NCBI GenBank assembly: GCA_015178975.1
Contig: WHVD01000203.1
Span: 62,001 to 126,000, forward strand
Source: Hysterangium stoloniferum
Taxonomy: Eukaryota > Basidiomycota > Agaricomycetes > Hysterangiales > Hysterangiaceae
Direction of reading: 5' to 3'
DNA length: 64,000 nucleotides
Made by a program: the position numbers and the translations under genes. Positions 1 to 64,000 of this stretch are shown here, piece after piece (the stretch's first letter is position 1; each line of letters starts with the position of its first letter). The notes beneath the pieces are model-generated. The model was not told the DNA's origin. It saw only the letters and a program-made list of their open reading frames with translations, and ran no database searches.

Positions 1-520
1 GAAATTATGATAATGTACATGATATTTATCATTGTGCTTTTGAAGGGTCTGAAAATAACGGGTTAGCAGCAGGACAAAAACATTGCAGCATTATTCTCTA
101 GTCAGCAAAAAGGTTGTTCATCTGACTTTGGGAAAAGAACACCTCCATTTAATGATTTTACGATCGGATGCCGAAGTACATGCTTTCAATATTGCACCCC
201 ACGTCTCTTATGGCTCCTTCACCAGCCCTCTAAGTCTTTCAGCTGTGAGAAGCATTAATGAGGTGTACCTGGTCTTCGCTAATAGACTCGCGTTTAAGTA
301 CCATATGTATATTCCGAATTCTAATTGTTACTTTAAATGATTTATTTGGTGAAGTCATTTATCTACATCGTTCAGTAGTGGTTTGGATATCACAATCCCG
401 GGATTAAACAAAGCCATATGGGTGCTTCTGGTCTTCGACTATCCAATCCGTCGCTTTTCTCAGGGCTATAGGAACGTGCCGCGCAAGTGCCGCGACATGT
501 TTCTTTTTCAAAATAAGTAG
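1..520. other. Unassigned left flank
   Basis: No recognisable gene. A short open frame at 83-340 (+) shows no motif I know and is not called. The stretch keeps some CpG dinucleotides, unlike old repeats elsewhere in the window. The copia-derived reading frame to the right opens only after an in-frame stop at 518-520, so this DNA is either the flank of a 5'-truncated copia element or rearranged element DNA. Confidence 0.3.
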
Positions 521-3455
521 ATACTTCAGCAACTTTGTATTGGAAGTTATCAAAATAATATAATATTGACGTTATATCATCTGAATCATGCTGATGTTAA
601 GAAGCTTATGACAGGGGATTTGGTCACTGGTATTCAGATTGACTCTCAGATTGCTCCAGATCCTATTTGTGAACCTTGCTTAGCTGGTAAACAGAACAGA
701 GTGGTTAATAAGATGGCGACAACACGCTATACTAAACCACTTGCACTCATTCATAGTGATATTCATGGTCCATTACCTACACAAACTCTGGAAGGGTTTC
801 GCTATTGGGTAACCTTCATTGATGATGCCTCACGCTATGCTATGACTGCATTACTCAAAAACAAGAGTGATGTATTTGAGGCTTTTAAGCTATACAAGGC
901 TAGTGTTGAAAATAAACTTGGTCAGACGATTAAGATTTTTAGGGATGACAAGGGTGGAGAGTATATATCAAAGGAATTTGATGCTTTCCTTGCAAATGCT
1001 GGCATTAGTCGGCAGCATACTGTCCGAAGTGAGCCTCACCAGAATGGTGTGGCTGAGCGCTTTAATAGGACACTGGAAGAAGGGTCCACTTCAATTTTGA
1101 CTGAATCCCACCTTCCTCCTTCTTTTTGGGGACGTGCTGTTCTTGCAATTACTTATGTACGCAATCGCTCCCCTACTACTGCTCTTAAGCATTCTGTGCC
1201 CTATACTGCTTTCCATGGCAGAAAACCAGATGTGTCAAATCTTAGGGTATTTGGATCCACTGCCTATGTACATATGCAGAAGGATCAACGTGTTGGACTT
1301 GGCTCTCACACACAAAAGTGTGTCTTCATTGGATATCCTTCAGATTATAAGGGTTGGTTATTTTACAATCCACTGACTAAAAAGATTATAGTCAGTAATA
1401 ATGCTGTTTTTGATGAGAGAGTTTTGCCAGGACTATCTAAGCAGACTACACCATCACCACCACCACTATCTATTCCTAAGGTTTTTCCTGATACCCAACA
1501 ATTCATTGATATGTTTATTCCTGGCCCCTCTGGGTCTACTCAGGTGGGAGCTCCACAGGAACCAAATCAGGTGGGAGATGATCAGGGTAATGCTTTGGCT
1601 CCTGATTCAGGCTCTAGCTCTGATTCTGCTTCTGAGCATTCACCAAGTCCTCCCCCTCAACCATGTCGCAATCCACCCAGAAACAGAGTTCCTCCTATGC
1701 GTTACCCTGCTAACATCCACAACTATAGAGAATCTACTCCTGTAGTTGAGTCCAGTGATGAAGCAGAGGATTCTGTACCAGCTTCTCCTCAACCAGTGGA
1801 GTCTGAGGAGGAAGCTCTAGGTGCCAGTGAAGGAGATCTTTATATCTCTGTAGATGAGGCCTTTGAGTTTGCTTACAAGGCTAGTGCCAATGATAATGCA
1901 CCTAGAACTCTCAAAGAGGCCTTGAAAAGTCCTGATGCTGACAAATGGTATGATGCTGCATATGCTGAAATGCAATCTTTGCTTGAAAATGGCACCTTTC
2001 GTCTTGCCAAATTACCTGAGGGTCGTAAAGCTATTGGCTCTCGTTGGGTATTTGTAATAAAGCGTAAAAAGGATGGCTCAATTGACAAGTTCAAAGCTCG
2101 TCTTGTTGCCAAAGGCTATGCACAGCGACCAGGGTTTGACTTCACTGATACCTTTGCTCCTACTGCCAAATGGGCCACCTTACGTGCTGTTCTAGCTTTG
2201 GCTGCACTAGAGGATATGGAACTTGAGAGTATAGATATCTCTTCTGCATTCTTAAATGGTGAACTTGAAGAGGAGGTGTACTTGCAACAACCTGAGGGTT
2301 TTCACCAAGGTGCTCATGATGAGTTTTTACTTCTCTTGAAAGGACTTTATGGTTTACGTCAATCACCACATATCTGGCACAAGAAGTTGAATGCTGTCTT
2401 GCTCAGCTTGGGTTTCAAACAGGTACTATGTGATCATAGTATTTGGGTCTTCCAAAAGGGTGATGTCAAAGTCATTATACCAGTATTTGTAGATGACATG
2501 ACTATTGCATCTAAGTCCAAGGGAGGCTATCAAGAAGCTCAAAGATGATCTAAAGAGCCACTTCAAATTGCATGATCTTGGTCCAATTACTTACTTATTG
2601 GGTGTTGGCATTGAACGGGACAGGAAGAAGAGAACCATTACTCTATCACAGCGGCAATACATTTTGGACATGTTACAGCGTTATGGTCTTGCTGATTGCA
2701 ATCCAATTAGTACACCTATGGTGCCTAACTTGAAATTGAGTAAAGACCAGGCTCCAGTGTCCCCTGAGGAGATTGCATATATGAAGGACATTCCATACAT
2801 CCATGCTGTTGGGTCTCTTATGTATTTAGCTGTTGCCACTCGTCCAGACATTGCTTACACTGTTGGTGTATTGGCTAGATTCAATCACAATCCAGGAAAG
2901 GCTCATTGGCTAGCAGTAAAACATCTTTTCCGCTACCTCAAAGGCACCCTTGACTTGGGTTTGACCTATGGCCCTAGTAATGACAAGGAACTATTTGTGT
3001 CCTATTCAGATGCTGATCATGGAGGTGATAAATCTACTGGAAAATCTACTGGTGCATATGTGGTTAAAATGGGTACTGGAGCCATTAGCTGGCAGAGTAA
3101 ACTGCAAACTATTGTTACTCTCTCTACTACTGAAGCAGAGTATATTGCAGCAGTATCAGCAGGTGCAGAGGTATTATGGTTGCGGAACCTGTTTGAGGAA
3201 TTGGGATATCCTCAAAAGACTGCATCCACATTTTACCTTGACAACCGATCTGCTATGGCAGTTGCCAGAGATCCTGAACACCATGGTCGAATGAAACATC
3301 TTGATTTGAGGACATATTGGTTAAGGCAGGAAGTTGATAGTGGGAAGATTAAAGTGGTTCATCTACCTACTTCAGAGATGCCTGCAGATTTATTAACCAA
3401 ACCATTGGCTAAGCCAAAGGTGGAATATTTGAGAAAACTATTGGGACTAGCATAG
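521..3455 (+). pseudogene. Ty1/copia polyprotein (integrase, reverse transcriptase, RNase H), 5'-truncated and frameshifted
   Basis: Internal part of a Ty1/copia retrotransposon. The frame has no upstream ATG and starts inside the GAG-pre-integrase region (LYHLNHADVKKL, then CEPCLAGK). Counting from the TTG at 566, the integrase catalytic residues are D65 (HSDIHG), D128 (FRDDKGGEY) and E164 (GVAERFNR), giving DD35E. The reverse transcriptase starts near SRWVFVIKRKKDGS and reaches the FVDDM catalytic box. A single-base shift near 2505-2548 breaks the frame; the -EAIKKLKDDLKSHFKLHDLG- continuation and the RNase H (SYSDADHGG, TLSTTEAEYIA) are read in another frame to 3455. Gag and the 5' LTR are missing. 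The element cannot make a complete polyprotein, but domain identity is clear. Confidence 0.95.
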
Positions 3456-3466
3456 AGCTGTCTCAT

Positions 3467-3783
3467 CAGGTGGGAGTGTTAGAGTATGATACTACAGCTC
3501 TAACATAGTCTATTATGATCTCCATATTTTTCTGATATTTGTAGTATTTTTCCCAGCACTGTAGGTGCAGTATTGAGTGAGTTACCTTTGGTCGGTACCT
3601 CCTGTATAGGTGCTTAGATAAGCACCTAGTAGTATAGTCCACTGTGGGTGTGGGAAAGTCTCCTTAGTGTTTACTTTCCAATCACACTCACAGGTATGTC
3701 TTTACAGTTGAATATACTTAGTGTTTACTTTCCAATCACACTCACAGGCGTGTTCTGCAAAGTGTTATTCAACTGTTTCAACA
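3467..3783 (+). repeat. Ty1/copia 3' LTR with polypurine tract
   Basis: A purine-rich tract at 3467-3476 precedes TGTTAGAGTATG at 3477; the LTR ends TTCAACA at 3783 (307 bp). A 306-bp reverse copy at 26849-27154 confirms both ends. The LTR contains an internal direct duplication of about 31 bp (TTAGTGTTTACTTTCC...), with the two copies about 54 bp apart. No matching 5' LTR is present upstream. Confidence 0.9.
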
Positions 3784-3853
3784 GGAGCACCAATGTTAGG
3801 ATGCCAGAGAACAGTATAGGTTGAAAACACACATAAGGACCTGTCTGACATGG

Positions 3854-4673
3854 TGTTACGACCCGGACAAATCCCGCCGGACTCCGGGCACTAACTCGTA
3901 CGCCCCCACGCGCTACAAGCACCAATCGTCTGTTTATAGGATTTCCCGCCCGGACTCCGTTACGTCAAGACTCGTTACATTCGACCTCATTAAGACACAT
4001 ATCAGTCACCGGACTTCCCCCGGACCCCGTCTCTGTCTATGTCCGTCTTCGTCCCACGCATCAGTCACCGGACCCGCTTAGAATCCCGTCACCGCTCTAA
4101 TCGAGCCCCGTTCCCGTTTTAGTCAAATGACCTGTCACGATTTAGGACTCCGCTCCCGCTCCGTTTCCCGTTATGGGTTATGCTTTGTCACGATTCGGAC
4201 TCCACTCCGTTCCGTCCCGTTCCTAACACCAATTTGGTGTTTACTATTCCCGTTTTATGTTTTGCTCGTTTCGTCTCATTATTACTGGATTCGGTATGTC
4301 ATGCATTCCACGGTCTATATAAACTGGCAGATGTTGTACATACAATCCAGTCAGAAAATTAGCTTAGATTTCCCCCAGTAATCTAATACATTTTCCTCTC
4401 TAAAACCCTACTCTCATCAGACCGCTCGCACTAGTCGGAGCCCACGGGCTCCGGCGCATCTATCTCTCTCAACTATCTCGATTCACGACTCTCGACTCAC
4501 GACCTACGACTCACGACCCACGAACCCCCGCCCGGACTCCCCGGGATTCCCGTCCGCCTGTCTGAAATTGGACAACACGATCTAGCGAGGGCGCAGCCTA
4601 TAAGCTGAAGCCAAGTCCTACCGGATATCCCGCGGGTTTCTCCGGAAACCCGGCCTGAGTGTGTATCCTAACA
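3854..4673 (+). repeat. Solo LTR of gypsy family A
   Basis: 820 bp, starting TGTTACGACCCGG and ending TATCCTAACA, flanked on both sides by the 5-bp duplication CATGG (3849-3853 and 4674-4678). The duplication shows insertion as a full element followed by LTR-LTR recombination. A second 820-bp copy lies in reverse at 18121-18940, and related LTRs bound element A at 35335 and 44843. CpG sites are well kept, so the copy is relatively young. Confidence 0.93.
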
Positions 4674-4678
4674 CATGG

Positions 4679-6010
4679 TTTCTAACAGGAAGGTTCTAAA
4701 TTAATATTTGAACCTGAAGATTAGTAGAATACAAGACAATGATATATACTCAAGGATTCAATGACAGACAGATATGTGGAAGGGAAGGGAAGTGGGGTAT
4801 GTGTAGAGAATAAATGGAGGTTGTGCAGAAGTGCTCAATATGACATGGGAAAAGCAAACATGGGAAGATGGAAGTTTAATGTGGAACAAAACACCCAATT
4901 ATGACATGGTCAGACCAAAATGCAAGGTAATACAAAAGTTATGTGATCAAGTACTGAGACACTACCAACACAGATACCACAATCAGGGGGACCAATGTCA
5001 GGATGGTGGATGAAAAATGTTTGGAATAATACCGTGGGGGGTTTCACCCCTCGTAGACACATAACCACTCAGAGACTATTGGCATTGCATAAGGCAGGCA
5101 CTAGGTTGAACTTGTGGAGGCGTTGGCAATTAGTACTGGTGCAGTGGCAGACAGAGAAAGTTCAAGCGCAGTTGTGAGTGTTAGGCATAGATGTGTGCTA
5201 TTATATGATTTCATGTAATTCTTATCATTATTGTCAATTTCATCAGTGTTTTTATACGAGTGTAATTATGGGTAGATTGTCTGCAAGATTTAGAGAAAAA
5301 AGAGAGAAATCCGGCCATGGTGCTCAGCTATTGCACTACAAATTGAGATCACAATAAGATCAGATTAGGATAGAGGTTCCAAATCAGAAACATAATAAGC
5401 AAACAAATGAATACTTGTCAATGGACAAGTTACTAAATACAGAACAAAGTATATCCAGAGATTAGTTGGTTTCCAGAGGTGGAGAATAGATCAGAATATT
5501 GGAATATCTGAACAGATTGTAACAAGAGTAGACTAATTCAAGATTCAAACTGGAGAGGAAGTATGTACATGATTATGGAAGACTATATTTATAGTTGATC
5601 CAATAATTGTACGACAAATCTGGGAGTATAATAAAACATATTTGGAAATGTTTTCAAAATAATCACATAATAGCAAATTAGATAAATGAGGAACAAGGTC
5701 CAGGACAGATCAGGGAATAAGTGCAGGAACAATAAGCAAGCAAATATATTTAAGGGGTCCTGGTCATGCATTACTAAAGCATCTAAAAGATTATGCAAAA
5801 CTCCAACCAGAGTCCAGATCAGGAAATAACCAAGGACACATGGAGAAATTAACTGGTAAAGGGCAGATTCCAGTGGGTTCCAGGTCATATAATAGGGCAT
5901 CTAGTTGAGGGCAGAATATCTGACTGAAAACTGAGTCAAAGGGTACTTGAGGACGAGGGTCAGGTTATGGTGGATTCCAGATCCTAATACTAGTCCAGAA
6001 TATAATTCAA
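4679..6010 (-). repeat. Degraded repeats, including LTR-C-like remnants
   Basis: No gene is supported here. About 5325-5500 and 5520-5990 resemble the reverse strand of LTR-C (solo copy at 55039-55958): the same order of short blocks is seen, for example the stretches around GGAAGACTATAT, TTGTACNACAAATCT and GTATAATAA. Ends and target-site duplications could not be defined. The 4680-5320 part has no match I recognise. Confidence 0.5.
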
Positions 6011-6790
6011 AAACCGATTCTTCGCTCCGCTTTCGTCGGTTTCTACCATCATCATCGGCGCCTCGATGTCTTGTTGAGTAGCTTCTGTTAGAATATAGGG
6101 CTGTGCGAGCATGCACAAGGTGCCACACCGGCAATTTGCCACCTATTGTTCTTTTAAGTTTGGCTTAACCCTTTGTTGCCATACGTCTATTGTTCTCAAG
6201 GCGTATATAACTAGTGTATATTTCTTGTACTTACGCCATCCATTTGCCTCATAAGAGACACAGAGGGTCAAACGGAAATGATATTCATCACTGCTTGAGA
6301 TTCATGAGCTTTAAAATTTTATCCCAACAGCTTCATTGTTCAAGTGTGCTTTCAACTAGGAGGTCTCTTGAGGGGAACGTAACACAAAAACAATCGCCAA
6401 AAATAAACACCTTCTCACCCCCAAATTGTTATGTGTACGGTGGGTAGATAAATTTGGGTCAACAATATTTTGTGTGACATACTGTGACTCAAGGTCAAGT
6501 AATTCCGAAATATCGGAATAGTCAGACTACAGTCAGCAATTTTGTCGACATACTTCCTGCCTTTTTCTCTTGACTATGAATCATCGAGTGTAAAGATAGC
6601 TCAACTCACTGACCATGGCGGCTAGATACGAGCCATTATTATCCACTCCGGCATATGTATGAGCAAGCCTGCAAGCAAACTAGAGGTGATGAAGTCATCA
6701 TTAATCCGTGCGGGTCAGACTAAGCTCATACCACTAAAGGTTTCTTAACCTCTCAGCACCAACGTTTCTCAAGCGAAATGCCTCGCACGA
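6011..6790. other. Intergenic region upstream of the OYE gene
   Basis: No coding region recognised. Short open frames on both strands lack motifs. The 3' part presumably contains upstream regulatory DNA of the gene that starts at 6871. Confidence 0.3.
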
Positions 6791-6791
6791 C

Positions 6792-6799
6792 TATATAAA
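6792..6799 (+). promoter_or_regulatory. TATA box of the OYE gene
   Basis: TATATAAA lies 72 bp upstream of the ATG at 6871, a sensible distance for a fungal TATA promoter. The start codon context is TTCTACCATGTC. Confidence 0.6.
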
Positions 6800-6870
6800 G
6801 CCGTCAACGAAAGCTCGTCTTTCTGCAATCAACTCCTCTATACCATACACAACCAAGCAACCCTTCTACC

Positions 6871-8196
6871 ATGTCATCAACCAGCTCTCTATTCTCCCCG
6901 ATCAAAGTCGGTCGATCCCAGCTACTACACCGCGTAGCCATGGCCCCCTTGACAAGATACAGAGCGGACGATAACCATGTCCACGATGATTTAGCGGTCG
7001 AATACTATGCCCAGCGAGGGAGCACCCCGGGGACGCTGCTCATCACAGAAGCCACCTTCATCTCAGAGGAAGCCGGTGGATATGATAACGTTCCTGGCTT
7101 ATATAACGCAGCACAAGTCGAGGCATGGAAACGCGTGAGTAATCAATACAGCACCCGTCATCTCACCATAATCCTATGTAAATTACGAATCCCGACTGAC
7201 ACATCGCACGACAGGTCACCAACGCCGTGCACGCCAACGGCTCTTTAATCTACGCCCAGCTATGGGCGCTCGGCCGCTCCGCATTCGCACAAATCCTGAA
7301 AAGGGACAACGACCTCCCATACGTCTCGTCCTCCCCAAAACCACTAAAAGGCCGCGTCGAAGTGCCCCGCGCACTTACCGTGCCCGAGATCAAGGAATAC
7401 GTCCAAACCTACGCGACTGCGGCGAAGAACGCGATCGCGGCGGGCTTCGACGGTGTCGAGGTGCACGGCGCGAACGGGTTCCTCGTAGATCAGTTCCTGC
7501 AGGATGTCGTGAACGAGCGGACGGACGAGTACGGCGGGAGCATCGAGAATCGGAGTCGCTTTGGCCTCGAGGTCCTGCAGGCCATTGTCTCCGCTGTCGG
7601 CCAGGATCGTGTGGGTGTTAGATTGAGCCCGTGGAATCTCTATGAGGGTATGTCCCTCTGACCAAAAATCCCGGCGTCTTTGTATGTGTGTACTTATGGT
7701 TCTGCTTCACAGGCATGCGTATGGCCGATCCGATCCCACAATTCACGCATGTCATCACGTCGATACGCGATGCATACCCCAATTTTGCCTATATCCATCT
7801 CATAGAGCCGGACCTCGACCGAAATCCCGACGACACTGGCTCGAACGATCCATTCCGTGCCCTCTGGGCCCCGCGTCCATTCTTCTCCGCGAATGGATAC
7901 ACGCCAGAGAATGCGGAGATGGCTGCAAACAAGGGTGACATTGTGGCATTTGGACGGTACTTCATCTCAAACGTGAGCGCTGCACGTCCTGCATTCACTT
8001 CACAGCATATTCTAACTTTGGGTCCCTACAATAGCCTGACCTCCCTGTCCGACTACAAAAGAATATACCACTCACGCCGTATAATTCTAACACGTTTTAT
8101 TTGAAGAAGTCGCCAGTGGGGTACATTGATTATTCTTTCGCTGAGGACGTGCAAGCCAAGCAGTCGGAAATTGTGCTTGAACAAGCACGGTTGTAG
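6871..8196 (+). CDS. Old Yellow Enzyme family NADH:flavin oxidoreductase, 4 exons
   Basis: Exons 6871-7134, 7215-7647, 7713-7972 and 8035-8196; introns of 80, 65 and 62 nt with GTGAGT, GTATGT and GTGAGC donors and AG acceptors, the last with a CTAAC branch-like site. The spliced frame has no stop and gives 372 residues, the usual OYE length. It is an FMN-dependent TIM-barrel enzyme that reduces activated C=C bonds with NAD(P)H. Seen motifs: FSPIKVGRSQLLHRVAMAPL at the N-terminus, LIYAQLWALGR, VEVHGANGFLVDQFLQ with the substrate-binding His and Asn, RTDEYGGSIENRSRFGLEV, and near the C-terminus DIVAFGRYFISNPDLP (FMN phosphate site). The position that is usually His in QLWHLGR is Ala. It is the best preserved protein gene in the window. 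The physiological substrate cannot be told from sequence. Confidence 0.93.
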
Positions 8197-8592
8197 CGTT
8201 ACAGCATACCTAATTGACCCATATAGAAGGACGAGTATTATTATTAAATTTTGTTTAGGTGTACACTATTTACTCTAGTTCATGATGTTGGACTTAATAA
8301 TGACGATATATCTTCATACCATTTACAGTGTAAGTCATAATGAAGCGTCAAAGTCCATAATAGCATTCTCGCCCTTGACGGCGATGAATAAGAGATACAG
8401 TGGTTTATAGAAAAATGTGAAATTACAAAGCCCACTTTCAGTTCGTAACCTACTCTCGTGTTGTCTGGGTTAGTCAAACGTAGGTACACCTGGCTTTAAC
8501 CGCCAAGTAGCTGTTTACGCAACTTTCTCAGATCTATTACAAGACTCTCAGTGAGTGATAACGCCACCGAGAGGTTGGGGTACTGCGTGCTA

Positions 8593-9870
8593 CTAGCGAA
8601 ATGGGTCCCCTGAGATCGGAGCAGCGCCACTCTCAGAACACTCAGTCTTCAGTGCCATAGGTTGTGTGGGCGGGGGAGAAGATAGATCGGGCTGAACACA
8701 GTCACCATGCTCATTCCAACCGCTCTTCTGTAACGCCGTCGTCAATTCCGATGCCATCCAGTCTGAGCGACCCAAAGCGGCTACTCTCTTTAGGTGCTTC
8801 CCCGCAAGTAGTGTAGAAAGAACGGCGTCATCATCCGCCAGTCCACTGAGGTGCAGTGGCTTGACGCCCGATGACCCTTGCTTCTCAAACAGTTGTTTAT
8901 ATTGAGCAATTTCTGTTGCTTTCGGCGCCTCTTCGTATCGTACCGCAATCGTTTTCGCCAATGTTTTGATTAACTCCTTCAACGAGACATTGAATAAACG
9001 AGAAACTTGGAAGGGGTCAGAGGTTGGCACCTCGGGTTTCTTCGTACCTCATCCTTTGGCGGCTCCTTTAGGATCCAGATAATGGTCGTCGAAGGCTGCA
9101 TGGAGCATCTTGGTCAACGCACCCTTGACAAATCTATGCTCGGTATATCACACGGCAATGCAGACAAGGACGTAGAAGAAGGACTCCAAGTCGTCGGCCC
9201 GATCAGGGGTCGGTGGTAGCTCCCCGTGGGTGGGAATCACTAGCAAACGAGCAGCCATGAATTGCCAAGTACCCTGTCCATGACAGAAATAGATAATAAA
9301 ACGCCAAACAAAAGTTCAGAAGAATTCCCAATAGGATTCGGAAACTAGGGGGGTACTCATTCCTTTCAATGTGGGCTTGTCCTTGATGTATATGTTGAAG
9401 CTTTTGCAAAGATCCCAGTCAATTAACAATCCGCCGCCGATATGAGTGATAAGAATATTGCCTGAGTTGATATATATGTGAAGAATTTCAGCCTTGTCAT
9501 AAGCGTCCCCATGGGCTGTCGAAAGGGAATCAGCGGCAATTCCATTAAGAGACCGATATAAGTACCTATAATGACGTCTCACTGCAGTCACCATCTCTTT
9601 TGTATTCTTAAAATCAGCTAGAGACCTTCCAATTTCGTTCAGAACGAGTCGATAGTGCTGCAATCGCCTCAATGGCGAAGAAAGGTGTCTTGCCATTGAC
9701 GTATCCTGCGTCCTGGTGACCTGATCTAACACATCACTTCCCTCCTTGCACGTGCAGATATTCCTGACACGATGTTTCTTCAGCTCCTCATATATCATGT
9801 GTTCGGGGCTCTGACTAGGTGAAACGACCCTCCATGTGTCCTTTATTGGGAACTTGCGCAGACCACAGTA
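8593..9870 (-). pseudogene. FunK1-type fungal protein kinase, decayed
   Basis: Reading on the minus strand: FPIKDTWRVVSPSQSPEHM near 9860-9795, then the catalytic region GNILI...GLLIDWDLCK, then GTWQFMAARLL and DDLESFFYVLVCIA, then a C-terminal tail ending at 8593. This order matches fungal FunK1 kinases. It is broken: in-frame TGA codons at 9150-9148 and 9051-9049, and the catalytic-loop HRD reads HIY, losing the Asp. A probable intron before GTWQ (ends CAG at about 9258) has no clear GT donor. It is convergent with the OYE gene. Confidence 0.8.
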
Positions 9871-10212
9871 GATATTAGAATATAACTTGGCTTCTATCTA
9901 TGAGTAAACTACTGGGGATTATATATATATGTCTATGGGGAGAAGGTTCTGGAAGGGATGACAGAGATATTACTAAAGCTATGTTAAGTATGTTCCAAGA
10001 TATTCTATAATATTCTAGGAATGTCAGGTTGATTACCAACATCCTTGAGAAGCACCAACTTCCCAGTTTCGACGCAGTAGGCCATGAAAACACGAGTCGA
10101 GCGGCCGAGGGGAGATCCTACAGCCATGTACGTGGGACAATAAGGTGGCGTCTGTCAAGTGTTGTCACAGGGGACAGTGTCGCTGTAACGGGAGTGGACC
10201 TGGTGGCGGACT
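9871..10212. other. Spacer between FunK1 relic and gypsy element G1
   Basis: No gene or repeat family recognised. It contains an AT-rich stretch around 9918-9930. Confidence 0.25.
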
Positions 10213-10462
10213 TGGCACGGAGCGGTCTACCGCCGTTGTCTCAGGGGGTAAAGAGAGGGTAGATAATTTTCCGATCATTACACTGTTTCATTTCTATTAT
10301 CTGTCACTAGGGGGTTTAGTCTACGAATGCTAGCATAAATAGGGAAGCCACCCATTAGCTACAGTAGTTATTTCGAATTGGAGCCGATTCCTACTCTGCT
10401 CGTTCCTCTTCGTAAGAAGCTCCAACCGAAGGATTACACTATCTTTAAAGCCGAACCTTACA
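10213..10462 (+). repeat. G1 5' LTR
   Basis: 250 bp, matching 19319-19568 over the full length with a modest number of mostly transition differences. Boundaries were set by where the two copies stop matching; TG and CA ends fit. Confidence 0.85.
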
Positions 10463-10589
10463 CTTTTTGAGTATTTTGTCTTCAATTTCGTATTCTTTTA
10501 TATTTTCTACTAGTGGAATGATCACCCACTAGGTTTTAACAATCACATGTGTGCACACAATCAAAGCAAATACCTACCATTACCGCCAA

Positions 10590-12810
10590 AATGTCCGAGA
10601 TTAATCAACCCGTCACTTGCCGTGGCACAGTCTGAAGCGCAATCCCCGTGTGGAGCAAGAGAATTGTTCAAAAAACGGTGGTAGTTGATCAGTTGAACGA
10701 TCTGGCCGGTGCATCGGTGAGTAGTACTTCTTCGCCTCTGAATGCCACGGGCCCCAAACCAATCCTCCCTACTCATCAGGGGGGAGAGGGAAGGATGGAC
10801 CGTGATGCCAAGACAGAAGAGGTATCGACCACAACCTCTGATTCCTCAATGGCCACGTCTGGTGGACACGACCATGCTCCCAGTAGTGAAGCCTCGAAAG
10901 AATCATCTGAAAGCGAGAGAGAGAGAGAGCCGTTTCCCCTCATGAATGAATACCCCCGTACTCCGGTTACTCTTCATAACTGGACATACCAGTATAACCT
11001 ATTGTATCCTGAAGAGCTAGCAGCCCCTCGAAAGACCTTCAGGAGGATGCTGTGAAAGGAGAAACCTCTCATCTGCACAAAGTCGCTCTTTTTTCCAGAG
11101 TGGTTTGAAATGGAGAGCAGTGGCGATGACAATGAAAGACAGGAGGGAGTGTCCAAGGCTATGGCACTTGAGCACAGCCAGGCTGCTCAGTTTAGATGGT
11201 CCGATTGTTCGGAGTCTGACGAAGATCAGCTGGGGCTGTCACCAGAAACGTGGACCTTACCTACTGCCAGGAGAACGATGAGAGGGTTGGAGAGTCCAGT
11301 TACTTTTCCCCATGTATCTCTCAATCTAAGTGCCATTGTCATTGAGGTAGATGAAAATGAACCCATGACACCCAAACCATCCTCCTCTAAGTTAGAGCCT
11401 GCAAAAGCAGCTGGATCTAAAAACAAGTCGTCAACCCAGTCCCCTAAGGGAAAGGAGAGAATGGAGGGTGAACGTCCCTTAAAGAAACCTACTAAGGATT
11501 CCCCGAGTTTAAACACTAGCGGGGAGAGCAAGAAGCTAAATCGTCAGCTGCTGAGAAAGCAGATGGATAAGAATGTGATGAACCAGTATGTACGAGAACC
11601 CTCACAAGTGCCTGATGGTGGGTACTTTGCAGTAGGAGGGCAAGGAAAGTTCGGACCACCATCCGACTCCAGCAGCCCATCTAGTAGTGATGGATCAGAT
11701 GATTCAGCCAGCAGTATATCCACCGATTCGGAAATCAGTAGAAGGAGCACAGACGCACCTGATTCAGGATTGGGATCAGAAGATTTTACGGAAAGCCATT
11801 CTGAAACAGGGAAAAAGAAGCATGGAAAGAAAAACTCACCAAGCTCTAATCACATAAGACATGAAAAGCGAAAAAGGTCGAAGGCCGATGCTAAGTGGAC
11901 CAAAAAATTGTTAGCTGGAGTCAAAACGAAGCAGGCTGTGATATATAACGGCATAGCTGAAATTGATGTACTTGAAGCCTTCATCTACGCCTATGATCTT
12001 TGGGCAGAAATTAATGGGTTAGATCGTAAATGGGCAGTTAAGCTCATCATTTACTTCCTGGATGGCAAGGCTAGTTCATTCTATATGAAACATGTGGCAC
12101 TGAGCAAGCGGAAGTGGACTTTAAAGGCTGTGTACGATGGTCTTTTTGATTATTGTTTTCCTGCAGATTACAAGTTGCAGTTGCATAAGCGATTGACCAC
12201 TTCCCGACAGGGTGGAAGGTGCTTTCGGGATTTCGCTCGAGATGTTGAACATAATGTGATTCAGTTTCCTGACATCCAGGAGCGTCAACTTAAGCAGATT
12301 GTATGGGATGGGGCGTACAATTACCTTAAGGAAAAATGGTTAGACAAGGGGTTAAACCCTGACAATACATCATGGAAGAGACTCATCAAGACAGCTACTT
12401 GATTCGAAGCAGCTCAAGAGTTTCGTAAGATAGACAAGGGACAAAGGGAAACCTCATTTGTTAAATTGAACTGAGGATGGCCACAAAAAAATGAACAAGC
12501 CAATCAGGTAGTGGGACAAACTGATGAAAAAGGAAAAAGAACTCATCCCTCGACATCTTCCGGGTTCGAAAACACCACTAAAGTACCTCGCTTGAAATTG
12601 AGTCGTACAGAAATGAATCAACTTCAGGCAGAAGGACGATGCTTCAATTGCAAGAAGGAGGGTTTGAATCCCGCAATTGTCCTCAAGGAAAATTCCTTTT
12701 GGCACCCAAAAAGGGTACTGTGGTGTCTGCTGGATCTGTCAGAGTTAAACGACTCACAGATTTGGAGAAAAAAAGAGAGCGGGCAGAGATACCACTCCAC
12801 ATGGCATCCT
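10590..12810 (+). pseudogene. G1 gag with broken zinc knuckle
   Basis: Structural polyprotein of the G1 element. Open pieces at 10648-11055 and 11110-12402 give a Ser/Glu/Lys-rich low-complexity N-terminal part, then a helical capsid-like domain (DLWAEINGLDRKWAVKLIIY ... FRDFARDVEHNVIQF). The nucleocapsid knuckle begins CFNCKKEG near 12640. The His of the expected C-x2-C-x4-H-x4-C is lost by a one-base deletion, and the ESRNCPQ remainder is read in another frame. A first ATG at 10590 opens only a few codons before a stop. Confidence 0.8.
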
Positions 12811-12899
12811 TTGTGTTGAGAAATATGGAAGACCAACAGGAGTTTAATGTTTTGCATGAGCGGATTTACGCAGCTGGCTGCAAAAATCAATTACTGAAT

Positions 12900-15800
12900 A
12901 TTTTGGACCGGATACTGCCATCGCTGAGGGGCAAAATCCAAAGACCCACTTTGAAGTGTCCTTGTCAATTGCAGATTTTGTGATTAAAGATAACGTCTTA
13001 CCTGGGCCTCTGCTGCACATTGGAAAGGTAGAATGTAGGGAACCTGGGTATCGCATGGATCAAAGTATATTAAGTAACTCCGAATGGTCTGGGAAAAGAC
13101 TTACCAATAACTGTGCCGACCGAATTGCTGTCGCAACCCTAATACAACATCAGTGTTGTCTGTATTTTTCAAATGTTTAGTCCATTGATGCTGGGATGCG
13201 TCATACCGAGCGGTTTCAGGTGATATTTGATCATTGTCACTGGTCATATGGAATAGTAGATCGCCTCCGACCCCACTTGTATATGGCGATATCAAAACAG
13301 GCCCTCATAAGTGGGGACTGGACGATTGTTCAAATGGCTAGTACAGCTATTTTAATGGAGGGCGGGACAGATCAAGGGGAGTCTTTAGAGGATGACGAAC
13401 CAATGAAAGAAAACAGGCCCACTCCAGGGCAGTACCTCCTGGCCGCTTTGAAAGAGTATTTCACACCAGAGGAGGCATTGCAGGAAGGGATTTCCCCCGA
13501 AGCTCAGTTTCAGGTACATACAGAAGAGTCTGGCTTGTGGATTTGGGATGAGTCCAATACTGACTTGCCATTGTTTATGCCCTGGTCTGTGTTCAGGGTT
13601 GACGAAGCCATAGAGGATAAAATACAAGCCGTGTATGAAGAACACATACCCGGGTTCACCGAAGACATGCCAGCTTTTCGATGACACTGCCAGGAGGCAA
13701 TGTGTAAGTTGTTGGAGATTCGTTTTCGAGTCTATTATAAGACAGGCATCTTGACGGATATAAATGGGGTGGAGCGACAGTGATTTATCATCCGATTCAC
13801 TGCAGGATTGTATCAGATTCGTGACCGGGAGTTATTAGTAACGTACCTGGTTACGAAGGACCATCTCCAACATGATAAATGGACCGTGCCACAGATTGTG
13901 GCCAGGGGAGAAGTCACAGAGGACTTATCAGGGGCAGTTGTGTTTGTCAATGCCACTCATATGCCTACGAAAAAGGTGTTAGTACATAGGAAGAAGAGTC
14001 AGTTGCAAAATGACGGGGTTGAAATGGTCCAGCGTACCTCAATGCAACCAAAAGACTTTACTCATTGCTTACCGAAACCTGTGGTCATTGAGGCATTCAT
14101 CAATGAACGACCGGTGAAAGCCCTGATCCATAGTGGATCACTTGCAGACTTCATGTCGACGACATTAGTCGATCAGCTGCAAGTAGTCAAGGATCCACTA
14201 GTAAAACCATTTACAATCCAGTTGGCTGTTCACGGATCATGGTCAAAAATTAATTATTCAGCTACTGCTGAGTTTTCATATCAGAATATAAAGTGTACTC
14301 GGCATTTCGATGTTGCTAACCTTGATTCATATGACTTGATATTAGGGACCCCTTTCATATTTCAACATCAAGTTATGATGGGGTTGAATCCTACAAGGGT
14401 CAACATTGGGTCAGCTCTGCCACTCCCCATGGAAGGAGATACCATCGAGACTCTCCGTTCTGCAGTAGCAGAAATTTTTGACGATGAGTTAGAGAGGTTA
14501 AGGGCAGATTTACGTGCTGACGTGGCTGACCTGGACCCAGACACTGCATCAACAGCACTGCCTCCATTAAGGGCTGTTAATCATACCATTCCAATAATTG
14601 ATGATGCCAAAGCTTACTCATGGAGACCATCCAAATGCCCCAAAGCAATGAGAGATCTATGGCATGAAAAGAAAACTGCGTATATCAAGAATGGGAGGTG
14701 GAGGGTAGCCACGGGAACGAACGCATGTCCTATGCTCATTATTCCTACACCTCCAAAGGTGGATGGCACCTTGCGAATACGTACCGTAGTGGATAAGCGG
14801 GAGCAGAATGCTAACACATATAAGCTGGTGACCCCCTTGCCAGATATTGAAGCCATTCTACGAAATGTTGTGCATCATAAGTATTGGAGTTTAATAGACG
14901 GGAAGGATGCCTACGAGCAGATCCGAGTGGTTCCCGAGCATGTCCACCGGACATTGTTCACCTCTCCTGATGGCACTATGGAAAGCCTGACATTACAAAT
15001 AGGGGATTGCAATGGTCGACCTACCAGACATTGATGAACCACATATTTGTGCCATACAGTGGTGTCTTCATGGATGTATATTTGGATGATATTGTCATAT
15101 ACTCTGACTCCATCAGTGATCATGTCAAGCATCTACACACTGTGTTTACAGTGCTCTGTCGGGAAAAATTATACCTCGCTGTCAACAAGATGCACCTGTT
15201 TGCTTTGGAGTACCGGTTTTAGGGCATGTGATTAACAATAAAGGTATAAAAATGGACCCACATAAAGTTGATACAGTGGGCAACTGGAAGATTCCGATGA
15301 ATAAGCAACTTCTGGTGGGATTTTTGGGGGCAGTGGGTTATCTCGCTAACAACTGTGAGGGAGTTCGAATCCCAATGGCTATTTTAGCAGCGCAGACAGG
15401 AGTAAACAGGCAGTGGCATTGGGGTGCAACAGAGCAGCATGCCTTTGAAGATGTCAAGTGTATTGTTCAGGCCCATCGTGACAGTTATAGAATTGCATTG
15501 GACTACTCACGAGGTCATCAAACCATTAATTTGGTGACAGACGCTTGTTTAACAGGTGCAAGTGGCATTCTCAGTCAAGGGGAAGATCTCTGCACTGCCG
15601 CAATAGTGTCATTCTGGTCGGGGAAATTCAATTCGGCACAACAGAACTACCCTGTCCATGAACAGGAGTTGTTGGCTATCGTGGAATCATTGAAACGATT
15701 CCGGTCACAACTGTTGGGGGTAAAATTTCGAATCTGTACTGACCATAAAGGGATAGAATATATACTTACGCAGAAGAACCTTTCTCCGAGGCAGACACGG

Positions 15801-16145
15801 TGGCTGGATCTGCTAAATGAATTCCACTTCGAGATTCACTATATCCCTGGAAAGTCGAATACGTTTGCAGATGCTCTATCGAGAATCTATAGCGATGAGC
15901 CCATGGGCACCATTAGAGCTGAATCCGAGTATGTAACTGACATTCCAGGGATGGAAGAGGATACTCGGGGGGTGCAATACATTTCAGGTGTTCCTGACTT
16001 CAACAGTGTGTCGACACCACTGTATACAGGGTCTGCAGCAGTAGCATTGGAGGAAGCACCAAGACGGTCAAGAAGGTTCTACGCAAACACATCCGTCATA
16101 TGCAACACTTGCAGGGTTGGGCGCAAAGAGGAAAGGACTTATTGA
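12900..16145 (+). pseudogene. G1 pol, protease-reverse transcriptase-RNase H part
   Basis: Open pieces at 13196-13684, 13808-15034, 15007-15222 and 15228-16145. The aspartic protease motif reads ALIHSGSLADF where family members have D-S-G: the catalytic Asp is His (CAT). Reverse transcriptase: LIIPTPPKVDGTLRIRTVVD, then YWSLIDGKDAYEQI, then VYLDDIVIYSD with the catalytic DD intact. Frameshifts near 15010 and 15222 split the reverse transcriptase. RNase H follows (VTDACLTGASGILSQ, VHEQELLAIVES, TDHKGIEYIL). The 12.9-13.2 kb part is poorly preserved. Confidence 0.88.
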
Positions 16146-18081
16146 AGGACCACGAGAGACGACCAAAAAGACACACATTGGTCATAGTAAGTCATCTGGA
16201 TCGCCCCTGGAGCATCCATCACAAGGGGTGAGGGGCAAAACACCAACTACGTCTACTCATCAAGATTATGTTGAATGGCCTTCTTCACGAGTGACAATGG
16301 AGGGTGCGTTACCTGAGTTTCCTTCAGATTTTTTACTAGTAGAAATCCCATTGGAGGGCCACGTAGGATTGGACATCCCAGAAGTCCTACGACGACAGTA
16401 TGAATCAGATGTTTTCTTCTCTAGGATATGGGCAATGCCGCAGGAGTATAAGGGCTTTACGTCGCAGGACGGGTTTCTGTTCTTAAATCTGGAGGGTGTC
16501 AAACTACTTTGCATCCCTGATATTACCATTGGCACTCGACGAGTGTGGGAAATTGTTATCTCGCATGCCCATTCCATCTTGGCCCATCTAGGGGCAAGGA
16601 AAACCGCCATGTATTTGCGAACCAATGTGTGGTGGCCGTCATTAACCAAGGATGTCGAATTATTTTGCAAGTCATGCAGTGTGTGTGCCACTTCGAAATC
16701 TGAAACACAGAAACCGCAGGGACAACTTCACTCAATGGAAGTGCCATCACAGCCATGGGAGGCAATTGGGATTGATTTTGTAGGACCCTTGCCAGCATCT
16801 AGGAATCGCCTTGGAGAGTTTGATAGCATCTGCATTATAATTGACCACTTAACTTGCATGGTCCATTTGGTACTGGTGCACAGCAACTACACTGCTATTC
16901 AAATGGCTGAGGTGATTTTCGACCATGTTTACAAGTTGCATGGGCTGCCCGACAAAATCATTAGCGATCGAGATTCGTTATTTACCAGTATCTTTTGGAG
17001 GGAGCTTCATTGGTTGATAGGAGTCGAATTGCGGATGTCTTCATCATACCACCCCCAAACAGATGGCGCTACCGAACGTGCAAATCGGACAATGACACAA
17101 ATGCTTAGGCAATGTGTAGCACCAAACCAGAAAGATTGGGTGTCGAAGCTGTCAGCTATTGAGTTCACGATGAGTAATGCTACATCAGAAACAACTGGAT
17201 TCTCACTGTTTTTTTTGAATTATGGTCGACTGCCACGGCCACTGCTCTGGGACACCAATACAAAGTATCCGGGTGTCCTTGAATTTGCAGAATGGATGAA
17301 GCTAGCAATCATGAATGCACATGATGAGATACTTACAGCCAGGGTTAAGCAGACACGGCAGGCAAATCAACACCGGAGGTCTGCTGAATTTAACGTCAAT
17401 TATTTGGTTTATCTATCCATGAAGAACTTATGCTTACCAAAGAATCGGGCACGTAAACTGCTGCCAAAATATATAGGACCTTTTAGGATCAGCCAGGTAC
17501 TGGAGCCAGGAGCGACATACCAGTTGGAACTGTCAAAGGAGCTCAAGCAACAGGGGATTAACCCAAGTTTTCATGCTTCATTGCTTCGTATACACATTCC
17601 GAATGACGATCGTCTGTTCCCAGGGCGGCAGTTGTGGCAGATTCCTGGTTTTGGTAGTCAGCCTCGTGAGTGGGCAGTCGAGAACATTCTTGCTCATTCA
17701 GGTAAGGGTCTCGAGGCCTTCTTTGAGGTCTTGTGGAACACAGGAGAAACAACCTGGTTGCCATATCAAGCTGTTCAGCACGTTCATCCATTGAAGGCTT
17801 ACCTGGAGGCACTAGGTGTTACAAGTGTTCGATCATTGCCCAGGGGCCAAGGGCGGCTCTCGAATCACATCGAAATTGCCAAGATGTCTTTGAGCTCGGA
17901 GTGTCATCAGGAAGTGTCTTGCAAATCAAGCGCTGAAGACTTGCCTTCTATTTATGTTGGTTCAGCTATTCCAATTGCTGGGCAAGAATCACCCACTATG
18001 GATGCTCAGGATTATCCAACACAAGTATCCACCGAGTTTTTGACGACTACAATGGCTGCCGTTCACGATAGTGCTCTTTGA
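16117..18081 (+). CDS. G1 integrase with C-terminal chromodomain-like region
   Basis: A 654-codon open frame, the longest intact piece of G1. Zinc-binding H2C2: HAHSILAHLGARK then CKSCSVCATSK. DDE core: IGIDFVGPLP, IISDRDSLF, SSYHPQTDGATERANRT. A GPF-like module (PKYIGPFRISQVL) is followed by WAVENILAHSGKGLEAFFEV ... WLPYQAVQHV, which resembles the degenerate chromodomain of chromoviruses; that last assignment is weaker. In an active element this part would be made by cleavage of a Gag-Pol precursor. Confidence 0.88.
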   Translation: MGAKRKGLIEGPRETTKKTHIGHSKSSGSPLEHPSQGVRGKTPTTSTHQDYVEWPSSRVTMEGALPEFPSDFLLVEIPLEGHVGLDIPEVLRRQYESDVFFSRIWAMPQEYKGFTSQDGFLFLNLEGVKLLCIPDITIGTRRVWEIVISHAHSILAHLGARKTAMYLRTNVWWPSLTKDVELFCKSCSVCATSKSETQKPQGQLHSMEVPSQPWEAIGIDFVGPLPASRNRLGEFDSICIIIDHLTCMVHLVLVHSNYTAIQMAEVIFDHVYKLHGLPDKIISDRDSLFTSIFWRELHWLIGVELRMSSSYHPQTDGATERANRTMTQMLRQCVAPNQKDWVSKLSAIEFTMSNATSETTGFSLFFLNYGRLPRPLLWDTNTKYPGVLEFAEWMKLAIMNAHDEILTARVKQTRQANQHRRSAEFNVNYLVYLSMKNLCLPKNRARKLLPKYIGPFRISQVLEPGATYQLELSKELKQQGINPSFHASLLRIHIPNDDRLFPGRQLWQIPGFGSQPREWAVENILAHSGKGLEAFFEVLWNTGETTWLPYQAVQHVHPLKAYLEALGVTSVRSLPRGQGRLSNHIEIAKMSLSSECHQEVSCKSSAEDLPSIYVGSAIPIAGQESPTMDAQDYPTQVSTEFLTTTMAAVHDSAL

Positions 18082-18120
18082 GGTGTCCAAGTGGCATGGG
18101 ACTTGCGTATGGAGCAGTTC

Positions 18121-18940
18121 TGTTAGGATACACACACAGGCCGGGTTTCCGGAGAAACCCGCGGGATATCCGGTAGGACTTGGCTTCAGCTTATAGGCTG
18201 CGCCCTCGCTAGATCGTGTTGTCCAATTTCAAACGGACGGACGGGGATCCCGGGGAATCCGGGCGGGGTTCGTGGGTCGTAAGTCGTAAGTCGGGGGTCA
18301 TGGGTCATGAGTCGAGTTGGTTGAGAGAGATAGATGCGCTGGAGCCCGTGGGCTCCGACTAGTGCGAGCGATGTGAATTGAGTAAGGTTTTAGAGCGGAC
18401 AATATTATTAGATTACTGGGGGGAATCTAAGCTAATTTTCTGACTGGATTGTATGTACAACATCTGCCAGTTTATATAGACCGTGGAATGCATGACATAC
18501 CAAATCCAGTAATAACGAAATGAAAACTAACAAAACATGAAACGGGAATAGTAAACACCAAATTGGTGTTAGGAACGGAACGGAACGGAGTGGAGTCCGA
18601 ATCGTGACAAAGCATAACCCATAACAGGAAACGGAGCGGGAGTGGAGTCCTAAATCGTGACAGGTCATTTGACTAAAACGGGAACAGGGCTCGATTAGAG
18701 TGGTGACGGGATTCTAAGCGGGGACTGGTGACTGATGCGTGGGACGAAGACGGACATAGACAGAGACAGAGTCCGGGGGAAGTCCGGTGACTGATATGTG
18801 TCGTAATGAGGTCAAACGTAACGAGTCTTGACATAACGGAGTCCGGGCGGGAAATCCTATAAACAGATGATTGGTGCTTGTAGCACATGGGGGCGTACGG
18901 GTTAGTGCCCGGAGTCCGGCGGGATTGTCCAGTCGTAACA
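18121..18940 (-). repeat. Solo LTR of family A, inserted in G1
   Basis: 820 bp in reverse orientation, flanked by AGTTC on both sides (18116-18120 and 18941-18945). It is the reverse complement of the 3854-4673 copy with few differences and exactly the same length. It lies between the G1 integrase frame and the G1 3' LTR, so it is younger than G1. Confidence 0.95.
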
Positions 18941-19318
18941 AGTTCGAGACTATGCAGCGTCAACTCCTCGAAGCACAGCAGAGGAATAACATACCGCAAC
19001 CCAAATCTACAGTCAACCCTCGTGTAAGGGAAAGGACCTGTGCCTGGAGGGAGAGACAACAACCTGCGTCGCTGATTGACAGGTTGTCTCCATGGCGGGA
19101 CGGACCAGGGAGCCTGCCGTCCCCACAGGCCTCAAGTGCTATACGTCTCCAGAGAAGGAGGAGGCAGCAGGGTACCTCCAGACCAGTGGCATCATCTTCA
19201 GTGCACTGCCTTGAAACTCGGCCTGTGAAGGGCATGCCAGTCTGAAGTCCACTGCAGGCCACTGAGGGATGTGTAAGGGCATCAGCACAATATCAGGTGA
19301 TGAAGAAGGACGGGTCAG

Positions 19319-19568
19319 TGGCACGGAGCGGTCTACCGCCATTCTCTCAGGGGGTAAAGAGAGGGTAGATAATTTTCCGATCATTACACTGTTTCATTTC
19401 TATTATCTGTCACTAGGGGGTTTAGTCTACAAATGCTAGCATAAATGGGGAAGCCACCCATTAGCTACAGTAGTTATTTTGAATTGGAGCTGATTTCTAC
19501 TCTGCTTGTTCCTCTTCGTAAGAAGCTCCAACCGAAGGATTACGCTATCTTTAAAGCTGAACCTTACA
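19319..19568 (+). repeat. G1 3' LTR
   Basis: 250 bp, paired with 10213-10462. The preceding GAAGAAGGACGGGTCAG could serve as polypurine tract. Confidence 0.85.
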
Positions 19569-19579
19569 GTCACGCAGGG

Positions 19580-20090
19580 TGTCACGACTGCCGCGAACAC
19601 CTCAAAATGCCCTCAAAAACACATTTGACTAGTATAAATAGATATAACTTTCCATCTATATCATAATACATCAATATGTGTACTGGGGGACTGTTAATTT
19701 ACTTTAAGACAGTTTTAATGTTTAAAATAGTGTATTAGGCCCTTTTTTAATAGCATATATCATTTAACATGATATTTTGAGTATTACCTTTCAAAATATG
19801 ACTCTGTTTTAGTTTGAAACCAAAATGTGTGTTCGCGGCAATTGCCCACTTTCCACGGCACCCTCGCAGCAGTATGCGGCACATTGCTGTGTTGGAGTTT
19901 GAAATCTTTTGAGCCTCTGGCAGTCAACTTCTGCAATTCCTACCCAAATCACATTATATTCCTGATTGCGACTCTGATTAGCCTTTTTATTAATCCATTG
20001 CTATTTGTGAAATTTTTTTTTCCAGTTACTCTACACTTCTGCAAGACTTGTCAGAATTTGTTGCTTTGGAGCACTAGTATCTGTGAAAAT
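19580..20090 (+). repeat. Dispersed repeat R1, copy 1
   Basis: Starts TGTCACGACTGCCGCG and is colinear over about 500 bp with 33583-34075. The start is LTR-like, but no coding domain is attached. It has very few CpG sites. It directly abuts the G1 3' LTR. Family unknown to me. Confidence 0.7.
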
Positions 20091-20285
20091 CTAAGATGGA
20101 CAGGTCTTAAATATATATAATGGTAAATCAGGTTTTGGTTAGAGGATATATGTATATATGTAAAGGACTCAGGTGTAAATCCAAAAAGCCCAAATACAAA
20201 ATAAACTAGGATAAGGAATGGACAGAATAATGTCAGTCCAAGCCCATGATGATTCCTTTGCTTTAAACAATATGTATATAGTATT

Positions 20286-20551
20286 AAAAATAGTCTGAGT
20301 TGACTTATTGTAATACACAATCTACAAGTGGGTAATAGACTTGTAATAATAGTACTTGTTTGTCAATCAATGTGTCAGTTAGTGAATCACCTTCTGACAT
20401 GATAGGTAGGATGCTAGTTTAGGTGTACACCGGTTCTGGCATGCATTAACCTCAGAAAACATGGTCCACAATTAGCATCCTCCTATGAAAAAGTGAAGAA
20501 ATGGGTGAACCACCCCCTAGGAAAAGGGTGGTTTCATCACCAATTCCAACA
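20286..20551 (+). repeat. Dispersed repeat R2, copy 1
   Basis: About 265 bp ending CAATTCCAACA, matching 27858-28120 in the same orientation with roughly nine of ten bases shared by eye. The TG...CA ends (TGAGTTG to CCAACA) would suit a small solo LTR, but I found no target-site duplication. Confidence 0.65.
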
Positions 20552-20914
20552 TATAGGCAGTCTACTTGGTGATGTTGCACTAGATATATAACAATGATTG
20601 AATATTGCTATTAAATCAGCTGGGTTTGGTGAAAAAGAGAGGTTGGATGATGTTGATCATGAGTCTACAATGATATTGCTGCCTTGTATGGCTTTTATAT
20701 GTATCTAGTTTGTGGCTGTGCATTTCTGGAAGGTATGATGTTGAAGTATATTACATAATATTTTCGGCATTTTACAGAATTTATTTCTGGAGGAATAGCC
20801 ATGTCTTTCAAAAAGTACAAAACATTGTAAGGGTTTTGTTGCCTACTGTAGATAGAGGAGTTATTTTAAGTTATTTTAATAACAATCCAGAGATATAACA
20901 AGGATGCAAGGGAT

Positions 20915-21540
20915 ATATGTTAAGCTCAGGCCTTACTGGACAGGAGTGAACTAAGGCATGGGAAAAACCTGTAGAAGTTCCAAGGCAGATAGGAGGTGCC
21001 TTCATCTTATGTGTTGGGCTCTTGTATGATCATTGGGTCCTAGCTTCAGACAGGGGTGGGTACAGTCATCCCAGAAAGTCTGAAAGTACATGACTGGTCA
21101 GAGAGTTGGAAACCCAGGAGTTCTGAAAATACACTGTGTCAAGTTTCATAGTTTAGCTTAGTATATTGAGGAGATAGGTTGTAGCTAAGTCAATATGCTG
21201 ATTGGATTGTGGTTTAAAAAGATTAATAGACTATATACAGTAGAATAATTTATTATTGTACTACTGATCTGCTGAAACAAAAAGACAAGTCATGTGTACA
21301 AGAAAATAACAGGATTAACCATTCTGGAGTATATGGGTCAAGTTGATATGGGAACAGGTACTAAAACCCAATATCAAGTGAATATATACATGTCAAAACA
21401 TAATCAGCAACAAACCGGGTCACAGATTAGTAAGTGTCTAGAGAATATGGGAAGTCCATATGAGGTCCAGGTCAGAAGCCACCCTTATAGCAAGAAAGGG
21501 CTATTACTGGGAGGATCTGGGGCCCAGGTCCTAACAACAC
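20915..21540 (-). repeat. LTR-C/A2-like remnant
   Basis: Around 20985-21020 it carries the reverse form of the LTR motif (TTCATCTTATGTGTTGGGCTCTTG), decayed from GGCTTCAGCTTATG...; it ends GGTCCTAACA at about 21537, as reverse-strand copies of these LTR families do. CpG-poor. Edges approximate. Confidence 0.45.
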
Positions 21541-22854
21541 AATATAATGAGACTAAGATGGGAAAACAACAAGAAAAATAAACCCCAATGAGAATGGATA
21601 TTGGATACTAAGCAGTCAGCTGAGATGTATTGATTGGGTATAACATTATGTATAGCTGAGAATATGGTCAGCATAGTCCTAACAATATTCATTCTCTTAG
21701 GTGGTGTTTTTTTTTTCTGCATTATTATAGCTCTCTCTTTGGTTGTGTCATGTAACAGGTACATTTGATATCAATTATTCAAGCCATCAATGTTTAAAAC
21801 TGTCATGCTACAGTCCATTTTACCACCCTCAATACAATCTAGGTTCAATTAGTCTACCTTTTTGTTCTCTAATCTTACAGAGACAATTGCTATGGTGCAC
21901 AGTTATGTGCAGCCACACTATATTCCCATCATGTGCAGTTATTGCATAGAAACCATGATTTTTATACACAGTAATGTGAAGTTGTGCAGCATCATTTTAT
22001 GTATATAAACAGCAGAGCTGAATTATGAAATATAAGCCTTTTGAACCATCTTAAACTACACAGTATCATCCCATTTGCATTCATGCATCTTATCCCACAT
22101 GTTCCAGGTTTACAGGATCTTACCTTTCTCAGGTTAATGAGAATTATCCTTGTCATTAATGTGATTTACCTTAGTTACACAATCCAAATGAAAGCTATTC
22201 ATTCCCTTTTCCATATTCTATTCTACTTTAAATACTCACAAATGAGAAATTAATAGACTACTGACACACCCAGCCCTTTTATGTATATATCATAGTTGTT
22301 GTCTTTAAGTTGCTGCTAAGTACTTAAGGATTCTCAACAAAAGTTATACATCACAGGTTGGGGTGGGGGTGATCAAGTCTATCAAATGAGAACTGTGCAT
22401 CCATAACCCTAGTTTGTTGTAGCCTAGTACCTGTTAGGTATTGTTTTCAGACCTCCTACATGTGCTCTTCATTGTAACTCACTTGTGTCTTGCTCCCAAG
22501 TTGGCCATATGTTGTGCATCAGTGTCTTGTCTCCACCTCATGTATTACTTTTCACCAACCATCTTCACTTCTTGGATATCCATTTTTACACCTTTCCCTG
22601 TTCCCATTTCAGATTTCAGTTCCCTTTGTTCCTTTCATGATTCCTTTTGCTCCATCTATGATTCTTTATTCCACTTGTGACTTGTTTGCTCAAGTTTAGT
22701 ATTTCACCTTGCTCTTTATTAGTACAAAGGATATGTCTTGTGTATCACTTCTCTTCAGTTTGAATATTGACTTAGAATCCCCCCTACAGTACTTCTCTCA
22801 TATACATAGTGTGGGTGGCTAAACTCTGAACTCCATAAAGTACAAAATTTACTG
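21541..22854. other. CpG-poor unassigned repeat DNA
   Basis: No gene is supported. Short open frames have no motifs. The base composition (very few CpG, many TG and CA) suggests old, methylated transposon DNA. Confidence 0.3.
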
Positions 22855-23110
22855 GGAACTTTCCAGATACTAGTCTGAGGACTTTCCAGGAAATACTCTG
22901 GGAGCTTTCAGAATATTGCCAGGTACAGGAAGGACTTGCCTTCACCATATGCTATACCCTTGCACAAATGTTTGTTTGTCCTTATTTCAAGTTGACAAAT
23001 ACTTAGCATATTTCTGGAGCTGAGAACAAGTGTGAGGGTGAATCTGAGGGATAGACAGTGTTAAGACTCAAACTGGAGTGCAAGTACATCTCTATGGGTG
23101 AATATAGCTC
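22855..23110 (-). repeat. LTR-C-like remnant
   Basis: Matches in order the sequence at 55070-55260 of the solo LTR-C: ACTGGGAACTTTCCAG, GAGGACTTTCCAGGAAATA, CTCTGGGAGCTTTC, and a decayed form of the shared LTR motif (GGACTTGCCTTCACCATATG) near 22930. CpG sites of the reference copy are TG or CA here. Confidence 0.55.
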
Positions 23111-23246
23111 TTCTGCTCTTCTGTTAGTTGCAGTAGAAAAGAACACAATCAAACATAATCAGAACCATTTTTCAAAACTAGAATATCATAAAAACATTTG
23201 AATGTTATTTGTAGTTATTAAAATAACTCAAGTTTGACTTTTATAG

Positions 23247-23588
23247 TTGAGAAAATGGGATTTGGTGTGGTCATTACCACATGAAGCTGACAAGATGTTG
23301 GATTACTTTCATTATCCATCATCTTTAATGTTTGATACTCTTCTGAAACCTCACCTTCCATTCCTTAACAAGCTGATGAAGATACCAAAACAAGTTAAAA
23401 GAGCTGCTTTGGATTACCTGTACACTGGGAAGACTATGTCTGAGTTGAAGGCTGAATCCACCTACCTTAAAAACCATGTCATATTGTTTTCTGGAAATCT
23501 CTCTTCAATACAAATTGTCATGATACATTATTGGCTGCATATGAACCTAGACTCTGGTGCAAGGAACAAGGATAAATGGATCCAATGA
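23247..23588 (+). CDS. Unidentified 113-codon open frame
   Basis: An ATG-started frame without recognisable domain, in CpG-poor repeat DNA directly left of the Tc1 relic. It may be a fragment of a captured or element-borne gene, or chance. No intron or promoter is evident. Kept only because it is longer than most frames in this stretch. Confidence 0.15.
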   Translation: MRKWDLVWSLPHEADKMLDYFHYPSSLMFDTLLKPHLPFLNKLMKIPKQVKRAALDYLYTGKTMSELKAESTYLKNHVILFSGNLSSIQIVMIHYWLHMNLDSGARNKDKWIQ

Positions 23589-23666
23589 GTACCTGCAGCC
23601 TATGCAATGACTCTTCTTATCCTGAAACAGTCCTACACCCAATTATCCCCTGATGGCCCACCAAGG

Positions 23667-25174
23667 TACTATAGGATCATGGCCTGAAGGTAAGCCTTGG
23701 TTCATGTAATTTGAATTTAAACCCATTGAATAATAAATAAAGCACAACACCTACTCATTGTGACAGTTTTTTGACCTATGATTATTTTACTTTCTAGTAC
23801 TTTGTATGCCCCCCTTTTTCCTTTATAACTGCCCTGATCCTTCTAGGTATACTTTCTATTAGATCTTGGCAGACTTCTGGTTGGATTGCATTCCACTCCT
23901 CCACCACTCTCTCCCACAATTCATGTACTCCCTTGGATGATGTGTTATATTTTTGGAGTTGGCATTTGAGGTGTTCCCAAAGATGTTCTATGGGATTAAG
24001 ATCAGGGGATGGGGGAGGCCAGGATAGTACTTGAATTTCCTTGTCCTCAAACCATTTTGTTGCCTGATGAGATATATGTTTAGGTTCATTGTCCTGCTGA
24101 AAGTAACAGTTGGCCTCCTCCATTTCCAACTTTTCAAAACTTTCCACTACTTCCAGCTCCAAAATTTGACAGTATTGTTCAGCATCTATCCTCCCCTGCA
24201 CTTCTATGAGCTTCCCACCCCATTCCAACCCATACAATCCCATACCATGAGGTTATTTCCCCTTCCATGTTTGACTATTGGTGTTGTATTCCTGTCAGAC
24301 ACTGGTTCTCCTCTTTCTTTCCACACATATGATACTTTCCATCTGACCCAATCCTGTTCATATTGGTCTCATCTGACCATAACACCCTCTTCCAGTCCTC
24401 CACAGTCCAATTTTCATGATATTGGGCAAATTTGAGCCACTTCTGACAATAAATGGCTTTGAGCAATTGTTGCTTTTGCTTTGTTGCAGAGTAAAAACCA
24501 TTCTCCTTCAGTATATTTCTGACTGTTTGGGGAGTGAGAGGGTTGGAGATGATAGAATTAATGAATTGGGTAGCCTGAACTGCATTATCAAGCTGTCCAG
24601 AGCTGATTTGATGGATTATTGACTGTTTGTCACAACCAGAAAGCTTGGAAGGATGGCCCCCAGGGTTGTTCTCCTTGTTCCCATCCACTTCCCTACTAAT
24701 CCTATTCACAGTACTCTTGCCTAGACCAGTTCTTTCCTGGATTTGGCGATAGGAATAGCCTTCATTGAGAAGAGAGACAATAGAAGAGCATTGAGCAGCA
24801 GAAATAGATCTCATGGTGGTGGTAAGAAGTCAGGATATAGTTGAACCATTTTAAACCTGTCAAACAAATACAAATAAAGTCATGTGACATGTTTTATTGT
24901 TCCCATGGCATCCCTCTGTTTTGTACTGGTGTATAACAGTAGGAACACAGGTCAAAAAATAAAGGGTCAAAAAACTGTCCCAATGAGTAGCTGTTTTGTT
25001 TTATTTATTATTTAATGAGTTTTGATTGAAATCACATGAACCAAGGCTTACCTTCAAGCCATGATCCAATAGTATCTTTGATAATTTACTTAGAGTTTCT
25101 GCTTATGTCAGTGGTCCATACCAACCTAACCTTTCAAAAATGAGAAAACATTGGGACAGTTTTTTGAGCCACTG
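23667..25174 (-). mobile_element. Tc1/mariner element, one end truncated
   Basis: A long inverted repeat flanks the transposase: left about 23667-23777, right about 24966-25074 (reverse), sharing the GGATCATGG-TGAAGGTAAGCC-TTGGTTCATGT blocks and ending inward in ACAGTTTTTTGACC. On the right, the element continues to 25174 with an outer terminus reading, from the end inward, CAGTGGCTCAAAAAACTGTC, next to a TA dinucleotide (25175-25176). No corresponding outer terminus exists on the left, so about 100 bp is missing there. Confidence 0.8.
23794..24814 (-). pseudogene. Tc1/mariner transposase, DD34E, frameshifted
   Basis: DNA-cutting transposase of the surrounding element. N-terminal helix-turn-helix region (SLLNEGYSYRQIQERTGLGK) in 24814-24275; first catalytic Asp in LWSDETN; second in FQQDNEPKH; Glu in SPDLNPIEHLWE, with 34 residues between second Asp and Glu. 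Two indels, near 24285 and near 24210-24235, shift the frame in the middle (VKHGRGNNLMVW lies in a third frame). Not functional. Confidence 0.9.
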
Positions 25175-25391
25175 TACAGTAGGCTTCCAGGCTTCCCACA
25201 GTTATGGCTCAAAATGTTCCCACATGTCACAAAATAGTTCTGCTTGAGTCACAAAATGTCATAAAATGCCATCACAAATGAAGCTTAGTCACAAACAGTA
25301 CCTTTTACCTGCCTTGTTTGGACTTGTCACCTTCTTGGGACTCACCTTGTTTGTATTTGTTAGATTGAGTAATGCTAGCAGTGTTGTCCAG

Positions 25392-25462
25392 GGTCAGGTA
25401 GTGTAGTGGTAACACCCTTGCTATATATGCAGAAGCCCTGGGTTCAATTCCCAGTCTAGCCA
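25392..25462 (+). tRNA. tRNA-like sequence, probable pseudogene or SINE head
   Basis: 70 nt fold with a 4-bp D stem (GTGT/ACAC), a perfect 5-bp T stem (CTGGG/CCCAG) and loop TTCAATT, and a partly paired acceptor stem (GGTCAGG/TCTAGCC). A box TAGTGTAGTGG and B box GGTTCAATTCC are both present. The anticodon stem has a C-A mismatch and the loop TATATAT lacks U33; the formal anticodon is UAU. A promoter-competent tRNA-derived SINE or dead tRNA is more likely than a working tRNA. Confidence 0.45.
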
Positions 25463-25649
25463 TTTAGTCCTTATGTTTTTAAGCTTCGTGGGGACCTGAG
25501 AGATAATCATGGTGTCCTAATTCCTAATGAGGGTCAGACTCCTTCCTATGCCCAACCATATTTTTATGAACCAGATGTTGCATTTGAGCATAGATATGCA
25601 TGTAACCAGGACAAAGGAGTCAAGGCTATAACCCTTTCTGGGTGACAGG

Positions 25650-26179
25650 AAATGATGTTAGAATTATTCCTGTTGTTCATGTCTATAAGCAGGTCATGAT
25701 ATGTCTCAGAGACCAACCAATCACTCCAGCTCCAGGTGAGGTTGACATACAAGCCTCATACAGATCCAATGCAATACAACATTCCAACAGGGGATAAATT
25801 GACAATCATTCTGCCAGGGGATGGTACTTCCACTGACAGATGATATATTGTGCTCAATTACCAGGGTGGAGGATTTAGAAAAATCTATGAAACTAATCCT
25901 TTATATTCCCCACTTCATTCTGTGCTATTCTTTCCAAGAGGGGAGCAAGGCTGGAGCTGGGATATTCCATTTTCAAATGGACCACTCCCAGCTGAAATAG
26001 TCTCAGCAGTCATTGAGCCACAAGATGAGAAGATTGCCCTAGAGCCAGAAATTGTAAGGGGACATTTTGATTTCCTGCTTTCTTTAATTCAGTATCATTT
26101 CTATACATACTTTAATCAGTTTCCCAATTATTTACACTCTCAAATCCCCTCCCAGGGTTTATTACCAGCTCTCCCATAA
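25650..26179 (+). pseudogene. Helitron helicase-like N-terminal domain fragment
   Basis: In one frame: MQYNIPTGDKLTIILPGDG, a TGA stop, IVLNYQGGGFRKIYETNPLY, then SPLHSVLFFPRGEQGWSWDI. This order (Y-N-x-P-T, PGD, GG...RI.E..P.Y.PLHY.LLFP.GE.GW) is typical of the helitron-like domain that precedes the Rep and helicase domains in fungal Helitrons. Rep and helicase parts are absent. The element is a small relic. Confidence 0.75.
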
Positions 26180-26340
26180 ACTCTTTTGACTGGGTTAACC
26201 CTTAAAGGTGTTTTAGTATTGTTCCCTGTAATTTTCCCATACCCCTCTGATAGCTAGTACACCCTATTGGATTATTTCTATAGTAGAGTAAATAGTTAGT
26301 GCCCATTGGGGTAAACTGTCATTCTATTTCTAGACACCCC

Positions 26341-26747
26341 TGTTAACATACATGTGATCTCATACATATGTACTGTACAGTTGCTTACATAATTAGTCAG
26401 AGACATGTTCTTGATCCATTGTATGTCTGTTCCTTCAACAACCCCATATGTCAAAGCACCTAGCAGAGGCCCCCCCCCCTTTATCCTTTTCTCTTTGGAT
26501 ATCCCTCTTAGCCTTGTGTGTGAATTCACAGCCCTTGTTTGAGGTTACCCTTACACCAGGCCTCCCAACTTTAACTTATTGCATATTACCCCTTAAGTTA
26601 CCCATACCTATCCATCTGAAGTTAGGTCCCAATGATTGTGTGAGGGCACAGCACATAAGCTGAAGCCAAGTCTTACCTGTCCCTGGAACTCCCATTGGTT
26701 GTCCCCAGGATATCAGTTCTGTCAGCCCATCAGCCATGAGCTTAACA
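26341..26747 (+). repeat. LTR-like fragment
   Basis: Starts TGTTAACATACATG and ends GAGCTTAACA. Contains the shared LTR motif GGGCACAGCACATAAGCTGA at about 26643-26662. Flanks (ACCCC / CACTG) do not match, so limits are tentative. Confidence 0.4.
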
Positions 26748-26848
26748 CACTGCCAGTCATTAAGTTTGAGTTTGAGTGTGGGTTTGGTCATTCATGGTGA
26801 CTCCTGTGTCTTTCTTTCATCTATTTTAACAGGACTGGGAGGTCCATA

Positions 26849-27154
26849 TGTTGAAACAGTGGAATAACCCTTTGCAGAACACCCCTGTGAGTGTGATTGG
26901 AAGGTAAACACTAAGTATATTCAACTGTAAAGACATACCTGTGAGTGTGATTGGAAAGTAAACACTAAGAGACTTTCCCACACCCACAGTGGACTACACT
27001 ACTAGGTGCTTATCTAAGCACCTATACAGGAGGTACCAACCTAAGGTAACTCATTCAATACTGCACCTACAGTGCTGGGAAAAATACTAAAAATATCAGA
27101 AAAATATGGAGATCATAATAGACTATGTTAGAGCTGTAGTATCATACTCTAACA
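26849..27154 (-). repeat. Solo LTR of the Ty1/copia element
   Basis: 306 bp, reverse complement of 3477-3783, flanked by CCATA on both sides (26844-26848 and 27155-27159). The intact duplication defines the exact ends of this LTR family. Confidence 0.95.
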
Positions 27155-27174
27155 CCATAACTTACCAACACAAA

Positions 27175-27275
27175 TTACACAGTTCTATGAAAGACTCTCA
27201 GTGAGTGGTAACTCCACTGAAAGGTTACACTATCAAACATCAGGCTGAACACTATGACTGACCATGTTCCTGAAC
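27175..27275 (-). pseudogene. Fragment of a FunK1 gene 3' end
   Basis: The stretch GACTCTCAGTGAGTGGTAAC and the following CTGAACACTATGACTGACCATG resemble 8551-8580 and 8690-8720, which are the 3' flank and tail of the FunK1 relic, with the middle deleted. CpG positions there are TG/CA-type here. Confidence 0.4.
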
Positions 27276-27285
27276 TGTACAGATG

Positions 27286-27780
27286 TGTTAGCCTGTTAGT
27301 GTGTTCCTGAATATACATCACACAATACAATACTTTCATTCCAACAAGGAACAAGCATTACATAAGCTTGTAACACATATCCCTTTGTTCTTTGTTTCTT
27401 TATTCTCTTTGTTCCATCCCTTTTGTTGCCCCATTTAGTATTATATTGTTTAGCAGACATATATAAGTAGCCTAGTGTTCATGTATCTATTAAAAATGTT
27501 GAAATATATAGTCCCTAAGAAGAGCTCAGTCTCGTATAAGTATAATGGACTGATATAATGTGTACCTAAGAAGAGCTATTGTATACAGTAAGTGCATATA
27601 CTAAGAGAGAAAGGATCATTCTGTTCTCACCTCAGTCTCGTATAAGTATAACGGACTGAGGTTAAGCTATGTAGGTTATCCCTTTATATATTCTACATAA
27701 ACAAAAGGACCATGTGCTCATATGTGAGACGTGTGGATAAGTGGAGCCTGAGCGTGACGACCGATCATGTTGTTACCACA
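27286..27780 (+). repeat. Copia-type LTR followed by a PBS-like sequence
   Basis: Starts TGTTAGCCTGTTAG and ends TTACCACA; directly followed by CTGGTATCAC, similar to the TGGTATCAGAGC initiator-tRNA primer binding site. It has a TATATAAG box and two copies of the block CAGTCTCGTATAAGTATAA. It would be a 5' LTR whose element body is gone. No target-site duplication was identified. Confidence 0.5.
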
Positions 27781-27857
27781 CTGGTATCACCGTTATTCAG
27801 ACAGTCCCCAAATATGTTGACCCTGCCACATATATGCAGTGCCTTTTGTCTTCAACA

Positions 27858-28120
27858 AAAAATAGTATGAGTTGGCTTATTGTAATACACAATCTACAAG
27901 AGGTAATAGTCTTGTAATAAAAGCATTTGTTTGTCAATGAATGTGTCAGTTAGTGAATCACCTTCTGACATGATAGGTAGGGTGCTAGTTTAGGTGTACA
28001 CTGGTTCCGGCATGCATTAACCTCAGAAAACATGGTCCACAATTAGCATCCTCCTATGAAAAAGTGAAGAAATTGGTGAACACCCCTAGGAAAAGGGTAG
28101 TTTTATCACCAATTCCAACA
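27858..28120 (+). repeat. Dispersed repeat R2, copy 2
   Basis: Second copy of the repeat at 20286-20551, same orientation, ending CCAATTCCAACA. Confidence 0.65.
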
Positions 28121-28580
28121 GTATCTACTCATTCGTTTGCCTAATATTACTACAAGATATACGCACAAACGAAATTTATATACTGCTCTTATATGTAGTT
28201 CATTCGGAGCTTCTACATTTTATTCTAACAGGGGGTATACACTTTCACACGGTGGATGCAAGAACAGCTTTTGGATTACTAAGTTACTGTAATGAACTAT
28301 AAATTTTTATAACATCTATTAAGAGACACCCAAGAGACACCACCGGGGAAGTTCAATACATACCACAATAGGGGCCGGCATTGCTTTTTTTTAAGCATTT
28401 AACGGACCCCCATATACGACGATGATACGATGACATTTCATATTTATGCTTAGACGGGCACCCTCAAAGTCGTGTATCGATGAAATTATCAAGTCAGTAG
28501 TTACATACTTAAACATACATGATTCTGCTGTTGTTCGCGAGAAACTATCCACGAGTATTATACACGCCGCATTTCATTAG
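28121..28580. other. Spacer without recognised features
   Basis: CpG content rises here compared with the repeat DNA to the left, marking the edge of the host island. No coding signal recognised. Confidence 0.3.
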
Positions 28581-30236
28581 CTACCAGTTATTGTCCACCC
28601 TATGTGCCGGCCAGAGATAACGAGACAGACGGGCGATAGTGTGGTTATTCTCATCAATGGCCGCAAAACTTAACCCAGCCATCAGTTGTTGGACGCTGTG
28701 GTGGTGGAACGACATTATTTCCGAAACATACAACTGAGGGTTCACGATGCCCACTCTCCGAAACACGAAAAGCAGTTTCCCATTCATGCACATACCCCAA
28801 TTACATCTTTGGGACACCAACGAACCCCACAACTGTCCCGAATGTCACCATAAGACATAAGACGCAGTATATCACACATTTATATTGATCGATTTACCTG
28901 TTTTATGAGTTTGTGGTGTGAATCGTTACCAGGCCAATGGTAAACTCCGGTTGCGGCGTTCGCTGTTTCCTCCTCAAATATATCTCGAAAAAGGTCATTC
29001 CTATAACTCCACCAAGTCTTGACGTGTATTATAGCCTTGTGAGATTGGTGGGCCGGTGCAGTGGGGTGGGCCACTAATGAAAAGTCAGGATACCCGCCAT
29101 GATGGGCCGCCCGGTGAGGAGGGGGGCGAATCCACAAAGGGTATCTTGTAGTATCAGCGTCATTCGCCGGGTGACCTACGATCTGATTCGTATTGGCATA
29201 ACGTGACTAAGGGATATTTTCATTCAAAATACAATGCACAGAAAAGCGCTGCACTAACCGCCAAATGGTGGTTAAGAGGTTCAACCAACTGGATGAGAAT
29301 TTCATCCTGTAGAGACTTCGCCGAAGTCATTACATCAGGGCTTCTGGTAATATGGTTTATATACCAGTTTGCAAGACGATCGAGTGCCAAGGCTTGGTCT
29401 CTGGCGGTCGCGGCATTTGCCTGAGAGTTATTGAAAAGTCAGGATACCCGCCATGATGGGCCGCCCGGTGAGGAGGGGGGCGAATCCACAAAGGGTATCT
29501 TGTAGTATCAGCGTCATTCGCCGGGTGACCTACGATCTGATTCGTATTGGCATAACGTGACTAAGGGATATTTTCATTCAAAATACAATGCACAGAAAAG
29601 CGCTGCACTAACCGCCAAATGGTGGTTAAGAGGTTCAACCAACTGGATGAGAATTTCATCCTGTAGAGACTTCGCCGAAGTCATTACATCAGGGCTTCTG
29701 GTAATATGGTTTATATACCAGTTTGCAAGACGATCGAGTGCCAAGGCTTGGTCTCTGGCGGTCGCGGCATTTGCCTGAGAGTTATTGACCGTGGCTGAAG
29801 TGCAGTGTGGCATCATAGGTGGCTCACCGATATGACTAGGTTGCCACTCAACACCTTGACCATCCAAATCACCGTAACGCGCTAGATTAGGACATATATC
29901 AGGATGCCTCCAAAGACGTGTGATCCGCAAATTCGCAGGAAGCGTGTCAATAAAAGGTGCCGGGTGAGTTATGCTATCATCCCTGGTTCTGATTAAGGCA
30001 GCCTTCAACTCATTGCATCTCGTTTGCCCAATTAATGTGGCATTGGGAAGGTTGTTTCCTCCCGGATGGTTTACAGCGTTGATGGTATGAGGGGTTGGGA
30101 GGGGTAGTGGATGCCAGCCGGGAACGTGCGGTCCATCACCTGGCATATAAGCGTTCCCCTGTAAAGTGTTAAAGAGACGGTCGGGCATAAATAGTCGAGG
30201 AACACCAGGATTAGGATTGGGATTGTTGTTCGCCAT
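28581..30236 (-). CDS. Unidentified host gene, 3 exons, split by a tandem duplication
   Basis: ATG at 30236 in good context (ACCATGG). Exon 1 30236-29613 (208 codons, Asn/Pro-rich start); 52-nt intron 29612-29561 (GTTAGT...CCCTTAG); exon 2 in its downstream copy 29206-28898 (103 codons, contains AIIHVKTWWSYRNDLFRDIF); 65-nt intron 28897-28833 (GTAAAT...GACAG); exon 3 28832-28581. All junctions are phase 0. A 354-bp duplication (29078-29785) repeats the exon1-intron-exon2 junction; read through it breaks the frame, but splicing from 29612 to 29207 would give a 394-residue protein. The second half (VKTWW..., then KLIKQLWGSLVSQRCNWGM) faintly recalls the PD-(D/E)XK-like domains linked to fungal kinases; this is a guess. 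Confidence 0.65.
29078..29785. repeat. Perfect-looking 354-bp tandem duplication
   Basis: 29078-29431 is repeated at 29432-29785; no difference was seen by eye and the encoded frames at 29203 and 29557 are identical. The junction has TGA microhomology. Either very recent or an assembly artefact. Confidence 0.92.
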
Positions 30237-32310
30237 GGTTATGAAATGGTGAGGCCAGTCAAAAGTGGGGTGTGTAGATGTTAGGGCAGTTTAACTGAGT
30301 ATTTATAACGATCGATGTCCTTTTTTGTTCCCTTAGCGTTGAAACTGAAAAACAATGGTATTTATGGTCGTTATCGGACTATACTAGTGATTATACTAGC
30401 CATGGGACTCTTTGCTGTTTTCACATGATCACTACTGACCCTTCCTGTCACATAATAGGGGCAAATATGAACCAAATCAGTTCATCAATCTCAACCATTG
30501 CCCCGAGTATACCAGAAATGGATGTCAGCATACGAATTGATACAATAAGTGCCAGCTTCTTTCTTGTGGCGTGTGAGGATATATTTCTTTCGGAAATAGG
30601 GGTGCCATATAGGGTCTTACTGTACTTGGCTGGTTCACTTGATGGTACACACCATATATGCCATAAATGTGTCAATTCCAACTTGATATTCTGAGATAGT
30701 TTCGTGGCGAACCGGGTCAATACCAGCTGGTAAGTAGAAATTACTCTTTTTATGCATGCTGTAGGGTAAACTGTGGTTATCGTGATACCATTAGTAGTGT
30801 TTGCAAGTGGCGTTGGTCTTTGGGGATCCGGGCGCGCGGCGTAACGGCGTTCTCCGGGAATTTCAAATTGTTCCTACGTGAATTTTTCATTACTCGAGTA
30901 CTTGTGGGTAGAAGCGAAAGCTGTACGATACAATCCCATGTCATCTCAATTTATCGCCATCGATGTATGATTTCATTAGGACTTCACCTACTGCTTCCAT
31001 AGAACTCCACCCTATTAGGTTACAACGTCTTTCCGCGTATTTTCAACACGCGGATAGCTGCTATTGACTCACCCCATTTTCTTGGTAAAACCTTTCGGTA
31101 CCGAGCTAAGATGTTCCTTTTAGGCTGGATATCCGACTACCGCACGGGTTTGACTATTCTATTCGTTATCGCAAATTGGGACTGTATTGACTCGCCTTGG
31201 TACGTTCTTTCCCCTTAACACATGGTCTCCTATCATTAGCCTTTCATAGATTGGTAATTATCAAGAGCAGTGGGAAACTACAAGTAAATGTAATAGATTA
31301 GATGCGATATGGTATATTATCGGTACGACTCCGCTGGGTTTGTAAGGGCCTGTAGACGCCATTGGCAGGTTGGCTCCACAGTAAACACACAAAGATTTCC
31401 GTTACCCGGCACGCACAACATGAACCCCTTGAAGTGACCGTTTGCTGAATACAGCCAGAATTTTGATCGGATGGACAATGTCAAGATACTGTGTCAGGTA
31501 ATGGCAGTCAGTAGATTATCAATGAGGAGCCGCAGACGGGGTGGCGGGATACATATTTGGCGCCGGAGAGGTGACAGACTTCCTATGTAGCAGTCCATAT
31601 ATTTGTGACCTGGGCATATGTTTCATCTTTCATACGTGGCGTGAGAGGAGTACCTAGCCGTGCTTATTTGGCACCGCAATTCTATTCTATGTGGCTGCGA
31701 TTACAAGTCCCGATGTTGGAGTAACATCTGTCCCGTCGAGGTCTCTCAGAAGCCGTCTTCACTGGTCTTATAACACAACTGCACAAGTACATTGAATCGT
31801 AGTATATGGTGGGAGGATGCGATTCGCTTCATTGCCGAGTGATTACATTCTACGCTAGAGCTATAATATTCCAAGCAAAATTACATGCCTTCCCCGACAA
31901 AACCTCTTTTTGGGATTCAGGCTACGATAATAGGCTTACAAATATGTTTAGGTTTTCCTGCGATTTTTTGTGACTTTGCTTTTCAGCCCCACCAAATGTT
32001 TCTTTTTTCGAATTTCCGACCAAGCCTCGTATCCCCTAGAATGTCACCTTGTTCATCCATACATCCTTCACTGTATCCTGCGTTGCCCATCCTACGTTGA
32101 CGTGTTGTTCTTCTGTTGGTTAACCGTGGAGTTAGACATACATTGATGGAACTCAGGGACTTAAGAGGGGAGGTGCTGAAGACGTTTCTGTGTCCGGGTC
32201 GGTATGTGCGATGTGTGTGCGGGGATGGAGGGCCTTGTTTAAGGAGTCCTAAGAGAAATACTACAAGATTTTATTAACACTAGTGAAAATGGTACCGCCA
32301 TCACCACCGT
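30237..32310. other. Intergenic region, no recognised gene
   Basis: CpG-retaining DNA between two minus-strand host genes. Small open frames (for example 30425-30694 and 31885-32100) have no motif or splice structure I can support. The first few hundred bases above 30236 should contain the promoter of the unidentified gene. Confidence 0.3.
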
Positions 32311-33563
32311 TCACCACTCGTCACCGTCGCCATCACCGTCGCCATCATAACCTTCCCAGTTAACATCCCCTACATCATTCTCCAAATTCCGACACATGTG
32401 TTTCAAAGCACTGGTGTCCCAAGCAAGCAACAATTTCTCATTAAAAGCTGTCTTCGTCGCGAGATCGAAATCGACTATACGCCATTCATGAACGCGGTCA
32501 TGAGTCGGACAAATAAGATTTTCCGTTGAGTTGGGTGCACGGAGGATATTATGCCAACGCACGTCCCGATGTTGTATTCCCATCTGGCAAAGATGGCTGA
32601 AAGTCTCTATCAACTCTGGCCTGAGATCAAGCGATGATTCATTACCGGCTTTTCCAGTGATAAATGAACCTACATAGTGACTGGAAGTGGCACAGATCGC
32701 GGGATGCGTTCGCCAAGCTTTTCGAATACTAGCACTGATAGCAGGTGGTGTTGTCCGTCCAGGAAGATATCCTGAGGGGTTCTAGTGTGAGGATGAAGCT
32801 AGAGGGTGAATTAGATATAATAACTTTTGGGGAATAAAATGAACGGAGCCCACAGATTCCGAATATTCCAATTGTTTAAACAGTGTGTTTAGCTCCTGCG
32901 CGTCCTCTTTTGCGTACGTCGCATCGTTCTGTCTGCTTATCACCTCCCTAACAGCACGTGTGGCCTTTTCCTGATCAACTCGCTCCCAGTCAAGAATTTC
33001 ATACTGTTCATCAATTACAACCTGGAAGATACCATAACACCGCGCAACTATTATGCCTTGGAGATGTTCCATTTCTTCGTAAAACCAGGCCTCACGACAA
33101 AGATTATTGGACTGATACCGGTGGGCGACCTTGATAACAAGATCTGGAATTTCCGGTGATACCCACGTCCTGCTCTTCTCTGCGTCATAGACGGAGCCTA
33201 CCCGGCCCTTGCCAAGTTTGGTCTTTACGGACACTTCAAGCGTCAGATCACCCGGGGGAGGTAATGTGGAAGCCGGACGAATATAAAATCCATCAGATCT
33301 GGTATTGTCTTCCGTGTTCGAGTATATCAATTCCGTAGGTATTGGCGTGCCTCGGGGACATGTGAGTCTTATCTCAGAACCATTACTCTTCGCGAGGCCG
33401 GTTACAACCAGCGTGGAAAAAGCGTTCGAAGGCTGGGGAAATTCAGTGTATTAACATGAAAAGTTGGTGAGTGGATACTGACCACTTCACGTTTCAATTC
33501 CATATCCACACTTAATAGGAAGTGGTGGCATAGACTAACTGCACTCGGAGTTTGAATCGGCAT
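32311..33563 (-). CDS. Small protein kinase-like gene
   Basis: Secure exons 33432-32854, 32771-32674 and 32620-32311, with introns of 82 nt (GTGGGC...CTCAG) and 53 nt (GTAGGT...CTCAG), all in frame. Kinase features: glycine loop KLGKGRVGSVYDA, Lys in LVIKVAHR, Glu in CREAWFYEEMEHLQG, catalytic loop HRDVRWHNIL, and DFD in WRIVDFDLATK; the catalytic residues are all there. The protein ends with an Asp-Gly repeat and GDEW. The 5' end is uncertain: an ATG at 33563 with a 50-nt intron (33482-33433, GTCAGT...CCCCAG) would add 27 codons. It resembles the expanded kinase-like families of Agaricomycetes. Target unknown. Confidence 0.75.
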
Positions 33564-33582
33564 GGGAAAGTGCCGCACAGGA

Positions 33583-34075
33583 TGTCGCGACTGCCACGAA
33601 CACCTCAAAATGCCCTCAAAGACACATTTAACTAGCATAAAATAGATATAGTTTTGTATATATTCTTCATAATATATCACTCTATGTACTGGGACCTGTT
33701 AATTTACTTCAAGACTGGGTTTTAATGTTTAAAACTGTGAATTAGAGCATATATCATTTAAAATGGTATTTCGAGCATTACTATTCAAAATATAGCAATG
33801 TTTTACTTTGAAGCCAACATGTATATTTGTGGCATTTGTCCCTTTTTCGCGACACCCCTCGCAGCAGTGTGGCACCCACACAGTCAGAGTTTGAAAGATT
33901 TTCAAGCCTCAACAGTCAGCCTCTGCAATTCCTGACCAAAACAGACTATATCTTTTTGAGACACTCTGATCAGCTTCTCTATTCATCCACTTTTATTGAG
34001 CATTGTTTCTTTCCAGTTATTCTACACTTCTGTAAGAGTTTGGGAATCTCTTGCTTTGGAAAGGTACTATCCTTC
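33583..34075 (+). repeat. Dispersed repeat R1, copy 2
   Basis: Starts TGTCGCGACTGCCACG and matches 19580-20090. It begins only 20 bp upstream of the possible start codon of the kinase-like gene. Confidence 0.7.
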
Positions 34076-35334
34076 CTCTTAGATAGTTCTCTGTTTTTCT
34101 TTTTATAGCTTTCTCTTTGATTAAGTTGAGAGTACCTGGCTGATAGATCAAGACTAATAAGTGAGAATTACACCTGCAAGATTCTAGTTTGCTGTAGCCT
34201 TGTACCTCTTTCACTTATATAGTGTGAGTGATCTAGAATCTAGCTCTAAGGTGTAGGTTTAGTGTTTATCTGCTTTGGTCACTCCTGTAGCAACATATTA
34301 CATTTTAATACTAGCCAGGGATATATATAAGCTTTAAATTCTTATACTGTCTTATGGTGAATTCCCTGCTGGGAAAATCTCATATCAGTCAAGAAGTACC
34401 ATTGTGGACACTTTGGATCCCTGTGGATGTGTACTTTGGAACAAGGGGTACAATGAACCAGATGTCAAATATATTAGGAACAAGGGGATCCAGAGTGTCT
34501 GGTCAGAGTCTGGTGAGTGGTTCATACAGTATACAGAATAAAGTGCTTATAGGATGGGTTCTGGGTCCTGGTGGGTTTCCCAGTCCTAACACAATGGTAT
34601 CTATGTTGGAGGGCTGATGATAGACATCATACTAGTTGGGAGGTCTGACTCTATAAAACAAATGAAGCTTGGCTTCAACTTATGTGTTGCACCTTTGCAT
34701 GAACTGTTGAGGTGCTCTGGTATTTCAAACAGAGCAAATAGTATGATGGAGACTAAAGACAACACTTGACTGGAGGGCCAAAATACTAAGAGTTGTGGCT
34801 TGCTGATGACATCTTTGAGAGTATTAAGGGAAGAGTAAAGGGGAACTTTAAACAAGAGGAGGGTAATCTAAGTCAATATTTGAACTGGAGAACTATAGCA
34901 TACATGAGGAGGTTTTTATACAAAAGTATAATGGATGATTGGAAGCCCAATCAAGGAAGTGAGAAGTCATGATGGGTCAAAGAAAGTGGTTGTATACTCT
35001 TTTAAAATATGTGCAAATGTTATGGTTAAACAAGATTATCTGGGTTTTGACTTAATATTTAGGATAAAATGCATTTTCTAGTATCTCTGTGACTCTTAAA
35101 ATATTGCCACATGTCATGGTTAAACAAAATTATTTGGGTTGTGATTGAATCTTTGGGATAAAATGTATTCTCTTGCATATACATGTATGCAAACTTTCAA
35201 ATATAGTTCATATAATTTAAATTCATTTGATTTAGAAACTTAACCAGAACTATCTGGCCTACCAATCCCCTTTGGGAAATTTATCCCCAAGAGGATAATG
35301 TACATATAATTGTTTGACTAACTTTTGTCAGATA
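34076..35334. repeat. LTR remnants and a short tandem repeat
   Basis: No gene. About 34640-34780 carries the reverse form of the shared LTR motif (GCTTGGCTTCAACTTATGTG), and CCCAGTCCTAACA at about 34582-34594 looks like a reverse LTR end. 34998-35180 holds two tandem copies of an about 95-bp unit that also occurs at 53827-53970. Confidence 0.5.
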
Positions 35335-36143
35335 TGTTACAACCAGAATTCCCACTGGACTCTGGGCACTAACTTATACACACCTGCGCCCTATATGCAC
35401 CAATTGTCAGTTCACTGGAATTCCTGCCAGACTCCGTATGTCAGACTTGTCTACATTTGACTTCATTCCATTGTGTTTCAGTCACCGGAATTCCCACCGG
35501 ACTCTGTCCCTGTCTATGTCTGACCTCGTCCCACACATCAGTCACTGAACCCTGCTCAGAAAACTTGTCATCCCTCTAACAGAGCCCCATTCCTGTTTTA
35601 GTCAAATGACCTGTCACGATTTGGACTCTGCTCCCACTCCATCTCCTGTTATGGTTTATGATTTGTCACGATTTGGACTCCGCTCCGTTCTGTCCTGTTC
35701 CTAACACCAAATTTGGTGTTTACTATTCCTGTTTTATGTTTTGCTAGTTTTGTTTCATTATTACTGGATTTGGTATGTCATTCATTCCATGGTCTATATA
35801 GTCTGGCAGATGTTGTACATACAATCCAGTCAGAAAATCAGCTTAGATTCCCCCCAGTAATCTAATACATTTCCCACTCTAAACTCCTACTTGAATTACA
35901 CCACTCCTACTTGAATTACACCACTCATGCTAGTCGGAGCCCACAGGCTCCAGCACATCTATCTCTCTTATTTATCTCGACTCCTGACCTCTCAACCCAT
36001 GAACCCCACCCAGACTCCCTGGGATTCCCATCCGCCTGTCTGAAATTGGATGATACGATCTCACGAGGGCGCAGCCTATAAGCTGAAGCCAAGTCCTACC
36101 AGATATCCCACAGGTTTCTCCAGAAACCCACCATGTATGTACC
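35335..36143 (+). repeat. Element A 5' LTR
   Basis: Starts TGTTACAACCAGAATTCC; contains the shared LTR motif GGGCGCAGCCTATAAGCTGA near 36066-36085. Differs from the 3' LTR largely by transitions. Its final CTAACA is deleted or replaced. Confidence 0.88.
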
Positions 36144-37094
36144 TGGACCGTCGACTCTTCATTCCCCATTAACTTTGTATACCAGCCAGATGCTTGCGAA
36201 CCAGTTGCAAGCCATGGAAGAAGCCCGTATCGAAGAAGTCCCGGAAAACCAGGACAAATCTGAGCACAAGGACGAGTCTGTGACCCCCGACAAGGGCAAA
36301 GGTGTCGAAAATCCTCCATCCAGCAATCGACCACCACTTTCGGATCCCACCTTTGAGTATTTAGCAATCACTTTAGAAAGGTTGATGAATCATATGCTTG
36401 GAGAAGGCAAAAAGAAAGATCCGGAACCCCCGCAGTCAAAAGTCAATGCTCTGGAACCCTTCACAGGTTCCAACCCAAACAAACTCTCTACTTTCCTCAT
36501 GCAATGTCACTTCAATTTCTGCGATCGATCCACCGCATTCTCCATGGACTCCCGAAAAGTCAACTACACACTTTTGTACTTGTTGGGATCTGGTTGAAAT
36601 GGTTCGAACTGGCTTTTAGTGGACTTTCTGAGGAAGAGCCACTTTGGCTCAAAGATTGGGATGCTTTTGTTGAGGAGCTTGAAACCAACTTTGGCCCATA
36701 TGATCCGACAGGAGAAGCCGAGAACAGTCTCACAAATCTTCATATGAAGGACATGCAGTGCATCACGGACTACATCATCCAATTCAATAATCTTGCAGCT
36801 CGTTGTCAGTGGGGTGATCCCACTCTTTGCCACCAATTCTATGCTGGTCTGCCATCCTGCCTTAAAGACAAAGTCTCAAAAGGAGAAGATGGCAAGCCAA
36901 AAACCCTGTCCTGTAAGTGCCTCAAAGCTCAAAACATGGACACATGGTATCGGGAACGTCGCATGGAAGTTGCCCGTGAGACCTCTGCAGACAAAGTGAA
37001 CAAGTCCACAGCCAATAAAACCAACAACAACAACTCATCAACCAGCAACCAGAACTCCACACAATCTGACAAGAAGAATGATAAAAAGTCTTCT

Positions 37095-37132
<38 letters not shown>

Positions 37133-37712
37133 AGGTCAACAGTCCGGCAAGCAGACCAGAAAACCTGACCTCACAGGCAAACTCGGACCTGATGGCAAAT
37201 TGACCCCACAGGAAAGACAATGTTGTATGGACAATAACCTCTGTCTCTTTTGCAGAAAACCCAGTCATCGCATCTGTTACGACCCATTCCCAGTTGTTTC
37301 AATATCCGACACCCGATCTCTGACTATGGAACATCATAGTTACCGTATCTTCCACATTCTTCCCTTGTTCCACATTTGGTAATTTGTCCACTGACAAGTA
37401 TTCACTCATTTGTCTATTATATTCCTGTTTTGGAATATTGTCTCCCCGATATGTCTTATTGTATTCCTGTTTTAGAATACTCCTACTTCCATCTTATTAT
37501 GGTCTCAGTTTGTAGTACAATAACGAGAAGACTTATATTAGTTTCCGCAAATTTGTACTTTACCTTAGATCTGATATCAACTTAGTTTCTTATTCCTTCT
37601 TCTGTCTTTCTGTACGCTCGATATTCGGAACTCTTCGGAACTCTGAATATCCGTATCTTCCATTGTAAGTCTCACCTCTGAAATTAAGGACTTTGAGCGT
37701 TTGCGTAGAGGC

Positions 37713-39761
37713 TGTTACGACTGTGTCGCAACCCTTCGCAAGCCGACGGTCCCCGATGGAATACCCCCATTATACGTCTTCGACAATACAACCCTTCGCA
37801 AGCCGTCGGTTCCCCGATTGTGATGTATCAGCATCATATCATAATATCCTCTTAATTTTCTGTGGATTATTTAATATTCTTTCGAATTTATTGTATTTTT
37901 ATTATATTTTTATTGTGAAATATAGGCTCTATTCCTTTTAACTTCGCATAATAATAGCATATATGAACTCATATTATGCTATTATATCTTAGTTAATTTA
38001 TTATAATTTTTAACTAATTATTTATATTTTATTTACTTAGTTATTACCTTTCGGCACCTTGTGCAGCCTAGTTTGCGCATTTTTGGAGTCATGTGACCTA
38101 TTACATAAGCCTCCAGTGTCGGGATGTCACAAAGGTCACGAATGTGACCACCCGAGTCACACAAGTCACGAATGTGACTACCCGAGTCACACAAGTCACG
38201 AACGTGACTACCCGAGTCATTATTAGGTTCCGCCGACTCATCGTTTGCTTCCGTCCCGGGACCGCGGCCTTGAACCTTCATGTTCAAGCAAGAGGTTAGA
38301 ACCCTTGTCTCAGAGAAGGGAATCACATGTTAAACAAAGGGTAAATAATGAGTAGAATATGAGGTCATTATGATCTCACTAATGACCTCATAAACTAAAT
38401 AGTTAGCTAATCATTGAGTTATCAAAATGTATATAAGGAGGGCTAAGTTTCCAATAAAATCATCTTATCACACACACATTTGCAGCACAGCACCAGCTTA
38501 TTTAATCATCCTAAGGACAATAATAGCCTTAGTCTGATACACTCACTGCAAGCACCTACACTTGCAGCATCTTGAATCTTTGTCAGCAACTCTTGAACTT
38601 AGCTAATCATCTAAGTTCCCCAGCCTCACAGCTACCCTTTAGGCTTATTAATTAGATAATAAACCTAATAAGTATCTAAGTATCCTTACTGAAATCCCTG
38701 CCAATACTAGATTATTCAAGGCCCAGCCCTAAGTTTATTGAATTAATCAAGTACAAGCACTCAGATAATCCAATACATATTATCTTCTCTATTAATAAAT
38801 TATTTAACACCTTGTTAAATAACTATTAATAGTTACAAATAAGCATACAAAAATCCGAAGCTCTTATATCAAGTCTCTGCCAAGTTACTGCGCATATATT
38901 CAGCTTCCAGCCCCTATTCTCAAGGAATAGTTCTTGTATTTGCTAAAAGAGTCATACACAGTTCTATTGAACCTTTCAATAATCAAAATAAGCATTGATT
39001 TGAGTTGTTTAAGCTTCATAGCGCAGCTCATTAATCTATCAGTATTTAAATTACTGGACCTTTGCTTGTTTTATTGTTGAAGCTCTGTGACACTATAGCA
39101 TCTATTGAGCTATCTAAGAGAATCCCCTGAATACATTACACCGATGCTGACGTATGCTCTCCGGTCAATCAAACCCGACTACGCCTTTCTGTCTGGTTAT
39201 GCTTTGATATGTCCCTTTCATCATGTTGATCCGTCTCATCTTATGTTCCACATATGTCTATCTATATTTGTAGTTCTCGAACTATTTCCTTTTATCGTAA
39301 TTTCCATTCTCGGTTATCATCGGCCTCCGAACTAATCATAAACTTCCTGTTCCTAGTCAAGCTTAATGTTAATGCCGTTTTCCACCCTCCTCCCCATTAG
39401 TATTTTCTAGACACCTGTTACTTGTATATGAACTCGCTGTAATTGTAGTTACTAGGCAATCAGAATATCGACTCAGAATACCCTCATACATCTGTAGCAG
39501 TCTCATACTAGAAGAACCCCCCTTCCACCTTTGCGTGCGCTCGCCCATTCTTGGCCCGATCCCTTGGCCCGACACTTGACCTGTCCTTCGGTTCCGATCG
39601 GTATCTCACCGAAAGGTCCTTCTTAGGATTTAGTCTTCGCCTGTCCGAAATTTAAGGACAACCTACGGATATTTGCGAGGGCGCAGCACATAAGCTGAAG
39701 CCAAGTCCTTCCGATCGGTCCCCGTCGGCCACCGACATTAGTCAGTTTCCAGTTCTTAACA
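37713..39761 (+). repeat. LTR-D type insertion, about 2 kb
   Basis: Starts TGTTACGACTGTG and ends CAGTTCTTAACA, flanked by GAGGC on both sides (37708-37712 and 39762-39766). Carries the shared LTR motif GGGCGCAGCACATAAGCTGA near 39681-39700. A direct duplication of CAACCCTTCGCAAGCCG occurs at about 37730 and 37790. The middle, 38125-39092, begins TGTCACA and ends TGTGACA and may be another nested insertion, but without a target-site duplication. No coding domains. Confidence 0.8.
38136..38222. repeat. Three tandem about 30-bp units with GTCAC/GTGAC dyads
   Basis: Each unit contains GTCACGAATGTGAC or a close variant followed by an ACCCGAGTCA block. The dyad symmetry and tandem layout suggest a protein-binding array in LTR DNA. 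Confidence 0.75.
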
Positions 39762-39972
39762 GAGGCACAGCACATAAGCTGAAACCAACATCCTGACCCT
39801 ATCCGACAGTTCCCGACTTTCTGGTGACTTTCCGATAGTTCCGGAATAAGTTCCCGACACGGCACTTAACAGCATCCCAGAATGTCCACTGGCAAAAGCA
39901 AACTCTGCAAAAGGTCAAACAGCCAAGCCCTCCATGGAAACCCCATTGAAGGACAAACCAGCTTCCGACTCG

Positions 39973-40019
39973 AAAAAAGAGTAAGCAACCCCATGGACTC
40001 TGCGTGGGTTGGGGGTTGC
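39973..40019 (+). promoter_or_regulatory. Candidate gag-pol frameshift signal of element A
   Basis: Six A residues (39973-39978), gag stop TAA (39982-39984), then GCAACCCC (39985-39992) pairing with GGGGTTGC (40012-40019) across a 19-nt loop. The same layout, with a different but still paired stem, occurs in B1 at 58316-58362. Confidence 0.55.
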
Positions 40020-43000
40020 GTTCCCTCTCCACCTCTTTGATGGCACAAGTAATTCAGTTGTTACCCAAGCTTGTGATTTATCCATCTGTTTCTCATGTGG
40101 AACATCTCAGTTGGTCACTTTCTATGTGACCCAGTTAGACTCAAGTTGCTCGGTGGTCCTTGGACACAACTGGCTTACCTGCTACAATCCATTGATTGAC
40201 TGGATAGCTAACAGTATAACATTCCAGACTCCCATGGCAGCCAAGGAAACTGCACCTGACACGGCCTCCACAGCACCCATGGCCTTCCCGGCACCTGCAG
40301 TCTTGAGGACTCCTGTGATCCCTATGGCACCTATGGCTTCCCTGGAATCCATGGCACCTCCATCTATTTCTCTGATTAATGCTGCAGCTTTTATTAGGGC
40401 TACAAAAATGGACGGGTCCCAGGCATTCACTATCAACTTAAAAATTGATGAAGCAACTGGATGTTTTTCAACTCCTGTATCCGAATCTGAGCAAGCTGCT
40501 GACCTAGAAGGTGTCCCAGAGAAATATCATGACTTCACGGATGTTTTTAACAAGTGAAAAGCTGACCAGCTTCCACCCCACAGAGAATACGACTTAAAAA
40601 ATCAATCTCAAAGACAGCACCCAGCCACCCCTAGGACATATTTACCTGCTCTTGTCCACGGAACGTTCCGCAATCCACGATTTCCTGGATGAACATCTGT
40701 CCATAATTTTTATCTGACCCTCAAAGTCTCCTTTTGGAGCACCTGTTCTGTTTGTCAGAAAAAAGGATGGATCCCTTAGACTATGTGTTGATTTTAGAGG
40801 ACTCAATGCTGTCACTAAAAAGGATAAGTATCCACTTCCACTTATATCTGATCTGCTTGATGCTCCCGGAATGCCCGAATTTACACCAAAATAGATCTCA
40901 AATATGCCTATCATTTGGTCTGGATCACCACGGGTGATGAATGGAAAACCACTTTTAGAACCTGCTATGGGGCCTTTGAGTGGTTGGTGATGCCCTTTGG
41001 ACTCACCAATGCTCCACCTGTTTTTCAGCATTTTATCAATGACATTTTCTTCAACATGCTCGATGTATGCGTTATTGTTTACTTGGATGACATTCTTATC
41101 TACTCTGAGGACCCTGTGGAACATGACAAACAAGTCCATGAAGTTCTCCAGAGACTCAGACAACATGGTTTATTCGTGAATGGGAAAAAATGTACTTTTG
41201 ACACATATTCCGTGGAATACCTGGGTTTCATAATGGCACCCGACGGACTCCGCATGGACAAAACTAAAGTGCAAGTCATCAAAGATTGGCCTGAACCCCG
41301 AAAAGTCAAAGATATACAATCATTCCTTGACTTTGCCTATTTTTCCAGATGGTTTATCTGTGGATATTCAGACATCACAGTTCCCCTTACCTGTCTTACA
41401 CATAAGGATACTCTGTGGAATTTTAATTATAAGTGTCAAAAGGCTTTCAATCTTTTAAAAAATTCTTTTTCTTTAGCTCCTATTCTGCCGCATTGGAAAC
41501 CAGACCTCCTGCTCATTGTTGAAACGGACACCTCGGACTATGCACTTGGAGCCATTCTGTCTATCCAGGACTCTGATGGAGAAGTCCACCCTGTGGCCTT
41601 TCTGTCCCGGACTTTCACCGGGGCAGAGCTCAATTACGACATTCATGATAAGGAACTCCTGGCAATTTTTTCAGCTTTCAAAGTGTGGTGACACTATTTG
41701 GAAGGCTCAGGAACTCCAATTGACGTTGTAACAGATCACAAAAACCTGGAATACGTTTCTACCAGAAAACTTTTGACCCGTCGGCAGGCCTGCTGGTCTG
41801 AATATCTATCCACCTTCAATATGACTATCCATTTTTGACCTGGCCGTCTCGGCGGCAAACCCGACACTTTAACTAGATGATGGGACATCTATCCCAAAGA
41901 GGGGAGCAACAACTATGCCATGGTAAACCCACACAACCTGAAACCTATTTTCATGAATCAGCAACTTACTGCATCAGTCCGTGCAACTTTCCTCATCAAT
42001 CCCATTGTCTGTGGAATTATCATTATGGATATTGAGAAGTTACATCAAGATATTCTATCGGCAATTCCACTAGACCCGATAACTAAAGCTCACCTCGACA
42101 ATCCCATGGACCCTGATCAACCCCGGTGGACTCTTGATCAGCATGGTTTCATTAGACTTGACGATCGGATCTATGTACTGGACTCCAATGGCCTCTGCCT
42201 CAGGATCCTTCAGTACAAACATGATCATCCACTCTCAGGACATTTCTGTTACAACAAAACTCTATCATTAATAAGAAGAGAATATACTTGGCCCGGGCTC
42301 TGTGGATTCATTAAGCACTATTGTATATCTTGCACTACTTGTCCCCACTCGAAATCTCAGCGACACAAGCCATACGGCCTTTTGAAACAACTCCCGGTAC
42401 CAGAACACCCAAGGAATTCTATCTCTATGGATTTCATTGAACACCTACTGGATTCCAAAGGCTTTTCTGCCATTCTAGTCATTGTTGACAGATTCTAAAA
42501 ACAAGGTATATTCATCCCTACATATGATACAATTACATCTGTGCAGTTAGCGGAACTTTTTATTATCCACATATTTTCCAAGCATGGAGTTCCGTCCCAT
42601 GTAACTTCTGATCAAGGATCAGAGTTTGTGTCTCATTTCTTTAGATCCCTCAGGAAATCCTTGGACATGAAATTACATTGACATCACCCGGAAGGTGATG
42701 GACAAACCGAACACGTCAACCAGACATTGGAACAATATCTCCACGTATATTGCAATTATCAACAGGACAATTGGAAATCCTTGTTACCACTTGCAGAATT
42801 TGCTTACAATAATGCATTCTCGGCCACTATTGGCGTTTCCCCGTTCTTTGCAAATAAAGGATATAATCCAAATATTACAGTACATCCAGAATAAAATCTC
42901 ACCTCTGCTTGCGCTCAAGAGTTCACCATGGACTCCATGAGGAACTCTGGACTGCAATAAAGTCTGCCCAAGAGCAATACTGACTTTCAGCGGACAGAAC

Positions 43001-43493
43001 CGGATCCCGCCACCCAACTTCAAAATTGGTGATCGTGTTTTTGTCAAAGCTCAATTCTTCCGGACTACCCGTCCATCAAAAAAGCTTGCTGAAAAATATT
43101 TAGGTCCTTTTGAAATTATTGCACAAGTATGTAGGTTCAGTATCTTGGACCCTATGGCTTCCGGATAGCATGTGCACGGTACACCCAGTACTTCATGTTT
43201 CTATTCTAGAACCTTGTACTGCTAACACTATCCCGGATCGTGTGCAATCTCCACCTCCTCCGGTCATTATTGATGGAGAACCTGAGTTTGAAATCTCACA
43301 AATTTTAGATTCGAAAATTGACAAGCTTCAATGCACTTGTAAACTGCTTTACTTGGTCAAGTGGGCAGGTTATGAGGGCACTGATGAAGACACTTCATGG
43401 ATTTTGGCCATGGAACTTGGTAATGCCACAGAAATCATTACTGACTTTCACACAGCTTACCCACTCAAATCCGGACCACTATCATCTCTCTGA
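40009..43493 (+). pseudogene. Element A pol (reverse transcriptase, RNase H, integrase, chromodomain)
   Basis: The protease core is deleted: sequence just after the junction hairpin joins directly to LFDGTSNSVVTQACDL. Pieces: 40009-40557, 40915-41691, 41920-42498, 43110-43493. Reverse transcriptase has [12 protein letters not shown] and VYLDDILIYSED; RNase H has DTSDYALGAILSIQDSDGEV and HDKELLAIFSAF; integrase has the zinc-binding CISCTTCPHSKSQRHKPYG and SMDFIEHLL. The C-terminal chromodomain reads LLYLVKWAGYEGTDEDTSWI. Stops and frameshifts lie between all pieces, several at former CGA or CAA codons. Confidence 0.9.
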
Positions 43494-43690
43494 CCGCACT
43501 CCACAGACCCCGTGTTACATTTGGACTCATTTTCATTATTCCCTGTCGCCCTGTGTCTCTCTTTGCTTTCACAGGTTCTGACATGTCTTTCAAGTCCTTA
43601 AGTGGATTTCCCATGGACTTTGATTCTTATTTTTTTTCACGCTTTACTTTCATTTTCAAAAAAATTTATTATCAAGTTTTATTTTATTCT

Positions 43691-44633
43691 TCAATCTACA
43701 CTTATGGGGCTATGCTTCTGCCCAACCTCAGCCATCTCTTGAGGAAGCTCCGCTACCTCTGCAGGCGCCCTGTCCTCGGAACTCCTGGCTTGTGGCTCCT
43801 CATATATATAGCTGCCGAACTCCGCAAGGAATTTCCAAAACTCCGAGAGGAGCCCATGGAGCTCATTCACCACCACAATTTGGACCTTGTTGCTTTTTTG
43901 GAGCAACTCGTTCTGGGCCTCAATGCCCTCGGCGATCCACCCCAATACATCATCCAACCTGGACATCCCGTCTGTTCTGCTAACGTCCCATGCCCCTGAT
44001 CCCATGGGTTGCTCGTGGACAAGCAAGCACCTCACCTTGAGGTGTGCACACTGGTAGCACCCCAGTCCCCACCCGGACTTCTGATTGCACTCCGTGTTCC
44101 GGTCATTGCAACTGGAATACCACGGATCGTTCTGCATCGGTAGGTGGACTGGTGCCACTTTCCTTGCTTTCTGTTGATCCTGGTCAGTTTTCCCCGGATA
44201 TCCCACAGACCCAAGACAAACCTTCTGGGGGCTCTCTGGCTCCCTCTCGGACTCGGACTCCACCTCTGTTGCTTTGCACTGAAAATACAAGTCAGCAAAA
44301 TTCGACAAGTTGAACATTGGGACTTACCTTTCCCGGTGCAACTGCGGCCCTGTCTGCAGCCACCTGGGCTTTTTCCCCGGCCACCCACACAGCCTCCTCC
44401 TCATCTCTCTTCCTCTGTCTCTCCACCTCTTCCTCTGTGGCCAAGGCCACCTGGTATTCCCTGTCTAGGGCTTCCTCCACCTCCCTCGCCTCCTTTTCTG
44501 CCTCTTCACATTGTCAGCGCTGTTCCTCTCACTGCACCAGTATTTGGGCCATGCTGAGCGGCACCCAATATGGAGTGCCTGTGGAGGGCCCAGCAGTCAG
44601 CATGGGACATCTTGGCATTGGCTTGGGTCCCAT
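43691..44633 (-). pseudogene. Antisense two-intron gene of element A with Zn2Cys6-like motif
   Basis: Opposite strand to the element, between pol and the 3' LTR. ATG at 44633; exon 1 44633-44328 (306 nt); intron 44327-44279 (49 nt, GTAAGT, CTGAC branch, TTTTCAG); exon 2 44278-44222 (57 nt); intron 44221-44171 (51 nt, GTTTGT, CTGAC branch, CAACAG); exon 3 44170-43691 (480 nt). All junctions are phase 0; 280 residues if the stops are ignored. Exon 1 is E/R/K-rich, probably coiled coil (EEVERQRKRDEEEAVW), with TGA at codons 35 and 40. Exon 3 has Y18-x2-C21-x6-C28-x9-C38-x2-C41-x6-C48, a Zn(II)2Cys6 pattern in which the first Cys has become Tyr (TAT), then a helical tail. Function unknown; a DNA-binding or regulatory role is inference. 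Confidence 0.75.
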
Positions 44634-44682
44634 TATGGCGAGATGGGGGTAATAAAGAAGAAGAAATCTTCATTTTTTCAAA

Positions 44683-44690
44683 TTTTTATA
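44683..44690 (-). promoter_or_regulatory. TATA box of the element A antisense gene
   Basis: TATAAAAA on the minus strand, 50 bp upstream of the ATG at 44633. Equivalent boxes lie 48 bp upstream in B1 and, decayed, in B2. Confidence 0.6.
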
Positions 44691-44842
44691 TAGGCTCATC
44701 ATGTCTGAACCTTACCTTCCAGATCACATGACTCTTTGACACATACGTGTAACTGACATGACTTTTGACACATGTGCATAGCTGACAAGAACCTTATCGA
44801 GGTCTAGAGCCTCTTTGGGACTTCGGCATAAAGGGAGGGTAC

Positions 44843-45636
44843 TGTTACAACTGGAATTCCTGCCAGACTCTGGGCACTAACTTATACGCACCCGCACCCT
44901 ATATGCACCAATCATCAGTTTACCAGAATTCCCGCTGGACTCTGTACATCAGACTTGTCTACGTTCGACTTCGTTATGTTGTGTTTCAGTCACCAGAATA
45001 CCCACTGGACTCCATCCCTGTCTATGTCTGACCTCATCCCATGCATCAGTCACCGGACCCCACTCAGAAAACCTGTCATCCCTCTAACAGAGCCCCATTC
45101 CCGTTTTAGTCAAATGACCTGTCACGATTCAGACTCCGCTCCCACTCCATTTCCCGTTATGGTTTATGATTCGTCACAATTTGGACTCTGCTCCATTCCA
45201 TCCCGTTCCTAACACCAAATTTGGTCTTTACTATTCCCGTTTTATGTTTTGCTAGTTTCGTTTCATTATTACTGGATTTGGTATGTCATTAATTCCACGG
45301 TCTATATAGTCTGGCAGATTTTGTACATACAATCCAGTCAGAAAATCGGCTTAGATTCCCCCCAGTAATCTAATACATTTTCTGCTCTAAACTCCTACTT
45401 GAATTACACTGCTCACGCTAGTTGGAGCCCACAGGCTCTGGTGCATCTATCTCTCTTATTTATCTCGACTCCTGACCTCTCAACCCACGAACCCACCTGG
45501 ACTCTCTGGGATTCCCATCCACCTGTCTGAAATTGGACGATACGATCTCATGAGGGTGCAGCCTATAAGGTGAAGCCAAGTCCTACCGGATATCCCATGG
45601 GTTTCTCCAGAAACCCGCTGTGTATGTACCCTAACA
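44843..45636 (+). repeat. Element A 3' LTR
   Basis: 794 bp, TGTTACAACTGG to GTACCCTAACA, followed by target-site duplication AGATA. Carries the shared LTR motif near 45550-45570 (GGTGCAGCCTATAAGGTGAA). Confidence 0.92.
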
Positions 45637-45641
45637 AGATA

Positions 45642-46867
45642 CAAGATTAATATTAATATTTCCTTATTCTCCAGAGTATCACCTGATGGACTGAATTTGA
45701 TTAAATATTAATTCTACAGCCAACAATATAAATATATATACTTGAGTGGATAAATAACTTTTTAAAGTTCTTGGTTATCTTCCAGGCAAGCTGCATCCAA
45801 GAGTATTCATGAGTTGTGGGAGAGGGTTCAGACAGAGTGAGAGAAGATTCCTACTTCTACTTGTCAGAACTTGGTAGAGAGTATGTCTTGAAGGTGTTAT
45901 GATCTAAACAAGGGAAACAAAAGGAGGCCCTCTGGAGGATATCTGAAAACTATTAAGTATATCAAATTTTAATATACTCTAAAGGTCATTTAAACATCTG
46001 AGATGTGATTCAAACTTAATTTGGTCTTCCAAACTTTGGGAATGTTTAAAACTTATTTGTATATTATGAAACAAAGCATCTTTCAAGACCTGAATAGATT
46101 ATGAAAGAGTTTAGTAGATTAAAACACCAAACTTTTAAAAAGCATATCCTTTTAAATGGTCCCTTTCATGCATGTGTATGTCATTGACATGGCAACAATG
46201 CTGCGAGTGATAAGAATCTGTCAGGAGGCTGCACCAATTGACTCACTCTACCATAGGGGCATCTCCTCCAGGAACGAGCACTTTTATCCCAAAGTCAGAT
46301 GTTCCATGAAGGGGAATTAATGGCACAGAAAAGACAGTAGACATGCTTATTATAGTGAAAGTGTTGATCAATGGTTGATAATCAGTCATGATGGTATTTA
46401 TTGCAAGCACTAGAAGCTGCTAGAAGCTACTGGTAGCTACTGGAAGCTTAATCAGCTGGTTCCTGGATATTAGTAGAGTCACTATAGCTACACATTCAAC
46501 AGAGCTCAGACAAATGCAAATATCACTCTTTGTTAATTCTCGAGGTCTGCACTGAAAACTTAACATAGTGTATGTTATATACATGTTGGGGGCTCGGAGG
46601 GGCTAGAGCACTCACTTGGTACAGCAATCACATCACAAAGCATTAGTATATACTCCTCTCCAGGGGAGTCATCAGTGGGGTGAGATGCAGCCACAGGCTG
46701 ATTGACTTGTGCATTCTTTCATCCAAAGTAGAATGTTACATCTAAGGAAGCAGAAGGCAGCAAGACAACAGATATGTCTTTTGGTGGTGAAAGTATTGAT
46801 GGTAACCCATTATAGTTGGCAGTGTATATCACACAAATGTCACAAGGTCTCCAAGGTGGAGTCCAAG
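45642..46867. other. CpG-poor unassigned DNA, probably DIRS-element flank
   Basis: No gene recognised. Around 46303-46380 and 46722-46810 two stretches look related (ATGTTNCAT...AGACA...GTGAAAGT.TTGAT), suggesting degenerate repeats of a non-coding terminal region. Confidence 0.3.
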
Positions 46868-47541
46868 CAGTCCGGCTTCATCTATGTGTCCTGATCAGAG
46901 CAAAGAGCTATATGGTTGGGTAGGGGGAGAGCTTAGCTCTCTGTGTATGCATGGGAAGACTCACCACTCGGGAGGGCGGGTCCTCTCTTGCAGTACAACT
47001 CTCACTCTCACTTATCAATAGATTAAACATCCAACAAATAATAAACTTGATTAATTGATTAACCCAAATTGTTAGATATTTTAGGAGTCTTAATGTTCTA
47101 TATCAGGGCAAAGCACATTTTTATATAATGTTCCCTACATGACCTTTATATACCTAAATACCTAATTCAATCTCAGAATCAAACATCTGAGACAACACCA
47201 GAGTCTTGCAGCTTCTATGGCTTGCAGACTCCAACACAAATCCTCAGTATAGGGGAAGGGTGGGTGGGTGAAATAAAAAGAAAGAATTAAGGAATGATAA
47301 TCTGTGAAAGGATGCAAAATTCTAGATACCGTACTGACAGAGATGTCATAGGAAACAAAAGGTGTGCAACTCCTTCATATGCTCGGCTGGATGTTGAGTA
47401 CCGAACTACTCCCAGCATGCAGGGATCATGTGGCACTCGATACTATCCAGCTTCATCTATGTGTCCTGATCAGAGCAAAGAGCTGTATGGTTAGGTAGGG
47501 GAGAGCTTAGCTCTCCACATATGCATGGGAAGACTCACTGC
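46868..47541. repeat. Direct repeat pair, candidate split repeats of the DIRS-like element
   Basis: 46868-46964 and 47447-47541 share about 95 bp (CTTCATCTATGTGTCCTGAT through GCATGGGAAGACTCAC) in the same orientation. They sit just beyond the end of the recombinase gene, where DIRS-like elements carry split direct repeats. Confidence 0.45.
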
Positions 47542-47639
47542 TCACCCACAAAAGAACAACTGCCTACCAAATGCAGTGAGGCTACACTGCCTACCCAACC
47601 TAGGCAGTTACATTCCTGGTTGAAAGGTTCTCCAAATGC

Positions 47640-48286
47640 TGTGATGCTATCTGTTTGAATGCCCTGATATACATCTCATAATGCTAATGACTTCCATCTG
47701 CCTGCTAATCTCATGGTTTCAGGATCGGCTCCCTGTGCTAGAAAGAAAGATGTGCCACCAATACTAAACGAATGTCTGAAGGCTGTTCCCCATCCCCCTG
47801 CATTAAGAATGAGGTTTATTCATTTGAGTGCCACTTTTTTGACTATTGGTTTTATCTTGCCTCTGTCATCTAGCCAGAAAAACAGTGGATCATCAGGTCC
47901 TGCTGGTATGACTTTTGAAAAATTGATCAGTGCATCTATTGGGCAGGTCCCTTGTTGATCTGTCAAGTATACCACTTGTGTTACACTGGCTTTGGCCATT
48001 TTGGCCAAAGGTAAGTCCAAACATGCATACCTCTTACCCATCATTGTCTCAACTAATTAGGACATCTTTTCACTTTAAGTGTTTCTTTTTATCAAACTGT
48101 GTTCTGGATGATACTGTGACCTCCCTGAAACACATCAAACCCCAAAAGGCACAAGTAGATATGGCCCATACACAGGCATTGAAGGAGCTATTCAAATCCA
48201 ATGACACCTTCAATGTGAATAGCATCTTCAATTTTATTTGTGGATGTGGGAGTTGCTTTCATATATTTCCTTGGAAGTTCTCCAGC
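47640..48286 (-). pseudogene. Tyrosine recombinase, catalytic part
   Basis: Continues the recombinase after the LTR insertion. Segments in several frames: WGLMCFREVTV (box I, where the catalytic Arg of GLMRFGE is Cys), YLTDQQGTCPIDALINFSKV, then HSFSIGGTSFFLAQGADPE (the Arg of H-x-x-R is Ser), RLAGRWKSLA and, shifted, MYIRAFKQIA with the Tyr. Both Arg losses fit C-to-T decay or point mutation. Inactive. Confidence 0.75.
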
Positions 48287-50095
48287 TGTTAGGACCAGAA
48301 AACCCACCAGGCTCTGGACCCCATCCTACATGCACCTGACTTTGTATTGTACCCAAGGTACAGTTACAACCAGAGCACCCACCATGACATGCATGTCACC
48401 CTATATGCACCAGTCGTTGGACTCCATGGGACCCACACGTCAACCTGTCTATATCTGACACTGTGTCTCATGTACCAGTCGTCAGACTCTGCCAGACCCA
48501 CATGTCAACCTGTTTATGCCTGACTCTCTGTGCCTGTCACCAGACTCTGACTGGACTCCTGGAACCCCTCTAACAGAGCATAGAACTCTGCTCTCATTAT
48601 GGTCTGTCTCTGCATCTCATGCACCAGTCATTGGAAAACCTGCCAGCATCTGGACCCCACCTTATATGCACCTGCACATGTCAAACCTGTTAAGGTGCGT
48701 GCAGAGATTAGTGGAGGGTTTCCAGAGAAACACACAGGTATTCCAGTAGGACTTGGCTTCAGCCTATAGGCTGCACCCTCATGTGATCATATGTCCAATT
48801 TCAAACAGGCAGACAGGAAGCCCAGGGAGTCCAGGTGTAGTCAATAGGTTGGTAGGATGATGGTTGATATGTCAAGAGACCAGTTGGAAAGCCCATGGGC
48901 TCCAATGAGGTTGATAGTGAGCATTGTGATATGAGAGATGGGAATGGAGCAGGGACAGTCAGACAGCCCATGGGCTCTGAGGAGGTCAATAGTGTTGTGA
49001 GATGGGGATGGAGTGGGTATGTGCTAAGTGACTGGGGGAGGACTTAGTCTGAAAACTTAGTTGATTTTCTGACCAGATTGTATGTACAACATTAGCTAGT
49101 TTATATAGACTGTAGAATGTATGCAATACTAGATCTGGTAATAATGAGTTCCAAACCTGTAATTATGAAACGAGATAAGTAAACACCAAATTACAGTAGG
49201 TGTTAGGAATGGAATGGAGGTGGAGTCCGAAACATGACAGGTCATTAGACCATAATGGGAATGGGGCTCAGTTAGAGAGCTGTCGGGTTATCTGGGCAGA
49301 GCCCAGTGACTGGTGTGTGGAACAGAGTCAGACATAGACAGGCTTTAATGTGTGTGGGTCCTAGTGGAGTCTGATGAGTGATGTGTGAGACACAGAGGGT
49401 TGGGCATAGATGGGCTTGACATCCAGGTCCTGGTGGGTTTTCCGGTTTAGCTATAACTTGGTATAGCGAGTTGGGTGCATGTAGGATGGGGTCTGGAGCC
49501 CTCCTGGAACCCCTCTAACAAAGCCCTGCTCCCATTATGGTCAAATGACCTGTCATGTTTTGCACCCTGCTCCCATTCCATTCCATCCCTAACACCTACT
49601 GTAATTTGGTGTTTACCTGTCTTGTTTCATGATTACCTGTTTTGCACCTCATTATTACCATGTTTGGTATTTCATATCTTTCAAAGTCTATATAGTCTCC
49701 CATACTCATGTACTTACAATACAGTTTTAATATTGAACTAGTTACAATCCGAATACATCCTGATCCAGTCTCTACTCCTCTTGTCTGTCTGCACGTTAGA
49801 TTCCCAGAACTCCCATGGGAGCTCTGGAATCTACATCTTCCTTGTAGGCATTCCATCAGCTTGAAATATGGACACCTGAGTGAGTGTATGAGGGTGCAGC
49901 ACATAAGCTGAAGCCAAGTCCATCCCAGTACCTCTGGTAATTATTCTGATACTCCTTGTACTAATCCCCAGAAACTCCCCAGACTGTTACCCGAGGACTC
50001 CACAGGACAATCCCAGAAAGCATTCTGAATAATTACCAGAAACTCCAAGGACCTTGAGAGATCCTCTTCTGAACTTATCAGTTCGGAACTTAACA
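48287..50095 (+). repeat. Composite solo LTR (A2 type) inside the DIRS recombinase
   Basis: Flanked by CCAGC on both sides (48282-48286 and 50096-50100). It begins TGTTAGGACCAGAAAACCC and ends TCGGAACTTAACA. Inside lies a second, reverse-oriented A2-type LTR from about 48688 (TGTTAAGGTGCG) to about 49492, truncated at its right end; a block around CTCCTGGAACCCCTCTAAC occurs on both sides of it. The shared LTR motif is present in reverse near 48750-48775 and forward near 49888-49910. Confidence 0.75.
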
Positions 50096-50575
50096 CCAGC
50101 CCTCTTAGTGACCATTCAATTTTCATCCATTCATTGTCTGACAGGTGGTGGCCAACCTTGAGTTATGTATGTGCCATACTCTAACCACTGCTAGGTATTT
50201 CCAAGTAACACCAACTGACACAGTCTCAAATGCCATCCCAGCAGTTGGTTCCTCACTGAGCAATGACGAGTCCACTGCTATCCAAAGTGTGAATGAATGT
50301 GAAATTGGGAAGGATGCCAGTAGTCTGTCAGCTTCTGCTATAGAGAAGATATTGCAAAATATATGGAACTTGTGAAGACCTGATCCATAGCGATTTGTGT
50401 CCCACAGTGATGCTTCAGAGGCTATGGATGCTAGTAACTGCAGGACTGGGTGCTGCACTGTGGATGGTGGTGGTGTCTTGATCCCTTTCCACATGAACAG
50501 GCTCTCCTTAGCTCTACATGGAGGCCTCAGTACTGACAGAATGAGGTGTAACTGTCCAGATGGTAATGTTTGCAC
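50096..50575 (-). pseudogene. Tyrosine recombinase, N-terminal part
   Basis: LWDTNRYGSGLHKFHIFCNI resembles the SAM-like core-binding domain of DIRS and Crypton recombinases; it is followed by KYLAVVRVWHIHNS and, after a shift, KIEWSLRG, which runs to the LTR insertion at 50095. Confidence 0.7.
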
Positions 50576-50695
50576 TTTTGAGGCAAAGGGTGCTGATGCC
50601 TTTGCAGGTGCTATAGTGATTGGATCTGATGTAACAAGTGCCTGGGAATATCTACTGTGGCCTGTGTTTGGACTCTCAGGAAGCCCTTGAGGAAA

Positions 50696-51233
50696 TCAGT
50701 GATGTGGCCTTGGGAGAGGGCATCTGCAATGTTTTCCCTCAATGGTACAAATTTGGCTCTTAGCTGTATCCAATTTGTTGCTAACAGTTTGTAAATTTCT
50801 TTTAGAATCTTTGTTGTGTGACAGGCCTTTGTTCAACACAGCAACTACACCACTGTTGTCTGAACGCACTGAGAAAACTGAATTGGATGGGTTGTGCTGA
50901 TGCATCACCCCAGACTGTAATCCCATTCTTAGCCCCAACTCCATGGCTACTACTTCTGCCCATCCAATGTCACATTGGTGATGTGGGCCCACTTCCACAT
51001 CACCCACTGGGTGCCGACTACCATGCCCAATCCAAAGGATGTACTGTGTCCCCCCACCATCCTATGTTGATAGGATCTGCTGACACGATGGGGAGCTCAT
51101 TTGGTAAGTGCTGCAATATGAAGCAACCTATGACATATCTGCCTGCAATGCTGGGCTTGGAGGGAATGATGCTCTTTGTGATGTGAAACCACATGCAAAT
51201 ATGGTTATAGAGTGTAGGAATGGTTTTATCCAT
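50696..51233 (-). pseudogene. DIRS RNase H domain
   Basis: Two frame pieces: SADPINIGWWGD (first acidic residue), then DIGWAEVVAMELGLRMGLQ and SVRSDNSGVVAVLNKG (Glu and Asp). A frameshift lies near 51010. Confidence 0.7.
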
Positions 51234-51299
51234 GGGAAGATAGATGCCATGTGGTCCAACTTCCTGTGTAGCTTCTCTGCCTCATTTGCTAAGAATAAG

Positions 51300-51861
51300 T
51301 CCTCCTCCTGGGCCCATCACTTGACTAGCTCCAATGTCACCTCGAGTTTCTCTTTTGGCACTGCTACAGTTTTGCCATCCAGGTTCCATACAAAGCCTAT
51401 GTATTTCTGTACTGACAAAAAAAGCCTTGTTTTTCTCTTGCTCCAGGGTACACCAAATTGTGCTGTCAATGCAATGAAGTCATCTTCTGTCCAAACCTGA
51501 CCTGGCAAGTGAATGGCCAGGAAATTGTCTACCCACTTTAGCAGCCACCCAAAGCCTCCCTTTCAGTATAAGGTAATCAACATGTCTGCTATGCTCCCAA
51601 ACATGCCTACATTTGAGGCTAAGCCAAATGTGACTGCCTGGTCAACATATACCAGGCCATCCCAGAAAACACAGCATGCATTCTGCTGATCTAGTCATAT
51701 GGGTGTCATATGGTAAGCTGCAGAAATGTCGAAGGTGGCAGCCATGGAACCTTCTGGTAGAAATAATATCAATGCTGCTGCATCTGCAGAGGTACCCCAC
51801 TCTGTCAGGAAGTTGTCAGGATTTATGTAACTGTTTATGGAGGAATGTATCAGGTCATCTC
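51300..51861 (-). pseudogene. DIRS reverse transcriptase, C-terminal half
   Basis: Reading: MAATFDISAAYHMTPI (first catalytic Asp), then AVTFGLASNVGMFGSIADML, then LKWVDNFLAIHLPGQVWTED, where the catalytic DD box reads DN, then LTAQFGVPWSKRKTRLFLSV and KYIGFVWNLDGKTVAVPKEK. Stops are present. The N-terminal half is cut off by the B2 insertion at 51862. Confidence 0.78.
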
Positions 51862-52397
51862 TGTTAAGTGCCATGTCGGGAACTTATCCCGGAACTATCA
51901 GGAAATGACTGGGAGCTCAGAAACTTCCAAATAGGGTCAGGATGTCAGCTTCAGCTTATGTGCTGTGCCTCTATGCAATGTTCAAAGTCCTTAATTTCAG
52001 ATATGGGAATATTATGCCAGAGGATATGGATATTCAGAGTTCCAAAGAGTTCTGAATATTGAGTGTACAGAGAGAAGGAAGGAATAAGAAACCTAGTCAA
52101 TATCAGATCTGATGTAAAGTACAAATTCATGGAAACTAATATAAGTTTTCTCATTATTGTACTACAAACTAAGATCACAATAAGACACAATTGGAAGTAT
52201 TCTGAAATGGGAATACAATAAGTAAATGAGTGAATACTTGTCAGTCAACAAGTTACCAAATGCAGAACAAAGGTGAGATCTAGAAGTATGGGAACTATAA
52301 ATGTTTTATAAATGGAAGTCATATCAGAGACTTGGGGGAGAGGTCAGATGTTTTGGATGATATCAGATATTGAAGTATCCAGGAATGGGTCATAACA
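51862..52397 (-). repeat. Element B2 3' LTR
   Basis: 536 bp, reverse orientation, TGTTAAGTGCC to GGTCATAACA on the plus strand; next to it the reverse polypurine tract (GTTCCCCCCTGTTAGGC). Matches the B1 LTRs with many CG-to-TG/CA changes, so it is older. Confidence 0.88.
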
Positions 52398-52524
52398 GTT
52401 CCCCCCTGTTAGGCTGAAATCCCATAGAGGTGATTAGGTACTGAGTGTTGAACCACTGGTTATGCATTATGTGTCATGAAATTATGCAAATTTGGAAGTG
52501 GAGAGTTTCAGCTGCTGATCTGAG

Positions 52525-52532
52525 TATGAAAA
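52525..52532 (+). promoter_or_regulatory. Decayed TATA box of the B2 antisense gene
   Basis: TATGAAAA, 48 bp upstream of the ATG at 52580, aligned with TATAAAAA in B1. Confidence 0.4.
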
Positions 52533-52579
52533 CTTCCAAATATTCAAAATAACAATTTCTTTCTTTAACCACAACTTGC

Positions 52580-53741
52580 ATGTTGATTCACTATCCCTTG
52601 TTTGCCAACAGATGCCAAAATTGCTGTACTCGCAAAAATGTCAAAGGTCAAAGAACTTCAACAAAAATGACAGAGGATGGAGGAGTTGAAGTGACAACAA
52701 GAGGAGGAGGAGTGTGTGTTGATGCAGGAATTGAAGGAGGTGGAAGAAGTGGAAAAACACAAGTTGGAGTGGGTGATGGCAGAGAAGGAAGCAGAGGAAA
52801 AAAGGAAGTAATGGTTGTGGAAGGTTACAGAAGATCAGAGATTGTGGGAAGAGGCAGAGAAGAAATGGCAGGATGCCATGGTGGAAGAACAGAAGTGGGA
52901 TGGAAAAGTAAGTGAGCCAGAAATGATCTGTGTATTTCCAATAATGGTAGGTAACAGTGGAAAGACATTGAGGTGGATGAGGAGGGAGGGGCTGGGCCTT
53001 TGAGTCCAAAGTAATTTTGTAAAAATTCCAGAATATGACTAATTTCTGAAACAGAAACCAAAGACCAGGGCTCCAGAATGGATGGAGGTTGTTCACAAAA
53101 TTACATGTCAGCATTGTGCAACTTGTTGGAGATAGAAGGTAAAATGGGGTGGAACCTGTTTTCCTTGCATGGTAAACAAGATTCCATGCACTCTCGCTGT
53201 GAAGCAAACTCCAAAGAATGAAAAGGTTCAAAAGGTTGAAAAGGTGGGAAAAACAGAAAAGGTGGAAAAAATAGTGGTTGTGGGAATGTCAGGAACAGCC
53301 AAACCTGTGGAAACTGAAGTGCCAAAAATGGACAATGATACCAGCATCAGACTCCTCAGAGATACTATTAATGCAATGGTATTTATTGGGATGGAGTTGA
53401 TGGAGGTTCGAGAGACCTTAGAGCACCCTAATCCTGTCCAAGAGAATGGTTTCCAGGCATTGAATTGGAACTTCTGGAAACAGAATGAATTCCTGGCAAA
53501 GGTAATGGTCAGCATTGGTATTATTGTGGTTTCTGAAAGGTATGCTGATAAGGAAAAGGTATGCTAATAAGGAAAAGGATGAGCTGAATGATCCATTGGG
53601 ATATTGTTGAGAAAAGTTGGGTGTCAGGAGAAAAGTTGGGAAGTGAAGATGGGGAGATGCAAGAAATGGTGGAGAGTGTGGAGGATAGTCACACTTCATT
53701 GAATATGCAAAATTTTATGGAAATGTCCTCATATTTTTAAG
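52580..53741 (+). pseudogene. Antisense two-intron gene of element B2
   Basis: Counterpart of the B1 antisense gene, on the plus strand because B2 is reversed. ATG 52580 in the same ACAACTTG context. Exon 1 52580-52907; intron 52908-52957 (50 nt, GTAAGT...TAACAG); exon 2 52958-53010; intron 53011-53054 (44 nt, GTAATT...GACTAAT...ACAG); exon 3 53055 to about 53741. Exon 1 is Glu/Lys-rich (QELKEVEEVEKHKLEWV) with stops at former Arg codons. Exon 3 contains KVKWGGTCFPC and IPC of the second half-cluster; the first half-cluster has lost about four residues (CQHCATCW). The tail (DTINAMVFIGMELMEVRETL, FLAKVMVSIGIIVVSERYAD) aligns residue by residue with B1. Confidence 0.72.
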
Positions 53742-53974
53742 TGAGACTACTTCCTCTGGCTATGACTACATGTTTTAGGGGTTTATATTTCATTACCCCA
53801 AAATTTGATCTCTAAGACTTGTATGCTCTTTTAAAATATGCACAAATGTCATGGTTATACAAGATTATTTGGGTTGTTACCTAATCTTTGGGATAAAATG
53901 CATTCTCTAGTATCTCCATGACTTTTAAAATGTCCACAAACATTATAGTTAACCAAAATTATTTGGGTTAGAGG
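53742..53974. repeat. Inserted repeat replacing the B2 chromodomain region
   Basis: 53827-53970 matches the about 95-bp tandem unit at 34998-35180, same phase, about 1.5 units. It interrupts B2 between the antisense gene and the integrase tail. Confidence 0.6.
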
Positions 53975-54713
53975 CAGAGGTCGCATATGTTCTGGGACGT
54001 TGTTAGGAACACAAGGTTCTAACATGGAAATGTGGAAGACAGGATGAACTGTTCACATACTTTTGGGAAGTCAGAGAGTCCAGGAAAGTGAGCTGGCTTG
54101 TGCTATAATTTCAAAAGGACCTAAGAATTTCTTGACAGGTTTTTTGGAAGGTCAGGTAGTTCAGAAGAATTGAGCTTTTAGAAAAATCTAGTCTCCAATC
54201 TTGAAGTTAGGAGGTGGGATTCTGTTTTTATCCACAGAATGTTGATAATGTTCCTGAGTGGAAGAAATAGCTTTCTGAAGTTCTTGATGTAACTCATCAA
54301 GGTCAGTAATAAATTCTTGAGCACAAATGGAAACCAAATCTTGTTTGGAACCTTCTGGATGATATTCCAAAGTGAAGTGTAATTTCATGTCAAGAGCTTT
54401 TCTGAGGACCTTGAAGAAATGGCAAACAAATTTGGAACCTTGATCAGAAGTTACATGAGATGGAACACCATGTTTGGAAAATATGTGAATGATGAAAAGT
54501 TCTGCTAATTGTAAGGATGTGATTGTATCATGAGTGGGTATGAAAATTCCTTGTTTCAAGAATTGGTCTACAACAACTAGAATGGATGTAAAGCCTTTGG
54601 AAGTCAGTATTTGTTTGATAAAATCCATGGAAATTGAGTTCCAGGGTTTTTCCAGTATCAGGAGTTGCTTGAGAAGGCTATGTGGCTTATGTCTCTGGGA
54701 TTTAGAGTGCAAG
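53975..54713 (-). pseudogene. Element B2 integrase fragment
   Basis: KSQRHKPHSLLKQLLI, SMDFIKQILTSKGFTSILVV (first Asp), TSDQGSKFVCHF (second Asp), EYHPEG; then an internal deletion removes the catalytic Glu and joins to KQDLVSICAQEFITDLDELH and RIPPPNFKIGD. Closest to B1 integrase. Ends at the LTR-A2 insertion. Confidence 0.85.
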
Positions 54714-55038
54714 TGTTAAGGGTTGTGCAAAGCTTAGTGGAGGGTGTCTGGAGAAACGTGTGGGTATTCCGGTAGGACTTGGCTTCAGCTTCTAGACTGT
54801 GCCTTTGTGAGATCCAATTTCAAACAAGCAGACAGGAAACACAGGGAGTCCAGGTGTAGTTGATAGGTCAATGTGTGAAAGTTGATGTCATAAGACCTAG
54901 TCAGAAAGCCCAGGGGCTCTGACAGGGCCAATAGTGTTGTGAGGTGAGAGGTGGAGACAGAATAGAATAGGTGCTAGAGTTACTGGGGAAACTTAGTCAA
55001 TTTTCTGACCAGATTGTATCAAACATCAGCTAGACTGT

Positions 55039-55958
55039 TGTTAATTTCCAGATCTTGGGGCAGAATTTCCGATGGATATTCCGGATACTTCCCAGAAATA
55101 TGTCCTCGGAGTTTCGGAGAATTAGTCCGGGAGTTTCTGGGGATTAGTAATGGGAGTATTGGAATAATACCAGAGTACAGATGGACTTGGCTTCAGCTTA
55201 TGTGCTGGGCCCTCGTGCACTCACTCGGGTGTCCATATTTCAGAGGATGAATATATGTCGGAATGTTTACGGATACTTGGAAGTTCCGGGAGTTCTGGAT
55301 ATCCAGAGTCCAGAGAGTTCCGAAGATTGAGCATACAGAAAGACAGAAGAGATACAAACTAATTTGAGATTAAAACTAAAGAGTAAGTACATGGCTATGG
55401 AAGACTATATAGATGTTCCAGTAATTGTACTACAAATCTAGAAGTATAATAAGACAGATTAGGATGAAGATTCTGAAACGGGAATACAACAAGAACAATA
55501 AACAAGCGCATGAATAACTGTTAACCTGTCAGTTACTAAATACAGAACAAGGATGAGGTTCGGAAATATGGAAACTATAAATGTTCCATAGTTGGAAGTC
55601 AGGTTGGATTTTGAGGTGGATGTCAGAAAGTCGGATTGGAGACTTGGGGTGGAAAGTCAGATCAGAGATGGGAGTCTGACTGGATGTCTGACTGGATGTC
55701 TGACTGGATGTCTAACTGGATGTCTGACTGGATGTCTGACTGGATGTCTGACCAGATGTCTGACCGGATGTCTGACCGGATGTCTGATCGGATGTCTGAT
55801 CGGATGTCTGATCGGATGTCTGACTGGAAGTCACCTTGAAGGGATGAGGTTCAGGTTCCAGTGGATTCTGGATCTTGATACTGATCTGGAAGATGGTTCG
55901 GACCCAGAGATAATATCCGGGAAATACTCCGAAGAGTTTCCAGGAACAGATCTTTACA
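55039..55958 (-). repeat. Solo LTR-C, nested in LTR-A2
   Basis: 920 bp, TGTTAATTTCCAG to GATCTTTACA on the plus strand, flanked by ACTGT on both sides (55034-55038 and 55959-55963). Keeps CpG, so it is young relative to its host LTR. It contains the 12-bp minisatellite at 55675-55830 and the shared LTR motif in reverse near 55188-55212. Confidence 0.93.
55675..55830. repeat. 12-bp minisatellite, 13 units, in LTR-C
   Basis: Unit TCTGACTGGATG. Units 1-6 are mainly the ACTGG form, 7-9 the ACC form, 10-12 the ATCGG form, 13 a degenerate edge, so variants are clustered in blocks. Confidence 0.95.
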
Positions 55959-56519
55959 ACTGTATAGACTGTGAAATGTATGCAATACTAAATCCAATAA
56001 TAATGAAGGACTAAATGAGTAAACATAAATTGGGACAAGTAAACACCAAACTAGGTGTTAGGGATGGAACAGAATGGGGGCAGAATTTGAAACATGACAG
56101 GTCATTTGACCATAATGGGAGCAGCTCAGTTAGAGAGCTGACTGGTTGTCTGGGCAGAGTCTGGTGACTGGTGCATGAAAACAGAGTCAGACATAGACAG
56201 GCTTGACATGAATGGGTCCCAGCAGAGTTGGGCATAGGTAGGTTTGACAAGTGTGGGTCCTGGCAGGTTGTCTGATGACTGATGCATGAGGTAAAGGTCG
56301 GGTGCCTATAAGGTGGGATCCAGAGCCCAGTGGGTTTTCCAGGTAACTGTCACCTGGTATGGAGAGTCAGGGGCATATAGGATGGGGTCTGGAGCCCAGT
56401 GGGCTTTCTGGTCCTAACAGTAAGCAAGTTGTGCATGACTTACAGAACTGAGTAATGAAATCTCAGAGGTTGGGCCAAATATATTCTTTTCAGATTAAAC
56501 TAAGAGTATTGTTAATTCC

Positions 56520-57063
56520 TGTTACGACCCGTTCCCGGATGTTTCAATATCTGACTTCCAATCTCCGACTACGGAACATCATAGTTACTGTATCATCCGC
56601 ATTCTTCCCTTGTTCCGCATTTGGTAATTTGTCGGTTGACAAGTATTCACTTATTTGTTTGTTATATTCCGATTTCGGAATATTGTCTCCCTAATATGTC
56701 TTATTGTATTTCCATTTTAAGAACACTTCCGTTTCCGTCTTATTATGGTCTTAGTTTGTAGTACAATAATGAGTAGACTTATATTAGTTTCCGTGAATTT
56801 GTACTTTACCTTAGATCTGATATCGACTTAGTTTCTTATTCCTCCTCCCATCTTTCTGTACGCTCGATATTCAGAACTCTTCGGAACTCTGAATATCCAT
56901 ATCTTCCATCATAAGTCTCACTTCTGAAATTAAGGACTTTGAGCGTTTGCGTAGAGGTGCAGCACATAAGCTGAAGCCGACGTCCTGACCCTATCCGATA
57001 GTTCCCGACTTTCCAGTGACTTTCTGATAGTTCCAGAATAAGTTCCCAACACGGCACTTAACA
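56520..57063 (+). repeat. Element B1 5' LTR
   Basis: TGTTACGACCCGTTCCC to GGCACTTAACA. Followed by GTATATCAGATC, loosely similar to an initiator-tRNA primer binding site. Shared LTR motif near 56956-56980. Confidence 0.95.
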
Positions 57064-58327
57064 GTATATCAGATCTCAACTCTGTGACTCGCTCATCCTG
57101 GGTCCCAAATGCAAAGCTGCCGAAGGACCATCCCAACTCCAATCCCCATTGCAACTTTACACCACTCAACCCGAAACCCCAATTCAGCCGACAACATCAG
57201 CTTCAGTCAAAGAAGTTACCGAGGAGATTACCGAGGTAATGAAGGACACCAATATTCCCCACACTTCTGACAACGAAGCAGAAGATCAGCTGGAGACATT
57301 GAAAAAGAAATCTTCTGACAAACCGACCGAAATGTTGTTTATCAACTCCATTGTGAAATTCGCTGACTACTTGAAATCCGTTGAGGATAGTAAAGAATCA
57401 TCCCGCACTGGAGTCAAAGAACCCGAACCATTTACTGGCAAGGATCTGAAAAAATTGAAGAATTTCCTTCTTCAATGCCGTTTCAGTTTCCATGATCAAC
57501 CCACTGCATTTAAATCCGACAGTCAAAAAGTCAATTTCACGCTCTCTTATCTCAAGGATACCACTCAAGATTGGTTCGAGCCTGGACTATCTGGAATATC
57601 TGACGAGACACCCGTATGGCTCGATGACTGGGATGCCTTTGTGGAAGAACTGGAAACTAATTTCAGACCTTACAATCAATCCGGTGAAGGGGAAAATGAA
57701 TTAATGACGCTCAAGATGAAGGACAATCAACGAGTTTCCGATTATCTCGTCAAGTTCAATACCCTCACCGCATGATGTGGATGGGACGATTCTGCCCTCA
57801 GACACCATTTCTATATGGGACTTCCATCATGCCTTAAAGACGAGATCTGCAAAGATGGAAAGCCAAAAACTCTCCAACTCATGCGGATTAAAGCTCAAAC
57901 ATCCGATGCCTGTTATTGGGAATGCAAAGCCAAGGTCTCTCAAGAGAACCTGACGGAACATTCTCAGAATAACAAGGCGTCGACTAGCAAGTCTTCCGGC
58001 AACAACTCAGGCAATAACACCGGCAACTCTGGCACTAATACTGGCAAATCAAACTCTGACCAGAAGAAAGACAAGAAATCCAACAAGGAAAAACAGTCAA
58101 CTTCTGACAAACCCGACATTTCCCATTTGTTGGGTACCGACGGTAAACTCACCCTGAAGGAGAAACAACGACGTATGGACAACGACCTCTGCCTTTTCTG
58201 CGGGAAAGGCGGACACAAGGTTTCCAACTGTACCGTTAAATCTAACTCTTCCAAGGCCCGCATGGCAACTTCCACTATGACTACAATGTCTAAGGAAAAA
58301 CCCGCCATGGAGTCGAAAAAAGAGTAA
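57064..58327 (+). pseudogene. Element B1 gag
   Basis: One frame from the LTR end to the TAA at 58325-58327, with a single internal stop: TGA at 57773-57775 in NTLTA*CGWDD, probably a former CGA (Arg). No clear ATG near the 5' end. Capsid core DWDAFVEELETNFRPYNQSG; low-complexity Asn/Ser/Lys stretch; zinc knuckle CLFCGKGGHKVSNC (C-x2-C-x4-H-x4-C). Gag would coat the RNA genome in the cytoplasm. It ends in AAAAAAGAGTAA followed by a hairpin, see the frameshift signal. Confidence 0.9.
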
Positions 58328-58362
58328 GCAACCCTCCAGAATCTGCATGGACAGAGGGTTGC
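58316..58362 (+). promoter_or_regulatory. Candidate -1 frameshift signal at the B1 gag-pol junction
   Basis: A6 run (58316-58321), TAA (58325-58327), then GCAACCCTC (58328-58336) pairing perfectly with GAGGGTTGC (58354-58362), 17-nt loop, spacer 6 nt. Pol is in the -1 frame and its frame is closed by a stop near 58291, so a shift would have to occur within the last about 35 nt of gag. Confidence 0.6.
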
Positions 58363-61300
58363 GTTGACTCTCTCCATGTTTCCGAGGTTATCCATCTCAA
58401 CACGTCCACTCTCTCTAATCCCGATTCATTATTTGTAAAACTCGTTTCTGACTTTCTTGGAAATTTAGTGTTCCGAGCTCTGATAGATTCCGGCTCCACA
58501 CACTGTTTTGTAGATACCACCTTTGCCACGAAACATAATCTGAAACTCCATTCTGTTCCTGCAATTTCCTTGCGTCTGTTTGACGGCACTAGCAATACGG
58601 CAATTACCCAAGCCTGTGACATGTCTATCCAGTTCCCTTGTGGAACATCCAGACAGTTACTTTTTTCGTAACACAGTTGGACTCTAGCTGTTTGGTAGTT
58701 CTTGGATACAACTGGCTCACCCGATATAATCCGTTGATTGACTGGGTATTGGGCAGTATTAATTTCCAAATTCCCGACACTTCGGTTCCTCCTGCAGCAT
58801 CTTTTCCAGCCAACGCCTTTTCGGCATCAACAGCATCTCCAGCTTCTACCGAAACCTCCATGCCTCCAAAAATCTCTCTCATCAACACTTTGGCATTTGT
58901 TAGGGCGAGTAAACTGGATGGTTCACAGTGTTTTTCGATCAGCTTAAAAGTTGATGAAGCATCTGGATGTTTTGTGACTCCAGAATTATCCAAGCTAAAA
59001 GCCGACCTGGAAGGAGTTCCCGAAAAATACCATGATTTCACGGACATTTTCAGTAAGCAGAAAGCTGACAAGCTTGCACCACATAGGCCCTACGACCTAA
59101 AAATCGATATTGAGCCCAGTTCAAACCCTCCGTTAGGACCTATTTACCCATTATCCCAATTGGAACTTTCGTCTATTCGGGAATTCCTGGATGAACATCT
59201 GTTGATAGGTTTTATCTGTCCCTCAAAGTCTCCATATGGAGCACCCCTCCTTTTCATCAGAAAGAAGGATGGCTCCCTTCGACTCTGTGTCAATTTCAGA
59301 GGATTAAATTCCATCACACGGAAAGATAAGTATCCACTTCCACTCGTTACTGATTTACTCGATGCCCCATGGAAAGCTCAGATCTACACCAAAATAGACC
59401 TCAAATACGCCTATCATTTGGTCTGAATTGCTGAGGGTGATGAATGGAAAACTGCTTTTCGGACTCGCTATGGATCCTTTGAATGGTTGGTTATGCCATT
59501 CGGCCTTACCAATGCTCCTTCCACTTTCCAACGTTTTGTTAATGATATATTTTCCGACATGCTTGACGTATGTGTTATAGTCTATTTGGACGAACATTTT
59601 GGTATTTTCCGAAGATCCCGCTCTTCACGATGAACAGGTCCGTGAAGTCTTCCGAAGACTCCGTAAAAATGGTCTTTTCGCCAACAGTAAAAAATGCTAC
59701 TTTGACATGGATTCTATTGAATACTTAGTTTTCATTATTGGACCTGATGGTCTCCGTATGGATGAAACCAAGGTTCAAGTTGTCCGTGACTGGCCCGAAC
59801 CACAGAAAGTCAAGGACATTCAGTCATTTTTAGGTTTCGTCAACTTTTACCGTCATTTTATTCGGAACTACTCGGATATTACAGTACCGCTCACTCATCT
59901 TACCCGTAAAACTCAACCATGGGTCTTTGATGACAAATGCCACTCCGCCTTCCAGACTTTAAAAAATGCTTTCACTTCTGCCCCGATTCTTTCCCTTCTG
60001 CCCCGATTCTTTCCCATTGGAAACCTGATGTTCCGATTATTGTGGAAACCAATGCTTCTGATTATGCAATTGCCACGATCCTTTCCATTCAAGATTCCGA
60101 TGGTGAAATTCATCTGGTTGCATTCCTTTCTTGGACACTGAAAGTGTCCAAACTCAACTACGACGTTCATGATAAGGAACTTTTGGCAATTTTTGAAGCT
60201 TTCAAGCATTGGCACCATTATCTCGAAGGTTCCACAACTCCCATTGACGTTGTTACCGATCACAAAAATCTCGAATATTTTTCTACCACTAAACTTTTAA
60301 CCCGCCGGCAGGCCTGCTGGTCCGAATTCCTTTCTGCTTTCAACATGATTATCCGTTTCCGACCCGGACGTCTTGGTGGAAAACCAGATGCCATGACTCG
60401 ACGATGGGACATCTATCCTAAAGAGGGGGAAAGTAACTATGCCGTTGTTAATCCGCATAACTTGAAACCGGTTTTTACAACACAACAACTTTCCACATCT
60501 ATTCGAGCGACTTCCCTCTACTATCCAATTATGCGTAGCGTCATGATTATGGACATTGAGCAATTACATCAAGATATCCTTTCCGCACTCACTTCCGATC
60601 TGGCTCTCAAGCCACACCTAGAAGTTCTTGACAATCCCGACCAACCCCGATGGTCACAAGACTCTCAAGGTTTTATCCGTCTCGATGGACGTATCTATGT
60701 TCCAGATTCCAACAATCTCCGACTCCACATACTTCAGTATAAACACGATCATCCAATCTCCGGACATTACGGCATTAACAATACTCTTGGTTTAATCCGT
60801 AGAGAATATACTTGGCCCAACCTCTGAGATCTTGTAACCCAGTTCTGTAAGTCATGCACCACCTGCTTATGCTCTAAGACCCAGAGGCATAAGCCGTACG
60901 GCCTTCTCAAGCAACTCCCGATACCAGAAGAACCCTGGAACTCAATTTCCATGGATTTTCTCGAACACCTCCCGACTTCCAAAGGCTTTACATCCATTCT
61001 AGTTGTTGTGGATCGATTCTCAAAACAAGGCATTTTCATACCCACTCATGATACAATCACATCCTTACAATTAGCAGAACTTTTCATTATTCACGTATTT
61101 TCCAAACACAGAGTTCCATTTCACGTAACTTCCGATCGAGGCTCCAAGTTCATCTCCCATTTCTTCCAGGCCCTCAGAAAAGCCCTCGACATGAAACTAC
61201 ACTTCACCTTGGGATATCACCCAGAAGGTGATGGACAAACGGAACGTGTAAATCAAACATTGGAACAATATCTCCGCATCTATTGCAATTATCAACAGGA

Positions 61301-62033
61301 CAACTGGAAATCCCTTCTTCCGATTGCGGAATTCGCCTACAATAACTCTCCGAATGCAACTACCGGCATATCTCCTTTCTTCGCCAACAAAGGCTATAAT
61401 CTGAATCTTACTGTACATTCCAAACAAGATTTGGCTTCTGTTCGTGCTCAAGAATTTATTACTGACCTCAACGAATTACATTAAGAACTTCAGAAAGCTA
61501 TTTCTTCCACACCGGAATATTATCAACGTTCTGCGGACAAAAACAGGATCCCACCTCCTAATTTTAAATTCGGTGATCAGGTTTTTGTAAAAGCTCAATT
61601 CTTCCGTACTACCTGACCTTCTAAAAAACTCGCTGAGAAATTCTTGGGCCCTTTTGAAATTATAGCACAAGCCGGATCACTCTCATGGACTCTCCGACTT
61701 CCCGATAGTATGCAAGCGGTTCACCCCATTTTCCACGTTTCCATGTTAGAACCCTGTGTTCCTAACAAAATCCCGGAACGTATTCAACCTCCGTCCCCTT
61801 CAGTCATCATTGACGGAGAACCCGAATTTGAAGTTTCTGAAATTTTGGATTCTAAAATCGACAATCACCGATGTACTTGTAAATTCCTCTATTTAGTCAA
61901 ATGGGCAGGTTATGAAGGTACCAATGAGGAAACTTCATGGATATTGGCCACGGAACTCGGACATGCTATGGAAATTGTTACTGATTTCCACACAGCTTAT
62001 CCAAGCAAACCTGGACCTTTATCATCACTCTGA
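58328..62033 (+). pseudogene. Element B1 pol (protease to chromodomain)
   Basis: Protease RALIDSGSTHCFVD with the catalytic Asp intact; a frameshift near 58655; reverse transcriptase with [23 protein letters not shown] then TGA (59424-59426), [14 protein letters not shown] and YLDE, where one extra base breaks the YLDD box; a 20-bp tandem duplication at about 59978-60017 shifts the frame in the RNase H start; RNase [36 protein letters not shown]; integrase [47 protein letters not shown] (complete DDE); stops at 60825 and near 61482 and 61613; chromodomain LYLVKWAGYEGTNEETSWI. Domain order is that of chromoviruses. Confidence 0.93.
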
Positions 62034-62128
62034 CCATTTCCGTTTTCTTTCTGTTCAGCTTCCGACACTTCCGTTACTTCCAATATCACACTCGTTTTGA
62101 AATCATACAAGTCAAAATTTATTTGCAT

Positions 62129-63240
62129 CTATTTTAAAGTCTCTGACACCCCGAATCCTCCTTCCATTTCTACTCCCATATCATCCGCAATCTCCGCACT
62201 TTCCACCATATCCTGTACCTCTTCATCTTCACTTTCTGGCCCATTTCCTGACTCCCACCTTTTCTCAACACATTCTGCCAACGGATCATTAGGCTGTTCC
62301 CGTGCCTTATCAGAAAATCTCTTGGAAACTGTGATAATACCGATGCTAACCATTACCTTCTCCAGGAATTCGTTTTGCCTCTGGAAATTTCGGACCAATG
62401 AACGGAAACCTTTTTCCTGGATCTCATTATGGTGATCTAGTGTATCCCACATTTTCATAACTTCTGTCCCGATAAAAACTAACGCGTCAATGGCGTCCTT
62501 GAGGAGCTCCATGCCCGTACTATCCGTTTTCAGCACCTCAGTTTCTGCAGCTTTGGCCGCTCCCGAACTTTCCACGTCGTTAGTTTTCTGAGGCTTCTCA
62601 CCTTTTGGAACCCTTTTCGAGGCGAGAGTGCACAGAAGTTTAAGAACTGCACAGGGTTAGCAAGTTCCACCCCATTTTACCTTCTGTTTCCAACATGTCA
62701 TACTCCGTATGGAACATCGATAACAAAGATTTTCATGGACCACTTCCATCCATTCCGGAGCCTTGATCTTTGGCTTCTGTTTTGGAAGTTAATCAAATAC
62801 CGGCCTTATTGTAGATGCACTTACTTTAGGACTCGAAGGTCCAGCCTCTCCCCCTACCTCCACCTCCACGGCTTTTCGCTGTACCCAATAGTTATCTTAT
62901 CGATTGGAACCACGGAAACTTATGGATTTCACTTACCTTTCCTTCCCTTATCTCCTCACGTTTTTTTGCCGCCTCTGACTCCCACTGTAACTTTTCCACC
63001 TCTTCCTTCTTTTTCTGAGCCTCCGCCGTTTTCCGGATCCACGCTTCTTTTTCCGCCTTCGCTCGCTCCAACTCCCATTTTTCCACCTCTTCCACATCCT
63101 TCAACTCCTGCATCAACGCCTTTTCCTCCTCCTCCTGTCGTCGCTTCAACTCCTCCATCCTTTGTCATTTTTTGAAGTACGGCAATTTCGGTATCTGAAT
63201 CTTCCGGGGTAGTGATGAATAGAGGCCGACGAATCGACAT
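62129..63240 (-). pseudogene. Antisense two-intron gene of element B1 with Zn2Cys6 signature
   Basis: Between pol and the 3' LTR, opposite strand. ATG 63240; exon 1 63240-62937 (304 nt, 306 before a 2-nt deletion near 63165); intron 62936-62879 (58 nt, GTAAGT...GTACAG); exon 2 62878-62825 (54 nt); intron 62824-62777 (48 nt, GTAAGT, TTAAC branch, AACAG); exon 3 62776-62129 (648 nt). Junctions are phase 0. Exon 1 is Glu/Lys-rich, probable coiled coil (EELKRRQEEEEKALMQELKD), and has an in-frame TGA shared with B2. Exon 3 shows C18-x2-C21-x6-C28-x10-C39-x2-C42-x6-C49, the Zn(II)2Cys6 spacing, with a TAA (62659-62657) at codon 40, possibly from CAA. The acidic tail follows DAIDALVFIGTEVMKMWDTL. 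Role unknown. Confidence 0.78.
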
Positions 63241-63288
63241 ACAAGTTGTGGATAAAGAAACAAAAATGTTAATTCGAATATTTGGAGG

Positions 63289-63296
63289 TTTTTATA
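63289..63296 (-). promoter_or_regulatory. TATA box of the B1 antisense gene
   Basis: TATAAAAA on the minus strand, 48 bp upstream of the ATG at 63240, in the about 180-bp space before the 3' LTR. Confidence 0.6.
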
Positions 63297-63424
63297 CTCA
63301 GAACATCAGTCGAAACTCTCACCTCCAGAATTGCATAAATTTCACGACACATAATAATCAGCCATCGCTTCAATCACTCAGTACATAATCACCTCTATGG
63401 GATTTCGGCCTAACAGGGGGGTAC

Positions 63425-63967
63425 TGTTACAACCTGTTCCTGGATGTTTCAATATCCGACTTCCAATCTCCGACTACGGAACATCATAGTTACTGTATCA
63501 TCCGCATTCTTCCCTTGTTCCGCATTTGGTAATTTGTCGGTTGACAAGTATTCACTTATTTGTTTGTTATATTCCGATTTCGGAATATTGTCTCCCTAAT
63601 ATGTCTTATTGTATTTCCAATTTAAGAACACTTCCGTTTCCGTCTTATTATGGTCTTAGTTTGTAGTACAATAACGAGTAGACTTATATTAGTTTCCGTG
63701 AATTTGTACTTTACCTTAGATCTGATATCGACTTAGTTTCTTATTCCTCCTCCCGTCTTTCTGTATGCTCGATATTCAGAACTCTTCGGAACTCTGAATA
63801 TCCAGATCTTCCATCATAAGTCTCACTTCTGAAATTAAGGACTTTGAGCGTTTGCATAGAGGCACAGCACATAACTGAAGCCGACATCCTGACCCTATCC
63901 GATAGTTCCTGACTTTCCGGTGACTTTCTGATAGTTCTGGAATAAGTTCCCGACACGGCACTTAACA
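63425..63967 (+). repeat. Element B1 3' LTR
   Basis: 543 bp, TGTTACAACCTGTTCC to GGCACTTAACA. Differences from the 5' LTR are mainly C/T and G/A transitions, for example CGACCCG against CAACCTG at the start. Confidence 0.95.
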
Positions 63968-64000
63968 ATTCCATAATGTCCAGAGATCAGATGATTGTGT
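63968..64000 (-). pseudogene. Element B2 pol, continuation after B1
   Basis: Reverse match to B1 around 60754-60782 (CTCCGGACATTACGGCATT-like, here with CG-to-TG changes). Shows that B2 continues beyond the window. Confidence 0.7.

Follow-up and report, generated by a model that had tools for sequence, protein, structure and literature searches.

The genome of Hysterangium stoloniferum contains a clade of Ty3/gypsy chromoviruses that appears to carry a spliced, protein-coding accessory gene, located antisense to gag-pol in the interval from the chromodomain to the 3′ LTR and most likely encoding a nuclear regulator that binds zinc and nucleic acid; we put the probability of this reading at about 0.8. 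Its parts differ in strength: that this is a real spliced coding gene is very probable on sequence grounds, and the nuclear regulatory role of the protein is a tentative proposal with somewhat less than an even chance of being right. Comparison of copies establishes the coding frame, both pairs of predicted splice sites, their fixed positions in three families of the element, and the linkage of the gene to pol. Positions below refer to the window, the whole stretch of 64,000 nucleotides that was analyzed (contig WHVD01000203.1, positions 62,001 to 126,000 of the forward strand).

The element that carries the gene in the window has an integrase core (rve match, E 1.3e-08) in addition to two LTRs and a pol end with an SH3-like domain and a chromodomain (Table 1), features by which it is classified as a Ty3/gypsy chromovirus; its match to RVT_1, obtained with a cut piece as query, lies below the cut-off (E 1.4e-04). 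A tandem array of a 12-nt unit is found beside the element (55638-55868). An earlier examination of the letters alone (the sequence-only reading) had described a three-exon gene with its own TATA box on the strand opposite to gag-pol, between the chromodomain stop and the 3′ LTR. The position of that stop is correct, the placement of the gene is borne out, a TATAAAAA box is present on the minus strand, and the ATG, both GT-AG introns, exon 3, and the stop codon are all confirmed (Table 1).

Table 1. Coordinates of the antisense genes and of the element parts that surround them in the window
Feature	Position	Strand	Remarks
5′ LTR	56519-57064	+	Aligned to 3′ LTR: 96.5% identity, 545 nt, 18 mismatches, 1 gap
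Pol end: integrase C-terminal SH3-like domain and chromodomain, stop 62033	61644-62033	+	SH3_Tf2-1 E 1.4e-11 and Chromo E 1.1e-05, both above cut-off
3′ LTR	63424-63968 (start ~63424)	+	From the LTR alignment
TATAAAAA box of antisense gene	63289-63296 (63296-63289)	-	56 nt upstream of ATG; TATAAAA 56-57 nt upstream in 51/57 copies
Exon 1, N-terminal coiled-coil-like part	62937-63240, ATG at 63240	-	Frameshifted in window copy: 29-nt gap compared with relatives
Intron 1, 58 nt, GTAAGT...CAG	62879-62936 (62936-62879)	-	Phase 0 of conserved frame; GT in 57/57; length 50-58 nt among copies
Exon 2, acidic stretch flanked by two basic patches	62825-62878	-	
Intron 2, 48 nt, GTAAGT...CAG	62777-62824 (62824-62777)	-	Phase 0 of conserved frame; GT in 57/57; length 47-51 nt in copies with intact 5′ half
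Exon 3, stop TAG 62131-62129	62129-62776	-	Premature in-frame TAA in window copy
Six-cysteine segment, C-x2-C-x6-C-x10-C-x2-C-x6-C	62630-62725	-	Each Cys present in at least 35 of the 36 in-phase copies
AATAAA, possible poly(A) signal, just 3′ of antisense stop	62118-62123	-	AATAAA within 40 nt of stop (<=40 nt) in 32/57 copies
Family 2 antisense gene	43691-44633	-	Exon 1 44633-44328 (two in-frame stops), intron 1 44327-44279, exon 2 44278-44222, intron 2 44221-44171, exon 3 44170-43691 (open)
Exon 3 remnant of third, minus-strand element	53076-53683	+	tblastn 54% identity (53076-53558), further piece to 53683

The window copy of the gene is a pseudogene, with a frameshift in exon 1 and an in-frame TAA in exon 3. 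Its exon 1 measures 304 nt, whereas 20 of 39 copies have one of 333 nt; because of this 29-nt alignment gap the spliced reading from the window ATG stops at codon 95. The phase 0 that the earlier examination gave for the introns holds in the frame conserved among relatives; an open frame in the window copy is not borne out. Judged from the alignments, the signal of a gene goes beyond chance, and its proof lies in the other copies rather than in the copy in the window.

Copies were sought throughout the genome (111 Mb, 554 contigs). For the family to which the window copy belongs (family 1), the best 40 of 378 candidates from a DNA search were scored, together with the best 150 of 779 candidates from a protein search with exon 3 (72-100% identity), so that copy numbers from both searches are lower bounds. 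The alignment comprises 59 sequences, namely 38 from the DNA set, 20 from the bottom of the protein set, and the window copy. Two copies with a missing or replaced 5′ half (L058 and L026) were omitted from the counts of splice sites, indels, and intron loss (n = 57); the same two and L068, which has an altered 5′ end, were omitted from those of phase, dN/dS, and cysteines (n = 56). All family 1 counts are given per copy and, the copies being related, do not represent independent events.

Both introns begin with GT in all 57 copies and end with AG in about 55 of them, and in nearly all copies the donors differ only as GTAAGT- or GTGAGT-like forms; donor positions 3-6 are conserved at 91-100%, compared with a mean of 86% across the remainder of the intron. 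Indels in a multiple of three account for 2 of 78 in the introns and 55 of 81 in the exons, and introns exceed exons approximately 7- to 13-fold in indels per base. With GT-AG ends, fixed positions, and an exon frame that is independent of intron length, the two predicted introns have the properties of spliceosomal introns. Retrotransposition normally removes introns. Here neither intron has been lost from any of the 57 copies, and two further families retain both at the same alignment columns, in agreement with the earlier proposal that introns carried in this orientation persist through retrotransposition.

All three exons are in phase in 36 of 56 family 1 copies, 5 of the 36 being free of premature stops; counted over the 57 copies, the antisense frame is open in 5. 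TGA makes up 59 of the 66 premature stops in the in-phase copies, an excess that suggests CpG deamination (C-to-T decay of CGA codons) after insertion. The antisense frame has a median dN/dS of 0.218 (480 of 630 pairs, dS >0.3), and four of the five other frames give values of 0.93-1.13. Transversions, which are not produced by deamination, affect 6.7% of fourfold sites in the antisense frame compared with 2.6% of second positions. The constraint equals that on the end of pol: the antisense gene and the pol end both have a dN/dS of 0.217 over 225 pairs from the 25 cleaner copies of the 36 (the pol-end value is 0.363 when misaligned copies are included). Synonymous sites have diverged about 2.4 times as far in the antisense gene as in the pol end over the same pairs (dS 0.52 vs 0.21). 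The sequence-only reading had named a dN/dS near 1 as evidence against its gene; the value among family 1 copies, 0.22, is not near 1, and the claim of a coding gene is sustained for the family, although the window copy has lost its frame.

Two alternatives that would deny the frame its importance can be weighed against these figures. An antisense frame may arise by chance from the codon bias of a sense gene, and the fifth frame, on the sense strand and with the same wobble position, does have a median dN/dS of 0.30; per copy, however, it contains a mean of 6.5 stops and the antisense frame, its terminal stop counted, a mean of 2.8. Splice signals exist and are kept in the antisense direction only, and unless the sense strand gives spliced transcripts at this place, chance is left an almost negligible probability. 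The antisense RNA could also be the effector in its own right, pairing with the genomic RNA to cause dsRNA silencing or interfering with sense transcription, with a frame that is incidental. The retention of the TATA box in 51 of 57 copies would suit such an RNA, and dsRNA has been raised as a possible role for antisense transcripts of LTR elements in the account of PMC7264820. The low dN/dS, the near-complete retention of the cysteines, exon indels that are mostly multiples of three, and introns that are free to vary in length all point instead to a protein, and we regard an RNA effector as highly improbable.

The gene is closely associated with its element. A chromodomain is present on the gag-pol strand at 54 of 59 antisense-gene loci and an LTR at 53 of 58; conversely, at least 24 of the first 30 chromodomain matches adjoin an antisense copy (paired by eye). 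The gene displays several of the features by which an aORF-3R is recognized, namely the opposite strand, a location between pol and the 3′ LTR, presence in many copies, and conservation similar to that of pol. A minus-strand relative of the element (52500-54707) also lies in the window and carries a decayed antisense gene, of which the exon 3 remnant is listed in Table 1.

Two further families in this genome have the antisense gene at the same place. The family 2 element of the window (40033-45400) is 70.7% identical to the family 1 element in its pol DNA, and the exon 3 proteins of the two families are 26% identical; its gene has an ATG at 44633 and a TATA at 44692, 59 nt upstream. Among family 2 copies (best 150 of 1287 candidates scored), seven were aligned, all of which keep GT...CAG at both introns, and two of the seven, on different contigs, are fully open. 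Family 3 was found via the weakest chromodomain matches (best 150 of 530 candidates scored). Four of its five fetched copies have a full-length gene, which is open in two of them and contains a single stop in each of the other two; the open gene of L082 has introns of 50 and 58 nt and a TATA 57 nt upstream. A young copy, L083, is without about 0.55 kb comprising most of exon 3, and its adjoining sequence is 97-98% identical to L082, L084, L085, and L086; the antisense gene may therefore be dispensable in cis. In a protein alignment of five sequences from the three families, the intron positions are identical in all five (alignment columns 128 and 157).

These families bear on the possibility that a host gene was captured by one element and is carried as cargo that is not under selection. 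The TATA box, introns, and poly(A)-like signal are host-like features, but three diverged families have equal intron positions, the constraint resembles that on pol, and searches of the organism's own genome gave no single-copy host parent among the matches listed; captured cargo is accordingly judged very unlikely.

When the entire antisense protein of a single copy served as query (scored part 120-344), no match at E 0.1 was obtained among 5.8 billion proteins, and relatives were recovered via profile searches only. These are four proteins, three of which (P0001, P0003, and P0004) are annotated fragments from H. stoloniferum; the fourth (P0002), from a metagenome, aligns to 83% of the query at 42% identity and has the same six-cysteine spacing. 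P0003 is a chimeric H. stoloniferum protein that matches adjacent stretches of the genome at 96% and 90%. A fragment of the antisense gene is located beside another protein-coding fragment at G000:C113:221674-222184, in a region matching P0003.

The predicted protein has approximately 290-350 residues. Its N-terminal part is charged and probably forms a coiled coil; basic patches, the cysteine segment, and a helical region follow, and the tail is acidic. The basic patches lie at the two ends of exon 2 (GK/RKA and SPK/K, the slash marking the exon border) and are kept across families, as read by eye. A basic patch at the exon 2 borders, the six-cysteine segment, and coiled-coil-like stretches suggest a nuclear, dimerizing protein that may bind zinc and nucleic acid. 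The cysteine segment (C-x2-C-x6-C-x9/10-C-x2-C-x6-C across families, each cysteine present in 35 or 36 of 36 family 1 copies) has the spacing of fungal Zn2Cys6 clusters, and in its six cysteines it resembles PF00172 (Zn_clus). It differs in that all three families score below the curated cut-off of 21 (cut segments from family 1, 12.3 bits; family 2, 14.0 bits; family 3, 14.8 bits); shuffles with the cysteines held fixed matched the same model in 2 of 9 cases (10.8 and 17.9), one of them scoring above the real segments. The segment is therefore described as cluster-like by spacing, without assignment to PF00172. The genome contains PF00172 matches at 42 places, none of which, by eye, is a listed antisense copy.

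A structure model of P0002 (5 sequences) has a mean pLDDT of 54.3, with only one helix (95-168, 74 residues) predicted confidently and a pLDDT below 50 in the cysteine part. Searches of solved structures by sequence gave no match for the family 1 and family 2 segments. A designed helical protein (E 0.35, profile against solved structures) and weak matches of family 3 to a cytochrome bc1 subunit were disregarded. The modeled helix of P0002, the coiled-coil-like stretches, and the cysteine motifs would also suit a structural or replicative accessory protein of the virus-like particle that acts outside the nucleus; the conserved basic patches flanking exon 2 argue against this role, which is considered improbable.

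The accessory gene, in the reading that we prefer, would have a TATA promoter of its own immediately inside the 3′ LTR, and the three-exon transcript made from it, ending just short of the pol stop, would be spliced and translated. The GT-AG introns of the minus strand read CT-AC on the genomic RNA, which has the opposite polarity; they should remain unspliced there and be copied by reverse transcription, so that introns would be retained where a gene on the sense strand would lose them. The protein is predicted to be nuclear, dimerizing, and capable of binding zinc and nucleic acid, and may act in trans on the expression of the element itself.

A more specific proposal is that the gene is a long-carried, transcription-factor-like antisense gene, encoding a zinc-cluster coiled-coil nuclear protein that activates the LTR or shields it from silencing of the methylation type; selection would have retained the introns because antisense splicing allows the protein to be made by the cell and not by the genomic RNA. 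We consider this proposal unlikely. The LTR contains a TTCCGATTTCGGAA palindrome and three CCG/CGG pairs, whereas letter shuffles average 0.7 such pairs. The idea of a zinc-cluster binding site in the LTR was dropped because most windows of the LTR are better conserved than this palindrome, which ranks 441 of 531. Among repeats considered as candidate binding sites, a single 27-nt pair was found, upstream of the family 2 gene.

The logic of the proposed regulator would be comparable to that of HBZ in HTLV or of the plant aORF-3R proteins. HBZ of HTLV-1 is spliced and encodes a bZIP protein. Like the gene described here, it is an antisense gene near the 3′ LTR; its protein is nuclear and has a regulatory role, as is predicted for the present one. 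It differs in the protein itself, in having its promoter within the LTR, and in belonging to an animal retrovirus (as described in PMC11963269). Antisense frames at the same place in plant Ty3/gypsy elements, which the sequence-only reading had mentioned, are indeed on record as Grande gene23, RIRE2, Retand ORF4 with TRP28, and PvRetro13 (PMC7264820; PMC11963269). According to the same two accounts, Grande gene23 has its own promoter and a nuclear protein, DNA binding is predicted for TRP28, and a regulatory role has been proposed for plant aORF-3R. The likeness to the H. stoloniferum gene consists in position and orientation; the proteins and the hosts are different, and the descriptions in these sources make no mention of introns.

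The closest fungal counterpart in the accounts available is brtn, the antisense gene of Boty-like elements in Botrytis cinerea (Zhao et al. 2011, Virology 417:248; via PMC7264820, PMC8365987, and PMC4227169). It too is an extra gene antisense to gag-pol, in the interval between pol and the 3′ LTR of a fungal Ty3/gypsy element with a chromodomain; its host is an ascomycete, and the comparison is one of published descriptions. The earlier suggestion that no fungal equivalent had been described has to be narrowed accordingly: brtn is such a gene, and what searches of open PMC papers did not turn up is an antisense gene with introns in a fungal LTR element. Small spliceosomal introns in a minus-strand gene of a mobile element are known from Didymium, where a homing-endonuclease gene lies antisense inside a group I intron and is interrupted by a spliceosomal intron of 47 nt; that element is an rDNA group I intron and not a retroelement, and expression of the gene has been shown there (PMC9548176). 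Insofar as these sources describe them, antisense accessory genes are already known from plant elements and from Boty brtn, and the two-intron fungal gene is a variant of that theme.

The gene provides a natural case in which introns outlast repeated rounds of reverse transcription through their antisense position, and one that allows the positions of the introns to be compared from family to family within a single element lineage. It also offers a testable system for the role of antisense accessory genes in LTR elements, to which it adds a likely nucleic-acid-binding protein. Annotators may expect genes of this kind to appear in fungal genomes as fragmentary “hypothetical proteins,” as is the case for three of the database relatives.
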